Shown here piece by piece: positions 1 to 64,000 of a DNA stretch of 64,000 nt (positions are counted from its first letter, which is position 1; each line of letters opens with the position of its first letter). The notes under the pieces were generated by a model that was given only the letters and a program-made list of their open reading frames with translations, did no database searches and was not told the origin of the DNA. Origin of the DNA: Roseibacillus ishigakijimensis (GTDB lineage Bacteria; Verrucomicrobiota; Verrucomicrobiia; Verrucomicrobiales; Akkermansiaceae); assembly GCF_016595415.1 (NCBI RefSeq), contig NZ_JAENIO010000013.1:1-64000 (forward strand), given 5' to 3'. The position numbers were made by a program, and so were the translations under genes.

Positions 1-181
1 GTGGGCTTGGGGTGGGCTTGGGGCGCCGGGCCTGCGGTGGGACGGGGTTTATGGGTTCGGTGCTTTGTGGGTAGACGTGAGCTCTGGGGCCGACGGGGTG
101 TTGGCTACGAGGGGGCCATTTTTTGAGGGTGGGGCTTTGCCTGTTCTTGCCTTGGTGTCCGTTTGTTGCTGTTGGTGGGGG

Positions 182-1015
182 ATGCGCACGCGATTTGCTC
201 CTTCGCCCACCGGACGGCTCCACCTCGGCCATGCTTATTCGGCGTGGCTGGCTTGGGAGCGGGCGGTGCAGCAGGGTGGCGAGTTTCTACTGCGTTTCGA
301 GGATATCGATCACACCCGGGTGCGGCCGGAGTTTTATGAGGGAATCGAGGAGGATTTGCGTTGGCTGGGCTTGCAGTGGCCGCAGCCAGCCTGGCGGCAG
401 CTGGATCGGCTGGCGGCTTATGAGGAGGCGCTGGCGCGTCTGAGGGAGCGGGGGGTGCTTTATCCCTGTTTCTGCACGCGCCGGGAGCTGGCGGCGAGTG
501 CTCCCCAGCAGGGTGATGGGGCGCAGCTCTATCCGGGCACGTGCCGGGGGCTGTCGGCGGAGGAGCGGGCCGCACGGGAGGCGGCGGGACGGGGGTGGGC
601 CTGGCGGATGGATATGGCGCGGGCGGCTGATCTGGTGGGGCCTTTGACTTTTCAGGAGGAAAGCCGGGGCCTGGTGCGCGTGCGGCCAACCTTGCTGGGA
701 GATCCGGTTCTGGCGCGCAAGGATATCGCGACTTCCTACCATCTGGCGGTGGTGGTGGATGATGCCGCGCAGGAGGTGAGTGAGGTGGTGCGGGGGGAGG
801 ATTTGCTGGAGTCGACCCATATCCACCGGGTTTTGCAGGTGCTGCTGGAGCTGCCGGAGCCGCGTTATTTCCATCATCCCCTGGTGGTGGATGAGGGGGG
901 ACAGCGCTTGGCGAAGCGACATGATGCGCTGGCGATCGCGACTCTGCGAGAGGCGGGGGTTTCGCCGGAGGAGGTTCTGCGGCAGGCGCGGCTCAACGTG
1001 CGGAGAAGCGCGTGA
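182..1015 (+). CDS. gluQ: glutamyl-Q tRNA(Asp) synthetase
   Basis: Truncated class I aminoacyl-tRNA synthetase paralogue that activates glutamate and attaches it to queuosine in tRNA-Asp. The 277-residue product has the HIGH-type motif HLGH at 14-17, the family zinc signature C96-x-C98 with Y117-xxx-C121, and a KMSKS-equivalent KRHDA at 245-249. It lacks the anticodon-binding domain of full GluRS, as expected. I chose ATG 182 because the conserved RFAPSPTG start follows directly; longer upstream readings add an unconserved leader. The 3' end overlaps the convergent synthase gene by 23 bp. Queuosine synthesis genes are not in view. Confidence 0.93.
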   Translation: MRTRFAPSPTGRLHLGHAYSAWLAWERAVQQGGEFLLRFEDIDHTRVRPEFYEGIEEDLRWLGLQWPQPAWRQLDRLAAYEEALARLRERGVLYPCFCTRRELAASAPQQGDGAQLYPGTCRGLSAEERAAREAAGRGWAWRMDMARAADLVGPLTFQEESRGLVRVRPTLLGDPVLARKDIATSYHLAVVVDDAAQEVSEVVRGEDLLESTHIHRVLQVLLELPEPRYFHHPLVVDEGGQRLAKRHDALAIATLREAGVSPEEVLRQARLNVRRSA

Positions 1016-1832
1016 GGAGGCCTTGCACGAAGAGAGTGCCGATTTTGCGGCCTTTGGAGAGGCGGTAGCGGCGGTCGAAGACGCGGAAGCCGTCTTCTTC
1101 CATTTTTTCCAAGAGCCGCTGGTAGAGGGAGCGCATGATCTCGGCGGCAAGAAGGGGATCGCGGTCCGCTGCAGGGAGCAGGGAGAGGGCTTGGGCGTAG
1201 AGTTGGCTGGCGCGATCGGCCTGAAATTGCATGAGGGCGCGGAAGCGGTCGTCGTAGACTTTGGCGACGAGGTCGTCCTCGTGGTAGTCGAAGCGGGCGA
1301 GGTCGGCGAGGGGGAGGTAGATGCGGTTGCCGTTGTCGAGGTCTTCGCCGACATCGCGCAGGATGTTGGTGAGCTGCAGGGCATGGCCGAGGGTCTCGGC
1401 GTAGGCGGGGGAGTCGGGATGGCGGGCGCCGAAGAGGGGGAGGCAGACGAGGCCGACGGTGGAGGCCACGCGGTGGGTGTAGGTCTGAAGATCTTCCCAG
1501 GTTTGGAAGCGTTGGGGATGGAGATCCATCTCGCAGCCTTCGATGAGATTGAGGAAGTGCTCGCGGGGGATGGCGTGTTTTTCCCGGAGGGTGAGGACGG
1601 CTTGTTCGAGGGGGGTGGGGGAGGGGACTTCGCCGCGGAGGACCTGGCGCCAGTGCTCGAGGCCGCTTTTTTTGTCTGCCAAGGAGGTGCCGAGGTCGTC
1701 GGCAATATCGTCGATGCAGCGGCAGAAGGCGTAGAAGACGGTGACGTCTTCGCGGTTTTCCTTAGGCAGGCTGAGGAGGGCGAAGGCGAGGTTGGACTTC
1801 GCTTTGCGGGTGATTTCGCGGGCTTCGGACAA
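993..1832 (-). CDS. squalene/phytoene synthase family protein (HpnD-like)
   Basis: Head-to-head prenyl transferase that condenses two isoprenoid diphosphates (farnesyl- or geranylgeranyl-PP) toward squalene, hopanoid or carotenoid products. The 279-residue product carries both aspartate-rich motifs, DDIADD at 41-46 and R159-D-V-G-E-D164 followed by the typical NRIYLPL stretch. The start is TTG at 1832, only 21 bp after the stop of the upstream signal peptidase gene, so the two are probably co-transcribed. Length fits presqualene-diphosphate synthases of the HpnD type, but product specificity cannot be read from sequence. Other hopanoid or carotenoid genes are not in the window. Confidence 0.85.
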   Translation of the reverse strand: MSEAREITRKAKSNLAFALLSLPKENREDVTVFYAFCRCIDDIADDLGTSLADKKSGLEHWRQVLRGEVPSPTPLEQAVLTLREKHAIPREHFLNLIEGCEMDLHPQRFQTWEDLQTYTHRVASTVGLVCLPLFGARHPDSPAYAETLGHALQLTNILRDVGEDLDNGNRIYLPLADLARFDYHEDDLVAKVYDDRFRALMQFQADRASQLYAQALSLLPAADRDPLLAAEIMRSLYQRLLEKMEEDGFRVFDRRYRLSKGRKIGTLFVQGLLTRFSAR

Positions 1833-1853
1833 GGGGTGAGGGCGGTTGGGGGT

Positions 1854-3098
1854 TCAGCGGATGAAGCCGAAGTTCTCGAAGGGCCAGAGGGTGAAGAGGC
1901 CGGGCCCGACGAGGAGGTATTCGTCGATTTCGCCCCAGTAGCGGGAATCGGAGGAGTTGGCGGAGTTGTCGCCGAGGGCAAAGTATTGTTCTTCGCCAAG
2001 GGTGAGGCGGTCTTGGGGAGTGGTCAGGTAACGTCCGGTCTGCGAGCCGGGGGAGACGTAGCCTTCGTAGCCGTTTTCCTGGGAAGCGACCCGTTTGAAG
2101 CCCTTTTCACTGGCCAGCTTGCCATTGACCCAGAGGTGGGGGGGATCGAGCCGGAGCTCGTCCCCGGGGACCCCGGCGAGGCGTTTGATGTAGTGGGAGC
2201 CGGCTTCCTGGTCGCGGTTGCGGTATTCGGAGATGATGTTTTCGATGCCACGGGTTTCGAAGACGAAGACTTCGCCGCGTTTGGGGGTGCGGAAGTGGTA
2301 GGAAAACTTGTCGACGAGGACGAGGTCGCCGGTGTCGACCCAGCCTTGGGCGAGGATTTGGCCTTCCTTGACCGGGAATCGGCGGGCGCGGGGGCCCATG
2401 CGGTCGGCGCGCTCGAAGCCGTAGAATTCGCCGTCGTTGGTGTAGAAGTTCAGGCGTTTGCCCATGCCGAGGCCGTTGACGATGGCATTCTTGGAACCGC
2501 TGAGGGTGAGCTTCTCGCCATTGCCAAAGAGGATGGTGGTGCGAGTGAAGAACCACATCCAGCGGCTTTCCACGATGTCGACGATCTCAGTGTCAGCCGG
2601 GGCGATGGCCTTCACGTAGGTGCGGCCTTCGGTCACTTTGTGAAAGCCTTGCACCACGAAGTTCGGCTTGTCCCAGCTCTTCTCGTCGATGGAATGGCCC
2701 ACGATGCCGTTGAGGGTGGGCTGCATGGAACCCGTCGGGATGCGGAAGGGCTGGATGTAGTAGGCGCGGATGCCGAGGGCGACCGCGATGGCGACGAACA
2801 TGACCTCCAGATTCTCGGCCAAGGCATCGGGCGGGCGGTAGGATTTGAGGGAATGCTCGCAGGTGCCCTGGAGTTGCTTGCAGGCTTCCTTGACGGCCGT
2901 TTGATCCCGCTCGGTGATGGCGACTTTCAGGTCCTTGATGCGTGACTGGATTTCGCGGATGCGATCCGGCTCGAGGAGGTCACGCTTGTAGTTGAGGAAC
3001 TTCTGTCCGCCCTTCAAGGTGCCGAGCGCTTCTTTCTTCCACTTGGGTTTCCAGAAGGCGTCGAGGACGAGTTGCGGGATGTGTGCGGCCTTGATCAC
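1854..3098 (-). CDS. lepB: signal peptidase I with a long insertion
   Basis: Type I signal peptidase (peptidase S26A) that cleaves leader peptides of exported proteins at the periplasmic face. The order is an N-terminal cytoplasmic region of about 95 residues, a membrane segment at about 97-113, the catalytic serine S124 in PTGSMQPTL, then box C GDLVLVDKF at about 257-265, the general-base lysine K305 in YIKRLAGVPGDE, and box E ALGDNSANSSDSR near the end. Serine and lysine are 181 residues apart, against about 55 in E. coli LepB, because about 120 residues are inserted after the serine box. Start is GTG. The UDP-glucose pyrophosphorylase gene lies 65 bp upstream on the same strand. Confidence 0.9.
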   Translation of the reverse strand: MIKAAHIPQLVLDAFWKPKWKKEALGTLKGGQKFLNYKRDLLEPDRIREIQSRIKDLKVAITERDQTAVKEACKQLQGTCEHSLKSYRPPDALAENLEVMFVAIAVALGIRAYYIQPFRIPTGSMQPTLNGIVGHSIDEKSWDKPNFVVQGFHKVTEGRTYVKAIAPADTEIVDIVESRWMWFFTRTTILFGNGEKLTLSGSKNAIVNGLGMGKRLNFYTNDGEFYGFERADRMGPRARRFPVKEGQILAQGWVDTGDLVLVDKFSYHFRTPKRGEVFVFETRGIENIISEYRNRDQEAGSHYIKRLAGVPGDELRLDPPHLWVNGKLASEKGFKRVASQENGYEGYVSPGSQTGRYLTTPQDRLTLGEEQYFALGDNSANSSDSRYWGEIDEYLLVGPGLFTLWPFENFGFIR

Positions 3099-3163
3099 GG
3101 GGCTAGTTGAGCGCGGGAGACGAAAGGGGCAAGGATATTATGGGGCAGTGTTAGGATTAGCGG

Positions 3164-4522
3164 TTAGGCTCCGTGGCGTCCGGCGGGGATTTCGCCACAA
3201 TTGGTGAAGCTGGCGTCGCCGGTGATGATCACGCCGGGGGCAAAGGCGACCGGGCCTTCCACGGTCAGGCTGTTGGCTTCCACCAGGGAGGGGACCTGAC
3301 CGAGCTGGGTCAGGCTGTCGACGAGCTTGTATTCGCTGGAGAGCTTGACCACTGGAGGCTTGCCGGCCCGGGCGGGGACCAGGCCCACGCTGCCGTCAGG
3401 GCGCTTTTCGTAGGCATCGCTACGGAGGGCAAAAAGGTCGGAGGTGGTCTTGACGGGGGCGAAGCGGGAGCGTGGCACTTCGACGGCGAGGGCACCCTCG
3501 AAGCACTCGATGGCCGCGCCCATGGCGGTTTCCAGCTGATAGACCCGGGTCGAGTCCTTGTCGCGGGGATCGACGGTCTTGGCATTCTGGATGACGGGTA
3601 GGGGCAGCACTCCGTTAGCGGCTTCAAGGGCTTCCTTCAGGGCGGGGAGGTGGAGCCAGAGGTTGTTGGTGTTGAAATACTGGTGGCGGGAGATGTCCTG
3701 GAAAAAGTCCAGGTCGGCCTCCGGGCACTGGGCGACCTCGCGGAGGACGAGGCGGTCGTCGTCCTTGCGCACGGCGAGGTGGCCGCCTTTTTTGTCGGCT
3801 TCGGTGCGGCGGGTGACTTCCATGGCGAAGGGGGCACCGCTTTCGGCGAACCAGCTGAGCAGGCCGGCATCAAGGGTGGCGCCGAGATTGTCGCTATTGG
3901 AGACAAAGGCATATTCGATGCCATCGGCGAGGAGGCGGTCGAGCCAGCCACTGCCCACGAGGGCAGGGTAGAGGTCGCCGTGGCCGGGGGGGCACCACTC
4001 ATGGTCGGGGTCGGCGGGCCAGGCCACCGGAGCCAGGGTGGCCGCCTCGATTTTGGGAACTTTGTTTTGGAGCATTTCCACTTCTTCTCCTTCCAGAGGC
4101 CCTCCCTGTAGCGCGGCGAGGGTGTCTTCGCTGGTGGAGAAGGAGTTCATGAGGAGAAAACGGACGTGGGCTCCGGTTTCCTCACGCAGATGGGCGATTT
4201 GCTGGGCGATGAGGTCGAGGAAGGTCTCGCCATCTTTGACTTCCAGCAGGCTTTTGGCTTTTTGCAGGCCCATGCCGGTGCCGAGGCCTCCGTTGAGCTT
4301 GAGAACGACGGTCTTGGCCAGTAACTCCGGCTGCCATTCGGGGTGTTCGCTGGCGACGGAAAGGTAGTTGGGCACGGAGTCGGCCGGATGGATACTTTCC
4401 TCGCCCAGGAGGCCTTTTTCCCCGGAAGCAAGCAGTTGGTAGCCGCGTTCGAAGGCGCCAATAGCGGCTTCGCCCAAGCCCGCTGCCGTCATTTTTTCCC
4501 GAAAGGGTGTGAAGTCACTCAT
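3164..4522 (-). CDS. UTP--glucose-1-phosphate uridylyltransferase, eukaryotic type
   Basis: Makes UDP-glucose from UTP and glucose 1-phosphate. The 452-residue protein belongs to the UDPGP family otherwise typical of eukaryotes, not to the short bacterial GalU family. The nucleotide-binding signature LNGGLGTGMGLQKAKS is at about 76-91, with the lysines used for UTP binding. The middle holds the conserved VSNSDNLGATLD segment, and the C-terminal end is the expected beta-helix. Start ATG 4522 shares a 159 bp divergent region with nagB. UDP-glucose would feed envelope polysaccharide and glycosylation; a eukaryote-type branching enzyme lies elsewhere in the window. Confidence 0.9.
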   Translation of the reverse strand: MSDFTPFREKMTAAGLGEAAIGAFERGYQLLASGEKGLLGEESIHPADSVPNYLSVASEHPEWQPELLAKTVVLKLNGGLGTGMGLQKAKSLLEVKDGETFLDLIAQQIAHLREETGAHVRFLLMNSFSTSEDTLAALQGGPLEGEEVEMLQNKVPKIEAATLAPVAWPADPDHEWCPPGHGDLYPALVGSGWLDRLLADGIEYAFVSNSDNLGATLDAGLLSWFAESGAPFAMEVTRRTEADKKGGHLAVRKDDDRLVLREVAQCPEADLDFFQDISRHQYFNTNNLWLHLPALKEALEAANGVLPLPVIQNAKTVDPRDKDSTRVYQLETAMGAAIECFEGALAVEVPRSRFAPVKTTSDLFALRSDAYEKRPDGSVGLVPARAGKPPVVKLSSEYKLVDSLTQLGQVPSLVEANSLTVEGPVAFAPGVIITGDASFTNCGEIPAGRHGA

Positions 4523-4681
4523 CGCGCCCTCTCCTTAGCACGTTCTTCGCCACAGACAAGCCCGGCGAGCAAAGGGGGCGAGTTGATCGGGCTTCCTTGT
4601 AGTTAGGCGGGAAGGGAAAAATCGTGCGTAAGTTCTCCTTTTTGTTGGAATTCGGGTCGAAAATGTTTACCCTCTCTTTCT

Positions 4682-5455
4682 ATGACTGTTTGTGACCGAG
4701 AGGCGCTTCTCTGCGAGCGCGATTTGGGGGGCGGATTACGGGTGGAAGTGTATAACAGCCCGGAAGAGGCCAGTCGGGCGGTAGCCGGGGATTTCCTGGG
4801 CCGGGCCCTGGACGGACGCCTGGTGGCGGGCTTTGCCACCGGGGGGACCCCGGAGCGGTTCTACGATGAATTGGGGCGCCGGGCGGCGGCCGAAGGGGCC
4901 TGTCTGCGCGAAGTGGTGGGCTTCAATCTCGACGAATATCTGGGGCTCGCGGCTGACGATGTGATGAGCTACTCCCATTACATGCACAGCAAGCTCTATC
5001 AGCATGTGGCGATGGCGCAGATCCACCTCATGGACGGGCTCACGGCCAATCCGGAAGAGGAGTGCGCGCGCTATGAACGGGCCATCGCGGAGGCGGGCGG
5101 CATTGACTGGCAGCTCTTGGGCATCGGCGGCAATGGTCACTTGGGGTTCAATGAGCCGGGATCACCCCGCGACTCCCGCACCCGGGTGGTGGCGCTGGCC
5201 GAGCGCACCCGCAGTGATGCCGCGCCCGCCTTTGGTGGTCTCGATAAGGTGCCCACCCAGGCCATGTCGATGGGCTTGGGCACGATCTTGGAAGGTCGCC
5301 AGCTCGTGATGATGGCTTGGGGCAAAGGGAAGGCTGGGATTGTGGAGCGGGCTCTGACGGGGCCGGTCAGTGAAGAAGTGCCGGCCAGTTTCCTGCAGGA
5401 GCATGGCGCGGCACGAGTGATTTTGGACCGGGAATCCGGGGCTTGGCTCTTGTGA
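4682..5455 (+). CDS. nagB: glucosamine-6-phosphate deaminase
   Basis: Converts glucosamine 6-phosphate to fructose 6-phosphate and ammonia, the step that feeds amino sugars into glycolysis. The 257-residue length is typical. Active-site residues can be placed by the family alignment: D84 in FNLDEY, then N151, H153 and E158 inside GGNGHLGFNEPGS, with a phosphate-binding ATGGTP loop at about 52-57. Start is ATG. The gene converges on the PIG-L deacetylase gene with a single base between the stops, and a ROK-type kinase gene lies just beyond that. Confidence 0.92.
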   Translation: MTVCDREALLCERDLGGGLRVEVYNSPEEASRAVAGDFLGRALDGRLVAGFATGGTPERFYDELGRRAAAEGACLREVVGFNLDEYLGLAADDVMSYSHYMHSKLYQHVAMAQIHLMDGLTANPEEECARYERAIAEAGGIDWQLLGIGGNGHLGFNEPGSPRDSRTRVVALAERTRSDAAPAFGGLDKVPTQAMSMGLGTILEGRQLVMMAWGKGKAGIVERALTGPVSEEVPASFLQEHGAARVILDRESGAWLL

Positions 5456-5456
5456 G

Positions 5457-6293
5457 TCAGGCCGGCAAAAGAGCCGAAAGAGCGGAGTCGACCTCGTGGC
5501 CAAAGGCGGCGAGGTGCTCCGCGATGAAGGCCCGGGGGCAGAGAGCGGGGTCGGCCAGCAGAGGCTGCAGGTCGAGCGCGAAGGTCAAGTGCCGGGCCTC
5601 GTCGGTGGCGTGGGGATTGGAGAAAGTGGCATTGGCGGTCCGCCGACCCATGACGGCCTCGTGATAGTTCTTCCCTCCCGCGATTTGGGACTGGAAGAGG
5701 AGATTGAGCTTTTCGGCCAACTCGGGACGGGCGGAGACGTCGAGCGCGACCTTTCGCTTGTCGGGCAACCAATCGAGGTCGCGCCAAACCTCGCAACCCA
5801 AGAAGCGCTGGGGGTGATAGTCGCGGGGCAGTGAGCGCAAGGCTGCGACAGTCGCGGCGAAGACTGCCAGATGAGTCGGGTGTTTGTCGGCAGGTTGGTG
5901 GGTGTAAATCACCTCCGGCCGGGTCTCGCGGATAATGGTCGCGAGTTCCTCGGCGAGGGGAGATTCGCTGGGGTTCTTGATGACGCCGGAAGGGTGGCCG
6001 AGCTGATACTGGGCGGTGTATTGGCCAAGATTGGCGGCCTGGATTTGTTCTTGATGGCGCACCTGCTGCATCTCCTCATCGCTGAGTCCCGCGAAGGGGC
6101 CGGTGCGCGCCGAACCTGCCCCATCGGTGCAAGTCACTCCGGTGAACCAGCGGTCGGCCTGGTCGTAGCAAGTGACAATGCCATGGTAGGCCATGAACTC
6201 GAGGTCGTCCTGATGGGCTCCGATGGCGAGGTGGGTGGTGCGGGGAAGGGCTTGGGAGAGGGGGCTGTCATCGGGAATGTGTGGTGTTGTCAT
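5457..6293 (-). CDS. PIG-L (LmbE-like) family deacetylase
   Basis: Zinc-dependent N-deacetylase of the PIG-L/LmbE fold, which removes acetyl from GlcNAc-type sugars. The metal motif is AHQDDLE at 26-32, a variant of the usual AHPDDE with glutamine for proline. A second histidine cluster, H-xx-A-D-K-H-P-T-H, lies near residue 155. There is no signal peptide, so it acts in the cytoplasm. The gene follows the ROK kinase gene by 37 bp on the same strand and faces nagB. No NagA-type deacetylase is present here, so this enzyme may supply that step; this is inferred from context only. Confidence 0.85.
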   Translation of the reverse strand: MTTPHIPDDSPLSQALPRTTHLAIGAHQDDLEFMAYHGIVTCYDQADRWFTGVTCTDGAGSARTGPFAGLSDEEMQQVRHQEQIQAANLGQYTAQYQLGHPSGVIKNPSESPLAEELATIIRETRPEVIYTHQPADKHPTHLAVFAATVAALRSLPRDYHPQRFLGCEVWRDLDWLPDKRKVALDVSARPELAEKLNLLFQSQIAGGKNYHEAVMGRRTANATFSNPHATDEARHLTFALDLQPLLADPALCPRAFIAEHLAAFGHEVDSALSALLPA

Positions 6294-6330
6294 TGTTGGT
6301 AAAAAGGCAAATGAAGCCTGCAGAACGAAG

Positions 6331-7728
6331 CTACGGAAGCTCCGGGAGGGAAGCCGCCGCGATGGCCTGCCCGTGGCGTTTCATTTTCTCATCCGGGGTG
6401 TGCAGGGCGATGCGATCATGCAGCTCGGGCTCGTGTAAAGCCAGGGTGGAAGCAGCGGTGTCGATGATGGCCTGGCCTCCGTCGCCGGAAAGCACCCGGC
6501 CCAGCAGGAGGATGTGCTCCAGCTCATAGAAGCGGGCGTAGAGAGGAATGGTGTGGCCTAGGTAGTGCCCGATGGTGTGGAAGACGGAGAGGGCGCGGTC
6601 GTCTCCGGCTTTGACGGCGTTCTGCAGTTCCACCAATTGCTCGGGGAAGGGCATTTTGCCAAAGTGGAATCCCGCCAAGGGCGCGAGGCGGGCGGCGGCT
6701 TGCTGGGAGAAATACTGCACCCCGCAGCCTTGATCCCCGGACCACTCGTCAACGGGGGCCTGGGGGCGCAGGTCGATGGGGGAGAATGCCAGTTCATTGA
6801 GCCAAGGGGTGATGCCGCCCCGCGGATTGCAGTATCCGGCCGCGAGGGAGGTGCCCATGGCGATGCCGAGGATAGAGTGTGCTTGCAAGGAATTGGCTGC
6901 CGCTAGGGCGGTGACTTCTCCGTCATTGATCACCTCGAAGGGGACGTCGTTCCATTCCCGACGGAGGTTCTTGAAAATAGGGCGCACGAAATCCTGCTGC
7001 AAAACGGGGTCGGTGACTCCGCGGAAAAGGGAAGCGGCGCGCACTTCGTTGTTGAGGTAAACCCCGGCGGCTGAACCTCCGATGGCATCCACCCGGGGCA
7101 GATGGCGCGCTGCGGATTGCAAGGAATCCCGGATGCCCGCGAGATGATATTCGGGATCGGATTGGAAGTAAGGATCCCAGGGAACCTCTTCCGAATGCAC
7201 CACCTCACCGTCGATGAGGGCAGCGGCCTTGCGGTCCGAACCGCCCAGATCGAAGCCAATGCGGCACCCGTCCAGGTGACCGCCGAGTGAAGTCTCGCGG
7301 TCGCGGGCGGCGGGCAAATCCTCGGCAGAAGAGTGGGTGATGAATTCGATGGCTTCGCCAAAAACGGTTTTTCCCAGAAAGTGGGAATCGAAGGCCCGCT
7401 TGCCCCGGGGGTGATGATAGATGGCGGCCAGCTTTTCCGCAAAGGCCGGGGGGCCGTGGAAGTGCACCCGGGAGCCCCCTTGCATCCAGAGGAGGAACTT
7501 GAGGGTGCGCTCCAGGAAGGTCAGGGTGCGGCTGGCGAAAGCCGGCTCGTCTGGAAGCAGGGTGAAGGAGTGGTGAAAGCACAAGCCGTCGGGTCGGCAG
7601 AGAGCAAGGGTGACGGGGGTGGCAAAGGGATTCCTGGCCGCGTCCTGGTCATAGGCACGGAAAAACTCAATGGCTGGTAGAAATTCAGGATCGAGGATTT
7701 GGTCGCAGAAAGGATCGGAAAGGATCAT
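6331..7728 (-). CDS. ROK-family sugar kinase-like protein with N-terminal extension
   Basis: The 465-residue protein has an actin-fold sugar kinase core typical of the ROK family. The phosphate-1 loop IGFDLGGSDRKAAA is at about 157-170, and later come VINDGEVTALAA (catalytic-aspartate region) and GIAMGTSLAAGY. The first 150 residues are an extra domain I do not recognise. The usual ROK zinc-cysteine cluster is not obvious. By context (PIG-L deacetylase downstream, nagB convergent, permease and oxidoreductase divergent) it probably phosphorylates an amino sugar such as GlcNAc, but the substrate is not proven by sequence. Confidence 0.75.
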   Translation of the reverse strand: MILSDPFCDQILDPEFLPAIEFFRAYDQDAARNPFATPVTLALCRPDGLCFHHSFTLLPDEPAFASRTLTFLERTLKFLLWMQGGSRVHFHGPPAFAEKLAAIYHHPRGKRAFDSHFLGKTVFGEAIEFITHSSAEDLPAARDRETSLGGHLDGCRIGFDLGGSDRKAAALIDGEVVHSEEVPWDPYFQSDPEYHLAGIRDSLQSAARHLPRVDAIGGSAAGVYLNNEVRAASLFRGVTDPVLQQDFVRPIFKNLRREWNDVPFEVINDGEVTALAAANSLQAHSILGIAMGTSLAAGYCNPRGGITPWLNELAFSPIDLRPQAPVDEWSGDQGCGVQYFSQQAAARLAPLAGFHFGKMPFPEQLVELQNAVKAGDDRALSVFHTIGHYLGHTIPLYARFYELEHILLLGRVLSGDGGQAIIDTAASTLALHEPELHDRIALHTPDEKMKRHGQAIAAASLPELP

Positions 7729-7768
7729 CGTGAGAAGTTGTTAGCATAATCAAAAACGTAAACAAAAG

Positions 7769-7780
7769 GAAAAAGTTTTC
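7769..7780. promoter_or_regulatory. palindrome in divergent promoter region, LacI-operator-like
   Basis: GAAAAAGTTTTC lies in the 139 bp region between the ROK gene (minus) and the permease gene (plus). Five bases on each side are complementary around a two-base centre. It resembles the TGAAAAC/GTTTTCA half-sites of LacI-family operators. No LacI gene is in the window, so this is a weak candidate. Confidence 0.25.
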
Positions 7781-7867
7781 AAAAAGGGTTGTTTCTTTTC
7801 GGAAATTTGCTTGAGTAGTGGCCGCAAGGCTTGGGGGCCAAGGTTCGTAGGTCTGTCCGCACACAAA

Positions 7868-9214
7868 ATGATGAACGACGAAAAAGGGAATCCAGAGGTG
7901 GCCGTCAAATTGTCGGTGATGATGTTCTTGCAGTTCTTTGTCTGGGGAGCGTGGTTCGTGAGTCTTGGGCAGTGCCTGGGCGCAAATGGCTTGGGCGACT
8001 TTGGGGGTGGGGCTTATGGCACGGCTCCCTTGGCCGCGATGATTGCGCCACTCTTTCTGGGATTGATTGCGGACCGTTTTTTCGCCTCCCAAGTGGTGAT
8101 GGGGGTCCTTTTCCTCGTCGGTGGGGCCTTGATGATGCTGGTTCCCGGGGCGGCGGCTTCTGGAAATGGCAGTCTCATGGTTTGGCTCATGCTCGGGCAC
8201 ATGCTTTGTTTCATGCCCTCATTGGGCTTGGCCAATACCATCGCCTTCACCCACGTCGACGCGTTGACCTTTCCCCGGGTCCGGGTTTGGGGCACCATCG
8301 GCTGGATTGTGGCCGGTCTCGTGGTTGGCTTCCTAGGGTGGTCATCGAGTTTCAACATGTTTTGGCTTGCTGCAGTGAGCGCTTTGGCTCTCGGCGTTTA
8401 TTCCTTTTTCTTGCCCCATACTCCGGCTCCGGCCAAAGGTGAGAAGCTTGATCTCAAGGCATTATTGATGGTGGATGCTTTCCAGTTGTTGAGGAAGCCC
8501 TCTTTCCTGGTCTTCGTGATTTGTTCGACCCTGATTTGCATTCCGCTGGCCTATTACTACGGCGTCACTTCCCAGTTCCTCACCAACGTAGGCTTTGAGC
8601 AAGCGGCCTCCGCCATGTCTCTGGGGCAAATGTCGGAGATTGTTTTCATGCTGCTCATCCCGTTTTTCTTCCGTTACCTTGGGGTCAAGGGAATGATCTT
8701 AGTGGGCATGGGATGCTGGGTGCTGCGCTATCTTCTCTTCGCTTTTGGAGCTCCCGATCAGATTGCCTGGATGATGTTCCTGGGGATTCTGCTCCACGGA
8801 ATTTGCTATGACTTCTTTTTCGTGACGGGATTCATGTATACCGATCGGGTGGCTCCGCGTCAGGTGCGGGGTCAGGCGCAAAGTTTGCTGGTCTTTCTGA
8901 CCCAGGGGGTGGGCATGTATTTCGGCTACCGGGTGGCTTTCACCCAGTTTGGAAAGGTGGAAGGCTATGCCCCCCTCGATGCCGCCATCAGCGAGGCCCG
9001 GGGCGAGCAGTCGGTCAGCTTTGCAGAAGGATTCGGGCGCATGTTTTCTGTGGGCTTGCCCGAAGGGCTTGACGGGGGATTGGTCACGACTGCCATGGAA
9101 CAGTGGAAAAGTTTTTGGATCTTCCCGGCTGTGATGGCAGCGGTGATTTTCGTGATTTTCGCGCTGGCATTCTGGGACAAGACCAAGGTGGGAGGACGAG
9201 AGGAGAACGACTGA
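7868..9214 (+). CDS. MFS permease, nucleoside:H+ symporter-like (NupG/YegT type)
   Basis: Inner-membrane transporter of 448 residues with about 12 hydrophobic segments. The N-terminal run VMMFLQFFVWGAWFVSLGQ is the hallmark start of the nucleoside-H+ symporter group of the major facilitator superfamily. ATG 7868 was chosen because the conserved segment begins about 15 residues later; an upstream reading from 7811 adds only an unconserved leader. The oxidoreductase gene follows 14 bp downstream, so the two form an operon. In this phylum the family is common in sugar-use clusters, so the substrate could be a nucleoside or a sugar. Confidence 0.8.
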   Translation: MMNDEKGNPEVAVKLSVMMFLQFFVWGAWFVSLGQCLGANGLGDFGGGAYGTAPLAAMIAPLFLGLIADRFFASQVVMGVLFLVGGALMMLVPGAAASGNGSLMVWLMLGHMLCFMPSLGLANTIAFTHVDALTFPRVRVWGTIGWIVAGLVVGFLGWSSSFNMFWLAAVSALALGVYSFFLPHTPAPAKGEKLDLKALLMVDAFQLLRKPSFLVFVICSTLICIPLAYYYGVTSQFLTNVGFEQAASAMSLGQMSEIVFMLLIPFFFRYLGVKGMILVGMGCWVLRYLLFAFGAPDQIAWMMFLGILLHGICYDFFFVTGFMYTDRVAPRQVRGQAQSLLVFLTQGVGMYFGYRVAFTQFGKVEGYAPLDAAISEARGEQSVSFAEGFGRMFSVGLPEGLDGGLVTTAMEQWKSFWIFPAVMAAVIFVIFALAFWDKTKVGGREEND

Positions 9215-9228
9215 TTTCAAGAAGAACG

Positions 9229-10305
9229 ATGAGTAAAGCAATTCGAGTGTTATGTGTGGGGGCGGGGAACATGGGCAAGTCGCATGCGCGGGCCTATGCC
9301 GCCATCGAGGGATTTGAGATTTGCGGGGTGGTCACTCGGAGCGAAGGCTCGCGGCAGGGGCTGCTCGAGGAGCTGGGGGGGGGAATTGCGGGCTTCAATG
9401 ATTTCTATGAAGCCTTGCGCGAGACCCGGCCCGATGCGGTTTCCATTTCCACCTATCCCGGCACCCATGCCGAGTATGCCATTGCGGCCATGGAGGCCGG
9501 GGCGGATGTCTTTGTGGAAAAGCCTCTCGCCGAGACCGTGGAGGAAGCGGAGGCCATCGTGGCCAAGGCCCAAGAGCTGGGGCGCAAGGTCGTCATCGGC
9601 TACATCCTCCGCGTTCATCCCAGCTGGGTGAAGTTCATCGAGGTCGCCCAGACCTTGGGCAAGCCGCTGGTGATGCGCATGAATCTGAATCAGCAATCCA
9701 GCGGAGAAGCTTGGGAGACCCACAAGAATCTGATGGCTTCCATCCCTCCGGTGGTCGACTGCGGCGTCCACTACGTCGACGTGATGTGCCAGATGGTGCG
9801 CTCGCGACCAGTGCGGGTGAGCGGCATTGGAGCTCGTCTCTCCGACGAACTGCCCGAAGGAATGGTCAACTATGGCCAACTGCAAGTCACCTTCGAGGAT
9901 GGCTCGGTCGGTTGGTATGAGGCCGGCTGGGGTCCCATGATGAGCGAGATGGCCTTTTTTGTGAAGGACGTCGTCGGTCCCAAGGGCTGTGTGACCATCG
10001 AGGCCAAGGACGCGGGGGCTTCCGGAGCTTCGGCCAATGTCGACGCCCATACCAAGACCGAGTCTCTCCGTTTGCACCACAGCGAGCTGGGGCCCGATGG
10101 GAAATTTGTGAAGGAAGACGATTGGATTGATACCGAGGATGAACCCGACCACGATGAGTTGTGCAAGCGGGAGCAGGAGTATTTTCTGCAGGCCATCCAG
10201 GAAGATCTGGATCTGTCGGACCACCTGGCCGATGCTCTGAATTCGATGCGCATTGTGCTGGCTGCCGACGAGAGTTTCCGCACGGGCAAAATGGTGGAGC
10301 TTTAG
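9229..10305 (+). CDS. Gfo/Idh/MocA family oxidoreductase
   Basis: NAD(P)-dependent sugar or cyclitol dehydrogenase of 358 residues. The Rossmann nucleotide loop is VGAGNMG at 10-16, and the catalytic-lysine motif is VEKPLAET with K98. The C-terminal half contains DCGVHYVDVM, the usual conserved Asp/His region of the family. Start ATG 9229 gives a normal N-terminus 14 bp after the permease stop. It is probably co-transcribed with the permease and acts on the imported sugar. Substrate cannot be assigned; some family members are glycosidases (GH109), which lack of a signal peptide makes less likely here. Confidence 0.88.
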   Translation: MSKAIRVLCVGAGNMGKSHARAYAAIEGFEICGVVTRSEGSRQGLLEELGGGIAGFNDFYEALRETRPDAVSISTYPGTHAEYAIAAMEAGADVFVEKPLAETVEEAEAIVAKAQELGRKVVIGYILRVHPSWVKFIEVAQTLGKPLVMRMNLNQQSSGEAWETHKNLMASIPPVVDCGVHYVDVMCQMVRSRPVRVSGIGARLSDELPEGMVNYGQLQVTFEDGSVGWYEAGWGPMMSEMAFFVKDVVGPKGCVTIEAKDAGASGASANVDAHTKTESLRLHHSELGPDGKFVKEDDWIDTEDEPDHDELCKREQEYFLQAIQEDLDLSDHLADALNSMRIVLAADESFRTGKMVEL

Positions 10306-10351
10306 CAACAAACTTCCGTTCGCAGGATGAATTCTGCAACACGGTAAAGAG

Positions 10352-10381
10352 AAGGGTCGTCCTGGGGGGGGCGGCCCTTTT
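10352..10381 (+). terminator. terminator after the permease-oxidoreductase operon
   Basis: An 8 bp stem (10352-10359 with 10372-10379, one G-T pair) has a G-rich loop and ends in a short T run, 46 bases after the oxidoreductase stop. Confidence 0.6.
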
Positions 10382-10445
10382 CGTTGCTGTCATGATGACC
10401 GTTTTTCCCGGCTGGTTCTGTCCGATTCAAAGCTCCCGCCGGGAC

Positions 10446-10479
10446 AAAAAAAAGCCCCCCGGGAGTGCTTCCGGGAGGC
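10446..10479 (-). terminator. rho-independent terminator of the sulfatase gene
   Basis: A 9 bp GC-rich stem (10471-10479 with 10454-10462, one wobble) is followed on the minus strand by eight T residues (10453-10446). It lies 25 bases past the sulfatase stop codon. Confidence 0.85.
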
Positions 10480-10503
10480 CTGGAAAAAGGGAGAAGAAGT
10501 CGG

Positions 10504-12555
10504 CTATTGCGCCAATCCTTGCTTGCGATACTTGGCGAGGAGAGCGGCCAGCTCGCTGGCTTTGTCGGGCACTTCTCCTGCGAGATTGAATTGTTCGCCC
10601 GGGTCCTCGGCCAGGTAATAGAGATGGGGCTGGTTCTGCTTGCCCTGCTCGAAGTATTTCCAATCCCCCTGGCGGATGGCCTGGGTGCGGGCTTGCTCGA
10701 GGATGATCTCGGCTCCCTTCGGGTCTTTGCCCACCAGGGCGGCTCCGTAGTCCCGGCTATCGATGGCATGTCCGGCGGGGACTTCCACTCCCAGCCAAGC
10801 TGCGGTCGAGGCCAGCAGATCGACCTGCGAGATGAGGGCGTCCGAGACTCCGGGCTGGATGTGACCCGGCCAGCGCATGATGAAAGGCACGCGATTCCCC
10901 CCTTCGAAGATCTGGTATTTGCCACCCCGGTAAGGGCCGGAGCCGTCGTGGCCATTGTCCGCTTCCTGGGTGGAGGTTTGCACCGTGGTGCCGTCTTCGT
11001 AGCCATCGTCGTAGACGGGTCCGTTGTCGCTGCTGAAGATGACCACGGTGTTCTCATCGAGACCTTCTTCGCGCAGCATCTTCATGATTTCGCCCACGGT
11101 CCAATCGAGCTCCAGCATGACGTCGCCGCGATAGGCGAGGCTGCTCTTGCCTTTGAACTTCTCGTTGGGCACGCGGGGCACGTGGATGGTCTGGGTGCCG
11201 AAGTAGAGGAAAAAGGGTTCGTCCTTGTGTCGACCCACGAATTCCCGCGCTTTACCGAGGAATTCCTCGCTCATCGTCTCGTCGTCCCAAAGGGCGGACT
11301 GGCCTCCTTTCATCATCCCGATGCGGCCGATGCCATTGATCACGGTCTGGTTGTGACCGTGGCTATTCTTGTAATAGGTCATCGCTTCGGGATTGTCCCG
11401 TCCGTCGGGATAGGCGGTCCCCGGGACATCGTCCGGGATGCGAGCGTCCTTGCGGTAGTTGTAAACCACGGTGATGGGGTCGGCGGGGTCGAGATTGACC
11501 ACTCGCTCATTCTCAATGTAAACCGAGGGCACCCGATCGTTGGTGGCCGCCATCAGGTAAATGTAGTCAAAGCCCAGATCGCGGGGTCCGGGCTTGATTT
11601 CGCCATTCCAGTCGATCTTGCCATCGCCGAGGCCGAGGTGCCACTTGCCAATGCCACCGGTGGTGTATCCCGCCGCCTTGAAGACATCCGGCAAGGTGAA
11701 TTGGTCCGGCGAAATGGCCATCTTGGCATTGCCGGGCAAAATTCCCGTTCCTTCTTTGCGGAAGGCCATTTCCCCGGTCAGCAGTGAGTAGCGCGAAGGG
11801 GTGCAGGTGGAGGCCGAGCAATGCGCGTCGGTGAAGCGCAGACCCTCTGCCGCCAGTTTGTCGAGATGGGGGGTCTGGATCTTTTCCGCTCCATAGCAGC
11901 TCAGGTCCCCCCAGCCGACATCGTCGCTGTAGATAAGAATGACGTTCGGGGTGCGTGGATTGGCTGCCGTTGTCAGCTCATTGAGTTCGAGATTGCGAAA
12001 CTCCATCTTTTGGTGGACTCCGGCGTGGAGTTGCAAGCCAATCGCCCCGGTCTCGGGCCACTTCTTGGTCTCGTAGTCCACGAAGGCTTCACCATTGAGC
12101 CAGGTGCTCAGCTTGTTGCCTTTGGCCACCATGCGCAGGGTATTCCACTCACCCGGCTTGTGCACTTTCTCCACCTGGTCGGAAACCGCCGGGTAGGAGG
12201 CTCCGCCATCGATGGGGGCGTAGATGCAGGCCGTGAGGTCCTTTTTCAGGGAGCGGGAAATACCGATTTGCACCTGGTGGCTCTCGCCCCGCAGAAAGAC
12301 TCCGGAATCGTAGTCGGGAGACTCGGTGCGAAAGTCCACCGTCAGTTCGAAGTCGCCATAGTCGTCCTCGGTCCAGAGCACCGAACCTTTTTTGTCGGGA
12401 TTGTCGCCCACAAGGACGCCGTCAGCCACGCTCCAGTGGGTGCTGAGGGCGGCCGGATCCACCGTCCAGCCGTCGAGGGTTTTGCCATTGAAGAGGTCTT
12501 CCGCCAGGAGGGAGCCCGCCGAGAGCACCGCCAGGCCATAGGTCGTTAGTTTCAT
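10504..12555 (-). CDS. secreted sulfatase fused to an N-terminal DUF1080 (3-keto-disaccharide hydrolase-like) domain
   Basis: The 683-residue exported protein has two parts. After a signal peptide of about 18 residues comes a DUF1080/LamG-like beta-sandwich at about 20-192 (LFNGKTLDGW start, LQLHAGV end). From about 202 there is a type I sulfatase, with metal-binding D211-D212 in IYSDDVGWGD and the formylglycine motif C251-T-P-S-R. It would desulfate a polysaccharide or glycoprotein in the periplasm or outside, with the N-terminal domain possibly binding or cleaving sugar. A maturase (FGE or anSME) must act on C251 and is not in the window. Start is ATG. Confidence 0.88.
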   Translation of the reverse strand: MKLTTYGLAVLSAGSLLAEDLFNGKTLDGWTVDPAALSTHWSVADGVLVGDNPDKKGSVLWTEDDYGDFELTVDFRTESPDYDSGVFLRGESHQVQIGISRSLKKDLTACIYAPIDGGASYPAVSDQVEKVHKPGEWNTLRMVAKGNKLSTWLNGEAFVDYETKKWPETGAIGLQLHAGVHQKMEFRNLELNELTTAANPRTPNVILIYSDDVGWGDLSCYGAEKIQTPHLDKLAAEGLRFTDAHCSASTCTPSRYSLLTGEMAFRKEGTGILPGNAKMAISPDQFTLPDVFKAAGYTTGGIGKWHLGLGDGKIDWNGEIKPGPRDLGFDYIYLMAATNDRVPSVYIENERVVNLDPADPITVVYNYRKDARIPDDVPGTAYPDGRDNPEAMTYYKNSHGHNQTVINGIGRIGMMKGGQSALWDDETMSEEFLGKAREFVGRHKDEPFFLYFGTQTIHVPRVPNEKFKGKSSLAYRGDVMLELDWTVGEIMKMLREEGLDENTVVIFSSDNGPVYDDGYEDGTTVQTSTQEADNGHDGSGPYRGGKYQIFEGGNRVPFIMRWPGHIQPGVSDALISQVDLLASTAAWLGVEVPAGHAIDSRDYGAALVGKDPKGAEIILEQARTQAIRQGDWKYFEQGKQNQPHLYYLAEDPGEQFNLAGEVPDKASELAALLAKYRKQGLAQ

Positions 12556-12620
12556 GATGTTATTCGAATGTTCCTACAACGCGCCTGGATGCAAGAATCG
12601 TTCAAATGGACGCGAAAATG

Positions 12621-12646
12621 TCACATTCGATTCAAATGTGATTTTT
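12621..12646 (-). terminator. hairpin downstream of the 227-residue secreted protein gene
   Basis: TCACATT at 12621-12627 pairs with AATGTGA at 12635-12641 around a 7-base loop, between two minus-strand genes. It is followed by ATTTT on the minus strand and by TTTTT on the plus strand. The weak minus-strand T run leaves open that it is an operator of the sulfatase gene. Confidence 0.4.
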
Positions 12647-12658
12647 GTGCCGGGTTGT

Positions 12659-13342
12659 TTAGCGGGGGCTGAGTTGGAGGCGGAAAAAGCGTGTCTGGCT
12701 TTCACCCCGGGTAGCGGGCAGGAAAATGGTGGTGGTGTCGTCCTCGTGAACGAAAGTGGCCTCCACTGGCAGCCAGCTCTGGGGCTCGAGATGGGACGAA
12801 CTTTGTAAGCGGGCCCCGGCAGGCAAGCGGGGCGAGACCGTCCAGAAGGGAGTGGCCCGGGTGAGCTGCAGATCGCGGAATTCCAGCGCATCGGTGCCGT
12901 CCCGGGGATTGGTTCCCAGAAAAAACTCAGCCAAGGAGGAGAGGCCGTCACCATCGGGATCCAGGTGGCCGTCGGCCGTGAAGGAATCGAGCCCGTGCAG
13001 TTGTTCGAAGTTGTCGGGGAGGCCATCGTCATCGCCATCGGCCTGGGTGGTGGCGGCCGTGACAACGGGCCCTCCGTTTTGACTGGAGGCGACGAGAGAA
13101 AACCCCTCCGGCTCGCCTGAGAGGGTGAAGTGGAGGAGGTCCGGGGTGGGGAGCAGCGGACCCCACTTGAGCACCTGGCGACTGGCATCGAAACTGCCGC
13201 CGTGACTGGCAAAGGTCACTTCGGTGGCTGCCGGGAGGGCCAGCTCGATGAAGCTGGCTCCGCTTGCGGGTCCGACTTCGAGGGTGTAAGTCCCTGCCAG
13301 CGAGAGAGAAGGAAGCAGCAGGAGAGCAAGGGCATTTTTCAT
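12659..13342 (-). CDS. secreted protein with calcium-binding (thrombospondin type 3-like) repeats
   Basis: Product of 227 residues with a clear signal peptide (MKNALALLLLPSLSLAG). Two Asp-rich calcium-binding stretches are visible: ADGDDDGLPDNFE at 101-113 and DPDGDGLSSLAEFFLGTNP at about 128-146, the pattern of TSP3-type linkers common in exported proteins of this phylum. The flanks look like beta-sandwich sequence. The gene begins 12 bp after the large FG-GAP gene stops, so the pair is probably one transcript. Function is unknown; an extracellular accessory role to the large neighbour is possible. Confidence 0.7.
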   Translation of the reverse strand: MKNALALLLLPSLSLAGTYTLEVGPASGASFIELALPAATEVTFASHGGSFDASRQVLKWGPLLPTPDLLHFTLSGEPEGFSLVASSQNGGPVVTAATTQADGDDDGLPDNFEQLHGLDSFTADGHLDPDGDGLSSLAEFFLGTNPRDGTDALEFRDLQLTRATPFWTVSPRLPAGARLQSSSHLEPQSWLPVEATFVHEDDTTTIFLPATRGESQTRFFRLQLSPR

Positions 13343-13354
13343 GAGAAAGTGGGC

Positions 13355-16300
13355 TCAGGGTTCGTTGCGACTGGATTGCGGAAGGGTGGTGAAGAGGTAA
13401 GTGGTATTCGGGTCCGGGAGGGAATAAGTGAGCCCCCCGCTGACCGCCCCACCGGGGGCTCCGTAGTGGACCTCAAATGAGCCGAAGCCGGAGAGGTGAA
13501 AGAGGAGGTCGGGCCAACCATCGTCATTGAAGTCGGCTGGCGATTGCACGCTCATCCCCTGGGGACGCTCCGCAGTGCGGTCGTGGCTGATTGCTCCGGT
13601 CGGGGTGAGCACTTGGTGCCGGTAGGAAGAGGATTCGTGACTTTCCGAGAGGAGGAGGGTGGTTCTATCGGGATTGACGGCCGCTGCCCGGGGCAGCCAG
13701 CTTCCTTGGCTGGCCAGCAGGGTTTGGGCTGAGCTTGCGAATCCGTCTGCCTGGCCTCGCCAGACAAGGAGATTGGCGTCTTGATCGCGTCCGGCGAGGT
13801 CGAGATGGCCGTCTTGGTCAAAGTCGCCCAGCCCAATGATATGTTGCCCGGGAAGAAGGGTTAGCAGGGTGCGGGCGACGAATTTCCCCGTGACCGCGTC
13901 CCGGCGCCAGAATTCGAAGTAGTGGTTTCCATTGAATTCCCGTTCAACGAAAAGTCCGCGGTCCCCGCCTGGACTCACTTGCCCGTAGAGGACGAGGGTC
14001 AGCTCGTCGGCCACGGCTTGGCGGGTCTCTTGGTCGAGCCAGAGAGTGCTGTTTTGGAAGGAGCCATTGGCCGCAAAGTGGGCGAGCTCCAGCGAGGTCT
14101 CGAAGGTGAAGAGGCTGGTGCTGTCGAGGGGATAGCTCACTCCACTGGCCTCGGGGAGAATGGCTCCCGAGGTGGTCGCGGGCAGGGGTGTTTCCGGGGA
14201 CGGGAAGTCGCCGGGCCCATCAAGATTGGAGGGAGAATTGGTGAAAAAGTCCTCCAGTTCTTCGGGGGTGTCCTCGGGCTCCGGATCGGGGTCCTCGGGA
14301 TCCGGCGGTTCGGGCAGATCTTCGGGGGGGATGGGGTGCTCTTCCCGCTTTTTGCGCTGCTCTTCACAGTAGAGGATGTTGGCGTCGTCCGTGTAATTGC
14401 TGATGAGGGTGAGGTGGCGGCCGAGCTCGGGATCGTTGGCCGCGTAGGCCGAGGCGAGGAAATTCCGGCGGGCCGCTCCCCGCACTTTTTCAAATTGCTG
14501 AAGCTCGATTCCTCCGCAGCAATGATTGTAGAGAGCAAAGGGGCGGGAGCTGGGCGCGGTCTCTCCGAAGGTCGGTCCGCAAAAGACGAGAGTCTCTTCC
14601 GCAATGGGGAAGCGCACCGTGCCCGAGGATTTGACCTCGATGATTTGGTGGCTCACCGAGCAAGAGGAGTAGAAGGAGTCGCTGTCCGGATTCTGGGGAT
14701 CGGGGTAGTGGATGGTGCCGGAGAGGGTGAAGTTGACATCCGGTTGGCTCACCGTGCGGGGATACTCGATGGTTGCCGTCAGGTAGTAGGTTTCCGGATC
14801 GTCCGCATCGGGCACGGGTCCCCCGGTGGCGATGACGGTTCCTTGGGCGCTCAGCCAGGTGGCCGCGAGTTGGGTCTCGTCCAAGGAAGAGGTCTTCGTG
14901 AGCGGTTCGGCAAAATGGAGTTGATAGACATCGGGAGTGACCGTGACGAGCTGGGGCAAGGGATGGCCCTCGCCTTTTCCGGGGGTGGGCAGCCAGACAT
15001 GTTCGCGCGGATCGTCGGCAAAGTCCTCATCACGAAAGTAGCTGCCCCCGATTTGGGCGGCCTCAATGGTCCAGAGAGGTCGCGGTTCGCCCGCATCGAC
15101 CAGAGCCAGAATGATGCCGGAGGATTCCACTTCAAAGGTCCGCGTGGAGGGGTCGGTGTTGGTCACTTCCTTCTTGAAGTGGGTGATGGCTTGGCCGATG
15201 CCCGTCACGATTTCCGCACCCGGATAGGTCTCCGCCGCCAGAGGAATGAGGCTGTTTTGCCCAGTGACAAAGTCTCCGTAGGCGGCCGCGAGCCCGAAGG
15301 CGGTGGTGGGGTGGAGTTCGCCCTCCGCCAGTGTAGCGGGATTGAAGGCGTAGCTGGTGGAGGCTTGCACGAATTTGAGGCATGGCCCGGTGGTGAAGTA
15401 GGCCTGCGCGATGAAGTCGTCTTTGCCCGTGGCCCGCACTGTGATCTCTGCCTCGGGGTCGGGAGGGAAGGTGAAGGTGGCGGTGGTCTCGTCGAGGGGC
15501 TCGAGAGTGCCTCCTCCCTGGATGATTTCCCAAGAACCGACTTCGAAATCCGGATCCGGTTTGGCCGGAGTGGCGGTGAGGGTGATGACCTCGCCCGGTT
15601 CCCGGCAAATGCGACTGGGACTGAGGTCGAAGACCTTGGCGCGGTAGTAAAGGGTGGCGTATTCCTGCACCGGTGGCAATCCGGAGCCTTCCAGACAGCC
15701 TTGCGCCTGCGATTCCACGAGACAGAGCAGGGGATACTTCTCGTGATCAGTGGGGACGAGGTAATTATCCAGATGATGGGTGGATTCCGTGGGAGAGGAC
15801 TGGTCCGAGGCCGTGGTCAGCTCCTGATAATGCAGTTTCCCGGTGTTGTCGTAGATTTTCCAAAGAAGCTTCTCGTTTTCGTAGGATTGGGAAATCTCGA
15901 CGGTCAAGCGGGGCGGATCCTCGACATCATCCACCGAGTAGGCCGGGGGGCGGAAGTCGAGGCGAGGCCGGCCAGAGGTGAGGGGTGCCAGCTGGGTGAA
16001 GGCCGGGGTGTTGGGGAGACTATTGGTCAGCTCGAGCTCGGAGGTGGTCAGCATTTTCAGTTCAATGACATCGGGACCAGGTCCGACCGGATCAAGCCCG
16101 TTGGCGACGCTGGCATTGACCGCAAAACGTCCGGTCTGGCTGCTAAACTCGATCTTGGGATCGTCGCGGGTTTGGGGAATGTCGATGCCACTCCAAGTGC
16201 AGCCCCCCGGGGCGTAATCGAGGTCCTTGACTTGCTCGTAGCTGCGGTCAATGGCCTGCTGGCGCAATTCGCCGAGAGGCTCTTCGTAGTAGTCGACGAC

Positions 16301-17665
16301 CTTTTTGGCGATCTCACCTTTCCGCCCCTGCACCGCCTCAGCCAAGTCGCCGGGCTCGGGGACCTTGCTGTCGAGAAGGTATTTGCCGAGTCGAAATCCT
16401 TCCGAGGTGATGGTGGCCTTCAGGTGGGCAAAGTGGGCTGTGCCGCACTCGCCCGAGGGGTAGGGACTATCGGTGGGCATGGGCTGGGAAAGAGGGGCGT
16501 AATTGCCGTCCTCCAGCTGGTAATCGATGCGGGTAAAGGTTTTGGGAAGCATGGTGCGGTCCCACTCCGAGAGCAAGCCGTGCAGCTCCAGAGGAATGGT
16601 GATCGCGAGGGCCGCTCTCTTGGCGAATTTGTCGGCGGTGCTGCTGAAGAAATCGCCCAGCTTTTCGGCTCCTTCCTGGAGCTTGCCGAGGCCTTCTTCA
16701 GTGGCTTTCTTTTGCAGGGAGTCACTGTCCTCCCAGGCCTCCAGCTTGGCGCGGAGACGGGTGTAGTAAATGAGATCGGTCCAATTGTTGATGGGGACGC
16801 AATCGGAGCCAGAGGCTTTTGCGTTTGATTTTCGCTTGGGAAGGGGCCGGGAACGATTCGTCACTTCGCCGGCCGAGCTGTTGCCGAGGTAAAGCGCGAG
16901 GAGCTCGCGGGCGACGAGGAGTTCGAGCTCGCTTTCCGGAGTCGGGGGAGCTTGCGCCAACCTGCGGAAGGACTCGGCGGTGTGCTGGAGGTAGGCGTAG
17001 GAGTAGCCCATCAGGAGTTCGAAATCATCCACCGCGTGCCCTTGGGCGAGCCGGGTGACGGTGGCGTCCGCGTCCCAATCGCCCACCGAGGCGAGGGCGG
17101 TGGCGGTGTCGTCGAGAAATTGCGGCACCGAGATGCCCGTCAGTTCAATGGGTGCGAGCGAGAGTTGACCCGCTCGCCAGGTGGTGGAGTCGCTCGCAAT
17201 CTCGATTTCGATTTCGCGGGTTGGCAACCAGGGAGAGGGGACGTAGGGAGCGAAAAAGCTCACCTCCGGGCCCGTGACCGTGAGGTCGAGCGAAAGCCAT
17301 TCCCCGGTGTGGAGGGGGCGGAAGCGTGCGGTGAGAGGCCCGGGGTTGGCGGGCAGGCCGATGACTTTCACCGGGGTGAGGGGCAGGCAACGGCGCTCGC
17401 TGAGGGAAAGAAAAGCGGGTCCACCCTGGGGAAGCGGACGCCACCGATAGGGGCTGGCCAGAGTCGCTTCGTCTTCGTAGCTCTCACCGGCTCGCCAGAT
17501 GAACCAGGCCTGTGCAAACTCCGCATCGGCAAAGCCCTCCGGTCCGTATACGGAGGCGACCTCGTCCCGTGTGAGGCGGAAATCCTGATTGGAGTCGGCG
17601 GGGTGGGGAGCGCCCGAAAGCAGAGAAAGGCTGAAAAAAAGGAGAAGGAGGAAATAGAGGCGCAT
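13355..17665 (-). CDS. large secreted protein with EF-hand-like start, acidic Pro-rich linker and FG-GAP/VCBS repeats
   Basis: Exported protein of 1436 residues with an N-terminal signal peptide. Just after it comes an EF-hand-like DSNQDFRLTRDE segment. The long middle part (about 40-1100) is beta-rich and unlike any family I recognise. A disordered Pro/Glu/Asp linker sits at about 1108-1145. The last 250 residues carry FG-GAP/VCBS-type calcium motifs (GDFDQDGHLDLAG and DFNDDGWPDLLF), as in integrin-like beta-propellers. It is probably a cell-surface or secreted adhesion or enzyme-scaffold protein. It has no PEP-CTERM tail. The calcium-binding 227-residue protein is encoded directly downstream. 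Confidence 0.75.
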   Translation of the reverse strand: MRLYFLLLLFFSLSLLSGAPHPADSNQDFRLTRDEVASVYGPEGFADAEFAQAWFIWRAGESYEDEATLASPYRWRPLPQGGPAFLSLSERRCLPLTPVKVIGLPANPGPLTARFRPLHTGEWLSLDLTVTGPEVSFFAPYVPSPWLPTREIEIEIASDSTTWRAGQLSLAPIELTGISVPQFLDDTATALASVGDWDADATVTRLAQGHAVDDFELLMGYSYAYLQHTAESFRRLAQAPPTPESELELLVARELLALYLGNSSAGEVTNRSRPLPKRKSNAKASGSDCVPINNWTDLIYYTRLRAKLEAWEDSDSLQKKATEEGLGKLQEGAEKLGDFFSSTADKFAKRAALAITIPLELHGLLSEWDRTMLPKTFTRIDYQLEDGNYAPLSQPMPTDSPYPSGECGTAHFAHLKATITSEGFRLGKYLLDSKVPEPGDLAEAVQGRKGEIAKKVVDYYEEPLGELRQQAIDRSYEQVKDLDYAPGGCTWSGIDIPQTRDDPKIEFSSQTGRFAVNASVANGLDPVGPGPDVIELKMLTTSELELTNSLPNTPAFTQLAPLTSGRPRLDFRPPAYSVDDVEDPPRLTVEISQSYENEKLLWKIYDNTGKLHYQELTTASDQSSPTESTHHLDNYLVPTDHEKYPLLCLVESQAQGCLEGSGLPPVQEYATLYYRAKVFDLSPSRICREPGEVITLTATPAKPDPDFEVGSWEIIQGGGTLEPLDETTATFTFPPDPEAEITVRATGKDDFIAQAYFTTGPCLKFVQASTSYAFNPATLAEGELHPTTAFGLAAAYGDFVTGQNSLIPLAAETYPGAEIVTGIGQAITHFKKEVTNTDPSTRTFEVESSGIILALVDAGEPRPLWTIEAAQIGGSYFRDEDFADDPREHVWLPTPGKGEGHPLPQLVTVTPDVYQLHFAEPLTKTSSLDETQLAATWLSAQGTVIATGGPVPDADDPETYYLTATIEYPRTVSQPDVNFTLSGTIHYPDPQNPDSDSFYSSCSVSHQIIEVKSSGTVRFPIAEETLVFCGPTFGETAPSSRPFALYNHCCGGIELQQFEKVRGAARRNFLASAYAANDPELGRHLTLISNYTDDANILYCEEQRKKREEHPIPPEDLPEPPDPEDPDPEPEDTPEELEDFFTNSPSNLDGPGDFPSPETPLPATTSGAILPEASGVSYPLDSTSLFTFETSLELAHFAANGSFQNSTLWLDQETRQAVADELTLVLYGQVSPGGDRGLFVEREFNGNHYFEFWRRDAVTGKFVARTLLTLLPGQHIIGLGDFDQDGHLDLAGRDQDANLLVWRGQADGFASSAQTLLASQGSWLPRAAAVNPDRTTLLLSESHESSSYRHQVLTPTGAISHDRTAERPQGMSVQSPADFNDDGWPDLLFHLSGFGSFEVHYGAPGGAVSGGLTYSLPDPNTTYLFTTLPQSSRNEP

Positions 17666-17744
17666 GAGATCGATTGGCTAGCCAACTCCACTATACAACC
17701 GTGCCTCCGGAGACGGAATTCCGAAATTTTCGTCTTCCCCTCCG

Positions 17745-18872
17745 CTACCAGCAGGACTCGTCGCGGAGCCAGACTTGGCTGGCGTGTTGGATCTCCCGTT
17801 GGCGGAAGTTGAAGATGGACTGGCGGCGGTTGATTCCCGCGATGCTACCGAAATCGCTGTCGGTGGCCTGTTGTTCCAAGCTGCGCGCCTTTTCCTGCGC
17901 TTCTTTCATTTCCCGCCAGTTCTGGATGAGCTGGCGGACTTCGTTGCGCACCGATTGGGTGTCGAGGACGAGGTCGGGATTATCCTCGTCGCCAGTCATG
18001 AAGCTGGCGAGCTTGTTCTTGACCATGTCGGTGCCGGGGATGGCCGGTTTGTCGGCTTTGTGGGCCTTTTGCAAAACCTTGACGAGCTCTTTGCTCCGGC
18101 GGAGCTGGCACCAGCGCTCCCACTGGGTGAGGTCGGGTTTCTCCACGTTGCGGTAGGTGGGGAGGCCGGATTCGTCTTTGACGAATTTGACATCGCCGTA
18201 TTCGGCATTGAAGAAGTTGCGCACTTCGTTGAGCCACTTTTGACGCTCGGTGGTGAGTTTGTTTTTCCAATCCTGCACGGATTTGCGGAGCTTGGGGTCA
18301 GCATCTTGCGGCAGGGGGGGAGCGGCTTCCACCAGCTGCAACTCGCTGTCGAGGAGGTGGCCTTCGCGGAGGAGTTCCTGCAGTTTGACCTTCTCGGCGC
18401 GCATCTTGAGCTCGGCATCCACTGAGCTGGCGGTGTGCTGCCAGGCGCTGGTCTCGGCAGAGTGGGAGATGTCCTTGAGCTTGCTCATGGAGGCCAGTCG
18501 CTTGGGGACCTGGGTGACGGGCTCGTTGAGGAGCTTGAGCACGGATTGGGGTTTGAGGAGGTCGCCAAAGGAGACATTGACCGCGCTTTTCACCTCGGTG
18601 GTCAACTTTTGCACCAGAGGCTGCTTCTCGTTGGCTTCTTGGTAGGCCTCTTTGGCGGCGAGAAAGTCGTGGTTGCGCACTTTCATCAGTTCCGCAGCTT
18701 CCCGCCAACTCATTTCCTTGGTTTCGAAGGGCGACTGGGCCGCCACCTCTTCGGCATAGCGGGAGCCTTCAACCACCGCGTGCTCGGCGACTGAGGTGGT
18801 GACCTGGTGCTGCACGCAGCTCACGCAGAGTGCGCTGATGGCGGCCAGGAGCAGGGGGACCTTCGTCTTCAC
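17745..18872 (-). CDS. putative lipoprotein, TolC-like helical protein
   Basis: The 375-residue product starts (GTG 18872) with a short signal sequence ending in CVSC, a plausible lipobox with C19; a TTG two codons upstream is an alternative start. The body is almost entirely helical and highly charged. The segment MSWREAAELMKVRNHDFLAAKEAYQEA resembles the first repeat of TolC-family outer-membrane factors, but the second half lacks the clear TolC repeat, so family membership is tentative. No efflux pump genes are adjacent. The gene is probably monocistronic, with the PEP-CTERM gene upstream ending in its own terminator. Confidence 0.55.
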   Translation of the reverse strand: MKTKVPLLLAAISALCVSCVQHQVTTSVAEHAVVEGSRYAEEVAAQSPFETKEMSWREAAELMKVRNHDFLAAKEAYQEANEKQPLVQKLTTEVKSAVNVSFGDLLKPQSVLKLLNEPVTQVPKRLASMSKLKDISHSAETSAWQHTASSVDAELKMRAEKVKLQELLREGHLLDSELQLVEAAPPLPQDADPKLRKSVQDWKNKLTTERQKWLNEVRNFFNAEYGDVKFVKDESGLPTYRNVEKPDLTQWERWCQLRRSKELVKVLQKAHKADKPAIPGTDMVKNKLASFMTGDEDNPDLVLDTQSVRNEVRQLIQNWREMKEAQEKARSLEQQATDSDFGSIAGINRRQSIFNFRQREIQHASQVWLRDESCW

Positions 18873-18994
18873 GCCCAATGATACGGGGAGCGAAGAAAAG
18901 TCTTTCGTTTAGACAACTTTAGTGTTAACGGGCTGACGATTGGTTGCTTTTTTTGATAGGTAAGTGACTGTCCGAGAGTCTATTGGATTTATCT

Positions 18995-19036
18995 AAAAAA
19001 GAGCCCGCAGCTGGACCCTATCACCAGCTACGGGCT
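18995..19036 (-). terminator. rho-independent terminator of the PEP-CTERM gene
   Basis: A 13 bp stem with one mismatch (19024-19036 with 19002-19014) and a 9-base loop precedes a TTTTTT run on the minus strand, 36 bases after the stop codon. Confidence 0.85.
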
Positions 19037-19071
19037 ACTTCACACCAGACCGTTGTATGAAGAAGAGGAGT

Positions 19072-19755
19072 CTACGAGCGACGTCGTAGCAGAAGAAGGC
19101 TACCCGCGAGGGCTCCGAGGAAGGCGGTGGAGGGTTCGGGAATCACGGTGGCGAAGGAGTCGCCGCTGTCGAGGTGCATCTCGTAGATGGTGGTGTGAAT
19201 GCTGGTGGTCCACTGGACCTGGTAGTCGTCGATGGTCGCTCCATAGCCGGTGAGGTCCCATTGGAAGGCGTGGTTCTTGGTGAAAGAGGGGGGCTGGCCG
19301 GGTTGGCCGGAAGAGTAGGCGCCTTGGGTGATGGAACTGGCAACCGGATCGAGGAGGTCGGTGCCATTGATGAGGAGCTGGGGTGCGCTGGCAAAGGTGG
19401 ACATCCCCATGTCCACTTGGAAGATGACGGTGGCCAAGTTCGCAATGGGGTTGTCGGATTGCAGGGCGAGGGTCCCGCTATTGCCTCCATCGTAGAAAGA
19501 GTTGTTGGCGAGGTAACCTCCGCCGCTGATTTTGTTGAAAACGGCATTCTGGTCGGAACCACTCGTGTTGGCGGCGATGGGGGTGGTCCAAGGGGTGAGG
19601 CCGGGATAGCCTCCGTAGCCGGAGAGGCGGGAGTTGGTCAATTGGTCCCAGCCATCGCTGGTCGAGTTCCCCGGAAGGGTGACCGAGAGAGCGGCGGTGA
19701 GAGAGGTGGCGGTGGCCGTGAAAGCCACGAACAGCGGAGCGATTGTGTGTTTCAT
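19072..19755 (-). CDS. PEP-CTERM sorting domain protein
   Basis: Exported protein of 227 residues with an N-terminal signal peptide and a C-terminal PEP-CTERM tail: VIPEPST, a hydrophobic helix and a terminal RRRS basic cluster. Such tails are recognised by exosortase (EpsH/XrtA-like) and direct proteins to the outer surface or matrix. The core is rich in Thr, Ser, Asn and Gly and beta-structured; no enzyme motif is visible. The gene lies 33 bp downstream of the DUF6607 gene on the same strand but has its own strong terminator. The exosortase itself is not in this window. Confidence 0.85.
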   Translation of the reverse strand: MKHTIAPLFVAFTATATSLTAALSVTLPGNSTSDGWDQLTNSRLSGYGGYPGLTPWTTPIAANTSGSDQNAVFNKISGGGYLANNSFYDGGNSGTLALQSDNPIANLATVIFQVDMGMSTFASAPQLLINGTDLLDPVASSITQGAYSSGQPGQPPSFTKNHAFQWDLTGYGATIDDYQVQWTTSIHTTIYEMHLDSGDSFATVIPEPSTAFLGALAGSLLLLRRRS

Positions 19756-19788
19756 GATTGGTATTTGTTGCGTTGAGAAAAAAGAGGC

Positions 19789-20733
19789 CTAGCGGAGGTG
19801 TTCGGCGATGAGGGCATGGATGGCGGCGGGGTCGAGGCTGGCGTCTGCGCCCGTTTGCTCTTCGGCGAGGGCGGCCATCCGGCGCATGAGGGGTTTTTGG
19901 TCTTTGGGATTATGGTAGGCGACGGGGCCTTCGCTCTCGGCGAGAAGTTCAGCCCAGTGATCGCGCACCACTTTCCAGAAGGGGGCGGTCTTTTCCCAAT
20001 ACTCTTCCGCTTTTTGCACGCCGAGAGCTTGGTCGCTGTCTTTCTCGGGCGTGATGCGGCGGTAGGTGTTGGTTCCGCTCTCGAGACAGAGGGTTTCGTT
20101 GCGGCCTGCGCGGCGCACTTGCTTGCGGTTGTGCTGGAGGTGGACCCAACCCTCGGGGGTGATGAGATGTTGGTTGGTGACGAGGAGGCGGTCGTAGTCG
20201 TCGCGCTTGGTGTATTCGCGCCGGGGGAGGGGGCGGGTGGAGGGCTGGGAGGTCCAGGCCGAGTAGTTGCCGGAGTGCTCCCATTCACCGACGGCCTTGT
20301 AGCGGGGGCTGTCATCGATTTGGGTCACGAACTGGGTCCAGGTGCCTTTGACCTCTTTTTTGTCGAAATTAACCGGGAGCCAGGTGCGGTCACCCTCAAA
20401 GGTGAGGGCGTGAGGGTCTTCGTATTGCCAAATCTGGGCCCAGTGCTTGATGACGGCGGGGCCATCGAGATCTTCCACGATGAGGAGGTGTTGCAGGGTG
20501 ATGCTGGTGCCGAGGTCTTCGACTACTTTGACCAGTTCCACCGCCTCGGTTTGGTAGGGTTTGGTGAGCTCGTAGCCTTCCTGCAGGGCGATGGTTTCTT
20601 CGAAGTGGAAGGTCACGGCGAAGGTGCCGGCCATGCCCAGGATGGCCGAGCGGTCTTGGTCGAATTTACTTTCGGCGAATAGGACTTGGGTCGCCAGGAG
20701 GGAAAGGAATCCAGAGAGGAGGACGGGTTGCAT
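19789..20733 (-). CDS. DUF6607 family secreted protein
   Basis: Product of 314 residues with a cleavable signal peptide (MQPVLLSGFLSLLATQVLFA). The start of the mature part, ILGMAGTFAVTFHFEET, and the later LLIVEDLDGPAVIKHWAQIWQYED are the conserved blocks of the DUF6607 family, whose function is not known. It is probably periplasmic. The gene is the last of a same-strand group (AraC regulator, 50-residue protein, 267-residue protein, this gene) that begins with a Fur-box-like palindrome. I infer a link to iron or heme uptake from that context only. Confidence 0.7.
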   Translation of the reverse strand: MQPVLLSGFLSLLATQVLFAESKFDQDRSAILGMAGTFAVTFHFEETIALQEGYELTKPYQTEAVELVKVVEDLGTSITLQHLLIVEDLDGPAVIKHWAQIWQYEDPHALTFEGDRTWLPVNFDKKEVKGTWTQFVTQIDDSPRYKAVGEWEHSGNYSAWTSQPSTRPLPRREYTKRDDYDRLLVTNQHLITPEGWVHLQHNRKQVRRAGRNETLCLESGTNTYRRITPEKDSDQALGVQKAEEYWEKTAPFWKVVRDHWAELLAESEGPVAYHNPKDQKPLMRRMAALAEEQTGADASLDPAAIHALIAEHLR

Positions 20734-20823
20734 GGGAGTTATCTTTGCGGTACTCGGGGAATGTTGCTAACGCGGGCTTGCCAAGCACTAGCGCTCAATT
20801 GCGGCTGCTTCCTTGTGCCGGGC

Positions 20824-21627
20824 TCATGGCCTGACGGCTCCCAGAAAGCGGGGCCAAATGCGGGAGACAGAGGCCGAGGGTGCGGCCAGAGAGAGCATCT
20901 CCTCGCCACGGGTATTCATGAGGGTGAGCTGGAGGTGCTCCTCCCCGTCGAGGCGCACCGGGTGGGTGCGCAGGCTGTAGAGGTGGCGCATGTCTAGGGC
21001 GAACTCCCCTTCTTCTCCTCGCGAGACGAGGTGGGGCCCCTCGCTGTGGAGTGACTGCGGGCGGTGAAGGGCTGCGAGGTGGGCTCCCGGGGTGGCGAGG
21101 GTGAGAAAGAGCCCTTCCCCGGCATCGATCCGATCCGCGAGGATCCAAGCCAGGGGGTGGTTGCTCATGCCAGCCACGCGTTGCTCGCAGGCTTCCGTGC
21201 AGCAGGGACAGAGGGGCGACTCGCGGAGGGCACGTCTGGCGGCGAGGGGCTGCGTTTCGGGCTTCATTTCCCAGCCAAAGATGGCTGCCAGTTGGGAGAG
21301 CTTCTCTTGCAGGTGGTCGCTCCCGGTGACTTCGAGCCGGGTGCGCCGGTGGGGAAAGTCCACTTCCAAGGCGCTCGCGCGACCGTCCCCCGTCTCCGAG
21401 ATGTAGACCCGGTCGAGCAGGGAGGGCTCGAGGGTCAGGCTGGGCTCACTGATGAGAAAGGGGCCTTGATGGACCAGAAAGGCAGTTCCCAGTTGTAGGG
21501 GACCCCGGTAGCGGGCCTCGGCACCCTGCCAGAGAAATTGGCCTTCCCCGAGGAGGGGCAGGCTTTCCCAGAGTTGGGGAGTGACCTCCAGTTCATTGAG
21601 CCAGCGTTGCCGATCGGAGGAGATCAT
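20824..21627 (-). CDS. unrecognised cytoplasmic protein with a CPCC cluster, possibly iron- or heme-related
   Basis: The 267-residue protein has no signal peptide or membrane segment. A cysteine cluster C-P-C-C followed by TEAC lies near residue 139, which could bind a metal or a cofactor. The two halves look similar in secondary structure (beta strands, then a polar helix), and the C-terminal part is faintly like one repeat of HemS/ChuX heme proteins; I do not consider that proven. Its ATG overlaps the stop of a 50-codon frame upstream (ATGA), which implies translational coupling. The DUF6607 gene follows 90 bp downstream. Confidence 0.55.
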   Translation of the reverse strand: MISSDRQRWLNELEVTPQLWESLPLLGEGQFLWQGAEARYRGPLQLGTAFLVHQGPFLISEPSLTLEPSLLDRVYISETGDGRASALEVDFPHRRTRLEVTGSDHLQEKLSQLAAIFGWEMKPETQPLAARRALRESPLCPCCTEACEQRVAGMSNHPLAWILADRIDAGEGLFLTLATPGAHLAALHRPQSLHSEGPHLVSRGEEGEFALDMRHLYSLRTHPVRLDGEEHLQLTLMNTRGEEMLSLAAPSASVSRIWPRFLGAVRP

Positions 21628-21776
21628 GATTGTCCTTTCTTGGGTGAAGTTTTCTCTGGTGAGCTCTTCCCTTTTTTGCTGGCCTGCTTCTTTCCCTGGG
21701 GCGAACCCGGTCGCACCGGCAGGTAGATGAAGGCTTGGCGTCCGGACATGCGGCTATCGATATTTGAATAAACCAT
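21624..21776 (-). CDS. small basic protein, 50 residues, translationally coupled
   Basis: A short frame starts at ATG 21776 and ends in TGA overlapping the ATG of the next gene (ATGA). The product begins MVYSNIDSRMSGRQAFIYLPV and has a Lys/Ser/Pro-rich tail. The IDSR..GRQ..I start faintly recalls HemP hemin-uptake proteins, but the rest does not fit. Support for coding is the precise coupling and the position between the AraC gene and the 267-residue gene in a probable iron operon. Translation is not otherwise proven. Confidence 0.45.
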   Translation of the reverse strand: MVYSNIDSRMSGRQAFIYLPVRPGSPQGKKQASKKGKSSPEKTSPKKGQS

Positions 21777-21850
21777 AGTTCCGATACCCTGCCGGAATGG
21801 GCGCGCCCCCGCTCGCGCTGGCTTGTCACTCTTTGGCGCTCCGTTGTTTC

Positions 21851-22750
21851 TCAGGCGGATCGCTTGAGAAAGGCGGAGGGGGTGAGGCCTTGCTCCTCGA
21901 CGAAGGCTTTCGAAAAGTGGGAAAGCGAGTTATAGCCAACTTCCATCGCGACCTCGGTGACGTTGTATTGATTCGTTCCCAAGAGTTCGGCGGCCCGCTC
22001 CACCCGGAAGGCGCGGAGATGGAGAGAAAGAGTCTTGCCGGTATCTTGCTTCACCAGGCGGCTGAGATAATGGGGCGCGCAGCCCACATCCTTGGCCAGG
22101 TTGCTCAAATCGAGGGGTTCATCCAGGCGCCCTTGCAAAAGCTCGAGGGCATGCCGGGTGTAGCGATGGGCTTTCTGCTTCAGCTGACTACAAAAGAGAG
22201 GTTCCCGCCGATGGGGTTCGTGGAAAAGGTGGAGGGAAAGCAGTTCGAGGATCTTGGCCTGAAACCAGGCGTGGCGGGCGACCTCGGCAACGGGGGGATT
22301 GATCAAGTCCTGGTAGAATTGTTCCTCGCGGGAGGACCATCGGCGCAGGAAACCGAGGTTCTTTTCCACTAGGGGAATGGGGGCGCGAAAGAGGCGGCCA
22401 AGGGATTGACTCTCCAGCGAGAGAACGAGGAAATCATGCCCTTCCGAGCCCTCAAAGCGGGTGGCGATCGCTTGGCCGGGATTCTCCCCAATGGTAAAAA
22501 TGGCCAAAGTGGAGGGGAGCAGGGTCAGGCGCGTGCCGGGGGCCATGACCAAGCCTTCCCCCCGGAGATTGAGCACGAAGTGGAGACTATTCGGGCGCAG
22601 CTGGTCTTGCCACTTGGCTCCTGTGCCGGCCGCGACCTTGAGATGGCGGAGGGAAAGGGCGAGAGGTGTGCTTTCTTGGTGAAGAGTCTGCTGATAGACG
22701 GTGGACAAGGCTTTGAGGGCTGCGTGCAAGACGGGGTCTAAAAACAGCAC
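21851..22750 (-). CDS. AraC-family transcriptional regulator
   Basis: A 299-residue regulator with an N-terminal sensing region of about 200 residues and a C-terminal AraC/XylS double helix-turn-helix: LSNLAKDVGCAPHYLSRLVKQ (first HTH), then VTEVAMEVGYNSLSHFSKAFVEE (second HTH). Start is GTG. Other AraC members near Fur boxes (PchR type) sense siderophores or heme and activate uptake genes. Here a 15 bp Fur-like palindrome lies 26 bp upstream of the start codon, and the small protein, CPCC protein and DUF6607 genes follow on the same strand. That role is an inference. Confidence 0.85.
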   Translation of the reverse strand: MLFLDPVLHAALKALSTVYQQTLHQESTPLALSLRHLKVAAGTGAKWQDQLRPNSLHFVLNLRGEGLVMAPGTRLTLLPSTLAIFTIGENPGQAIATRFEGSEGHDFLVLSLESQSLGRLFRAPIPLVEKNLGFLRRWSSREEQFYQDLINPPVAEVARHAWFQAKILELLSLHLFHEPHRREPLFCSQLKQKAHRYTRHALELLQGRLDEPLDLSNLAKDVGCAPHYLSRLVKQDTGKTLSLHLRAFRVERAAELLGTNQYNVTEVAMEVGYNSLSHFSKAFVEEQGLTPSAFLKRSA

Positions 22751-22775
22751 TCAAAAGCAATTGTCCAGCCCAAAG

Positions 22776-22790
22776 TGAGACTGAGTCTCA
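22776..22790. promoter_or_regulatory. Fur-box-like operator upstream of the AraC gene
   Basis: TGAGACTGAGTCTCA is a perfect 7-1-7 inverted repeat. It matches the Fur consensus TGATAATNATTATCA at the outer TGA/TCA and the inner A, T, A and T positions. It sits 26 bp before the GTG of the AraC gene, where a repressor would block transcription of the minus-strand operon. Confidence 0.6.
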
Positions 22791-22872
22791 ATATCAGAAT
22801 AAATTCCCGCTCTCAGGGCGGCAGGGAAAATCTACTCGGGGAGAGTGGCGATTGGCTGTGGGGGAATGGGAA

Positions 22873-22980
22873 TCAGACGATTCCGATCAGATCCAGCACG
22901 CGGTAGCAGGCGTAGATGAAGGTGATAACGAGGAGGACGACGAAGATTTTGATGCTGAGCTCGATTTGCGGACGGGTCAT
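22873..22980 (-). CDS. possible small single-pass membrane protein, 35 residues
   Basis: ATG 22980 opens a 35-residue frame with a polar start (MTRPQIELS) and one continuous hydrophobic helix (IKIFVVLLVITFIYACYRV). The composition is typical of real small membrane proteins. No ribosome-binding site or known family supports it, so the call is tentative. Confidence 0.35.
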   Translation of the reverse strand: MTRPQIELSIKIFVVLLVITFIYACYRVLDLIGIV

Positions 22981-23104
22981 GGCCGATGCATTTAGGGGAG
23001 AGTCTGGGGAGAAGCAAGACACAAGAGCGGGGAGAGAGGAGAGGAGGAGCTTTTCGGGAATATTTTTCATTTGGGCCCGGGCTTCATCCTGCTAGGCTAA
23101 AAGT

Positions 23105-24667
23105 ATGGCCGCAAATGCGATGGAACGTCTGGATCTGGCATTGGAAGCATCCAATGAAGGGATCTGGGATTGGGATTTTGAGAGTGGGACGATTGATTTC
23201 ACCGAGCGGGTGGGGGATTTCTTCGGCTGTCCCAAGGAGGAGGTCCCCAATTTTTTTGCGGACCACTCCTTCGTTCATGAGGATGACCGGCAGCATTTGG
23301 CCGCAGCTATTCAGGCGGTGAGGGAGGGGCGCAGCGAGATTCTGGCGGTGGAGCCGCGCGTGCGGACTGGTGTGACCGAAGAGGGGCGGGAGCAATGGAA
23401 GTGGTTCCGCGTGCGCGGGGTTCCGGTCAAGTATGAAGGACAGCTGACCGGTTTGGCGGGCTCGCTGATTGATATTTCCCTGCGCAAGGAAGCGGAGCAG
23501 GCCCTTTTGGAGGAGCAGCACCTGACCAAGACCCTGGTGGAGAATGTGCCTTTGCATATCTATTTCAAGGACAAGAAATCGCGCTTCACGATGGTGAATA
23601 CTCCGATGGCGCGGTGGATGCATCGGGAGAAACCAGAGGAATTGCTTGGGAAGACGGATGCTGACTTCTTTGGCGAAGAGCATTCCAAGCAAGCCTTGGC
23701 CGATGAACAGCATATCCTGGAGACGGGCGAGGCCATGGAGTCCGTCATCGAGAAAGAGACCTGGTCAGGCCGGGGAGACACCTGGGTGCTCACCACCAAG
23801 ATGCCGTATCGGAACCGGCGGGGTGAATTGATGGGGACCTTCGGGGTCTCCAGCGATGTCACGGAATTGGTGCGGACCCAGCGTTCGCTGGCCGAGATGG
23901 CGGCGGAATTAAAGGCGCGCAATGAGGCGTATGAGGAGGAAATGGCTTTGGCCCGGGAGATTCAGCAGGGTCTTCTCCCCTCGGAGTATCCTGCGGTGCG
24001 GTCGGCGAAGTTCGGTCACCGTTACCTCCCGATTTCCGGATTGGCAGGCGATTTCTTCGATGTCATCGAACTGGGCGAGAACAAGGTCGGCCTCCTCATC
24101 TGCGATGTGATGGGTCATGGGATTCGCTCCGCGCTGGTAGCCAGTCTGCTGCGGGGACTGGTCTCCCAAGCGCGAAATCAGGCGGAGACTCCGGGGCTCT
24201 TTCTCGGAGCGCTGAATGATGGGTTGGTCACTTTTTTGAAAAAGGCCAAGGTGACCATGTTTGCCACCGCCTTTTATCTCGTGGTGGATTTCAAGAAAGG
24301 CCGTATCGAATACAGCAGTGCGGGGCATCCGGCGGGGATCATGAGCAGCGAGGATGGAGCCAGTCTTCTGCCGCTGGGTGGGCGGGGAAAAGGAGCGGGG
24401 TTGGGCTTGATCCCCGGGACTCAATATGGCGAAGAGTCCATTCCCTTGGAGGGAGTGACTGGTCTCCTTCTTTTCACCGATGGGATTTACGAAGTGGAAA
24501 ATTCCGAAGGGGAGGCCTTCTTGCAGAACCGACTAGTGCAGACTGTCAAGCGCGCCCGTCGCATGCCTTTGGAGGAACAGCTCGATACCATCCTGGGAGA
24601 GGTGAAGAGCTTCACCGAAGGCGGGGGATTCGACGATGACGTCTGCCTCCTGGGGATGAGTCTGTAG
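23105..24667 (+). CDS. PAS-PAS-SpoIIE (PP2C-type) serine phosphatase, RsbU-like
   Basis: Signal-transduction protein of 520 residues. Two PAS domains come first (about 5-120 and 140-255), the first starting LALEASNEGIWDWDF. A coiled-coil linker at about 255-295 follows, then a SpoIIE/RsbU phosphatase domain to the end. The linker end GLLPSEYP, the metal-binding GDFFDV and CDVMGHGIRSAL, and the later SAGHPAGI and FTDGIYEV motifs are all present. There is no membrane segment, so signals are cytoplasmic, perhaps redox or a ligand in PAS. Such enzymes usually dephosphorylate an anti-sigma antagonist; no partner is adjacent. Confidence 0.9.
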   Translation: MAANAMERLDLALEASNEGIWDWDFESGTIDFTERVGDFFGCPKEEVPNFFADHSFVHEDDRQHLAAAIQAVREGRSEILAVEPRVRTGVTEEGREQWKWFRVRGVPVKYEGQLTGLAGSLIDISLRKEAEQALLEEQHLTKTLVENVPLHIYFKDKKSRFTMVNTPMARWMHREKPEELLGKTDADFFGEEHSKQALADEQHILETGEAMESVIEKETWSGRGDTWVLTTKMPYRNRRGELMGTFGVSSDVTELVRTQRSLAEMAAELKARNEAYEEEMALAREIQQGLLPSEYPAVRSAKFGHRYLPISGLAGDFFDVIELGENKVGLLICDVMGHGIRSALVASLLRGLVSQARNQAETPGLFLGALNDGLVTFLKKAKVTMFATAFYLVVDFKKGRIEYSSAGHPAGIMSSEDGASLLPLGGRGKGAGLGLIPGTQYGEESIPLEGVTGLLLFTDGIYEVENSEGEAFLQNRLVQTVKRARRMPLEEQLDTILGEVKSFTEGGGFDDDVCLLGMSL

Positions 24668-24686
24668 GGCGAGCCGGGTCGTTTTT

Positions 24687-25880
24687 TTACAGCTGATGGC
24701 CCAGTTTCGACTTTTTGGTGTCGAGGTAGGCCTGGTTGTCGGGATTGGAGGGGAGTTTGAGGGGCACTTGTTCGGTGATCTCAATGCCGTAGCCGGTGAG
24801 GCCCACCACCTTGCGGGGATTATTGGTCAAGAGGCGGATTTTTTTCACCCCCAGGTCGGCCAGCATCTGGGCGCCCACGCCATAGTCGCGCAGATCGGCG
24901 GGGTAACCCAGCTTTTCGTTGGCTTGCACGGTGTCGTAGCCTTCTTCCTGCAGCTTGTAAGCGTGGATTTTTGCGGGGAGTCCGATGCCGCGCCCTTCTT
25001 GGCGCAGGTAGAGGAGCACGCCCCCTTCCTGGGAAATCTTTTGCATGGCGGTGTGCAGCTGCCCCCCGCAGTCGCAGCGCCGGGAGCCAAAGACATCGCC
25101 GGTCAGACATTCGGAGTGGACGCGCACGAGGGTGGGCTTTTCCGGGTCGATGGCGCCTCGGGTAAAGGCCAGGTGGTGGCTCTGATCGAGACGGACACGA
25201 TAGAGGTGGCAGTCGAAGGGGCCGTAATCAGTCGGCATCTTGATGGTCTGCTCGCGATCGATGAGTTTTTCAAAATGGCGGCGATACTCGATGAGCTGGG
25301 CGATGGTGCAGGCTTTCAGGTCGTGCTTTTTCTGATAGGGACCGAGATCGCCCACCCGGGCCATTTCCCCGTCGTCGTTCATGATTTCGCAGATCACGCC
25401 GGCCTCCGGAAGACCGGCGAGACGTGCCAGATCGACCGCCGCCTCGGTGTGGCCTGCCCGCCGGAGAGTGCCCCCGGCCATCGCTTGCAGCGGAAAGATG
25501 TGCCCCGGCTGCACCAACGAGTCGGGCTTCGCCGCGGGATCGGTGAGGAGCTGGACTGTGCGGGCCCGGTCGGCGGCCGAGATGCCGGTGGTGATTCCCT
25601 CCGCGGCATCAATGGAGACGGTGAAAGCGGTTTTCTGGTTCTCCCGGTTACGGGGAGTCATGGGCGGCAGGTCGAGGGCATTGGCACGCTCGGCAGTGAT
25701 GGGCGCACAAATGAGTCCGCGCCCGTGGGTGGCCATGAAATTGATCATCTCGGGGGTGGCCAGGGCGGCAGCGGCAATCAGGTCCGCTTCGTTTTCGCGT
25801 TCGGGATCGTCGGCGACAATGACCATTTTGCCCGCCGCGATATCGGCAATGATCTCCGGGATGGGGTGAAAGGTAAGCAT
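24687..25880 (-). CDS. ribBA: bifunctional 3,4-dihydroxy-2-butanone-4-phosphate synthase / GTP cyclohydrolase II
   Basis: Supplies both precursors of riboflavin. The N-terminal RibB half (1-200) has the acidic motif [11 protein letters not shown] at 24-34 and the [13 protein letters not shown] region near 145. The C-terminal RibA half (about 205-397) has the zinc site [16 protein letters not shown] and the catalytic [12 protein letters not shown]. Length of 397 is normal for the fusion. Start ATG 25880. The 137 bp upstream to the tRNA gene shows no FMN riboswitch that I can recognise. The gene converges with the phosphatase gene, stops 19 bp apart. Confidence 0.94.
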
Positions 25881-26017
25881 GAGCTGAAATTTCTGGGGAC
25901 CATAAGCGCTCGCGCTCCCATGGCGAATGTTTTTGCGTAAGAATGACCTTTCTCTTCCCGCGGGGATCGATTTCGCTTGTCATCTCCGTTGGCCCGGCGT
26001 TACCAATCCGCTCTCTT

Positions 26018-26099
26018 GCCGAGATGGTGGAATTGGTAGACACGCCTGGTTTAGGTTCAGGTGCCGCAAGGTGTGCAGGTTCGAGTCCTGTTCTCGGTA
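26018..26099 (+). tRNA. tRNA-Leu (anticodon TAG)
   Basis: The cloverleaf has acceptor GCCGAGA paired with TCTCGGT (one G-T at the end), a D-arm with GGTAGAC, an anticodon stem CCTGG/TCAGG with loop TTTAGGT giving TAG, a long class II variable arm and a normal T-loop GTTCGAGTC. CCA is not encoded. Confidence 0.95.
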
Positions 26100-26206
26100 T
26101 TTTCTTTCCTCATTTTTCGGAGGGCTCGGAGGAGGAACGAGGCGCGACGGGCCGTTATTACTCGATTGGGGTTTGAAACCCGGGGTGAATTCAGGACAAT
26201 ACCGCT

Positions 26207-26845
26207 ATGAAGGTCGGTTTGTTCTTTTTGCTTGGCGGCATTCTCACGCTCATTCTCACCGGATGTGGTGGGAGTGGTGACATTTACCACCCGGATATGG
26301 GGCCTTTTGATGAAAACGGCGATTATGTAACCGCTCTGGCGGACGAGCCAGTGAAGAAGCGCTTCTTTGCCCGTCGTTCCAAGCCGGATAAGAGCGAGAC
26401 CTCACAAAGCGAGTCCGTCTCCCAGCCTTCGCGCCCGCTTTTGGCCAAAGTGGAAGCCCAGCCTCGCCAGACTATCACCACCGTGTCGGCCCCTGCGCCC
26501 CAAGCCGTGGTGCGATCAGTGGTGCGGGAGCCCCAGCCGGCTCCACGCATTTTGACGGCTTCCACCAAGCCCGCCGTCGCCCCCAAACCTGTTGTAAAAA
26601 AAGTGGTGGCCGCTGTGCCCCAACCCGCGGCCAAGCCCAAGCCGGCTCCCAAACCCGTGGCGGCCAAGCCTAAGCCAGCTCCCAAGCCGGCGGCTCCCTC
26701 GCCCCGTCGCCATACCGTGGTGAAGGATGATACTCTCTACAGCCTGAGCCGACGGTATGGCACCACCGTGGCGGCCATCCAGAAAGCCAATGGTCTGGGT
26801 GGCACCACCATCCGCTTGGGGCAATCTCTTCTCATTCCTCGTTGA
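26207..26845 (+). CDS. LysM-domain lipoprotein
   Basis: Product of 212 residues, exported and lipid-anchored: the signal sequence ends in LTGC with C20 as lipidated cysteine. Residues about 45-165 are a low-complexity Ala/Pro/Lys/Val spacer, probably extended across the periplasm. The last 45 residues (168-212) are one LysM domain (HTVVKDDTLYSLSRRYGTT to LGQSLLIPR) that binds peptidoglycan. No catalytic domain is present, so a structural tether or envelope-anchoring role is likely. The end overlaps the convergent antiporter gene by 14 bp. Confidence 0.88.
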   Translation: MKVGLFFLLGGILTLILTGCGGSGDIYHPDMGPFDENGDYVTALADEPVKKRFFARRSKPDKSETSQSESVSQPSRPLLAKVEAQPRQTITTVSAPAPQAVVRSVVREPQPAPRILTASTKPAVAPKPVVKKVVAAVPQPAAKPKPAPKPVAAKPKPAPKPAAPSPRRHTVVKDDTLYSLSRRYGTTVAAIQKANGLGGTTIRLGQSLLIPR

Positions 26846-28436
26846 GGGAGAATTTCTTTCGGGTGAATAGGACCACGAGCGCGATTCCGGCCAGAGGGAG
26901 GACTGCGGTGAGACCGGGGGGGAGACCCCAGGCCAGCGGGAGGTAGCCCAGGAGGAGCGCCATGGCAGCCGCGAGCCCCGCATAGGGCAGCTGGGTGGCC
27001 ACATGAGCGGTGGTGGTGATGTCACAGGCCAAGGCTGAAACGATGGTGGTGTCGCTGAAAGGGCTGGCGTGGTCGCCAAAAACCGCTCCTCCAAAGACCG
27101 CGCCGATGATGGCAGGGAGGAGGGGAGCCGCCGAGGCGACCTCCAGGGCGCTTTCGTCGTGCATGGTGAGGAAGGTGCCCAGCGCGAGGGGCATCATCAG
27201 AGCCATCGTTCCCCAGGAGGTGCCGGTGGCAAAGGCGATGAGGCAGCTGAGGAGAAAGGTCGCTCCGGGTAGATAGGAGAGGGGGAAGTTCTCCCCGAGA
27301 AGGCCCGCCAAATAAGCTCCGGTCCCGAGTGCGCTCAAGGTCGAGCCCAGGGTCCAGGCCAGCACGAGCACGAGGAGGGCGGGGAGAATGGAGCGCACGC
27401 CTTCGGGAATGGCACGCAGGCCTTCCCCCCACCGTTTTTTGGGAAAACAAAGGAGCGCTCCGGCTAGGGCAAGAGCGCCGGCCAGAATGAGGGCGTAGGG
27501 TCCCCGGCTGGTGGCGAAGGCTTGCTGAATGGAGGCCAGGGAGCTCGGGAGCGAGCCCTCTCCGCCTACGATCCAGAAGGCCAAGGGGACGGAGAAGAGG
27601 AGAATCGCCAGCGGACCCACCGTGGGCAGCCAGCCATCCTTGTCAAGCGGCAGGGTGGCTTCGGCGGTCTGGGGCGGGCGCCGGGCCCGGCTGCCCTTCA
27701 TCGGTGGCGGGCACCAGTTCCATCGGGCGGCCAGGACCACGAGGAGGAGGGAGCCGAGACAGTAGAAGTTGGTGGGAATGGATTTGAGAAACAGTAGATA
27801 AGCGGGTTCCGAAAAGGGAGAGTCCGCCAATTCTTGACTAATCAGGGTGAGTTGAAAAACGGACCAAGTGGAAAGAAAGGCCACGCAGGCGACTGCCGAG
27901 GACGTGGTGTCGACCAAATAGGCCAGCTTCTCGCGCGTGACGCCGCAGCGGTCTGCCAGCGAGCGTCCTACCCGGCCGAGCATGAGGGCGTTGGCCAAGC
28001 CATCGAAAAAACAAATCAGCCCCAGCGAAACGATGGCCAGTTGAAAGCGCTGCCCGGCTCCTCCGGAGGGAGCGGTTCGTGTGAGGCGTTGGAGGAGGGC
28101 TGCTAGTGCTCCAGAGCGATCGACCACGGCCGCAAAGGCTGCCAAGAGAAGGGTGAAAAGAAGAGCGGACCAATGCCACGAGCTGGTCAAGGCGGGACCC
28201 AGATGTTCACGGAGCCAAACTCCTGGCACGGTCCAGAGGGGGCCCGGGGTCAAGAGCGCGACCCCCAGCAGGCTCCCGGCCAGCAAGCTCCACCCGGCGG
28301 ACCTCGTCAGCGCCAGCAAGGCCAGGGCCGCGAGCGGCGGGATGAGGGGGGAGGCCTGCGGGCTGACGAGCAAAACGACTCCGCAAGCTCCGGCGACGAA
28401 CCACCCGAGCAAGTGGGAACGGCGGGGAGAGGACAT
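26832..28436 (-). CDS. Na+/H+ antiporter NhaC-family membrane protein
   Basis: A polytopic inner-membrane protein of 534 residues with about 12 hydrophobic segments. The C-terminal half carries the family motifs FATGTSWGTMALMMPLA and AVFGGAVFGDHASPFSDTTIVSA, the conserved core of NhaC-type antiporters. ATG 28436 was chosen; reading further upstream adds about 116 residues of unconserved sequence running into the next promoter region. It probably exchanges sodium for protons, or a metabolite as in some NhaC relatives. Sodium use fits a marine life style, which is an inference. Confidence 0.85.
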   Translation of the reverse strand: MSSPRRSHLLGWFVAGACGVVLLVSPQASPLIPPLAALALLALTRSAGWSLLAGSLLGVALLTPGPLWTVPGVWLREHLGPALTSSWHWSALLFTLLLAAFAAVVDRSGALAALLQRLTRTAPSGGAGQRFQLAIVSLGLICFFDGLANALMLGRVGRSLADRCGVTREKLAYLVDTTSSAVACVAFLSTWSVFQLTLISQELADSPFSEPAYLLFLKSIPTNFYCLGSLLLVVLAARWNWCPPPMKGSRARRPPQTAEATLPLDKDGWLPTVGPLAILLFSVPLAFWIVGGEGSLPSSLASIQQAFATSRGPYALILAGALALAGALLCFPKKRWGEGLRAIPEGVRSILPALLVLVLAWTLGSTLSALGTGAYLAGLLGENFPLSYLPGATFLLSCLIAFATGTSWGTMALMMPLALGTFLTMHDESALEVASAAPLLPAIIGAVFGGAVFGDHASPFSDTTIVSALACDITTTAHVATQLPYAGLAAAMALLLGYLPLAWGLPPGLTAVLPLAGIALVVLFTRKKFSLNEE

Positions 28437-28509
28437 GACGCGTTTTACCGATTGTGACCATGAAGGGCAAGAACGGCCCGTAAGGAGCGCAAAACCCCGA
28501 AGAATGATG

Positions 28510-28525
28510 AATTTTTCGAAAAATT
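28510..28525. promoter_or_regulatory. 16 bp perfect palindrome in a divergent promoter region
   Basis: AATTTTTCGAAAAATT lies between the antiporter and peptidase genes. A second shorter palindrome, CGAAATTTCG, is at 28550-28559. Both share TTTCG/CGAAA halves and could be sites for one dimeric regulator; no regulator gene is adjacent. Confidence 0.35.
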
Positions 28526-28608
28526 GTTGGAAAGTTGAAATATGCGGTGCGAAATTTCGGTAGGAAAAAGCTTGGCCTATTGGCATGTTTGTTGCAAGGG
28601 TCGTCCCG

Positions 28609-29265
28609 ATGATCGACCCGAAAGACGCCTCTAGCGCCCAAGAGCCGACTGCTGCAAAGCTTATTGAACCCTCTCTCGCCCCTTTGACGCCCCGGCGTAA
28701 ATTCATGGCGACCGCTGGATTGATGGCAGGTTCCCTCGCTTTGAGCGTCCAACGATCGGAAGCTTTCTTCTTCTTCGGTGGCAAGTCCGACCTGAATGTC
28801 GATGACCTGCCCCAAGAGTGGGTTCGCCTGCAGGGCGATAATCTCCAAGCCTACGCCCGCTACCTGGCCAAGCTGCGTTTGGAGAAAATCTCCGTGCACG
28901 ACGTCATCAAGGCCCACGCCCGGGTCAAGGGTTCGGTGTGGAACGAGATTCCGCCCCGCTCGACCTGGGACAATATGGGGCCGACTCTCAAGGCGGCGGA
29001 CCGAGTGGCGGAAGCCCTGGGATGTGGTCTCAAGGAAGTGACCTCCGCCTACCGCAGCCCGGCTTACAATTCCCGCTGCCCCGGAGCCAAGCCCCGTTCC
29101 TACCACAAGCAGAATGTGGCCTTGGACCTGATGTTCAATACCTCCCCCTCCCGCGTGGCCCGGGTGGCCCGCGAATTGCGGAACAACGGTCTCTTTCAAG
29201 GTGGAGTGGGCCGCTACAACGTCTTCACCCATATCGATACCCGCGGGTATAACGCCGATTGGTAA
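28609..29265 (+). CDS. Tat-exported M15-family peptidase (D-Ala-D-Ala carboxypeptidase-like, YcbK type)
   Basis: The 218-residue protein starts with a twin-arginine signal, PRRKFMATAGLMAGSLALS, and is therefore likely folded before export. The mature part has the M15_3 zinc motif: H in SYHKQNVALD, the D seven residues later, and the second H in FTHIDTRG. The TSAYRSPAYNSR block before it is also characteristic. It would cleave peptidoglycan peptide stems in the periplasm. ATG 28609 gives a normal Tat N-region; ATG 28585 is a possible longer start. Confidence 0.85.
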   Translation: MIDPKDASSAQEPTAAKLIEPSLAPLTPRRKFMATAGLMAGSLALSVQRSEAFFFFGGKSDLNVDDLPQEWVRLQGDNLQAYARYLAKLRLEKISVHDVIKAHARVKGSVWNEIPPRSTWDNMGPTLKAADRVAEALGCGLKEVTSAYRSPAYNSRCPGAKPRSYHKQNVALDLMFNTSPSRVARVARELRNNGLFQGGVGRYNVFTHIDTRGYNADW

Positions 29266-29310
29266 AAGGGCTTTTCGTTTAGGAGGCAGTCTTGCCGCGC
29301 AGAGGCGATT

Positions 29311-29868
29311 TCATTGCAAGCTCTTGGGTTTGCCGAGGATTTCGGCCAAGACGATGGCATCGCGCGCAGAATGGGGTTTGGCCAGTAGCTGGCGCACCTG
29401 GCTTCCCTGGCGGGCGTCGGCCTTCTTTTTATCCAGTTGCTGAAAAGCGGCGGCGGCCCGTTTTTCCTCGGCGGTGAGTTCTTTTTTTCGCCCAGCCCGC
29501 CGGATGTAGTCTTCGGGGCGGGCCGCTATGGTCGGGCCCGCTTTCTCGTCGGCAGCCGGGAGGGGAGGCGGAGTTGGCTTCTGTTCACCCCGCAACCTCT
29601 CCCGCAAGTCCTCGGGGTCGGGGGTGTGGCGGTTTTGCCGCTCGAGGATTTCCCGGCGTGCTTCTTCGAAAAAGTCGCGGAAGCTACCTCCTCCCTCCGA
29701 GGGGGGCTGCGGGTGGGTGGGGCTTCCCTCATGGGTGTAGTCTTCCCAATCGTCCTCGTCGAGAGGGCGTTTTTTGGCAAAGAGGTTCTCCAGCACCCAG
29801 CGCACCGCCCCGATGAGGAGAAAGACGAGGACGATGACGAGCTGAAAAGGAAAGTCTTCGGGAGGCAT
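29311..29868 (-). CDS. single-pass membrane protein encoded with FloA
   Basis: Product of 185 residues with one N-terminal membrane helix (about 8-26), then a Pro/Glu-rich region and helices, and a conserved-looking C-terminus LAKPHSARDAIVLAEILGKPKSLQ. I know no function for it. It starts 15 bp after the floA stop on the same strand, so it is very likely co-translated and may be a FloA partner in membrane microdomains. Confidence 0.65.
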   Translation of the reverse strand: MPPEDFPFQLVIVLVFLLIGAVRWVLENLFAKKRPLDEDDWEDYTHEGSPTHPQPPSEGGGSFRDFFEEARREILERQNRHTPDPEDLRERLRGEQKPTPPPLPAADEKAGPTIAARPEDYIRRAGRKKELTAEEKRAAAAFQQLDKKKADARQGSQVRQLLAKPHSARDAIVLAEILGKPKSLQ

Positions 29869-29883
29869 GGGAGGGGGCCGGGT

Positions 29884-30879
29884 TTAGGATTGATCGTCGG
29901 CGATGGACTTGCGCATGTCGGTATCGGCATTGACATTCTGATACTTGACGTAGTCCATGATGCCGAGGTTGCCATTGCGGAAGGCTTCGGCGATGGCGAG
30001 GGGGATATCGGCCTCGGCCTCGACTACTTTCGCGCGCATTTCCTGGGTGCGGGCGGACATTTCCTGCTCGCTGGCGACCGCTGCCGCTCGGCGCATCTCG
30101 GCTTTCGCCTGCGCCACCTGCTTGTCGGCCTCCGCTTGCTCGGCTTGCAGACGGGCACCGATGTTGTCGGCCACGTCGACGTCAGCGACATCGATGGAAA
30201 GAATTTCAAAGGACGTGCCGGCATCCACCCCCTTCTGGAGAACAAGCCGGGAGATGGAATCCGGATTCTCCAGAACGTCCTTGTAAGAGGAAGCCGAACC
30301 AACCGAGGTCACGATTCCTTCCCCGACCCGGGCGATGACCGTTTCCTCAGTGGCTCCGCCCACGAAGCGTTCCAGATTGGTCCGCACCGTCACGCGGGCC
30401 CGCACATTGACCGCGATGCCGTCCTTGGCCACCGCAGTGATTTTGGAAACGCCGGTGTTCGGGTTGGGGCATTCGATGACCTTGGGGTTGATGGAAGTGC
30501 GCACCGCCTCCAAGACCGTTTTCCCGGTGTCCTTGGTGGCGAGGTCGATGGCGCAGGCGCGGGCGAAGGGGAGGGGGATGCTGGCCTTGTCGGCCGCGAT
30601 GAGGGCGAGAACGACGTTGGTGACATCACCGCCCGAGAGATAGTGGGCTTCCAAGTCATCGGTGGAGATTTCGATATTCGCTTTCGCTGCGGTGATGCGG
30701 TTGTTGACGATGAGAGCGGGCGGAACTTTCCGCAAGCGCATGAAGAGGAGGTTGAAGAAGCCGACGGGAGCCCCGGAGACGCGGGCTTGCAGCCAGATAT
30801 TGAAAAAGTTGACGAGAAGAAGGATGAAGAGCAGGGCTACGAGGGCGGCCAAGGCGAGGAAGATGATGGAAAGGTCCAT
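29884..30879 (-). CDS. floA: flotillin-like protein FloA
   Basis: Membrane-microdomain scaffold of 331 residues, the same length as Bacillus FloA. An N-terminal hydrophobic hairpin (about 3-30) anchors it from the cytoplasmic side. The SPFH/PHB region follows, with the family blocks [39 protein letters not shown] and [16 protein letters not shown] Glu/Ala-rich helical tail (about 220-300) is the oligomerisation coiled coil. ATG 30879 matches the family N-terminus. The single-pass membrane protein gene is downstream. Confidence 0.92.
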
Positions 30880-30979
30880 GGCCTCAGAAGCTATCGGTTT
30901 TCTTCTTCCCTGCAATGAAATCCGTCACCGGGGCGCTTAGGTTTTGCCGCCGGGCAGAAAGTTCGTTTCACTTGGGGGC

Positions 30980-31795
30980 GTGAGGACGATTGGAATGTTG
31001 GCTGGCAAAGGACTCTATCCCGAAGCTTTTGTGGAGGGGGCCCGTCGCCAAGGGGAGCCGCTGCGGCTGGTGTCGGTGGCCTTTCATGGTGAAACAGACC
31101 CGGCTCTGGAGTCGAAAGTCGATGTTCTGGAGTGGTTTCGCGTGGGCCAACTGGGAAAACTCATTAAATTTTTTCTGAGGGAAGGCGTGAGCGAGATTGT
31201 CATGGTGGGGCAGATCACGCCGAAGAATCTCTTCGAGTTCCGGCCCGACCTCCGCATCACCATGGCGCTGGCCAAGTTGAAGCAGCGCAATGCCGAGACT
31301 CTTTTTGGGGCCCTGGCTGACGAGTTTGCCAAGGATGGCATCACCGTTTTGCCCGCGACGACCTTTCTGGATCATCTCTTACCCCCGGCGGGCCCGGTTC
31401 TCGGGCGCGAGCTGGGGAAAGATGAGCTGGAGGCCGCGCAATACGGCTTCAGCATCGCCAAAGAGACCAGCCGCCTGGATATCGGGCAGAGCGTGGTGGT
31501 GCGGGAAGGCACCGTGTTGGCGGTGGAGGCTTTCGAGGGCACCAATGAGTGTCTCCGGCGGGGGGGAGCACTGGGCAAAGGCAAGAAAGTGGTGTTGGCC
31601 AAGGTCTCCAAGCCCAAGCAAGACATGCGCTTTGATGTCCCGGTGATTGGTCCCGATACCATTCGCATCTGTGCCGAGGCCGGGGTCGGTGCCATCGCCA
31701 TCGAGGCGGGCAAGACCCTTGTTCTGGGCTGGGAAGAAGCGACCACGCTCGCTAAGAAGCTGGGCGTGGGAGTCATCGCCCTCGCGGGAGAATAA
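30980..31795 (+). CDS. lpxI: UDP-2,3-diacylglucosamine pyrophosphatase LpxI
   Basis: Lipid A biosynthesis enzyme that hydrolyses UDP-2,3-diacylglucosamine to lipid X, replacing LpxH. The product of about 271 residues has the LpxI (DUF1009) start IGMLAGKGLYPEAF and the C-terminal catalytic domain with FDVPVIGPDTIRICAEAG and AIAIEAGKTLVL. GTG 30980 aligns with the family start; TTG 30944 is an alternative. It shares a divergent promoter region of about 100 bp with floA. Its presence indicates an outer membrane with lipopolysaccharide. Confidence 0.9.
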   Translation: MRTIGMLAGKGLYPEAFVEGARRQGEPLRLVSVAFHGETDPALESKVDVLEWFRVGQLGKLIKFFLREGVSEIVMVGQITPKNLFEFRPDLRITMALAKLKQRNAETLFGALADEFAKDGITVLPATTFLDHLLPPAGPVLGRELGKDELEAAQYGFSIAKETSRLDIGQSVVVREGTVLAVEAFEGTNECLRRGGALGKGKKVVLAKVSKPKQDMRFDVPVIGPDTIRICAEAGVGAIAIEAGKTLVLGWEEATTLAKKLGVGVIALAGE

Positions 31796-31820
31796 AAAAG
31801 CAGCTCTGAAAAGAGCTGCT
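31794..31820 (-). terminator. terminator between lpxI and a PEP-CTERM gene
   Basis: A perfect 9 bp stem AGCAGCTCT/AGAGCTGCT closed by a GAAA tetraloop (31799-31820) is followed by TTTTTT on the minus strand, 26 bases past the PEP-CTERM stop. The stem may also stop lpxI transcription on the plus strand. Confidence 0.85.
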
Positions 31821-31846
31821 CAGAAAACCTTTGAGGAGCGGAGCCT

Positions 31847-32476
31847 TTAGCGTCGGCGACGAAGAAGACTCAAAAGGCCGAGTCCACCAAGGAGGGCCGC
31901 AGTGGGTTCAGGGATGGTGTAAGTGCCGATCGGGACCGGAGTCGCGGCACTTGCGTTGTCTGTTGCGCCATCAAGAGCGTTGGGACCCGAAAAGGTCCAG
32001 TCGGCGAGGACGAATGGTCCGGCACTTGTGCCTGATACTCGGTAAGCCCAGCCATCCAGGTGCTCCCAAGGTTCGCCTGTGCCGTCCGTGTTGATGTCTC
32101 CAAAGGTGTCGATTACAGCGCCATTCATGAATACTTCAATCGCGTCGTCTCCGTTGATTGCCATCGCGGCACTAGTATAATCGGGCGAGAAACCGAAAAA
32201 ATTAGCGAATTCAACAGCTTCAGAAGCGATATAGAGGAAAGTTCCTTGGGCAACACTGACGGTGGGGAATGTAAATTCTTCCCCATCCGAGCCACCTCCG
32301 TTGTTTGCAGAGCCAAGACCATAGATGCTGAGGTCGGCAATATTCGCGGTCGCATAGATTTCGATTCCCTTCGGAGTTCCTCCAGTTAAAGGACCGTCAT
32401 AGGCAGCGGTGATGATGAGTGCTGCCGGGCTGGAAGCAGCCATGGCCAGAGAAGAGAGTGCAGTGATAAATTTCAT
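31847..32476 (-). CDS. PEP-CTERM protein with lamin-tail-like core
   Basis: Exported protein of 209 residues with signal peptide (MKFITALSSLAMAASSPA) and a PEP-CTERM tail (IPEPTAALLGGLGLLSLLRRRR). The core (about 20-140) has the run ITAAYDGPLTGGTPKGIEIYA, DEFTFP-like turns and GDDAIEVFMNGAVIDTFGDINTDG, the pattern of lamin-tail-domain proteins found in bacterial surface proteins. ATG 32476 is used; longer readings lack a signal peptide. Base composition is somewhat lower in GC than its neighbours, common for such surface genes. Confidence 0.82.
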   Translation of the reverse strand: MKFITALSSLAMAASSPAALIITAAYDGPLTGGTPKGIEIYATANIADLSIYGLGSANNGGGSDGEEFTFPTVSVAQGTFLYIASEAVEFANFFGFSPDYTSAAMAINGDDAIEVFMNGAVIDTFGDINTDGTGEPWEHLDGWAYRVSGTSAGPFVLADWTFSGPNALDGATDNASAATPVPIGTYTIPEPTAALLGGLGLLSLLRRRR

Positions 32477-32721
32477 GGGGTGTAAGGAGATAACTTGTTT
32501 AAGTACGGCCGGTTGGGGACCGAACGGAAGCAAATGAAGCACTTCTTGCACCAAGCAGGAATGTCTTCTCGGTGACGAAACCGCCATAATTTGGAAAAGG
32601 GGACCGAATTTTCTTTCCTTCTGCGGGGATGTCTGCTAAGCGCCCCAGCCCCCGCAGGATCTTGGGAGCTGACTTCAGCCTGATTTTTGACTTGTCGGAT
32701 CGAAGTGGGGATTTGTGAACC

Positions 32722-34470
32722 ATGAGTGATTTGTCGTTTCAAGAGTTGGGCCTGCCGGAGAATTTGTTGCAGGCAGTGATGGGATTGGGCTTCGAAAACC
32801 CTTCCGCGATTCAAGCCGCCGCGATTCCGGCCGCGATGACGGGAGAAGATATTGTGGGGCTTTCCCAGACCGGTTCGGGCAAAACGGCGGCTTTTGCTTT
32901 GCCCGTTTTGGCGAAAATCGATCTCAGTGATGCCTCTCCGCAGGCCCTCATCGTTTGCCCCACCCGGGAGTTGGCCAATCAGGTTTGTGAGGAAGTTCAT
33001 TCCCTGGCCAAGCATCTGGACGGCTTTCGGGCTATTCCGGTTTACGGTGGAGCGCCCATCGATCGGCAATTTCGTCAGCTCAGCAAAGGGGTTCACGTCA
33101 TTGTCGGGACTCCGGGTCGCTTGCAGGACCACTTGCGGCGAGGCACTTTCGATCCGAAAAAAGTCCGCACCGTGATTCTCGATGAGGCCGATCGCATGCT
33201 GGACATGGGCTTCCGCGAGGAAATGGAAGAGCTGCTCTCCGAGATGCCGGAGGATCGGCAGACCCTCTTCTTCTCCGCGACCATGAACAAAGGGGTGGGC
33301 GGGCTCATTCGCAAGTTTGGCAAGGAACCGCGCACCATCGAGATCGAGCGCAAAACCCTGACTGTGGAGGCCATCGAGCAGGTCTCCTACGAGGTGCGCA
33401 ACCGCTCGCGGGTGGAGGTGCTTTCCCGCTTGCTCGACATGGACGAGCCGCGTCTGGCGGTGGTCTTTTGCAACACCCGCCGGGTGGTGGACGAGGTTTG
33501 CGAGACCCTCAATGCGCGGGGTTACTCCGCCGACAAGTTGCATGGCGACATTTCGCAGGATCAGCGCGAGCGCACTCTGCGCAGCTTCCGCAAGGGCACG
33601 GTCGAGATTCTGGTGGCTACTGACGTGGCGGCCCGGGGCATCGATATCGACGAGATTGACCTGGTGGCCAACTATGATTTGCCGCAGGATCCCGAGGACT
33701 ATGTGCACCGCATTGGTCGCACGGGGCGGGCCGGACGCAAGGGCCGGGCGGTGACCTTCGTCTATGGGCGCGACATTTATCGTCTGCAGAATATCGAGCG
33801 CTACACCAAGCAGCGCATTCCGCGGGCCCGCATTCCTTCCTTGGAAGAAGTGGAGGGCAAGTTCGCCGATCAGCTCTTCGAGGGCGTGCGGGAGAAGCTG
33901 GAGGCGGGCGAATGGAAAGACTTTTCCGGACAGTTGGATCGTTTGCTCGATCAGGGGCATACGGCCACCGATGTCGCTTCCGTGCTCTTCGATATGTTGG
34001 CCGAGAGCAAGGGTCGCGAGGGGGAAGAGATTGCGGAGGATCGCCCGGGCTTCAAGCAGCGGGAACCCCGTGATGGCGGCGGCGAAATGGGCGGCGACCG
34101 TCGCGAGCGTCGCGAGCGCGAGCCCCGGAGAGATCGGGAGTTCAAGGGCGGCGCGGAGGAGGGGATGACCCGCCTTTTCCTCAACATGGGCAAGCTCGTC
34201 AATCTACAGCCCAAGGATATCGCAGGCTTGCTTTACAATGAGGCCAATCTGCCGCGCGGGGCGGTGGGGCGCATCCATATGTTCCCCAAGCATTGCCTCA
34301 TCGAGGTGCGGAGCGACGTGGCCGAGGAGGCGATTGCGGTCTCCAAGGAAGCCAAGCTCCGGGGCAAACCCTTCCGGCTGGACTTCGATCGCAACACGGG
34401 GGCTCCCGGTGGCATCGATGGGGGTCGTCCGGGCAAGAAGCCGTATCGCGGCCAAGGGAAACGGCGCTGA
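32722..34470 (+). CDS. DEAD-box RNA helicase with DbpA-type RNA-binding domain
   Basis: ATP-dependent RNA helicase of 582 residues (CsdA/DeaD group). Motifs in order: Q motif FENPSAIQ, Walker A QTGSGKT at 49-55, [24 protein letters not shown], then the second RecA domain with [11 protein letters not shown] and [13 protein letters not shown]. After a charged Arg/Glu/Gly linker (about 440-475) comes a DbpA RNA-recognition domain, starting [11 protein letters not shown] and ending near 560, and a basic Gly-rich tail. It likely acts in ribosome assembly or cold-induced RNA remodelling. The start ATG is at 32722. Confidence 0.93.
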
Positions 34471-34499
34471 GCTTCCCCGCCTGCTCGGGTGGCTCTCCC

Positions 34500-34967
34500 T
34501 TAGCGGGGAAAAATCGTTCCAGCGGGGGCGATCCAGAAGGTGCCGCCCGGCAAACCGTCGAAATACCAGGTGCCTTCCAGCTGCTCGCCTTGGCGGCGGG
34601 ATTCCCCGCGCAACATGAGCCGCCCTCCCAGCAGCGCGATTTCGCCCTTTTTCCCGTCAGAGGATTCATAGCGAGCCCGTTGAGTCAGATGGGGGCCGTG
34701 GTTGTCGAGCAAGATGCGGGTGGCTTCGTTTTCCGCCGAAAGGGGATCCGCCGCGAGCGAAAACCAAAGGGAGAAGGGAAGCTGGCTATTGAAGCGCCCG
34801 CTGGTGGTGGCGGAGCCGGAGTAGAAGAGGGCGCGATTGGCGGAATCGAAGCTGACATCAAGCCGGATCGCTTGGCTGGGTGGCGGGGGAGGTTCCTCCC
34901 GGCCCCCGCAAGCGGTCAGGCAAAGGGGGAGGCAGGCGAAGAGGAGGAGGCTGAGAAAGCGAGGCAT
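34500..34967 (-). CDS. lipoprotein of unknown function
   Basis: Product of 155 residues with a lipoprotein signal ending LTAC (C20), a short Pro linker, and a beta-rich body that begins AIRLDVSFDSANRALFYSG and ends with TWYFDGLPGGTFWIAPAG. No family is recognised. It starts 24 bp after the DUF-like gene upstream on the same strand and probably shares its transcript. It converges with the helicase gene. Confidence 0.6.
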   Translation of the reverse strand: MPRFLSLLLFACLPLCLTACGGREEPPPPPSQAIRLDVSFDSANRALFYSGSATTSGRFNSQLPFSLWFSLAADPLSAENEATRILLDNHGPHLTQRARYESSDGKKGEIALLGGRLMLRGESRRQGEQLEGTWYFDGLPGGTFWIAPAGTIFPR

Positions 34968-34991
34968 GGTCGGTTCAGGCTTTTTGACTAA

Positions 34992-35897
34992 TCAGGAGGG
35001 CGAAAGAGTCACTTGCGCGAACAAGTGATCCAAGGCCGCGAGCACTTGGACGCGCAAGGCCGCGGCTTTCTTCGCAAGATCTTGTTGCTGCCGGACATAC
35101 TCGCTGCGCCCGGCCGCCGTCTCGATGGTGATGGGCTCGTAGCCATAGTCGCTCAGGTCGTAGGGCGAAGCCCGCATATCGAGCTCGCGCAAGTCGCGGG
35201 CGAGAAAGAAGGTGGCGCGCAGGAGGTCCGACCCCAGCCAGGGCATGGCCTTGAAGGTCCATTTGTAGAGATCCATATTGGCATGGATGCAGCCGGGTTG
35301 CTCGAGCTCCTCGCGGTCGCGCAAGGAGGGTTGCCAGCGGTTGTGCGGGCGGGCGGCGGGGGTGAAAAAGCGAAAGGCATCGAAGTGGGTGCAGGTGAGG
35401 GCCTGGGAATCAACAAAGGCGGCAATGTCGTCCGGGCTCAGGCGCAAAGGGGCGCGCTCGCGGTGGCGCACGTCTTCGCTGCAGTAAACCATGGCCCACT
35501 CGTGGAGTCCGTAGCAGGAGAAGTGGGCCGGGCGGGCGGCTGTTTTTTCCAAGAGCCGACGGGCGAAGGCAAAGCGTTCCCAGTCCTTTTCCCGCAGAAG
35601 GGAGGGGTCGAGAGCGAGGGTAGCGCTCTCCCGGCGGTAGTATTTCTGGGAAAAGTGGCGGGGCAAGGAGCCCGCGGGGACCAGAGCCTCACCCACTGCG
35701 GGGTGCCACTGCTCCAGCTTGCCTGCCGGGTAGGAGTAGTAGCTGAAGAGAAAGTCGTGCACCGGATGTAGCTGGCCCCGGGCGCGCCGGGCGCGGAAGG
35801 CTTCCGTGAGGGGAGCCAATTCCGCACGATGGCACTCTATCCGCTCCCGCCAGCACGCGGGGGCGAGAATTCGGGAGGGAGGGATGGAGACACTCAC
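34992..35897 (-). CDS. conserved protein of unknown function, HPVHDFLFSYYSY family
   Basis: The 301-residue protein has the conserved blocks HPVHDFLFSYYSYPAGKLEQWHP near 40-62, HFSCYGLHEWAMVY near 140 and GCIHANMDLYKWTFKAMPW near 215. Relatives in Actinobacteria are often labelled 3-methyladenine DNA glycosylase, but no glycosylase helix-hairpin-helix is visible and I do not accept the function. It is soluble and rich in aromatic and His residues. GTG 35897 was chosen because longer readings run into the divergent Fur-family gene; the start is uncertain. A lipoprotein gene follows. Confidence 0.55.
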   Translation of the reverse strand: MSVSIPPSRILAPACWRERIECHRAELAPLTEAFRARRARGQLHPVHDFLFSYYSYPAGKLEQWHPAVGEALVPAGSLPRHFSQKYYRRESATLALDPSLLREKDWERFAFARRLLEKTAARPAHFSCYGLHEWAMVYCSEDVRHRERAPLRLSPDDIAAFVDSQALTCTHFDAFRFFTPAARPHNRWQPSLRDREELEQPGCIHANMDLYKWTFKAMPWLGSDLLRATFFLARDLRELDMRASPYDLSDYGYEPITIETAAGRSEYVRQQQDLAKKAAALRVQVLAALDHLFAQVTLSPS

Positions 35898-35986
35898 TTG
35901 GAGGGCAGTCTGGCAAGAAGGGGCGGCTTTCGCAAGCGCGGGAGCTTCGGGGTTGAAAGGAAGCTGATTCGAGACAATCCTAGGGC

Positions 35987-36436
35987 ATGGAGCGATGTGA
36001 ACATGGCCACTATGTCTGTGCCGATACCATTTTGGCGCGGGCCAAAGAAGCGGGCTTGCGCAAGACCAAGGCCTTGCAAGCGGTGGTGACCGCTCTGGCG
36101 GAGGAAGGCACGCCGATGCCACTCAATGATTTGGAAAAAGCCCCGGGGGTGGCGGGGCTCTGTGACCGCACCACTCTCTTTCGCCTTCTCAATCGCCTCA
36201 GCGAGCACGGACTCGTCCGCCGCCTGGGCCTGCACGAGCGCGCGGCCTACTTCACCCTCGCGATGCCGGGGGGGCACCACGATTACCTCATTTGTAAAGA
36301 TTGCGGATCGGTGGAAATTCTCGAACTCGCTTGTCCCGTAAAGGAGCTGGAGGAAGAAGTGGCCCGCACCAGTGGCTATCGCAATCTCTACCACGAGCTG
36401 GAGATTTATGGAGTTTGTCCCGCCTGCCATGGGTGA
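35987..36436 (+). CDS. Fur-family metal-responsive regulator
   Basis: A 149-residue winged-helix regulator. The N-terminal DNA-binding domain includes TTLFRLLNRLSEHGLVRRLGL; the C-terminal half has the metal-binding HHDYLICKDCG and a second C-P-A-C at the very end, the two CxxC pairs of a structural zinc. The usual Fur, Zur and Mur types cannot be separated by these motifs alone. Its last eight bases overlap the start of the SenB-like glycosyltransferase gene, so the two are translationally coupled. It begins 89 bp from the divergent unknown-function gene. Confidence 0.88.
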   Translation: MERCEHGHYVCADTILARAKEAGLRKTKALQAVVTALAEEGTPMPLNDLEKAPGVAGLCDRTTLFRLLNRLSEHGLVRRLGLHERAAYFTLAMPGGHHDYLICKDCGSVEILELACPVKELEEEVARTSGYRNLYHELEIYGVCPACHG

Positions 36437-37385
36437 CCCCCGGAGAGTAGCCATCGTCTTGCCCCCGCACGGCGGAGTGGGGACTGGAAACTTGCGGACG
36501 GCCGAGCGGTGGTTGGCGCTCTTGAACGGCTTGGGTGTGCCCGCACGCCTCGCCGAAGGGGAGGAGCTGGCCTCTGGCGACACGCTCGTGGCGCTCAATG
36601 CGGTCAAGAGCCACCGGATCATCACGGACTTCCGGAGGCGCTTTCCCCATGGCAAACTGGTCTTGGCGGTGACGGGAACGGACCTGAACCGACGCGATTC
36701 GCGGGAGTGGCAGGAATCGGTGGCGGCTGCCGACGCCTTGGTTGTGCTGCAGGAAAAAGCTCTGCAGGCCCTCACGCCCGCTGAGCAGGAGAAGGCTCAC
36801 CTGATCCTGCAAAGTGTAGCCTGCCGGGCCGACTTCGCTCCCCGGACCCGGGATGGTTTCTTCCAAGTGGCGGTGGTGGGGCATCTGCGGGCGGAGAAGG
36901 ATCCCCTATTGGCGGCCCGGGCGGTGCGCCGGCTGCCCGATTGCTCGCGGGTGCGGCTCTTGCAAGCGGGCGCGATTCTAGAGGAAAAATACCGCGCGGC
37001 GGTGGCGCGGGAAGAGAAAGAGAACCCCCGCTACCAATGGCTGGGGGAACTGGCGCATGGCGAGGCCCTGGAGCTCATCGCCCGGAGCGAGCTCATGGTC
37101 CTGACCTCAACCTCCGAGGGCGGACCGGGCGTGATTGGGGAGGCGGTGACCCTGGATACCCCCGTGCTGAGCAGTGCCATCGATGGCGTGGTCGGCCTGC
37201 TGGGGGAGGATTTTCCCGGATACTTCGCGCCCGGCGACGCCGGGGCTTTGGCCGGGCTTCTTTCCCGGGTCGAGAAGGAGCAAGTCTTTTACCAAGAGCT
37301 GCAGGCTGCGGGGCGGGCGCGGCGCGCACTCTTCGCTCCGGAGCGGGAGCGGGCGGCTTGGGCCCGCCTTCTGGCGCAGCTCTAG
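36429..37385 (+). CDS. SenB-like glycosyltransferase (selenosugar synthase family, TIGR04348)
   Basis: A GT-B glycosyltransferase of 318 residues. The conserved blocks match the TIGR04348 family, which includes SenB of selenoneine synthesis: NLRTAERWLALLNGLGV, LVALNAVKSHRIITDF, AVTGTDLN, VVGHLRAEKDPLLAARAVRRLP, RYQWLGEL, LTSTSEGGPGVIGEAVTLDTPVLSS and GLLGEDFPGYF. SenB makes a selenosugar from selenophosphate and a UDP-sugar. Its partners SenA and SenC are not in the window. ATG 36429 overlaps the Fur-family gene by 8 bp. The stop shares CTAG with convergent rlmI. Confidence 0.8.
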   Translation: MGDPRRVAIVLPPHGGVGTGNLRTAERWLALLNGLGVPARLAEGEELASGDTLVALNAVKSHRIITDFRRRFPHGKLVLAVTGTDLNRRDSREWQESVAAADALVVLQEKALQALTPAEQEKAHLILQSVACRADFAPRTRDGFFQVAVVGHLRAEKDPLLAARAVRRLPDCSRVRLLQAGAILEEKYRAAVAREEKENPRYQWLGELAHGEALELIARSELMVLTSTSEGGPGVIGEAVTLDTPVLSSAIDGVVGLLGEDFPGYFAPGDAGALAGLLSRVEKEQVFYQELQAAGRARRALFAPERERAAWARLLAQL

Positions 37386-38551
37386 AAGCTTCCCATGAGC
37401 TCGAAGGTGAAGCCCTTGAGGTATTCGGTCTCCGGCAGGTGGGCCAGGATGGGGTGGTCGGCCCGTTGACCATGGCTCTCCACCAGGCGCAGGGTCTTTT
37501 TGGCATCGTTGGCGGCGGCGCGCACGGAGTCGAGGAAGAGCTCGCGGGTGGCATGGTGGGAGCAGCAGAAAGTGGCCAGCCGTCCCCCGGGATTGAGCAG
37601 GCGGATGGCGCGGAGATGGATCTCCTTGTAGCCCTTCATCGCCGAATTGACGGTCTTTTTGTTGCGGGTGAAGGAGGGAGGATCGAGGATGACGAGGTCA
37701 TACTTTTCTTCCCGCTTCTCCCGGTGGCGCAGGTTGTCAAAGGCATTGCCGGTCTCGGTGGTGAGAGTGAGCCCATTGAGCTCGGCATTGCGTGCCGCCG
37801 CCGCCGTCGCTTTTTCGGAGATATCCACCGCTGTCACTGACTCCGCGCCCGCCTGGGCACAGGCCAGGCCGAAGCCGCCCTGATTGCAAAACATGTCCAG
37901 CACCTTGGCCCCTTTGGCGAAGCGGGCCACCGCGGGATAGGCGTTGGTGATGTCCAGATAGAGCCCCGTCTTCTGGGCATTGGCGAGATCGAGCTCGAAG
38001 GTGAGACCATCAAGCGTGACCTCAATGGGGCCGGGATCTTCCCCGAGGAGAAGGCCGCTCTCGCTCTCCAGCCCCTCGGCCGTGCGCATGGGAGTGTCGT
38101 TGCGCAGGATGATGGCTCGGGGGGAGAAGACTTGCGCGATCGCTTCCACCAGCAAATCCTTGCGTTGATCAAAGGCCAGCGTGGTGGTCTGGAGCACGAA
38201 GACGTCGTCGAAGCGGTCTAAAATCACTCCCGGTAGCCCGTCGGATTCCGACCAGACCACCCGGCAGACGCGCTCGTCGAGAGGCAGATTCTGCCGCACT
38301 TGGAAGGCCCGCTCAAGGCGACGGACGAGAAAGGGGAGGTCGATATCCTGCGCCCGATGGGAAAAGCGGCGGGCGATGATCTGGGACTGGGGATTGTAAA
38401 TAGCCGCTCCCAGAGGGCGGTCTTTGAAGTCCTTGAGCGTGATCACCTCACCCGGCTCGGGCTCGCCAAAGGTCTTCTTGACCTCCGAAGCGTAAATCCA
38501 GTCGTGACCTTGAAAAATGCGGGAACGGGGTTTGATGATGATGCCGGCCAT
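37382..38551 (-). CDS. rlmI: 23S rRNA (cytosine-C5) methyltransferase, RlmI-like
   Basis: SAM-dependent RNA methyltransferase of 389 residues. An N-terminal PUA domain (about 1-75, IIIKPRSRIFQGHDWIYASE) binds RNA. The class I Rossmann domain has motif I VLDMFCNQGGFGLACAQAG, motif II AVDISEKA, and the catalytic DLVILDPPSF block. Family members modify C1962 of 23S rRNA. ATG 38551 gives the normal start at the PUA domain. The stop overlaps the SenB-like gene by four bases. A trpD gene is divergent at 61 bp distance. Confidence 0.85.
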   Translation of the reverse strand: MAGIIIKPRSRIFQGHDWIYASEVKKTFGEPEPGEVITLKDFKDRPLGAAIYNPQSQIIARRFSHRAQDIDLPFLVRRLERAFQVRQNLPLDERVCRVVWSESDGLPGVILDRFDDVFVLQTTTLAFDQRKDLLVEAIAQVFSPRAIILRNDTPMRTAEGLESESGLLLGEDPGPIEVTLDGLTFELDLANAQKTGLYLDITNAYPAVARFAKGAKVLDMFCNQGGFGLACAQAGAESVTAVDISEKATAAAARNAELNGLTLTTETGNAFDNLRHREKREEKYDLVILDPPSFTRNKKTVNSAMKGYKEIHLRAIRLLNPGGRLATFCCSHHATRELFLDSVRAAANDAKKTLRLVESHGQRADHPILAHLPETEYLKGFTFELMGSF

Positions 38552-38612
38552 GGGAGAGGAGTGGTAGAAGGTCCGCAAAGAACTCGCAAGAAATGTTTGG
38601 AGCGGAGGGGCA

Positions 38613-39668
38613 ATGAGCTATAGGCTACCCGACATGGACGCATTGATTAAGGACGTGGAGGCGGGGGCCGATCTGGATGATCGGCACGTGGCGGCGGCGG
38701 TGGATTTTCTTCTTGATGAACGCGCACAGGGGGAAAAGAAGGCTGCCTTTCTGCGGGCCTTGGCGAGAAAGGGGGAGACCGCAGGCGAGATCGCGGCCTT
38801 CGTGGAAGCCTTTCTGGAGCATTCCGTGACCGTTGATTTGCCACCAGAAGAGCTAGATGGTCCAACTATCGATGTCTGTGGCACGGGAGGCGATGGCCTG
38901 AATCTTTTCAACGTCTCGACCACCAGCATGTTCATCATCGCCGCTGGCGGGGGAGTGGTGGTCAAGCACGGCAACCGGGGGGTGACCTCCAAAAGTGGAG
39001 GAGCCGATGTCCTCGAAGCTCTCGGCATCAATATTGAGCAAGGTCCGGAAGAATTTCGCGAAACCGTGCGCCGGGTGGGAGTGGGCTTCCTCTATGCGCG
39101 CAACTATCACCCCGCCTTCAAAGTCGTGGCCCCGGTCCGCGCCCAATTGGGCCAGGAAGGAATTCGCACCATTTTCAATATCATGGGACCGCTGCTCAAT
39201 CCCTGCCGTCCCCAGTGCCAGCTGGTGGGGGTGACCGAGCGTGAGATGGCCCCGACCTTTGCCGATATTCTCCAGCGCCTGGATCGGGAATCGGTTTGGG
39301 CTGTCCACGGCACCACCGAAGACGGCCGCGGAGTCGATGAAGTGAGTTTGTTGGGACCGACCCGAATTTGCAAAAGCGGTTCCCTGCAAGACTCCGAAGA
39401 CGAGGAAATCCACCCTTCCGATTTCGACCTCGACGTTTGCCAAATCGAAGACCTCGTCGGCGGCGATGCCAAGCAGAACGCGAAGATTCTCGTCAACATC
39501 CTTGGTGGCGACGAGAAGGGGCCACGCCGCGATATGGTCTTGCTCAATGCCGGGGCGGGTCTTGCCTGCGCGGGCTTGGCTGACGACCTCGGTGACGGCA
39601 TCGAGATCGCCCGGGGTCTCATCGCCAGCGGTGATGCCATGGAGCGTCTCGAGGCCTTGCGGGATTGA
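38613..39668 (+). CDS. trpD: anthranilate phosphoribosyltransferase
   Basis: Joins anthranilate with PRPP in tryptophan synthesis. The 351-residue product has the PRPP-binding CGTGGDG at 89-95, KHGNRGVTSKSGGADVLEALG near 113-133, and NYHPAFKVVAPVR with GIRTIFNIMGPLLNP further on, the complete set for TrpD. The ATG at 38613 is preceded by a good ribosome-binding site (GGAGGGG, 2 bases closer than average). No other trp genes are adjacent, so the pathway is scattered in this genome. Confidence 0.93.
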   Translation: MSYRLPDMDALIKDVEAGADLDDRHVAAAVDFLLDERAQGEKKAAFLRALARKGETAGEIAAFVEAFLEHSVTVDLPPEELDGPTIDVCGTGGDGLNLFNVSTTSMFIIAAGGGVVVKHGNRGVTSKSGGADVLEALGINIEQGPEEFRETVRRVGVGFLYARNYHPAFKVVAPVRAQLGQEGIRTIFNIMGPLLNPCRPQCQLVGVTEREMAPTFADILQRLDRESVWAVHGTTEDGRGVDEVSLLGPTRICKSGSLQDSEDEEIHPSDFDLDVCQIEDLVGGDAKQNAKILVNILGGDEKGPRRDMVLLNAGAGLACAGLADDLGDGIEIARGLIASGDAMERLEALRD

Positions 39669-39726
39669 CTCTCCCACCCGCAGCGGCCCGGCAGAGCTGC
39701 CAGCAGCGGGTCTGCACAGCAGAAGT

Positions 39727-39754
39727 CCAGGCGAGTGATCCACCGCTTGCCTGG
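39727..39754 (+). terminator. possible hairpin after trpD
   Basis: A 9 bp stem with one wobble (39727-39735 with 39746-39754) lies 58 bases after the trpD stop. The T run follows only about 25 bases later, so this may not be an intrinsic terminator. Confidence 0.3.
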
Positions 39755-39846
39755 CACGAGCCTGCAGAGCCTCAGTGAAAATTTTTTTCGCAAACCTTCC
39801 AAGAAATCCTCCGGCGGGGTGTCGTTCTTCTTGAAAGGATGATGAG

Positions 39847-40416
39847 ATGCCGAACTCTGCCGCCCAGAACGTGATGACCTTGCCCCGACTCCCTCAGGGT
39901 GAGGCCGCGCCTCCCAAGCCCACCATGCGGCAGCTTTTCGAAAGCGAAGAAGTTCCGCTCGTCCGCTTTGCCTACGGGCTCCTCGGTCGGCGCGAAGTGG
40001 CGGAGGAAATCGTGCAGGAGGGCTTTCTCGCACTCTTCGAAAATTTCGACCAGGTCGAGAATCCCCGGGCCTGGCTCTATCGCGCCATCCGCAACAAGGC
40101 GCTCAACGAAATCCGCAAACGCCAGCGGGAAACTCTCGACGACACTCTCCCCGAGGCCCCCGATGACGCCGGGGAATCACCCGACACCGTTCTTGCCCGG
40201 CTGGAAGCCGCCGGCCAGCTCCAGCTCCTCATCGCCGAACTCGCCCAACGCGATGGCGAACTCCTTCGCCTCAAGTATCAGGAAGGCCTCGGCTACAAAG
40301 AAATCGCCGAGCGCACCAAAATGTCGGTCGGCAACGTGGGCTACCGCTTGCATCACCTCCTCAAATCCCTCGCCGACGGACTGCGCAAAGTCGGGGTGGA
40401 AGGGAGGCTGGGATGA
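39847..40416 (+). CDS. ECF-type RNA polymerase sigma factor
   Basis: The 189-residue protein has sigma region 2 at about 42-98 (YGLLGRREVAEEIVQEGFLALFE, then NPRAWLYRAIRNKALNEIRK) and region 4 at about 139-182 (LLRLKYQEGLGYKEIAERTKMSVGNVGYRLHHLLKSL). Region 3 is absent, as in the extracytoplasmic-function class. The next gene, after 423 bp that include tandem repeats, encodes a membrane protein with an anti-sigma-like N-terminus. It is the likely regulator of this sigma factor. Confidence 0.9.
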   Translation: MPNSAAQNVMTLPRLPQGEAAPPKPTMRQLFESEEVPLVRFAYGLLGRREVAEEIVQEGFLALFENFDQVENPRAWLYRAIRNKALNEIRKRQRETLDDTLPEAPDDAGESPDTVLARLEAAGQLQLLIAELAQRDGELLRLKYQEGLGYKEIAERTKMSVGNVGYRLHHLLKSLADGLRKVGVEGRLG

Positions 40417-40587
40417 GGGCTTTTCGAGAACGACAGGCGGTTTGGTGGGCAAAAACCAACGTCGAAAGACCTAAAAACGAAAGGAGACCTGGTGCGTGGA
40501 TTTTCTCTCGGGTTGGGCAAAAAAAACCGAATGTTCAAAAACTCAAAAATCAAAATCCCGCCTCTATAGCCGTCCCCGCAAAGCCTG

Positions 40588-40834
40588 CGTCAGAAATCCT
40601 GTCCCATCCTATCAATCCTGTCCAAAAACCCCCAAAGCCCCGTCAAAAATTCTGTCTCATTCTGTTCATTCTGTCCTCTCCCCCAAAGCCCCCGTCAAAA
40701 ATCCTGTCTCATCCTGTCAATCCTGTCCCAAAACCCCCAAAGCCCCGTCAAAAATACTGTCTCATTCCGTTCATTCTGTCCGCACCCCCAAAGCCCCCGT
40801 CAATAACCCAACCCCATCCTGTCCTAACCCCTTC
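40588..40834. repeat. hierarchical tandem repeat, alternating 53 and 52 bp units
   Basis: Between the sigma and vWA genes are four units beginning with CGTCA: 40588-40640, 40641-40692, 40693-40745 and 40746-40797, then a partial fifth to about 40834. Units 1 and 3 resemble each other, as do 2 and 4, so the higher period is 105 bp. Each unit contains about three copies of an ATCCTGTC/ATTCTGTC core and ends in CCCCCAAAGCCC. The strand bias is strong (almost no G). The rest of this 423 bp gap, 40417-40587, holds nothing I can identify. Confidence 0.9.
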
Positions 40835-40839
40835 TCACT

Positions 40840-43800
40840 ATGAAAGATAAGCTCGAACCTGTCGGAGACGCCGCGCGCGAAGCCCGCATCGTGGCTGTCA
40901 TTCTCGGCGAAGCCTCCGCCTTCGAACGCGAAGAAGTGGACCGTCTTTGCCACGAACACCCCGAGCTCGCTCTCTTCCGCCGTCGCTTGGAAGCAGTGGA
41001 TGGATTGTTGGGAGACCCCAGAGATCAGCGACCAGAATCCAGTAGCAAAGAGTGGCAGCTGTCCGCGGAGCGGAGGCGGGCCGTTCTGGAGAAGATTGCC
41101 GAACAAGAAACTGTTGCACCCTCACCCCGTCCGCATCGTCGCGTTTTAGCATTGCGACCTTGGCAGCAGGCGGCCCTTTGGCTGGGGCTCTTAGTGGCGG
41201 GAGGGTTGCTCGTGATTCCTCCGATGAAACCTTTGTCTGAATCTGCGGCAGCTGTGGCCCAGCAGGAGAAACGAAGGGAGGAGGGTGCGAAAGCCCCTGC
41301 TCAGAAGGAAGCTGACCCGTCCGGCAAAAAGTATGAGTTGTCTCAGCAGGTCGTGGTGGCCGGGCAGGTCATAGAGCCTGGCGCCAAGGCTCATTCCCAG
41401 GGCATGACCTTATCGGAGGCGATCGAGGCCGGGGGAGGAGTAGCCACTTTCGGCACTCCCAAGCGGGTAAATGTTTATCGCGACGGAAAGAAATACACCC
41501 TCAACCTGCGGAATGAAAAGCACCGCAACGAACGCCTGTATCCCGGGGATACCGTCGAAGTGGATCAGGTCAAAGCATGGGAGTCGAGCGGAGAGGGTCC
41601 TGATGGGGGAGGCCAGAGTTTGGCACAGAATGAGCCGTCTTCTCGGCAACCCGCCGCTCCGTCCTCTGCCATGTCTCGGACGATCGCAGCCAACACTGCG
41701 GAGTCGGAAGCTGTGTCCGTGCCTGAGGAAGAGCAAGAGCTGGCTTACGCCGACTTGGGAACGGTTGATGATTTTGGAGAAGGCTGGGGTGATACGGGAG
41801 AATCTTCGCAATTGCTTTCTCAAATCGATAATTCTAGAGGGCTGCCCATTCCCAGGGAAGAGACCTCGTTTGGATCAAATGGCTACAGGTGGGCGGCGAC
41901 TACAAATAGCGAGGATTTCATCACCCAGCGGTTCGTCGTTCCTCCGAATTTCCTTTCTTCATTTGATGTGGGCTTGGCAGGAAAAAATGAGGACGATCCT
42001 TTTGCTAGCGACGAGGACTTGGGGGGAGCTGGCCTCTCTGCCCGTCGGTCGGTGCAGGATTTGCTCGCTGACTCTGGCATCGAATTCCCGGAAGGAGCCA
42101 GCGCCCGCTTCAACTCTGCCACCGGTGAATTGATCGTGAGGAATTCTGCTGCTAACCTGGCTGACACCGAGGCCTTGACCGAGCAAATCACAGGTGGTCA
42201 GGACAGTCTGGGGTGGGTTGCTGCTGGAGGAGAGAGTTTTGGGGAGATTTCGTCTGATGCGATAGAGAATCTGCAGAGTGAGATTGCAAGGCAAGAGAAG
42301 GTCCTCACAAGTCGAGGAACTGAGGATGGGGGAAATGATTTGAAGCTTAAGAAAAGGCAGCTGGCTCTCTTGCAAGAGGCCCAGGCAGCGGGTTCCAACC
42401 CGGTGGCGGCGAAACTACAGAACATCATTATCCCCGAAATCAATTTTGAGAATACGAGCTTGGAGGATGCCGTGGCCATGCTTTCTCAAAAAGCGAAGGA
42501 ATTGGATCCTGATCCGAAAGTGGGGCGTCGCGGGGTCGAGATTTCCCTCGATGTCGAAGAGGAGAGCTTCTCTGACGAAGGGGAGCATCTTTTATTGGGA
42601 AAAAGGGAGGAGGGAGCAACGATTGATATTTTGCGTTTGCGCAATGTTTCCCTTGGGACGGCTTTAGAATACGTCGCGGGTAAAACAGGGAAAAGATATG
42701 TTGTTGATGAAGGCGGGGTGTCCTTGGCAGAACTGGGAGCTTATGCCTCGTCGGATTTGGTGACCCGTATTTGGAGGATGAGTGCGGAGGAATACCGCGA
42801 ACTCATAGAGTCCGCTCAAGTGGATGAGAACGATCCCTTCGCAGAGGGAGATGAGGAGGCGGCGGAGATCCCATCCGAAAAAGAGGCTCTGGAGGCCAGT
42901 GGCGTGGAATTTGCGGAAGGCAGCGAGGTGCTCTATCAGCCGGAGAGCGGGGCTTTCATCGTCAAGAATACGATGGAGAATCTCGAGGTAGTGGATGCCA
43001 TCGTGGAATCTCTGGCCCGTCGGGTGGAGGCGCGCAGCGAGGCGGAGACCTTGAGTGAAAAAGACACCGCGACTCAGGCGGACTCGACATTTTCGCTGCA
43101 TATCAGCGATGTCAGTTTCAAGCTCGCGCAAGCCGCGCTGGCCAAGGGAGAGTGGCCGGAGACGGTGCGGGTGGAGGAATTTGTGAACGCCTTCTCCTAC
43201 GGGGAACGTCGTCTTTTGCCTGGAGAGCGAGTGGGCGTGGCCTTGGAGCAGGTGGCCCATCCTTTTCTCGCCCAACGGAATCTTCTGCGGGTTTCTTTGC
43301 AAACAGCGGCCAGCGGTCGCGGGGCGGACGTGCCCTTGCGCCTGACGGTGGTGCTGGACAAGTCCGGTTCCATGGAGCGCGTCGACCGCGCCCGGGCCAT
43401 TGAGGAGGCTTTCCGCGTCCTTACCGAGCAATTGCGTCCCGGCGACAAGGTCACTCTTGTGGGCTTTTCCCGCACCCCGCGCCTGCTGGCCGATCAGGTC
43501 GATGGCAGCGAGGGGGATCGGCTCTTGCGGATTCTGCGCGAGACCCCCAGCGAGGGGGGGACCAATGTGGAGGAAGCTCTCAAGCTGGCCCGGGCCAAGG
43601 CCTTGGAGCACTTTTCCCCCGAGGCTCAGAACCGGGTCATTCTGCTCACCGACGGTCTTGCCAATCTGGGCACCGAGGTGCCTGCCCAACTGATGGCGCA
43701 GGTGGAGTCCCTGCGCGAGGAAGGGGTGGCCTTTGACGCCTGTGGGGTGGGGACCGAGGGCTTGAATGACGAGATTTTGGAGGCGCTCACCCGCAAGGGC

Positions 43801-44373
43801 GATGGGCGCTACTATCTCCTGGGGAGCACGGCGGAGAGTGGCGCGGAATTCGCCCGACAGGTGGCGGGTGCCCTTCGTCCCGCTGCCAGCAACGTGAAGG
43901 TGCAGGTGCTCTGGAATCCGGAGCGGGTGGGCAAGTGGCGGCTCTATGGCTTCGATAATCATGAGCTGAAAAAGGAGGACTTTCGCAACGATGCGGTCGA
44001 TGCCGCCGAGCTGGCTGCCGAGGAAGAGGGCGTGGCTCTCTATCATGCCGAGGTGAAGCCCGCCGGGGAGGGCCCGCTGGGCGTGGTGCGGGTGCGCTTT
44101 CGCGATGTCGCCCGCGATGAGATGGTGGAGCGGGAGTGGGAGATTCCCTACGAAGGGGAGGCGCCTTCCCTGCTGACCGCTGATCCGAAAGTGCGTTTGG
44201 CCGCCGTGGCCGGGCTTTTTGCCGAAAAACTGGCCTCCAGTCCGGTGGGCGAGCGCGTGGAGTGGGCCGACCTTCTCGCCGAAGTGCGGCTCTTGCAGAA
44301 GATCTTTCCCCAGCAATCCCGGCTGACCGACTTGGAAGCCATGATCGAAAATGCCCGCAAGATTGCTCCCTAA
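40840..44373 (+). CDS. membrane vWA protein with anti-sigma-like, SLBB-like and STN-like regions (YfbK type)
   Basis: Multi-domain protein of 1177 residues. Residues 1-55 resemble anti-sigma N-termini seen next to ECF genes (AREARIVAVILGEASAFEREEVDRL). A single membrane helix is at about 107-129. A beta-grasp SLBB-like domain follows at about 164-245 (VVVAGQVIEPGAKAHSQGMTL). A repeated ASGVEF/DSGIEF...NLxxxEAL motif occurs at about 403-450 and 681-735. A secretin/TonB N-terminal-like (STN) region spans about 528-640. The C-terminus is YfbK-like: an N-terminal domain from about 747, a vWA domain with intact MIDAS D840-x-S842-x-S844, and a DUF3520-like end. The giant envelope gene is 52 bp downstream. 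Confidence 0.8.
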   Translation: MKDKLEPVGDAAREARIVAVILGEASAFEREEVDRLCHEHPELALFRRRLEAVDGLLGDPRDQRPESSSKEWQLSAERRRAVLEKIAEQETVAPSPRPHRRVLALRPWQQAALWLGLLVAGGLLVIPPMKPLSESAAAVAQQEKRREEGAKAPAQKEADPSGKKYELSQQVVVAGQVIEPGAKAHSQGMTLSEAIEAGGGVATFGTPKRVNVYRDGKKYTLNLRNEKHRNERLYPGDTVEVDQVKAWESSGEGPDGGGQSLAQNEPSSRQPAAPSSAMSRTIAANTAESEAVSVPEEEQELAYADLGTVDDFGEGWGDTGESSQLLSQIDNSRGLPIPREETSFGSNGYRWAATTNSEDFITQRFVVPPNFLSSFDVGLAGKNEDDPFASDEDLGGAGLSARRSVQDLLADSGIEFPEGASARFNSATGELIVRNSAANLADTEALTEQITGGQDSLGWVAAGGESFGEISSDAIENLQSEIARQEKVLTSRGTEDGGNDLKLKKRQLALLQEAQAAGSNPVAAKLQNIIIPEINFENTSLEDAVAMLSQKAKELDPDPKVGRRGVEISLDVEEESFSDEGEHLLLGKREEGATIDILRLRNVSLGTALEYVAGKTGKRYVVDEGGVSLAELGAYASSDLVTRIWRMSAEEYRELIESAQVDENDPFAEGDEEAAEIPSEKEALEASGVEFAEGSEVLYQPESGAFIVKNTMENLEVVDAIVESLARRVEARSEAETLSEKDTATQADSTFSLHISDVSFKLAQAALAKGEWPETVRVEEFVNAFSYGERRLLPGERVGVALEQVAHPFLAQRNLLRVSLQTAASGRGADVPLRLTVVLDKSGSMERVDRARAIEEAFRVLTEQLRPGDKVTLVGFSRTPRLLADQVDGSEGDRLLRILRETPSEGGTNVEEALKLARAKALEHFSPEAQNRVILLTDGLANLGTEVPAQLMAQVESLREEGVAFDACGVGTEGLNDEILEALTRKGDGRYYLLGSTAESGAEFARQVAGALRPAASNVKVQVLWNPERVGKWRLYGFDNHELKKEDFRNDAVDAAELAAEEEGVALYHAEVKPAGEGPLGVVRVRFRDVARDEMVEREWEIPYEGEAPSLLTADPKVRLAAVAGLFAEKLASSPVGERVEWADLLAEVRLLQKIFPQQSRLTDLEAMIENARKIAP

Positions 44374-44425
44374 AATGGCTCTCTCTCTGTCTCGCTTCCT
44401 GAATCTGGATTTTTTTAACTTCATC

Positions 44426-47400
44426 ATGAAAACCTTTCTTTGTTCTGCCTTTCTCTTGCTGCTGACTCTTTTTCCCTTCCTAGGGGCTGAAGAGGCCTCG
44501 GTGACCATCGATGTGAAAGAGAAGGAGCCCGTGCCGCTCTACTACTCGGCCCATGTCAGCCAAACGGCGGAAGCCCACCGGGAACTCGTCAGCCACACCG
44601 CCGAGCTGACGGTGAAGGTGATTCAGGGCAAGCCGGAGACCTTTTCCTTTGCCCTGCAGGGTGGGGGACGGGTGCGGGAGGTGGTTGCGCTCTCTGAGGA
44701 CGAGGACGAAGGCGGGGAGAGTCCTTTGCAAAGCTGGTCCACCCGTCGGGGGCTGGACGGGGCTTATCTCGAACTCGCCGTGCGGGAGGGGCAGGAGTCC
44801 TATCGCTTTCAAATTCAAGTCGAGCAGGAACTGACCGAACTGCCTGCCGAAATCCGCTTGTGGAATCTGGGTTCCGGGGAGGCGGTGGGCTTCCAGTCCG
44901 AAATCACGGTCACGATCGCCGAGGGGTTGGTGGGGCATTTTGAAAAGCTGCTCGAGGTGAGCCCCAAACGGCAGGAGCGCGAGCAGAGTGGTTGGCAAAA
45001 TCTCTTGGGAGCGGGGCCGGTCTCGCGTGAGTTGATGACGGCCACGGGGGGCGAGATCTTGCTCGCGGTGGCGGTGGATGGTGCGCCCGGGGAGCGGGTT
45101 GCCCTGCGCTCGGCCTCTCTGCGGGGGACGGTGACGGAGGAGGGGGGACGGGCGCGTTTCCAGCTGCGGGGCCAGGTGGTCGCCTCGCAGGATGGGGTCG
45201 AGCTCCCGTTGCTGAAGGGCTCGGCAGCGGTGGGCGAATTGCCCGAGGTCGCCGGGCTGCGTTTTTTTCTGCGCGGGGACACCTACTTTGTCGAAGTGGC
45301 CCAGGCGGGGAGTTATCCGCTGACGCTCACTTTTCTGGCTCCTCTCTTGTCGCAGGAGGCGGGTTGGGGAATGGACTTCACCATTCCGGCGGCCACCCTG
45401 CTGCCGGTTGAGCTACGAGGGCTCTCGGAGGTGACCTTTCCCGCCGGGCAAACCTTGCTTCCCCAGGCGGAAGGAGAAAAGTGGTTGGCCTACCTTCCTG
45501 CCGGGGGACGCTTTCAACTGGCTTGGCAAAAGGCTTTGCCCGCGTCGGAAGGGGCCCTCCTCTTTTCGAGTCAAGCGGAGGTCGATGTGGAAGTGGGGGC
45601 GGGTCTGTTGCGCCAAGAGAGCGACTTTTCCTTCCGCATTCTGCAGGGGGAGATGAGCAGCCTGCAGCTGGAGCTCTCCGGGCCGGGCGAAGTGCTCGCA
45701 GTCACGGGACCAGACTTGCTTTCATGGGAGCGGAACGAGGAGGGGCTTGTGGTGGCTCTGCGTGAGGCCCGCACGGGCTCGGTCTCGCTGCAGGTCACCA
45801 GCCAGTTGGCCCTGGGGGCTTTTCCGGTGGAGGCTTCTCCCCTGCAGCTCACCCCCGGTGCGGCGGTGAGCCATTCCGGGCACCTCCGGGTGCGCGATGG
45901 GGGAGCGGTGCATCTCCAGGTCACTCCCGAGCGGGGCCTGATGCAGCTTCCCCCCGAGGCTTTTCCCGGCGCGAGCCGGGCCGCCCGCCAACAGTTCGTC
46001 TACCGCTTTCCCTCCGCCGACTACGCTCTCTCCCTGCAGGCGAGCCAAATCGTGCCCGAGGTCATGGTCAACGAGACCGTGCTCTATCAGCTCGGGGAAA
46101 GCGGGCGGGCTCTCAGTGCGGAGGTCGAGCTGGATATCCGCGAGTCCACCCTGCGCGAGTGGACCCTGGAACTTCCCGCAGCCCATGCGGTGGTCTCTGT
46201 CAGCGGGGCGGCGGTGGCCGACTACGTGGTGAGTGGTGGCGAGGAAAACGAGCGGCGCTCGCTGCGCATACTTTTCGCGGAAGAAGTGGCCGGGCGCCAA
46301 CTCCTGCGGGTGCAGTTGGAGAATAACGAGTTACTGCCGGAGGGGGACTGGGTCCTGCCCAAGTTGGGCTACCCGGGAGCCCAGGCGGTGCGGGGGGACC
46401 TGGGCATCGCCGCCGAACCGGGGGTGCGGGTGTCGCTGGGAGAAGCCGTCAAGTTGGCCGAAAAGCCCCTCTCTTATTTCCCCAAACGACCGGCGGGGCT
46501 GCAGCTGGCCTTCCGGCAGCGGGAGCGCGACTGGTCGGCGACCTTGCAGGTGGAGCGCCTGCCCGGCAGTGTGGAGGCCGATGTCTTTCATCTCTATTCT
46601 CTCAAGGATGGCACCGCCTACGGCAGCGTGGTGGTGAACTACTTTGTGACGGGGAGTCCCGTCGATGAGTGGCGTCTGCGCGTGCCCGCCGAGGTGGGTA
46701 ATGTGGCCATCGATGGCCAGCAGGTGCGCACCTGGCGGCGGGAGGGCGAGGAGGTCATTGTGACCCTGCAACAGCCCGTGATGGGACTGTTCACTCTCTT
46801 GCTCACCTGCGAGGAAAAAGTAGGAGCGCAAGGGGGCTCCCTGCGGCCCGGGCGGGTGCAGCCGCTGGGGGTGCGCGACGAGCGCGGCTATGTGCAGGTG
46901 GTCAGCCCGGTGCAGGTGCAGTGCGAGGTCGCGACCGCCTCCGGGGGGCTGCTGAAGCTCGATGTCCTCGAGCTTCCGGCCGAGTTCCGTCTGTCCAGCT
47001 CCGCTCCCTCGCTGGCCGTTTATCAATACACCGCTCGTCCCTTTGAGTTGGCTCTGGCTATCGATTGGTATGAACCGGGCGAGACCGTGGCGCAGGTGGT
47101 GGAGTTCGCGGAAGCGAGCAGCCGGGTCTCGCGCGATGGAGAAGTGGTCACCGATATGAACTACAGTTTGAGTAGCCGGGGGAGCCGGATTCTGCGCGTG
47201 ACCTTGCCCGCCGGGGTGAGTTTGTGGGAAACTCGCGTGGCCGGCGAGGCTGTCAATGCCCGGGTCGATGAGGGCAGCACCCTCATTCCCTTGCCGCCGG
47301 GCACCGATGCCAATGAGCGGGTGGCGGTTTCGCTGCGCTACGGTCAAGCCGCCCAGTCTTCCCGCGCCCTTGATCTCGCCCTGCCGACCCTGGCCGCTCC

Positions 47401-50400
47401 GGTTCTGCAAACCGCTTGGGACATCGCCGGGGATGAGCGCCGCGAGCTGCGCCTGCGGGCCGGGTCCGCTCTGGCAGAGGGTGAACGCGGCTTTGTCTGG
47501 CTGGTGGAGCGCGGGCTTTTCCCGACTCTGCTTTTGCTGGCCTTGCTGGCAGCGGTCGCGGTTTTGGCCCGTCCCGCCCGCTGGGTGGCCTTTGGCTTGC
47601 TCATGGCCGCCTTCCTCGCCCTGGCTTACTTGCTGACGCTTTCCTTTGCGGAGCCCGGGTCGGGTTCTTCCCAAGTCTCAATCAGCGTGCCGGTTCTCGC
47701 CCCCGGAGAAGAGGTGGTGGCGCGTCTTGTCCACGCCGAGAAGGGTCGCTTCGGGTGGGACGTCTGGAGCCTGGCGCTCATGGGCGGGGGTGTCCTGCTG
47801 ACTCTTCTGGCCTCGCTGCGAGGCTGGGGAATGGGCATTCGCTTGTCCGCTTTTCTCGCCGCCGGGGCCGGGGCTCTCTGGCTGCCAGGCGGGGCTTTCT
47901 GGTTCTTCGTTCTCTTGGGGGGCGCGATGGGGCTGATTTTGCTGAGCCTCTTGGGGGGAAAAAGGTCCTCCCCGCGAACCCGGGGGAAGGGCTTGCGTCC
48001 TTCCGCCGGTCTGGCCGGGCTCATGCTGGGCGTGACTCTCGCGGGCGCTCCGCGCGGTGAAGGGGCGGAAATCCCGGCTGCGGAGTCCTTGCGGCAGGTG
48101 GCAGAGATGAGCGGAGAACGCTTCGCGGCGGAAGGCCAGCTGACCCTCCGGGGGGAGGTGGGTGACCGCTTCCGGTTGCTGGGTCCGGCCGCGACCTTGC
48201 GGGGATTCTCGGGGGAAGGGCTTCTTCTCTCTTCCGATGAAAGCGGCTTTTGGCTCACGCTCACTGCTGGGCCTGACAAGGAGTCCCCACCGGAGGCAAA
48301 GGCCGGGGACGCGAGGGAGGAGGGCGCCGGGCGCGATCCCGGATGGCGCGAGGCGACTTTTTCCTACCAGATGCCAGCCGAGCCTTCCTCCCTGACCCTC
48401 CCCACTCCGGCTGCGGCGGTCAGTCGACTCGATCTCGCTCTCCCCAAGGCCGGTTGGGAAGTGGTCTCCGATTCCGCCCTGGTGGTGGAGGAAGGCGCGG
48501 AGGACGGGCAGCCGGTAGTGCGCCTTCTTTTGCTCCCTCAGGCCGAGACGACTCTCTCCCTGCGTCCCCGCGAGCGTGATCCCCTGCGTGAGGAGACCGC
48601 GTTCTTCGTGGAGGTGGCCAATGCTTACCTCCCCGGTCCGGGGCTTTTGGAAGGGCGCCATCACGCGACTCTGCGCCCCGCGCAAGGGGTCGTTCGGCAG
48701 GTGCGCCTGCTCGTCCCGGAAGGGCTCACCGTGAGCCGGGTGGGCGAGGGACCGGTGGCTGGCTGGCGCTTCGATGTCGCCAGCCGCGAGCTGGTGGTCG
48801 ACCTCGCTACTCCGCAAGCGGAGGATTTTTCCCTCCTCGTCGTCACCCAGCGCAGTCTCGGGGCCCTGCCCTTGGAGCTCGCCCTCGCTCCTCTGCGAGT
48901 GAAAGGAGCCGAGCGCGAAGTGGGCTCGCTGGGGCTGGCTTTCGGAGGCGAAGCCCAGGCCGGGAAGGTCACCGCCACCGGCTTGCTGGAGATTCACGCC
49001 CGCGACTTTCCCTCCCGTCTTCTGCGGGCCGAGGGGGAGGTCCTGCACCGGGCCTATCGCTACGGGGCCGAGGCGGCCACCCTGCAGCTGGGCATGGTGC
49101 CGGTGGAGCCCGAAATCCGGGTCGAGAGCGAGGAAGTGCTCTCGCTGGGAGCGGAACGCATTTTGCTGAAATCCGACCTGCGGGTGACCATCCTGCGAGC
49201 GGGCATTTTCCGCTTTCGCTTGCCGCTGCCTCCGGGCTTCGAGGTGGAGTCCTTCAGCGGGGAGGCGCTCAGCCACTGGGACGAGAGCGAAGAGAACGGC
49301 GAGCGCGTGGTGATCGCTCATCTCGGCGGGCAGACCCTGGGGGAAAATGCTTTCTCCCTCGTCCTGGCCAAAACGGGAACCTTTGAAGGCGAGGAGACCG
49401 GCGACGACTCTCCCCGGAGCGATCGCTGGACTGTCCCGCGGGTGGTGGTCGCCGAGGCCACTCGCCAAAGCGGGCAACTGATTGTCCGGGCCGAGCAAGG
49501 ACTGCGCCTGCGCACCCTGGAGCGCAAGAATGTCTCCGAACTAGACCCCCGGGCGGCCGGCTTGCGCACGGTGGGCGACTCCGCCTTGGCCTACCGTCTT
49601 TTGCAAAAAGAGTGGGAGCTGACCCTCGGTGTCGAGGAACTGGAACCCTGGGTGACGGGGCAAATTTTGCAAGAAGTGACCCTGCGCGAAGGGCAGACGC
49701 GCCATCTCTTGCTCGCTTCCCTGGAGATCGAGAATGCCGCCATCCGCACCCTACGGGTCGCCTTGCCCGACCTCAGCGAGGAAATGGCCAAGACGCTGCG
49801 GGCTAGTGGAGAGGCGGTGAGCGGGATTTTTCCCGTTCCCGGCGAGGCTGGACTTTGGGAAATCACCTTCCAGCGCCGCGTCCTCGGCTCCCAGGCCGTG
49901 CGCCTGGAGTGGGAGCGCACGGGCGAGCGGACGGGCGGACAGGAGCGGCTCACCAGAGCGGAATTTCCTGCCCTCCGGCAAGCGAACACCACCTTCGCTT
50001 TTCGCGCGGGAAGTCATCTCGAGGTGACCTTCGCGGACCTGCCAGAAGGGTGGTATCGTGTTGATTGGACCGCTCTACCCGGTTCCCTGCGGCGCGCTGG
50101 GGAAGGGGGCAGTCCGGCGGCCGTCCTGCGCGCGGGGCCCGGCCCTCTTACCGTTCAGGTCACCCGGCATGCCATCGCGGAAGCCCTCAAGCTCCGTGTC
50201 TCGCAAGGGCAATTCACTACCGTCGTCTCACCCCTCGGTGATCGCCTCACCGCCGCCCGGCTCCAGGTCGAGGTCGTGCAACGCAGCTCACTGCGCATCG
50301 CTTTTCCGGGCGGAGCCGAGCTCTTTCATGTCTTTGTCAATGGCGAGAGCGTGAACATCGTGCGCGATGGCGGGGGCTACCTCTTCTACGTCGTGCCCGG

Positions 50401-51274
50401 CGCCGGGGAGACTGCCGCCGAGGTGGAATTTGCCTACGCCCAGGCCGGGGAAGTGGCGGAGAGCCTGACCTTTCGTAGCCCGGAGATTTCCGTCCCTCTG
50501 GAGGATATCGTTTGGCGCGTCATCGTGCCGGAGGACTTTGAGCTGGGCTCAATCGCCGGTGATCTCGATTTGCAGGAGGAATCGGCGGCCTCCAAGCGCT
50601 TCGGCAAGGACTCCTATCTGCGTGCTCTCGCCGACCGCTCCACTTTGGCCAAAGAAAAAGCGATCGCCACCTTCGACAAGGCCGACAGCCTCCTGCAGGC
50701 CGGGCAACAGGCCGAGGCCCTTTTGCTCTACCAGAATGTGGCGAACAACTACAGCCTCGACGGAGCCTTCAACGAAGACGCCCGCGTGAAACTCAATCGC
50801 GTGCAGAGTGATCAAATCGTGGTCGGGCTCAATTCGCGGCGCCAGCGCCTCTACCTCGACAACGCCCTCAACGACCCCGCCAGTGCCCGCAACAATGAAC
50901 TGGAAGTGGCCGCTGCCGCCAATGGCATCTTGCAAGGGGAAGTGAACTTCAAGCCCACCGATCTGGAGCAGCTCTTGCTGGGCAACTCCGCCGAGGAGAA
51001 CGACTTTCTACGGCGCATTGCCGACCGCTTGCTCAAGCACCAGAAAACCAGCGAGCCCGCCCCCCAGGCCCTCGCCGTGCCCGTGCCGGCCGAGGGTCAG
51101 GAGTTGATCTTCCGCCGCTCCGTGCGGGTGGCCGGGAGTGAGCCCCTTACCCTGCGCCTCGCCCTTGCCAATGGAAGCGCGAATTCCGGCCGGCCGGAAC
51201 TGGTGGGAGCCTGTCTCCTCCTCCTCGCCCTCGCTGCGGCCTGCGCCTACGCCCTCCGGCCCGCCAAACGCTGA
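44426..51274 (+). CDS. giant envelope protein with internal duplication
   Basis: Product of 2282 residues. An N-terminal signal peptide (MKTFLCSAFLLLLTLFPFLGA) leads into a beta-rich half. A central cluster of about five hydrophobic helices lies at about 1030-1180. Right after it, a second signal-like segment (GLAGLMLGVTLAGAPRGEGA) opens another beta-rich half. The halves share blocks: SLQVTSQLALGAFPVE near 453 with SLLVVTQRSLGALPLE near 1469, and MVNETVLYQLGE near 547 with RVESEEVLSLGAE near 1565. The last 230 residues are helical (TPR-like) with a final membrane helix. No family or enzyme is recognised. Alternative ATG 44375 adds 17 residues. Confidence 0.8.
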   Translation: MKTFLCSAFLLLLTLFPFLGAEEASVTIDVKEKEPVPLYYSAHVSQTAEAHRELVSHTAELTVKVIQGKPETFSFALQGGGRVREVVALSEDEDEGGESPLQSWSTRRGLDGAYLELAVREGQESYRFQIQVEQELTELPAEIRLWNLGSGEAVGFQSEITVTIAEGLVGHFEKLLEVSPKRQEREQSGWQNLLGAGPVSRELMTATGGEILLAVAVDGAPGERVALRSASLRGTVTEEGGRARFQLRGQVVASQDGVELPLLKGSAAVGELPEVAGLRFFLRGDTYFVEVAQAGSYPLTLTFLAPLLSQEAGWGMDFTIPAATLLPVELRGLSEVTFPAGQTLLPQAEGEKWLAYLPAGGRFQLAWQKALPASEGALLFSSQAEVDVEVGAGLLRQESDFSFRILQGEMSSLQLELSGPGEVLAVTGPDLLSWERNEEGLVVALREARTGSVSLQVTSQLALGAFPVEASPLQLTPGAAVSHSGHLRVRDGGAVHLQVTPERGLMQLPPEAFPGASRAARQQFVYRFPSADYALSLQASQIVPEVMVNETVLYQLGESGRALSAEVELDIRESTLREWTLELPAAHAVVSVSGAAVADYVVSGGEENERRSLRILFAEEVAGRQLLRVQLENNELLPEGDWVLPKLGYPGAQAVRGDLGIAAEPGVRVSLGEAVKLAEKPLSYFPKRPAGLQLAFRQRERDWSATLQVERLPGSVEADVFHLYSLKDGTAYGSVVVNYFVTGSPVDEWRLRVPAEVGNVAIDGQQVRTWRREGEEVIVTLQQPVMGLFTLLLTCEEKVGAQGGSLRPGRVQPLGVRDERGYVQVVSPVQVQCEVATASGGLLKLDVLELPAEFRLSSSAPSLAVYQYTARPFELALAIDWYEPGETVAQVVEFAEASSRVSRDGEVVTDMNYSLSSRGSRILRVTLPAGVSLWETRVAGEAVNARVDEGSTLIPLPPGTDANERVAVSLRYGQAAQSSRALDLALPTLAAPVLQTAWDIAGDERRELRLRAGSALAEGERGFVWLVERGLFPTLLLLALLAAVAVLARPARWVAFGLLMAAFLALAYLLTLSFAEPGSGSSQVSISVPVLAPGEEVVARLVHAEKGRFGWDVWSLALMGGGVLLTLLASLRGWGMGIRLSAFLAAGAGALWLPGGAFWFFVLLGGAMGLILLSLLGGKRSSPRTRGKGLRPSAGLAGLMLGVTLAGAPRGEGAEIPAAESLRQVAEMSGERFAAEGQLTLRGEVGDRFRLLGPAATLRGFSGEGLLLSSDESGFWLTLTAGPDKESPPEAKAGDAREEGAGRDPGWREATFSYQMPAEPSSLTLPTPAAAVSRLDLALPKAGWEVVSDSALVVEEGAEDGQPVVRLLLLPQAETTLSLRPRERDPLREETAFFVEVANAYLPGPGLLEGRHHATLRPAQGVVRQVRLLVPEGLTVSRVGEGPVAGWRFDVASRELVVDLATPQAEDFSLLVVTQRSLGALPLELALAPLRVKGAEREVGSLGLAFGGEAQAGKVTATGLLEIHARDFPSRLLRAEGEVLHRAYRYGAEAATLQLGMVPVEPEIRVESEEVLSLGAERILLKSDLRVTILRAGIFRFRLPLPPGFEVESFSGEALSHWDESEENGERVVIAHLGGQTLGENAFSLVLAKTGTFEGEETGDDSPRSDRWTVPRVVVAEATRQSGQLIVRAEQGLRLRTLERKNVSELDPRAAGLRTVGDSALAYRLLQKEWELTLGVEELEPWVTGQILQEVTLREGQTRHLLLASLEIENAAIRTLRVALPDLSEEMAKTLRASGEAVSGIFPVPGEAGLWEITFQRRVLGSQAVRLEWERTGERTGGQERLTRAEFPALRQANTTFAFRAGSHLEVTFADLPEGWYRVDWTALPGSLRRAGEGGSPAAVLRAGPGPLTVQVTRHAIAEALKLRVSQGQFTTVVSPLGDRLTAARLQVEVVQRSSLRIAFPGGAELFHVFVNGESVNIVRDGGGYLFYVVPGAGETAAEVEFAYAQAGEVAESLTFRSPEISVPLEDIVWRVIVPEDFELGSIAGDLDLQEESAASKRFGKDSYLRALADRSTLAKEKAIATFDKADSLLQAGQQAEALLLYQNVANNYSLDGAFNEDARVKLNRVQSDQIVVGLNSRRQRLYLDNALNDPASARNNELEVAAAANGILQGEVNFKPTDLEQLLLGNSAEENDFLRRIADRLLKHQKTSEPAPQALAVPVPAEGQELIFRRSVRVAGSEPLTLRLALANGSANSGRPELVGACLLLLALAAACAYALRPAKR

Positions 51275-51345
51275 GGTTGGGGAGGAAAGGTGCGGAAAGC
51301 GAAGAGAGACTTGCGCCCGAGAGCAAACACCTTCACCTTGAGGGC

Positions 51346-51439
51346 GGAGAGAAATGCGTGCCTGGTGGCCGCCGCGGTCTTCAAAACCGTTGAGACTTCT
51401 CACGGGGTCTGGTGGGTTCGATTCCTTCCCTCTCCGCCA
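51346..51439 (+). tRNA. selC: tRNA-Sec (anticodon TCA)
   Basis: Class II tRNA of 94 nt: anticodon loop CTTCAAA (TCA at 51381-51383) on a GCGGT/ACCGT stem, a long variable arm AGACTTC/GGGGTCT with loop TCAC, D-loop TGGT of only four bases, T-loop GGTTCGATTCC, discriminator G and encoded CCA. These match selenocysteine tRNA. The acceptor/T helix is unusual: 12 pairs (7+5), not 13, with an A-C at pair 7 and a T-T in the T stem, and the D stem GCG-GCC needs a bulged T. The gene is 71 bp after the giant gene. selA, selB and selD are not in the window. Confidence 0.8.
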
Positions 51440-51586
51440 ATTTGTAGGTGCGGATTTTGGGCCGGGGCTGTGAAAGAAAGCTCTTTCCAAAAAAAACGAA
51501 AAAAACTGGCAAAAGATTCTTGCACCGGTCGGAAAGTGAGATAACGTCCCCCTCCCGGCGGCGAGAGCCACTGGAACTAACAAAAT

Positions 51587-51663
<77 letters not shown>

Positions 51664-51666
51664 AAT

Positions 51667-51700
51667 GAAGGCCCTTAAGTTGAGAGACTTAAGGGCCTTC
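51667..51700 (+). terminator. strong hairpin terminator after tRNA-fMet
   Basis: A perfect 14 bp stem (51667-51680 with 51687-51700) with a 6-base loop TGAGAG is followed by TCTCTTTC. It starts 4 bases after the tRNA CCA end and lies between it and the convergent exonuclease gene, so it may work in both directions. Confidence 0.8.
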
Positions 51701-51721
51701 TCTCTTTCAGGGTGGAAGCTT

Positions 51722-52729
51722 TCAGAGGGTTTGGAAGGGGAATTCGAGCTGGTCATTGCCGTCGAGGGACCAGGCTTCGTAGCCGTGTTGACGGAGGTCG
51801 CGGGCGAATGCGCGGGTGGACCCGTGGACGGTGAGAATGCGTTGCGGGTTCACGCTTTGCACGGTTTGGATCAGTTCGTCGTAGTCGGCATGGTCGGAGA
51901 GGGGAATGACGGCGTCGCAGCGGTAACGATAGCGCGCGCTGGCATCGAGACCCCAGCCGGAGAGCATGGCGGTGCGGGTGGGACCGAGAGCGGCGAATCG
52001 CTTTTGGCGGCGAATCTGGGGCGGGGCGATGAGGGTGTGTCCGGGGGGCACTTGGTCTGCGAGAGCTGGGGGGGGTGGTAGGGTGAGACCTGCTTCGTGA
52101 CAGGCTTGGGACATCTCGCAAACGCTCTTTGCTGCCACGGTGGGGAGGTCGGCGGCGGAGAGAATGGCGTGGGCTTCCTGGGCTTTGCCAAGGGAGTAGG
52201 CGAGCACGACGGGGGTGCGGTTCTCGGCGAAGGCGTCTTTGACGAAGGAGAGAAGGCGGGAGGTGAGCTCCTGTCGGGGAGGGAAGCGGTAGCGGGGAAG
52301 GCCGAAGGTGGTCTCCATGATGAGAAAATCAGCGGGCTGGAGTTGCGCTGGTTGACAGGTCAATGAGGGGCGTCGTTTGAAGTCTCCGGTGTAGAGGAGG
52401 CTGGATCCATCGCTGATTCGGGTGAGATGGAGCATGGCGGAGCCGAAAATATGTCCGGCTGGCAGGAGGCGGATTTCATGGTCCTGATGGAGCCAGGGTT
52501 CTCCGTAGGCGAGAGGGTGCAGGCGATCGGCGGCGACCTGGTAGCGCCGACGGAGAAGGTGGGCGGTCTCGGGGGAGCAAAGAATGCGCTCGTGGCGGGC
52601 AAAGTGGTCGGCGTGGGCGTGGGAGACGAAGGAGAAGGCCTGCTTGCGGGGGGCGTCGAGATGGAGCCCAAGCTCGGGGAGAAAGAGGGCGGGGCGGGTG
52701 TCGAGGGGAAGGAGAGGGCGGTCGCTCAC
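51722..52729 (-). CDS. MBL-fold exonuclease, ligase-associated DNA exonuclease type
   Basis: Metallo-beta-lactamase/beta-CASP-like hydrolase of 335 residues. Metal ligands are visible in HAHADH (H37-x-H39-x-D41-H42), GHIFGSAM, YTGDF and PLSDHADY. The pattern fits the ligase-associated DNA exonuclease family (TIGR04122), which usually sits next to an ATP-dependent DNA ligase; no ligase is in the window. It probably trims DNA ends, perhaps RNA. Start is GTG. The branching-enzyme gene is upstream on the same strand but separated by a strong terminator. Confidence 0.8.
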   Translation of the reverse strand: MSDRPLLPLDTRPALFLPELGLHLDAPRKQAFSFVSHAHADHFARHERILCSPETAHLLRRRYQVAADRLHPLAYGEPWLHQDHEIRLLPAGHIFGSAMLHLTRISDGSSLLYTGDFKRRPSLTCQPAQLQPADFLIMETTFGLPRYRFPPRQELTSRLLSFVKDAFAENRTPVVLAYSLGKAQEAHAILSAADLPTVAAKSVCEMSQACHEAGLTLPPPPALADQVPPGHTLIAPPQIRRQKRFAALGPTRTAMLSGWGLDASARYRYRCDAVIPLSDHADYDELIQTVQSVNPQRILTVHGSTRAFARDLRQHGYEAWSLDGNDQLEFPFQTL

Positions 52730-52791
52730 GGGAATGCCTCCAGGCTAGACCGGGTGCGGGAAAAGGCAAAAAAGCAAAGGCGGGGGGAAGC

Positions 52792-52828
52792 AAAGGGGGA
52801 GACCGCTCTGCGCGGGTCGCCCCCTTTT
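52792..52828 (-). terminator. terminator of glgB
   Basis: A 12 bp GC-rich stem with one mismatch (52815-52827 with 52792-52804) and a 10-base loop follows the glgB stop by 8 bases. The minus-strand run after it is CCCCCTTTG, so the T tract is short. Confidence 0.65.
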
Positions 52829-52835
52829 CGGAGGT

Positions 52836-54800
52836 TTAGCATTTTTCTAGAATCACGCCGCAACGAGCGGGGAGGTAGATGCTGATTGTCCCCTCCGGAG
52901 CCTCGTGGGTGGTGCCAGCGGCGAGACGTTGGTGTCCCTCGAACTCGGCTTGATCGGTGTCGAGGAGGTGGCGGTAGCTACCTGGCAGGTGGGTGGGGAA
53001 TTGATAGCCCTCGATGCTGTGGTGGGGGTGGAAGTTGAGGGCGAAGAGGAGGTTGGCGCGCTCGAACTGGATGGAAAGATTGTCTTGGTCGATATTGAGC
53101 AGTTGCGCGGGTGCGGCTTCGAGGACGCGGTGGTCGCGCACGAGTTTGAGGAGGGCGGCTTCGAAGTTTTGTAAACCGCCGTATTTTAGCTCTGGATTAT
53201 CAGCCAGGGACCATTGACGGCGGGCGTATTTGTAGGACCAGTTGTTGCCCTCGCGGGGAAAGTCGAGCCACTCGGGGTGGCCGAATTCGTTGCCGATGAA
53301 GCTGAGCCAGGCTTCTCCTCCGGCGATCATGGTGAGGAGGCGGATCATCTTGTGCAGGGCGATGCCGCGGTCGATGATGGGGTTTTCGTCACCTTTGCTC
53401 ATGTGCCAATACATCTCCTTGTCCATGAGCCAGAAGGCGAGGGTTTTATCTCCCACCAGAGCTTGGTCGTGGGACTCGGCGTAGGCTACGGTTTTTTCCC
53501 CTGAGCGGCGGTTGGAAAGCTGGTGCCAGATTTCCTGGAGGTTCCATTGTTCGTCGGGGGTGTGCTTGAGGAGCTTGATCCAATGGTCGGGGATGCCCAT
53601 GCCGAGGCGGTAGTCGAAGCCGAGGCCGCCATCTTCGGGGGGACGGCAGCAGCCGGGCAGGCCGGAGAAGTCTTCTGCGATGGTGAGGGCGGCGGGATTG
53701 ATTTCGCGGATGAGGTGATTGGCCAGTTGCAGGTAGGTGACTGCGTTCCATTCGACGCCATCGTAGAAGTATTTGTCGTAGTGGTCGAAGGTGGTGTCGC
53801 CGTGGTGGTGATAAAGGATGGAGGTCACCCCGTCGAAGCGGAAGCCATCGAAGCGAAACTCTTCCAACCAGTAGGCGAGGTTGGAGAGGAGGAAGTCGAG
53901 GGTAGCGGGATGACCGTAATCAAAGAGGAGGGAGTCCCATTGCTCGTGCTCGCCGGCGGGCCCGGCGTGGAGGAGGTAGCCCTCGCGGCCATCGAACTCG
54001 CGAAGGCCTTCGGCAAAGTTCTTGACGGTATGGGAGTGGACCAGATCGAGGACGACCGAGATGCCGAGGCCGTGGGCTTCGTCGACGAGGGCGCGCAGCT
54101 CGTCTGGGGTGCCGAAGCGGCTGGCGGGGGCGAAGAAGTTGGCCACGTGATAGCCGAAGGATCCGTAGTAGGGGTGCTCGGCGATGGCCATGAGTTGAAC
54201 AGTGTCGTAGCCGAGCTTGGCAATGCGAGGCAGGACGAAGGTGCGGAACTCCTCGTAGGTGCCAACGCCTTCGCGCTCGGTGGCGAGGCCGATGTGGGCC
54301 TCGTAGATGCGGGGGGCTGTCGGCTTGGGGGGAGCTTCGTTCTGCCACTGGTAGGGGTTGGCGGGCTGCCAAATGGTGCCGGTGAATTCGTGATTCTCGG
54401 GATTCTGGGTGGCGTAGTAGGTGAAGGGCGAGAGGCGGTGGTGGGTGCCGTTGTCCCCGCTGACGCACACTTTGTAATTGGAGAGATGGGAAAGGGCGGT
54501 GGCGGGGAGGGTGAGCTCCCAGATGCCATTTTCCTGCCGGGTGGCCGGATGGGCGTTCTTGTCCCAGTTGTTGAAGTCGCCCACCAGCGAGAGCTGATAG
54601 GCATTGGGAGCGTAGTCGCGGTAGCACCAGAGTTGTGCTTCGGCATCGAACTGGAGGCCGTGCTTCCGGTGCAGTTGCGCACGGGCCCGCCAGTCGTTGT
54701 GGGCCAGACTTTCGCGGAAGCGATCACGCCGACCCGTGATGGCATGGGCGTAGGGCTCCAGCCAAGGATCGTCCGCGATGAGAGCCAATTCTTTATCCAT
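52836..54800 (-). CDS. glgB: 1,4-alpha-glucan branching enzyme, eukaryotic type
   Basis: Makes alpha-1,6 branches in glycogen. The 654-residue protein has an N-terminal CBM48 beta-sandwich (LSLVGDFNNWDKNAHP), then a GH13 barrel with FRFDGFRFDGVTS (nucleophile D near 320), AEDFSG (acid near 375) and ESHDQ (near 443), and a C-terminal beta domain. Domain order and length are closer to eukaryotic GBE1 than to the longer E. coli GlgB with its N1 domain. ATG 54800 was chosen; 13 more residues upstream are possible. Glycogen synthase is not in the window. Confidence 0.9.
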   Translation of the reverse strand: MDKELALIADDPWLEPYAHAITGRRDRFRESLAHNDWRARAQLHRKHGLQFDAEAQLWCYRDYAPNAYQLSLVGDFNNWDKNAHPATRQENGIWELTLPATALSHLSNYKVCVSGDNGTHHRLSPFTYYATQNPENHEFTGTIWQPANPYQWQNEAPPKPTAPRIYEAHIGLATEREGVGTYEEFRTFVLPRIAKLGYDTVQLMAIAEHPYYGSFGYHVANFFAPASRFGTPDELRALVDEAHGLGISVVLDLVHSHTVKNFAEGLREFDGREGYLLHAGPAGEHEQWDSLLFDYGHPATLDFLLSNLAYWLEEFRFDGFRFDGVTSILYHHHGDTTFDHYDKYFYDGVEWNAVTYLQLANHLIREINPAALTIAEDFSGLPGCCRPPEDGGLGFDYRLGMGIPDHWIKLLKHTPDEQWNLQEIWHQLSNRRSGEKTVAYAESHDQALVGDKTLAFWLMDKEMYWHMSKGDENPIIDRGIALHKMIRLLTMIAGGEAWLSFIGNEFGHPEWLDFPREGNNWSYKYARRQWSLADNPELKYGGLQNFEAALLKLVRDHRVLEAAPAQLLNIDQDNLSIQFERANLLFALNFHPHHSIEGYQFPTHLPGSYRHLLDTDQAEFEGHQRLAAGTTHEAPEGTISIYLPARCGVILEKC

Positions 54801-54877
54801 GACGCTAGCGTGCCTGAAAACCCGTTGGAAGCCAGACAATCTTACGGCAATGTGTGTCCGTGTCAGGGAGGATTTTT

Positions 54878-55201
54878 TCAGGCTACCGGCGATAGGCGGT
54901 CCAGCCGGGTAGCGGGGAGCCGGCTCTGCATTTGCTGGCGCAAGATGTAGCTTTCCCCCTGTGCCAGCTGAAGGTAGAGGACGGCCTTTTCGAGGCCATT
55001 GTAGAGTCGGGTGATGCTCTCTTCCATGGCCTTCATTTGCTCCACGAGCTCGGGATTGTCCTCTCCGACGAGGGCCTTCAGCTGGGCGTGTTCCAGCTCC
55101 AGTTCCCGCTCGGCTCGCACCAATTCATTGTGAAGCTCGGCTGAAACAAGCTCCAGGTCTTTTTCTAGATCCTCCGTCAAGTGTCCCGTCTGCGTTATCA
55201 T
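54878..55201 (-). CDS. small coiled-coil protein
   Basis: Product of 107 residues that is almost wholly helical and acidic, with heptad-like Leu spacing (LEKDLELVSAELHNELVRAERELELEHAQL). No family is recognised. A plausible sigma-70 promoter (TTGTCG, 17 bases, TATACA) ends only 8 bases before the ATG, so its mRNA may be leaderless. A 13 bp palindrome covers the start codon. It lies 77 bp after glgB starts on the same strand and is probably transcribed separately. Confidence 0.55.
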   Translation of the reverse strand: MITQTGHLTEDLEKDLELVSAELHNELVRAERELELEHAQLKALVGEDNPELVEQMKAMEESITRLYNGLEKAVLYLQLAQGESYILRQQMQSRLPATRLDRLSPVA

Positions 55202-55209
55202 ACAATGTA

Positions 55210-55238
55210 TGTATACCGTATCAGCTGGGAAGCGACAA
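55210..55238 (-). promoter_or_regulatory. candidate promoter and start-codon palindrome for the coiled-coil gene
   Basis: On the minus strand TTGTCG (55238-55233) and TATACA (55215-55210) are 17 bases apart; each matches 4 of 6 consensus bases. The palindrome CATACAATGTATG (55199-55211) overlaps the -10 and the start codon and could bind a repressor. Confidence 0.4.
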
Positions 55239-55294
55239 GGTCACAGTGAAAGAAGTTTCAAAAAAATGGCTCGCAGGCAGGTTGCCGGACCTTT

Positions 55295-56629
55295 TCAGGG
55301 CTCGCGTCCTTCTTCGCCCGGATGGTCCTCTCCGGTCTGGACGGAGGGAGTGGGGTCGATAGCCGTTTGACTTTCATCAGGTTCTTCTGAACTCGGGGGG
55401 AGGTCTTTCTCCGTGTCTCCTGGCTCGGGTGCGGCGGGGGTGGTCGTGTTCTCCTCCTCGTCGGCTGTGTCATGATTTTCCCTTTGCTCTGAATCAGGGG
55501 TGGGATTGGGGGCTGGGTCAGGGGTCGGTTCCGGCATTTCCGCGAGGGTGGGGTAGTCGGTGTAGCCTTTTTCCGTGCCTCCGTAGAAGGTTTCGCGGTC
55601 GTAGTCGTTGAGAGGGGCGTCGAGGCGCAAGCGCTCCGGCAAGTCGGGATTGGCGATGGCCAGACGGCCAAAGGCGATGAGGTCGGCCTGGGCATGGTTG
55701 AGCAGCACGGTGGCGCTTTCCTTCTGGTGGCCTCCGGAGGAGATGAGAGTGCCTTTGTAGAGGGGCCGCCAGGTTTTGCTGGAAAGTGGAAGGTCGTAGG
55801 TCGCCAGGTCGTAGTCGGCAAACATGCGGGGCTCGACGAGGTGCAGATAGGCCAGATCGTAGTCGTTGAGCTTTTCGATGAGGTGGGTGTAGAGTGCTTC
55901 GGCGTCGCTACTATCGATGTCGTTGAAAGTGCCGGGAGGAGAGAGGCGCAGGGCGACGCGCTCGGGCCACTCCGTGGTCACGGCGTCGAGGAGCTCGCAA
56001 AGGAAGCGGGTCCGGTTGGGAAGGGAGCCTCCGTATTCATCTTTGCGTTTGTTGCTATTGGGGGCCAGGAATTGGTTGATGAGGTAGCCATTGGCTCCAT
56101 GGATTTCCACCCCGTCGAATCCGGCTTCGCGAGCAGCCCGGGTGGCTTTGCGGTAGTCCTCGATGGTGAAGTCGATATCATCGGCGCTCATTTGGCGGGG
56201 TTTGACCACTTTTTCCACCGGGGTCCAATCCGGCTTCCAGATTTGACTGTCGCGAGCCCCGATGGGGGAGGGTGCGGGGGGGAACTTGTGCTTGGGTTGA
56301 TAGGCCGGGTGGGAAATGCGTCCGCAGTGCCAGAGCTGGCAAAAGATGCGTCCGCCTGCTTCGTGGACGGCGGCGGTGATCTTCTTCCAGCCTTCGATCT
56401 GTTCTGGGGTATAGATGCCGGGGGTGGAAGGATAGCCGTGGCCTGCCTCGTTGACTGGGGTGGCTTCGGAGATGAGGAGACCGAAGCTGGCGCGCTGTTG
56501 GTAGTATTCGCGCATCAGGTCGGTGGGGACATTGCCGTCTCCAGCACGATTGCGGGTGAGGGGGGCCATCACGATGCGGTTGGGCAGGGTGAGTCCTGGA
56601 GTGAGGTCGAAAGGTTCGAAAAGTTTCAT
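55295..56629 (-). CDS. old-yellow-enzyme family NADH:flavin oxidoreductase with acidic C-terminal tail
   Basis: FMN-dependent alkene reductase of 444 residues with an OYE/NemA TIM barrel from 1 to about 365: start LFEPFDLTPGLTLPNRIVMAPLTRNRA, the RAGDGNVPTDL loop, the HGANGYLINQFLAPNSNKR block with substrate-binding His and Asn, and RTRFLCELLDAV. It reduces electrophilic C=C bonds or nitro groups with NAD(P)H. The last 79 residues are a disordered Pro/Glu/Asp/Thr tail absent from the family. ATG 56629 fits the family start. The TonB receptor gene is divergent, 163 bp away. Confidence 0.88.
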   Translation of the reverse strand: MKLFEPFDLTPGLTLPNRIVMAPLTRNRAGDGNVPTDLMREYYQQRASFGLLISEATPVNEAGHGYPSTPGIYTPEQIEGWKKITAAVHEAGGRIFCQLWHCGRISHPAYQPKHKFPPAPSPIGARDSQIWKPDWTPVEKVVKPRQMSADDIDFTIEDYRKATRAAREAGFDGVEIHGANGYLINQFLAPNSNKRKDEYGGSLPNRTRFLCELLDAVTTEWPERVALRLSPPGTFNDIDSSDAEALYTHLIEKLNDYDLAYLHLVEPRMFADYDLATYDLPLSSKTWRPLYKGTLISSGGHQKESATVLLNHAQADLIAFGRLAIANPDLPERLRLDAPLNDYDRETFYGGTEKGYTDYPTLAEMPEPTPDPAPNPTPDSEQRENHDTADEEENTTTPAAPEPGDTEKDLPPSSEEPDESQTAIDPTPSVQTGEDHPGEEGREP

Positions 56630-56792
56630 TTCTGGTCGCAAACTGTACTCGTCAGGCGCAAGAGGAAAGCGTGAATCGTGCCGCCATGACTTCTGCTCGG
56701 GCGAGAAGGGGGGAGTTGAAGGCAACTGGCGGTCTGAAAATGGCAAGCGACCGCTAGAGGAAAAGGGGCGCTTCGAGCAGCTTCTGGCGCTC

Positions 56793-58712
56793 ATGCGAAC
56801 GACATCCTATTCCGCCGTCTTTCTTCTCGCGGCCAGCCCACTGGCTTTCTCTCAAGATGCCTTTGAGACCTTGAACCCGTCCACGGTGACCGCTGAGGAC
56901 GAGCCGGTGGCCGAGCTGCTTTCTCCCCACGTTACCGAGTCCATTGATGCTGAGGAATTGGAGAATCTGCAGGCAGCCGATTTGAACGATATTTTCCAGA
57001 ATACTCCTTCGGTGATGGTCAATGGCGGTCGCGCGCAGGCCCAGCAAATTTTCGTCAATGGCTTGGAATCGCCTCTCAGCAATGTGACGGTGGATGGTGC
57101 GGTGCAGGGAAGTCTCTATCACCATGCGGGCTCGGTGTTTGTGGAGCCCGAGCTCATCCAGCAGGTGGCCATCGAGGCCGGGGCGGGCAATGCCTTGCAG
57201 GGCTTGGGCGCGTTGAATGGCGCGGTCCGCTTCGAGACCAAGGGGGCCTTTGACCTCCTCGGACCCGACGAGGAATTCAAGGGCTTGAGCAAGGGGCTCT
57301 ACTATTCCAATGGCGAAGGATTCAAATTGTCCCAAACCCTCGCCACCCGGCTGAGTGACAATTGGGGGTTGTTTCTTTCCGCCAATTACACCGATCGGGC
57401 CGATTATGAGGCCGGGGATGGGGGGGTGGTGGACCTCACGGAATACAGCGGTGAAGGGTATTTGGTGAAATTGAGCGGTCGCTTTGCAGGCGGGCATGCT
57501 CTTGAACTCGGCTACGAGCATCAGCGCAGTGAGACATTGGCCTTCGACCGCCCCAATGTCTCCGAAGACTGGTTGGTGGAATCTGGCCGACCAACTGGTC
57601 TCCTGCAGCCCATCGAGTTAGGGCGGGACACCGTGACCGCGCGCTATCGTTATCAGCCAGTCGACAATCCCTGGGTGGACTTGCAGGCCGATGCTTCTTT
57701 TTCGCGGCAGGAATATGAGCGCGGGCTCAGTGGCGAGCACACCCGGCTGGATGGTTTCGGTTTCAATCTCCGCAATGCTACACGCCTGGGGGACAGCTTT
57801 ACCGCGACTTATGGGGTGGACTGGCGCTTCTTCGATAGCGAAGTGCGGCGGACCTCGGGCAAGGTGGCGGAGGAGGAGCTGGCCTATGGTGTATTTTGGC
57901 AAAATGACTGGCAATTGCACCGCATGCTGCAGCTGAGTTTCGGCGGTCGCTATGATAGCTATGATTTCGATGACATCGCGGGGGAAGAGCACGATTCTTC
58001 CCGTTTCAGCCCCAATGCAACGGTCACGGTGAGGCCCTTGGAGGGACTTTCCCTGATGGCTTCTTATGCCGAGGCCTACCGCGGGGTGGGTATCCGCGAG
58101 TCTTTTCTGCCGGGCGCACCGCCGGCGGACTTGGAGGGGGAAGAGGCGCGCAACTTCCGCTACAGCGCGGAATATGAGATTGCCGGCTTCTTTGCCCAGG
58201 GGGCTTATTTCAATCAGACCATCGACAATTACATCTACCCCTCCGGGAGCACCGTGAGCCTGGGTGACATCGAGAATGAAGGCTACGAATTCACCTTGGG
58301 CTACCGCAACGAGGCCTTTTCCGCTTCGCTGGGGGTGAGCGACAATGAGCCCAGCGTGAAGGGTTATGCTTACCCCGACGACTTCGGGATGGTGGTGGCG
58401 GGGCGTCGCTGGATCGCACAGGCTTCTTACTTTGCCGAGCCCTGGGGGCTGACCTTGGGGGGAAGCGTGGAATATCGCGAGAATGTGGAAGAAGTGCCTT
58501 TCGGCCGCTTCCCGTCCGTAGCGGGCAAGGAGTCCTACACTCTGGTCAATGCCTTCGCCCGCTGGCAAGTGCCGCACGTTGACGGGTTGGAGTTGATTGC
58601 CAATGTGGACAATCTCTTTGACGACGATTATCAGGACCACACCATTTATGCGGCTTCCGGGCTGAAGAGTCCCGGCCGCGAGTTCCGGCTCGGCGCCAGC
58701 TACGAGTTCTGA
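56793..58712 (+). CDS. TonB-dependent outer-membrane receptor
   Basis: Receptor of 639 residues with signal peptide (MRTTSYSAVFLLAASPLAFS), a possible TonB box STVTAED, a plug domain (DIFQNTPSVMVNGGRAQAQQIFVNGLES) and a long beta barrel of about 22 strands ending in aromatic F (GASYEF). The barrel motif SFGGRYDSYDFDD and the NVDNLFDDDYQDH strand near the end are typical of siderophore and heme receptors. Substrate is not assignable. I see no Fur-box in its 163 bp upstream region. TonB, ExbB and ExbD are not in the window. Confidence 0.87.
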   Translation: MRTTSYSAVFLLAASPLAFSQDAFETLNPSTVTAEDEPVAELLSPHVTESIDAEELENLQAADLNDIFQNTPSVMVNGGRAQAQQIFVNGLESPLSNVTVDGAVQGSLYHHAGSVFVEPELIQQVAIEAGAGNALQGLGALNGAVRFETKGAFDLLGPDEEFKGLSKGLYYSNGEGFKLSQTLATRLSDNWGLFLSANYTDRADYEAGDGGVVDLTEYSGEGYLVKLSGRFAGGHALELGYEHQRSETLAFDRPNVSEDWLVESGRPTGLLQPIELGRDTVTARYRYQPVDNPWVDLQADASFSRQEYERGLSGEHTRLDGFGFNLRNATRLGDSFTATYGVDWRFFDSEVRRTSGKVAEEELAYGVFWQNDWQLHRMLQLSFGGRYDSYDFDDIAGEEHDSSRFSPNATVTVRPLEGLSLMASYAEAYRGVGIRESFLPGAPPADLEGEEARNFRYSAEYEIAGFFAQGAYFNQTIDNYIYPSGSTVSLGDIENEGYEFTLGYRNEAFSASLGVSDNEPSVKGYAYPDDFGMVVAGRRWIAQASYFAEPWGLTLGGSVEYRENVEEVPFGRFPSVAGKESYTLVNAFARWQVPHVDGLELIANVDNLFDDDYQDHTIYAASGLKSPGREFRLGASYEF

Positions 58713-58752
58713 TTGCCGGGAGTTCGTTCTTCACTAGAAAAAGTAGGCTCGT

Positions 58753-58787
58753 CTCCTCTCCTGCGGGAAAGGGGAGGGGCCTTTTTT
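58753..58787 (+). terminator. rho-independent terminator of the TonB receptor gene
   Basis: A 9 bp stem with two wobbles (58753-58761 with 58771-58779) is followed by CC and six T residues, 40 bases past the stop codon. Confidence 0.85.
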
Positions 58788-58839
58788 GACCACTGATTTC
58801 TCGCTAGGCAGGGGTCGGGCAAGTTGCTTCAATCCATTG

Positions 58840-59742
58840 GTGAACGTCCACCATCTCGAGCTCTTCTACTACGTGGCCAAATACGAAGGAATCACTGCTG
58901 CGGTGCGGAAGATGCCCTACGGGATCCAGCAACCGGCGGTAAGTGGGCAAATTCTACAGCTGGAAAAGGACCTGGGAGTGAAGCTTTTCAATCGGCGGCC
59001 CTTCGCTCTCACCACGGAAGGGGAGCGGCTTTACGATTTTGCCTATCCCTTTTTCTCTCGTCTCGATGAGGTGGAGGAGCAGCTCAAGGGCGAGCAGAGC
59101 CGCCATTTGCGCATCGCGGCCTCCGCCACCGTTTTGCGGAATCATCTGCCAGACTTGTTGAGCGAATTACGGGAAGGGATGCCGGGTATGCGTCTCACCT
59201 TGCTGGAGGCGGAGCCCAGTGATGTGCCTGCTCTCATTCTTGCGCAAAAGGTCGACATCGCGGTCACCGTTCTTCATGGACGCCTCGCGGAGGGGTTGCG
59301 CCACTGCGAGTTTGTGCGCATTCCGCTGGCCTTGCATTTGCCGAGTCAGGAGAGAGCTCGTTCTCTGGCCGGGGTGCTGGAGGATGATGTTTGGGAGAAG
59401 GGTAAAGTGGGGCGTCTGCCGCTCATCGGTCTTCCTCCCCACGAGTTGTTGAGCAAAATGTTGCAAGCCGAATTCGATAGTCGCCAGATCGACTGGCCGG
59501 TGACGGTGGAGGTCAGTTCCCTCGATACCGTGAAAGACTATGTCGCGCGCGGCTTCGGGGCCGGGATCGGGGTGGCCGTGCCCGCTGAAAAGCCCCCCTC
59601 CGGTATCCGCTCCCTCGTCTTGGCTGACTTCGCTCCCATGGTGGTGGGAGCGCTTTGGCAGGGGCAGCTCAAGCCTGTGGCGGAAGAATTTCTCACTTTG
59701 GCAAAGGCCCGGGCTAAAGTTCTTCGCCAGGGCAAGGACTAG
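58840..59742 (+). CDS. LysR-family transcriptional regulator
   Basis: Regulator of 300 residues. The N-terminal winged helix (5-64) contains LELFYYVAKYEGITAAVRKM and QPAVSGQILQLEKDLGVKLFNRRPFALT, and the effector-binding domain follows to the end. GTG 58840 gives the normal VNVHHLELFYYV start. Its own region includes the receptor terminator, so it is probably transcribed alone. The target is unknown; the adjacent OYE and TonB genes are candidates by position only. The stop shares CTAG with the convergent SHD1-like gene. Confidence 0.88.
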   Translation: MNVHHLELFYYVAKYEGITAAVRKMPYGIQQPAVSGQILQLEKDLGVKLFNRRPFALTTEGERLYDFAYPFFSRLDEVEEQLKGEQSRHLRIAASATVLRNHLPDLLSELREGMPGMRLTLLEAEPSDVPALILAQKVDIAVTVLHGRLAEGLRHCEFVRIPLALHLPSQERARSLAGVLEDDVWEKGKVGRLPLIGLPPHELLSKMLQAEFDSRQIDWPVTVEVSSLDTVKDYVARGFGAGIGVAVPAEKPPSGIRSLVLADFAPMVVGALWQGQLKPVAEEFLTLAKARAKVLRQGKD

Positions 59743-60491
59743 GGCACCGGGACGGGTTCGATGCGTTCGGTGGTGATGCGCACGCTCACATTGTAGCCGT
59801 CCATTGAGCGGGCGGGTCCCAGAAAGACGGAGTGGCCCTCGCCCGTGCGCCAGAGATGGGTGCCGATGATGCTTCCCATCTCCAGCTTGTTTGCCTCGGG
59901 GAATGGGGACTTGGAGAGGGGGTTTCCGTAGAGCTTGGCCAAGAGCTCGATCAGTTCCGTCCAAGTGGGGTGGAGCTTGCTGCGGTAGCTGCCCACGGCC
60001 TCGTCTTTGGTCCGTAGGGTCACCTCGCGCAGACCGCCTGCGGTGTCCCAATCGAAGTAGAGGAAGCAGGGGAGATCCCCGATGGATTGCGCGGTCTCGA
60101 AGATGCCATTGAGCCCGGTGCGACCGAAGAGCCCGCGATCGACCTTGGTTTTGACAAAGGAGCTCTGCAACAGCTTCTCTTCCACCTCTGCCCGACTATC
60201 GCCAAAGCTGAGGGGGCCGAAGGCGTTGCCTTGTTCCGTGCCCCCGCCGGTTTCCAAGGGGTGGTTGTCATCCAGATAAGTGAGCTCGCTCTCATGCAGC
60301 CGGGTCACTGGAAAGGTGAGAGTTTCGCCAGTACTCCGCTTGAGAGTGATGGTCTCGGTATCGCGCGAAACGAAGGTGGCGACGATTGATTTGCTACCGT
60401 CGGTGTTCTTCCATTCTCTGGTTTGCCCACAGAGGAAAGAACTGCTCGTGAAGAAGAGTCCGAGGAGGAGAGGAAGTTGGGGGGTAGTCAC
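59739..60491 (-). CDS. secreted protein with SHD1 (SLA1 homology)-like domain
   Basis: Product of 250 residues with a signal peptide when started at GTG 60491 (TTPQLPLLLGLFFTSSSFLCGQ). Right after it comes the SHD1-like beta block REWKNTDGSKSIVATFVSRDTETITLKRSTG...FPVTRLHESELTYLDDN, as found in many exported PVC proteins. The rest is beta-rich and unassigned. A TTG at 60572 would add an unlikely leader. Function is unknown. Confidence 0.7.
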   Translation of the reverse strand: MTTPQLPLLLGLFFTSSSFLCGQTREWKNTDGSKSIVATFVSRDTETITLKRSTGETLTFPVTRLHESELTYLDDNHPLETGGGTEQGNAFGPLSFGDSRAEVEEKLLQSSFVKTKVDRGLFGRTGLNGIFETAQSIGDLPCFLYFDWDTAGGLREVTLRTKDEAVGSYRSKLHPTWTELIELLAKLYGNPLSKSPFPEANKLEMGSIIGTHLWRTGEGHSVFLGPARSMDGYNVSVRITTERIEPVPVP

Positions 60492-60546
60492 ATCCGGGAT
60501 AACGACGGAGAGAGAGATTTTGTTCGTAAAAAAGATATCAATTGTC

Positions 60547-60579
60547 AAAAAAAACCCGACCGGCAGCGCCAATCGGGTT
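60547..60579 (-). terminator. rho-independent terminator of the TIGR04073 gene
   Basis: AACCCGA/TCGGGTT stem (60573-60579 with 60553-60559) is followed by TTTTTT on the minus strand (to 60547), 26 bases past the stop codon. Confidence 0.85.
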
Positions 60580-60605
60580 CGGAAAAGTAAAACTGCTAGT
60601 CGGTT

Positions 60606-61034
60606 TTACCAAGTTTGGGTGCGGGAGTGGCTGAAGTAGTCTTCAAAGCCAAGCTCGGGCGGGAACTCGGAAAGACCTTCGCTGGGGTTCATCTCGATGC
60701 GCCAGTCGGAGCCGCACTTGGTGTAAGGGGGCTTGAAGGTGCCTTTGTAGGTGGGGCAGTGGAACGTGAAGAGCTCGTAGAAGCCATAGCCCAAGCGTTT
60801 GAAAGCGCGCTGGGTGCCATTGACAACTCCGTAGGACCAGCCTGCCTTGTGGCCATTGGTGTCGGATTGGCGAACGATTTGCTCGGGGATCTCCATCACC
60901 CCGTAAAGGATGTTGCTGATGGCCCGGCCCAACTTGCGGGACGAATTGTATTGAGCACCTGGAGGGGCCTGAATGTCACCGTAAGCCACACTGCCGAGGC
61001 TCAAGAACGCTGCTGCAAGAATCAGTTTTTTCAT
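60606..61034 (-). CDS. exosortase system-associated protein, TIGR04073 family
   Basis: Product of 142 residues with a signal peptide (MKKLILAAAFLSLGSVAYG). The block KLGRAISNILYGVMEIPEQIVRQ at about 34-56 and the later GVVNGTQRAFKRLGYGFYELFTF are the TIGR04073 signature. The family is found in genomes with PEP-CTERM/exosortase sorting, and two PEP-CTERM proteins are encoded elsewhere in the window. It is probably periplasmic or outer-membrane associated. Its own terminator follows. Confidence 0.85.
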   Translation of the reverse strand: MKKLILAAAFLSLGSVAYGDIQAPPGAQYNSSRKLGRAISNILYGVMEIPEQIVRQSDTNGHKAGWSYGVVNGTQRAFKRLGYGFYELFTFHCPTYKGTFKPPYTKCGSDWRIEMNPSEGLSEFPPELGFEDYFSHSRTQTW

Positions 61035-61102
61035 CGCTGAAGGTGATATTGAAGGACTGTGAAGAATGTGACAATGAAAAATTGTCTCTCTTTGTGGCCT
61101 AT

Positions 61103-62704
61103 TTACAAACTAACTCCAGTGGAATGGGTTACGCCTGGGATGGCGCGCACTTTCTCCATGATTTCCGCAGAGAGGGGCTCGTCCACCTCGATGACGGTGA
61201 GGGCGTTGCCTTGCGTCTTGTTGCGGGCAAGGGAGAGATTGGCGATATTGACCTCTTCCCCTCCCAGCAGGGTGCCCACCGCGCCCACGATGCCGGGGCG
61301 GTCGTCATTGCGGACGATGAGGAAGTGACCTGCAATGTTGATATCGACGTAGAGGCGGTCGATCTCGACGATGCGTGGAGAGCTGCCAATCAAGGTGCCG
61401 GAGAGGCGGAAGCGCTCATCGCCCTTGCGCAACTCCACGACGAGAAGCTCGTTATACTCGGTCTTGGCATTGATGGTGGATTCGACCAGCTCCAGCCCCA
61501 TTTCGGCGGCGACGGCGGGAGCATTGACGATATTGACTTGCCCGTCGCTGCGTGAAGCGGAGAGATAGTTGGTCAGGACCGAGCGCGAGACGAGGGCGGT
61601 GTCCTTCTTAGCCAGGGGACCGTGGTAGGACACTCGCAAGGCGTCGGGATTGCTCATACCCAGCTTGGCCAGAAGTTTGCCCAAAGAAGCGGAAAGATCG
61701 AGGTAGGGGCCGATGGCCGCGCGGGCGGAGGCATCCAGCGAAGGCATGTTGATGGCATTGCGAATCTCCCCTGTGGTCAGAAAGTCGCGCACTTGCTCGG
61801 CGACCTGGATGCCGACGTTCTCCTGGGCTTCGGCGGTCGAGGCACCCAAATGGGGGGTGAAGGCCACGAACTTGTTGAGTGCGAGAAGGGGGTGGTCAGC
61901 GCTGGGTGGCTCTTCTTCAAAGACATCCAAGGCGCAACCCGCAATGTGACCGGAGTCGATGGCGGCCTTGAGGGCGGCTTCGTCGATGAGCCCGCCCCGT
62001 GCGCAGTTGACCACTAGCGCTCCCTTGTTCATGAGAGCGAGGCGATCGGCATTGATGATGCGCCTGGTGCCATCGTTGAGGGGGACGTGCAGTGTGACGA
62101 CGTCGGCCCCGGTGAGGGCGGCTTCGGGGGTCTCTGCCAACTCGATTTTCAGTTCGTCGGCGCGGCTTTGCGTCAAGAAGGGGTCGAAGGCCACCACAGA
62201 CATGTTGAAGGCTTTGGCCCGGGTGACGAACTCGGTCCCGATGCGCCCCATGCCAATGACGGCCAGCCGCTTGCCATTCATCTCAATGCCCTGGTTGGCC
62301 TTGCGCCCGGCCGCGAATTCTCCCGCGATGACGGATTGATGGCCGGGGGCGATGTTGCGGGCGGCCGAGAGCATGAGGGTGAAGGCATGCTCGGCGGTGG
62401 AAATGGTGTTGCCGGTGGGGGTGTTCATCACGATCACCCCGTGCTGGTTGGCGGCGTCCTTATCGATATTGTCCACTCCCACGCCCGCCCGGCCGATGAC
62501 CTTCAGGTTCTTGGCCGCAGCGAGGACCTCGGGGGTCACTTTGGTCTGGGAGCGCACTACGAGTCCATCGTAGTCGCCGATGATTGCGAGCAACTCTTCC
62601 GGAGAGAGCCCGGTCTTGAAGTCAGCTTCCACTTCGGGGTGATCGTTGAGCAGAGCAACGCCAATTTCAGAAATCGGATCGGAGACGAGAACGCGATGAG
62701 CCAT
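61103..62704 (-). CDS. serA: D-3-phosphoglycerate dehydrogenase
   Basis: First enzyme of serine synthesis. The 533-residue long form has a 2-hydroxyacid dehydrogenase core with NAD-binding GMGRIG at 151-156, catalytic Arg in NCARGG, Glu in FEEEPP and His in FTPHLGAS, followed by an allosteric substrate-binding domain (about 320-450) and an ACT domain (about 455-533) starting GHFLIVRNDDRPGIVG-like. Serine probably inhibits through ACT. Start ATG 62704. It also gives serine for tRNA-Sec charging, as in all selenocysteine users. Confidence 0.95.
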   Translation of the reverse strand: MAHRVLVSDPISEIGVALLNDHPEVEADFKTGLSPEELLAIIGDYDGLVVRSQTKVTPEVLAAAKNLKVIGRAGVGVDNIDKDAANQHGVIVMNTPTGNTISTAEHAFTLMLSAARNIAPGHQSVIAGEFAAGRKANQGIEMNGKRLAVIGMGRIGTEFVTRAKAFNMSVVAFDPFLTQSRADELKIELAETPEAALTGADVVTLHVPLNDGTRRIINADRLALMNKGALVVNCARGGLIDEAALKAAIDSGHIAGCALDVFEEEPPSADHPLLALNKFVAFTPHLGASTAEAQENVGIQVAEQVRDFLTTGEIRNAINMPSLDASARAAIGPYLDLSASLGKLLAKLGMSNPDALRVSYHGPLAKKDTALVSRSVLTNYLSASRSDGQVNIVNAPAVAAEMGLELVESTINAKTEYNELLVVELRKGDERFRLSGTLIGSSPRIVEIDRLYVDINIAGHFLIVRNDDRPGIVGAVGTLLGGEEVNIANLSLARNKTQGNALTVIEVDEPLSAEIMEKVRAIPGVTHSTGVSL

Positions 62705-62864
62705 GCCCCCGCCATAATGGCTCGCACCGCAGCGCGCAAGAGTGAGATCGGGTCTCTTTGTATTTTCATCGTAAAGAAAAGTGCAATCTCTTCATCTTGT
62801 TCTTTTGTGACTTTATTCTTTCAAAAAAGGCTGCCCGGAAATCACTTTGAGGCTAGTTTGCCCC

Positions 62865-63905
62865 GTGCCCCGGACCATTCTCCACCTCGATATGGATTGC
62901 TTTTATGCGGCCATAGAGGAGCGCGATCAGCCCGCGCTGCGAGGCAAGCCCGTGGGGGTGGGCGGGCGTTCCCAACGGGGGGTTCTGACCACTGCCAATT
63001 ATGAGGCCCGCAAGTATGGCTGCCGGTCGGCAATGCCCGTTTTCATGGCCTTGGAAAAGTGCCCCCACCTCATTCTGGTCCCCACCCGCTTCGAAGTCTA
63101 CCAAGAGGAATCGCAAAAGATCCGGGCCATTTTCGGGCGCTTCAGCGAGCTCATCGAGCCCTTGAGCCTGGATGAGGCTTATCTGGATATCACGGCTCTC
63201 AATTCCCCGGGTCCGGCGGTGGCACGGGAGATTCGCCATCAGATCCGGGAGGAGACCGGGCTCACCGCTTCGGCAGGCATCGCGCCCAATAAGATGTTGG
63301 CCAAGGTGGCCAGCGACTGGGAAAAGCCTGATGGCCAATTCGCGATCGCTCCCGAGGAGGTGGCCGCTTTTATGCAGGAGCTTCCGGTCAAAAAAATTCC
63401 CGGGGTGGGGCAGAAGATGGCGCAAAAGCTGGCTGCACTGCAGGTGACCACTTGTGGCGATTTGCAGCGATTCGAGCGCGTGGAGTTGGCCCGCCGTTTT
63501 GGCAAATGGGGGAGCGAACTCTACGATCTCTGCCGGGGGGTGGACGACCGTGCGGTGCGCGTCACTCGCGAGCGCAAGTCCCTGAGCAAGGAAACCACTT
63601 TTCGCGAAAATCGCCAATCTCTTGAGGAACTCGATGCCGCTCTCTCCCCCTTGCTGGAGAGTTTACAAGAGTCCCTGAGTGAGAAGAGCGAACGACGCAT
63701 CAAGTCCCTGGTTGTCAAACTCAAGTTCGCGGACTTCGAGTCCACCACCGCCGAGCGCGGCGGAAGCGAGCTGGAGAGGGCCCTGTTTGCGGAGCTCTTG
63801 CAGGAGGCTTGGCAGCGGGGGCAGGGCCGGGCCGTGCGCCTGCTGGGCGTGGGGGTCAAGTTCGCCGCCCGGGAGGCTAAAAGACAATTGGAACTCGAGC
63901 TCTAG
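62865..63905 (+). CDS. dinB: DNA polymerase IV
   Basis: Y-family lesion-bypass polymerase of 346 residues. Catalytic acidic residues are D9 in LDMDCFYAAIE and D103-E104 in SLDEAYLDIT; the steric-gate CFY is present. The thumb helix-hairpin-helix IPGVGQKMAQKL and the little-finger region KETTFRENRQ follow. The last residues RQLELEL resemble a beta-clamp binding motif. GTG 62865 gives the normal start; TTG 62847 is a longer option. No LexA box is recognised in the 160 bp upstream region. Confidence 0.94.
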   Translation: MPRTILHLDMDCFYAAIEERDQPALRGKPVGVGGRSQRGVLTTANYEARKYGCRSAMPVFMALEKCPHLILVPTRFEVYQEESQKIRAIFGRFSELIEPLSLDEAYLDITALNSPGPAVAREIRHQIREETGLTASAGIAPNKMLAKVASDWEKPDGQFAIAPEEVAAFMQELPVKKIPGVGQKMAQKLAALQVTTCGDLQRFERVELARRFGKWGSELYDLCRGVDDRAVRVTRERKSLSKETTFRENRQSLEELDAALSPLLESLQESLSEKSERRIKSLVVKLKFADFESTTAERGGSELERALFAELLQEAWQRGQGRAVRLLGVGVKFAAREAKRQLELEL

Positions 63906-63963
63906 CGTTCTTCGCCCAAGTAGCAATCTCGGCAACTTCCGGTGCTCTCTTTCCTCCTTCTTT

Positions 63964-63980
63964 CCGCTCAAATTGAGCGG
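63964..63980. repeat. 17 bp perfect palindrome after dinB
   Basis: CCGCTCAAATTGAGCGG pairs 8 bases around a central A. It lies 58 bases after the dinB stop. As a hairpin it would have a 6 bp stem and 5-base loop, without a T run, so a terminator function is doubtful. Confidence 0.5.
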
Positions 63981-64000
63981 TTGCTCCTGTTGATTGGCTT

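What the first reader, a model, noticed from the sequence alone, without database searches (positions are those of the whole stretch)
39847..51274. Three-gene ECF sigma / vWA / giant envelope protein system
An ECF sigma factor is followed by a membrane vWA protein whose first 55 residues look like an anti-sigma domain, then by a 2282-residue exported protein. The vWA protein could hold the sigma factor inside and sense the giant protein or its ligand outside. All three are on one strand, and no transport or enzyme gene is inserted. I do not recognise it as a named system. The regulatory link is inference from order and domain content.
Basis: partly seen in the sequence, partly recalled or inferred. 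Interest (0 to 1): 0.7.

Follow-up and report, generated by a model that had tools for sequence, protein, structure and literature searches.

The report
PVC-wide sigma/VWA-anti-sigma/giant envelope module
Three neighbouring genes, a transcription switch, a membrane protein that probably holds it off, and a giant envelope protein, travel together under a shared DNA control site across two bacterial phyla, so they look like an undescribed envelope alarm system that in many species probably also switches on a protease-trapping protein.

Summary
Sigma (189 aa), VWA (1177 aa) and giant (2282 aa) genes lie in order on one strand. The order holds in 38/38 relatives with enough flank and in 63/63 loci (an overlapping set) from Verrucomicrobiota and Planctomycetota. 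Upstream of sigma is an ECF-type promoter, C[CTA]AAG-N17-GTC, fixed in spacing: 38/39 relatives, 58/63 in the wider set. The VWA N-terminus (three helices, linker, fourth helix, TM) folds confidently with its sigma in AlphaFold2 (pTM 0.80) and matches class I anti-sigma topology; sequence similarity to RseA is not significant. Its periplasmic part ends in a YfbK-type VWA domain with intact MIDAS. The giant is an internally duplicated, multi-TM beta-sandwich protein; its last domain has the M1-aminopeptidase N-domain fold, without HExxH. The same promoter precedes 11/14 class-1 alpha-2-macroglobulin genes in sigma-bearing genomes against 0/19 of other classes, and the window genome's own A2M. 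Best reading: an autoregulated ECF/anti-sigma envelope-stress module with a VWA sensor. That VWA binds the giant is inference. No description was found in the papers searched. A new variant of a known kind.

The parts
39797..39823 (+). ECF-type autoregulatory promoter TTCCAAG-AAATCCTCCGGCGGGG-TGTC (-35 CYAAG, 17-nt fixed spacing, -10 GTC)
   Evidence: C[CTA]AAG-N17-GTC upstream of sigma in 38/39 relatives and 58/63 of the wider set; PWM score 31.5
39847..40416 (+). ECF sigma factor, 189 aa
   Evidence: Pfam Sigma70_r2 and r4_2, NCBIfam sigma70-ECF
40573..40803 (+). 53-bp-period tandem repeat array in the sigma-VWA gap (unit contains AATCCTGTC); not part of the conserved module
   Evidence: TRF; 8 similar sites in the genome at up to 2 mismatches
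40840..44373 (+). membrane anti-sigma factor with periplasmic VWA/YfbK domain, 1177 aa
   Evidence: orthologue in every module locus
40858..41091 (+). cytosolic anti-sigma domain (residues 7-84): EARIVAxxLGEAS..., W72-x-L...R helix 4
   Evidence: alignment A4 across two phyla; AF2 model of the L083 orthologue
41170..41226 (+). single TM helix (residues 111-129)
   Evidence: hydropathy
41344..41562 (+). SLBB domain (169-241), lineage-specific insertion
   Evidence: Pfam SLBB_2 E 8e-9; not matched in the other module loci
42373..43023 (+). secretin N-domain-like stretch (512-728), lineage-variable
   Evidence: NCBIfam Amuc_1098 family, partial match, E 2e-62, below curated cut-off
43054..44370 (+). 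vWF_A + VWA (MIDAS DKSGS at 840) + YfbK_C
   Evidence: Pfam; DxSGS in 107/109 orthologues
44426..51274 (+). giant inner-membrane/periplasmic beta-sandwich protein, 2282 aa; signal peptide, half 1, 5-6 TM (1023-1210), half 2, C-terminal TM
   Evidence: halves homologous by hhalign E 5e-44 over 769 columns
50183..51169 (+). C-terminal domain of the giant (1920-2248): M1-aminopeptidase N-domain-like beta sandwich interrupted by a helical insertion
   Evidence: AF2 model pLDDT 90; VIA-align Z 12-14, rmsd about 3 A over about 155 residues

Best explanation
The three genes form one autoregulated ECF envelope-stress module. The VWA protein is a membrane anti-sigma factor: its first ~85 residues hold the sigma factor in the cytoplasm, one TM helix spans the membrane, and a periplasmic MIDAS-containing VWA/YfbK domain is the sensor. 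The giant, an internally duplicated beta-sandwich protein anchored in the inner membrane, is the co-transcribed periplasmic partner that the VWA domain most probably reads. When envelope damage or a ligand changes that interaction, the sigma is released, transcribes its own operon from the CYAAG-N17-GTC promoter, and in many genomes also an alpha-2-macroglobulin and other exported proteins. Shown by computation: gene order, promoter, anti-sigma-like fold, MIDAS, duplication, A2M promoter enrichment. Inferred: inhibition, VWA-giant binding, the signal, and how the sigma is released.
For: Order and strand in 38/38 and 63/63 loci in two phyla; VWA/giant co-occurrence 46/49 vs 0/94; promoter with invariant 17-nt spacing, not found upstream of seven other sigma genes of the genome; AF2 of a natural read-through sigma+VWA N-terminus pLDDT 86, pTM 0.80, helices H1-H3, linker, H4 as described for class I anti-sigma domains (PMC7406223); anti-sigma domain conserved across phyla; same domain after an orthologous sigma with other outer parts in G091 and G104; MIDAS 107/109; class-1 A2M promoters 11/14 vs 0/19 other A2M in sigma-bearing genomes, own A2M score 16.0, above the 99.9% null of 11.4.
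Against: No experiment. The anti-sigma domain has no Pfam hit and no significant sequence similarity to RseA or any solved chain. The AF2 model is of a fused chain, its coordinates could not be inspected for contacts, and sigma domain placement differs from solved complexes (rmsd 11-12 A to SigW/RsiW and RpoE/RseA). In the window a 424-bp repeat-filled gap separates sigma from VWA. G036 and G040, without the module, keep the A2M promoter, and G075's A2M has it too, so another sigma may read it.
Confidence: 0.78

Rival explanations
1. The VWA protein is an anti-sigma factor, but the giant is an output, not a partner of the sensor: the sigma simply drives production of a large envelope protein (scaffold or repair protein), and the VWA domain senses something else.
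For: Giant is downstream in the same operon and other exported proteins (A2M) share the promoter; no direct evidence of VWA-giant contact.
Against: VWA and giant are never found apart here (46/49 vs 0/94; the 3 exceptions are fragmented assemblies), whereas the sigma and its A2M-type targets are found without them; a mere target would be more easily lost or moved.
Confidence: 0.35
2. The VWA N-terminus is not an anti-sigma domain; the three genes are an operon in which sigma is controlled only by transcription, and VWA plus giant form a structural or chaperone complex, like Bat proteins.
For: No sequence match to known anti-sigma domains; some ECFs are controlled only transcriptionally (PMC8103513).
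Against: The N-terminal domain is well conserved across two phyla, is retained with an orthologous sigma when the VWA is absent, precedes a single TM, and folds with sigma at pTM 0.80 with class I helix topology.
Confidence: 0.12
3. Conservation reflects only vertical inheritance of neighbouring genes without functional link.
For: Most loci are from related orders.
Against: The three stay together at about 40% identity between phyla while the genes flanking the trio in the window gave no hits in the other loci; the promoter keeps exact spacing while its spacer diverges.
Confidence: 0.03

Closest known systems
RpoE-RseA (-RseB) envelope stress system of E. coli and other ECF / class I anti-sigma pairs (SigW-RsiW, SigK-RskA)
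   Same: ECF sigma followed by a single-pass membrane anti-sigma protein, autoregulation, H1-H3 + linker + H4 cytosolic domain
   Different: No significant sequence similarity to RseA; outer part is a VWA/YfbK domain rather than an RseB-binding region; the third gene is a 2282-aa multi-TM beta-sandwich protein; different promoter (CYAAG-N17-GTC)
E. coli YfbK-type VWA proteins (vWF_A-VWA-YfbK_C)
   Same: Same Pfam domain string, MIDAS intact
   Different: Here fused to a cytosolic sigma-binding-type domain and a TM, and next to an ECF gene
Bat (BatA/B/D) VWA plus beta-sandwich membrane proteins (from general knowledge, not tested)
   Same: Membrane VWA protein encoded beside a large periplasmic beta-rich protein with TM
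   Different: No MoxR ATPase gene in the module; ECF sigma and anti-sigma domain present
FecI-FecR-FecA cell-surface signalling (from general knowledge)
   Same: Three-gene logic: sigma, membrane regulator, large envelope partner
   Different: Giant is not a TonB-dependent outer-membrane receptor (no such Pfam hit)

Membership tests
ECF sigma factor | Regions 2 and 4 only, about 190 aa | tested here: met
   Pfam PF04542 and PF08281 above cut-off, 189 aa
ECF sigma factor | Assignment to a named ECF classification group | not testable with these tools
   ECF Hub models not available; of the families shown, only the general sigma70-ECF superfamily is above its cut-off
Class I anti-sigma factor | Three-helix bundle, flexible linker, fourth helix | tested here: met
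   AF2 helices 213-223, 229-241, 243-263, linker, 275-285, mostly at pLDDT about 95; definition from PMC7406223
Class I anti-sigma factor | Sequence or profile similarity to known members | tested here: inconclusive
   hhalign vs RseA score 12.5 against shuffles mean 10.3, max 21.8; no PDB sequence hit; only one member compared directly
Class I anti-sigma factor | Helix 4 on sigma2 and helix 1 on sigma4 | tested here: inconclusive
   Coordinates not readable; couplings exceed permuted pairing (5.3 vs about 2.4) but phylogeny is not removed and contacts are scattered
Class I anti-sigma factor | Single-pass membrane protein encoded next to its sigma | tested here: met
Class I anti-sigma factor | Binds and inhibits its sigma | not testable with these tools
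   needs experiment
YfbK-type VWA protein | vWF_A, VWA and YfbK_C domains in order with MIDAS | tested here: met
M1 aminopeptidase | N-domain fold | tested here: met
   Z about 12-14, about 155 residues, for giant 1920-2248
M1 aminopeptidase | HExxH zinc catalytic motif | tested here: not met
   no HExxH in the giant; so not an M1 peptidase
Anti-phage defence system | match to PADLOC models | tested here: not met
   no hit

The most novel reading that the evidence does not exclude
A PVC-specific envelope surveillance system in which a VWA-type anti-sigma factor reads, through its MIDAS site, a giant ribophorin/M1-like scaffold in the inner membrane, and on disturbance releases a sigma factor that deploys alpha-2-macroglobulin protease traps; VWA/YfbK proteins would then be a general class of ECF sensors.
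Probability: 0.35. Interest if true: 0.82.

Novelty: new variant of a known kind. Interest (0 to 1): 0.66.

Why it matters
Planctomycetota and Verrucomicrobiota carry dozens of ECF sigma factors (23 region-2 hits in this genome; 37 ECFs in R. baltica, PMC2754498) with few assigned partners. A module conserved at gene order and promoter level across both phyla gives a concrete candidate for an envelope stress response comparable to sigma-E/Rse, a new kind of sensor (VWA/YfbK) for anti-sigma factors, a readable promoter motif, and a predicted target (alpha-2-macroglobulin) that makes the regulon directly testable.

Tried and rejected
Anti-phage defence: no PADLOC hit. Peptidase role for the giant: M1-like N-domain fold but no HExxH. 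Foldseek hits of the giant to integrins and ribophorin I/Ost1 have low TM and large rmsd, so they are read only as chains of beta sandwiches. Homology of the anti-sigma domain to RseA by sequence: not significant. Wider regulon from a strict pattern in the window genome: 9 sites against 2 in the reversed control, only two look like promoters (sigma operon; an exported 186-aa protein on C120). Independent promoters of this type before the VWA or giant gene in the window: none by PWM. Solved anti-sigma chains did not show up among the structural matches; that list was filled by sigma factors and says nothing either way. Literature searches found no description of the trio; a subscription paper or an ECF classification table may still list this ECF group.

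Full report
Observation. The three genes are present as described: ECF sigma 39847-40416, VWA membrane protein 40840-44373, exported giant 44426-51274, all on the + strand with no annotated-type gene between them. Pfam gives Sigma70_r2/r4_2, then SLBB_2, vWF_A, VWA and YfbK_C, and nothing for the giant; NCBIfam adds a partial, below-cut-off match of residues 512-728 to the Amuc_1098 pilus secretin family. The nearest named relative is Roseibacillus persicicus (giant 59% identical), so the window is probably from that genus, Verrucomicrobiota.

Conservation. In 143 related genomes the giant (E<1e-100) occurs in 49 and the strong VWA orthologue in 46 of these and in none of the other 94 (counted; Fisher 3e-34); the three exceptions are fragmented assemblies. 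In 38 loci with enough flank the order sigma-VWA-giant on one strand holds in all 38; one (L104/G072) has VWA and giant each split into two frames. A scan of 84,980 species genomes found 317 places encoding the giant; the 79 loci kept are all Verrucomicrobiota or Planctomycetota by record title (Rhodopirellula, Rubripirellula, Fuerstiella and others, about 40-43% identical over most of the length). In all 63 of these with sigma in reach the order holds, and in 24 the sigma and VWA genes overlap by exactly 4 bp; the other 16 are cut by contig ends. The two sets overlap in part. Genes flanking the trio in the window gave no hits in the other loci. The MIDAS motif DxSGS is present in 107 of 109 VWA proteins; the two misses are truncated.

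Promoter. Upstream of sigma nearly all relatives share C[CTA]AAG, exactly 17 nt, GTC, within the fuller consensus TTTTCYAAGGATTT...GTGTCT. It is found in 34/39 by rule and 38/39 after correcting over-extended starts and allowing one variant; shuffles give 3 of 39 on average and 8 at most with spacing free. Planctomycetota have it too (15/19; 58/63 overall). None of seven other sigma genes checked in the window genome has it upstream. This is the expected layout of an ECF promoter and means autoregulation, by inference.

Anti-sigma domain. Residues 1-85 of the VWA protein are conserved across both phyla (DPELEARIVAxVLGEASxFERxELERL...PEL...HGLL...DWKLSxERR) ahead of a single TM helix. In some relatives the sigma stop codon and the VWA reading frame are adjacent and in frame; reading one stop through gives a natural sigma+N-domain chain. 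AlphaFold2 on such a chain (L083, 68-row alignment A1) gives mean pLDDT 86 and pTM 0.80 with helices H1-H3, a linker and H4. That is the class I anti-sigma topology described in PMC7406223, where a W/Y on the anti-sigma side is also a noted contact; the near-invariant W here sits just before H4. Limits: sigma domains match solved ECFs, but the sigma2/sigma4 arrangement differs from solved complexes, coordinates could not be read, and sequence similarity to RseA is not significant. A covariation test exceeded permuted pairings but does not remove phylogeny and its contacts are scattered; I count it as inconclusive. Independent support: genomes G091 and G104 have an orthologous sigma (E<1e-69) with the same promoter and, next to it, a protein starting with the same kind of domain but with another outer part (667 and 364 aa, no VWA by Pfam in either). 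The cytosolic domain, not the VWA, tracks the sigma.

Giant. Its two halves are homologous (hhalign probability 100, E 5e-44, 769 columns) and are separated by about 5-6 TM helices; a signal peptide and a C-terminal TM would put both halves in the periplasm (topology inferred). In two relatives it is encoded as two ORFs. AlphaFold2 of the second half is confident locally (pLDDT 90, pTM 0.52): a string of beta sandwiches and, at 1920-2248, an M1-aminopeptidase N-domain fold with a helical insertion (Z about 12-14). There is no HExxH motif, so it is most likely a binding or scaffold protein.

Regulon. The promoter pattern in related genomes lies just upstream of exported proteins, including alpha-2-macroglobulins of about 2000 aa (bMG10, A2M, MG2), DUF4139 and VIT-VWA proteins. 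As a test chosen after that lead but on genes not picked by the motif, I scored the upstream region of A2M genes. In sigma-bearing genomes 11 of 14 A2M genes with an N-terminus like the window genome's own carry the motif (10 by rule plus one with a corrected start), against 0 of 19 other-class A2M genes in the same kind of genome (Fisher 1e-5 using 10/14); one gene of a third class (L344) also carries it and is left out of both counts. 99.9% of shuffled regions score below 11.4. The window genome's own A2M (C104, 1987 aa) has it (CCAATAAAACTGTCTTTCTCGTGTC, score 16.0), whereas the A2M of the module-less congener G003 does not (3.7). Class-1 A2M in module-less genomes: 1 of 5 (p 0.04-0.11), too few to decide. 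Counter-cases: G036, G040 and G075 lack the module but keep the motif at an A2M gene, so a related sigma may read it or the module was lost recently.

Mechanism. Most likely: sigma is held by the cytosolic domain of the VWA protein; the VWA domain reads the giant or something the giant presents; envelope disturbance frees sigma, which raises its own operon and, in many species, a periplasmic alpha-2-macroglobulin and other exported proteins. Holding, reading and release are inference. Whether the giant is sensor partner or output is open; strict VWA-giant co-occurrence favours partner.

Novelty. ECF/anti-sigma systems are well known; a VWA/YfbK anti-sigma factor with a duplicated giant membrane protein, conserved between Planctomycetota and Verrucomicrobiota under one promoter, was not found in the literature searched. 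I rate it a new variant of a known kind.

Noticed in passing
L132:5584-8455 (G001), also G003:C35:24341-26522, G014:C1:326564-328868, G124:C1:1631732-1634616, G057:C24:79696-82105, G104:C150:7099-9619: A second, separate pairing of an ECF sigma gene with a shorter YfbK-type VWA protein, without the giant; VWA/YfbK anti-sigma factors may be a general class.
   Followed up: partly
L116-L131 (e.g. L118:3689-15995, L120:6138-19230, L121:5428-18167): In other Verrucomicrobiales families a different cluster of about 1200-, 1560- and 1400-aa exported/membrane proteins ('ELWVPTKxLxxVL...') shows weak similarity to the giant; no sigma gene beside it was seen.
   Followed up: partly
window 40573-40803: 53-bp tandem repeats rich in AATCCTGTC fill the sigma-VWA gap; a few similar sites occur elsewhere in the genome.
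   Followed up: partly
L214:1577-7909 and L215:815-7234: About 2100-aa exported proteins of unknown family (no Pfam hit for L215) preceded by the same promoter motif.
   Followed up: partly
L223:14847-15422 (G000:C120): In the window genome an exported 186-aa protein of unknown function is preceded by a good copy of the promoter (PWM 24.4); second predicted target besides A2M.
   Followed up: partly
L219:8048-8599 (G057): Orthologous sigma with the promoter but with neither the VWA/giant genes nor an anti-sigma-like gene seen next to it; apparent orphan.
   Followed up: no
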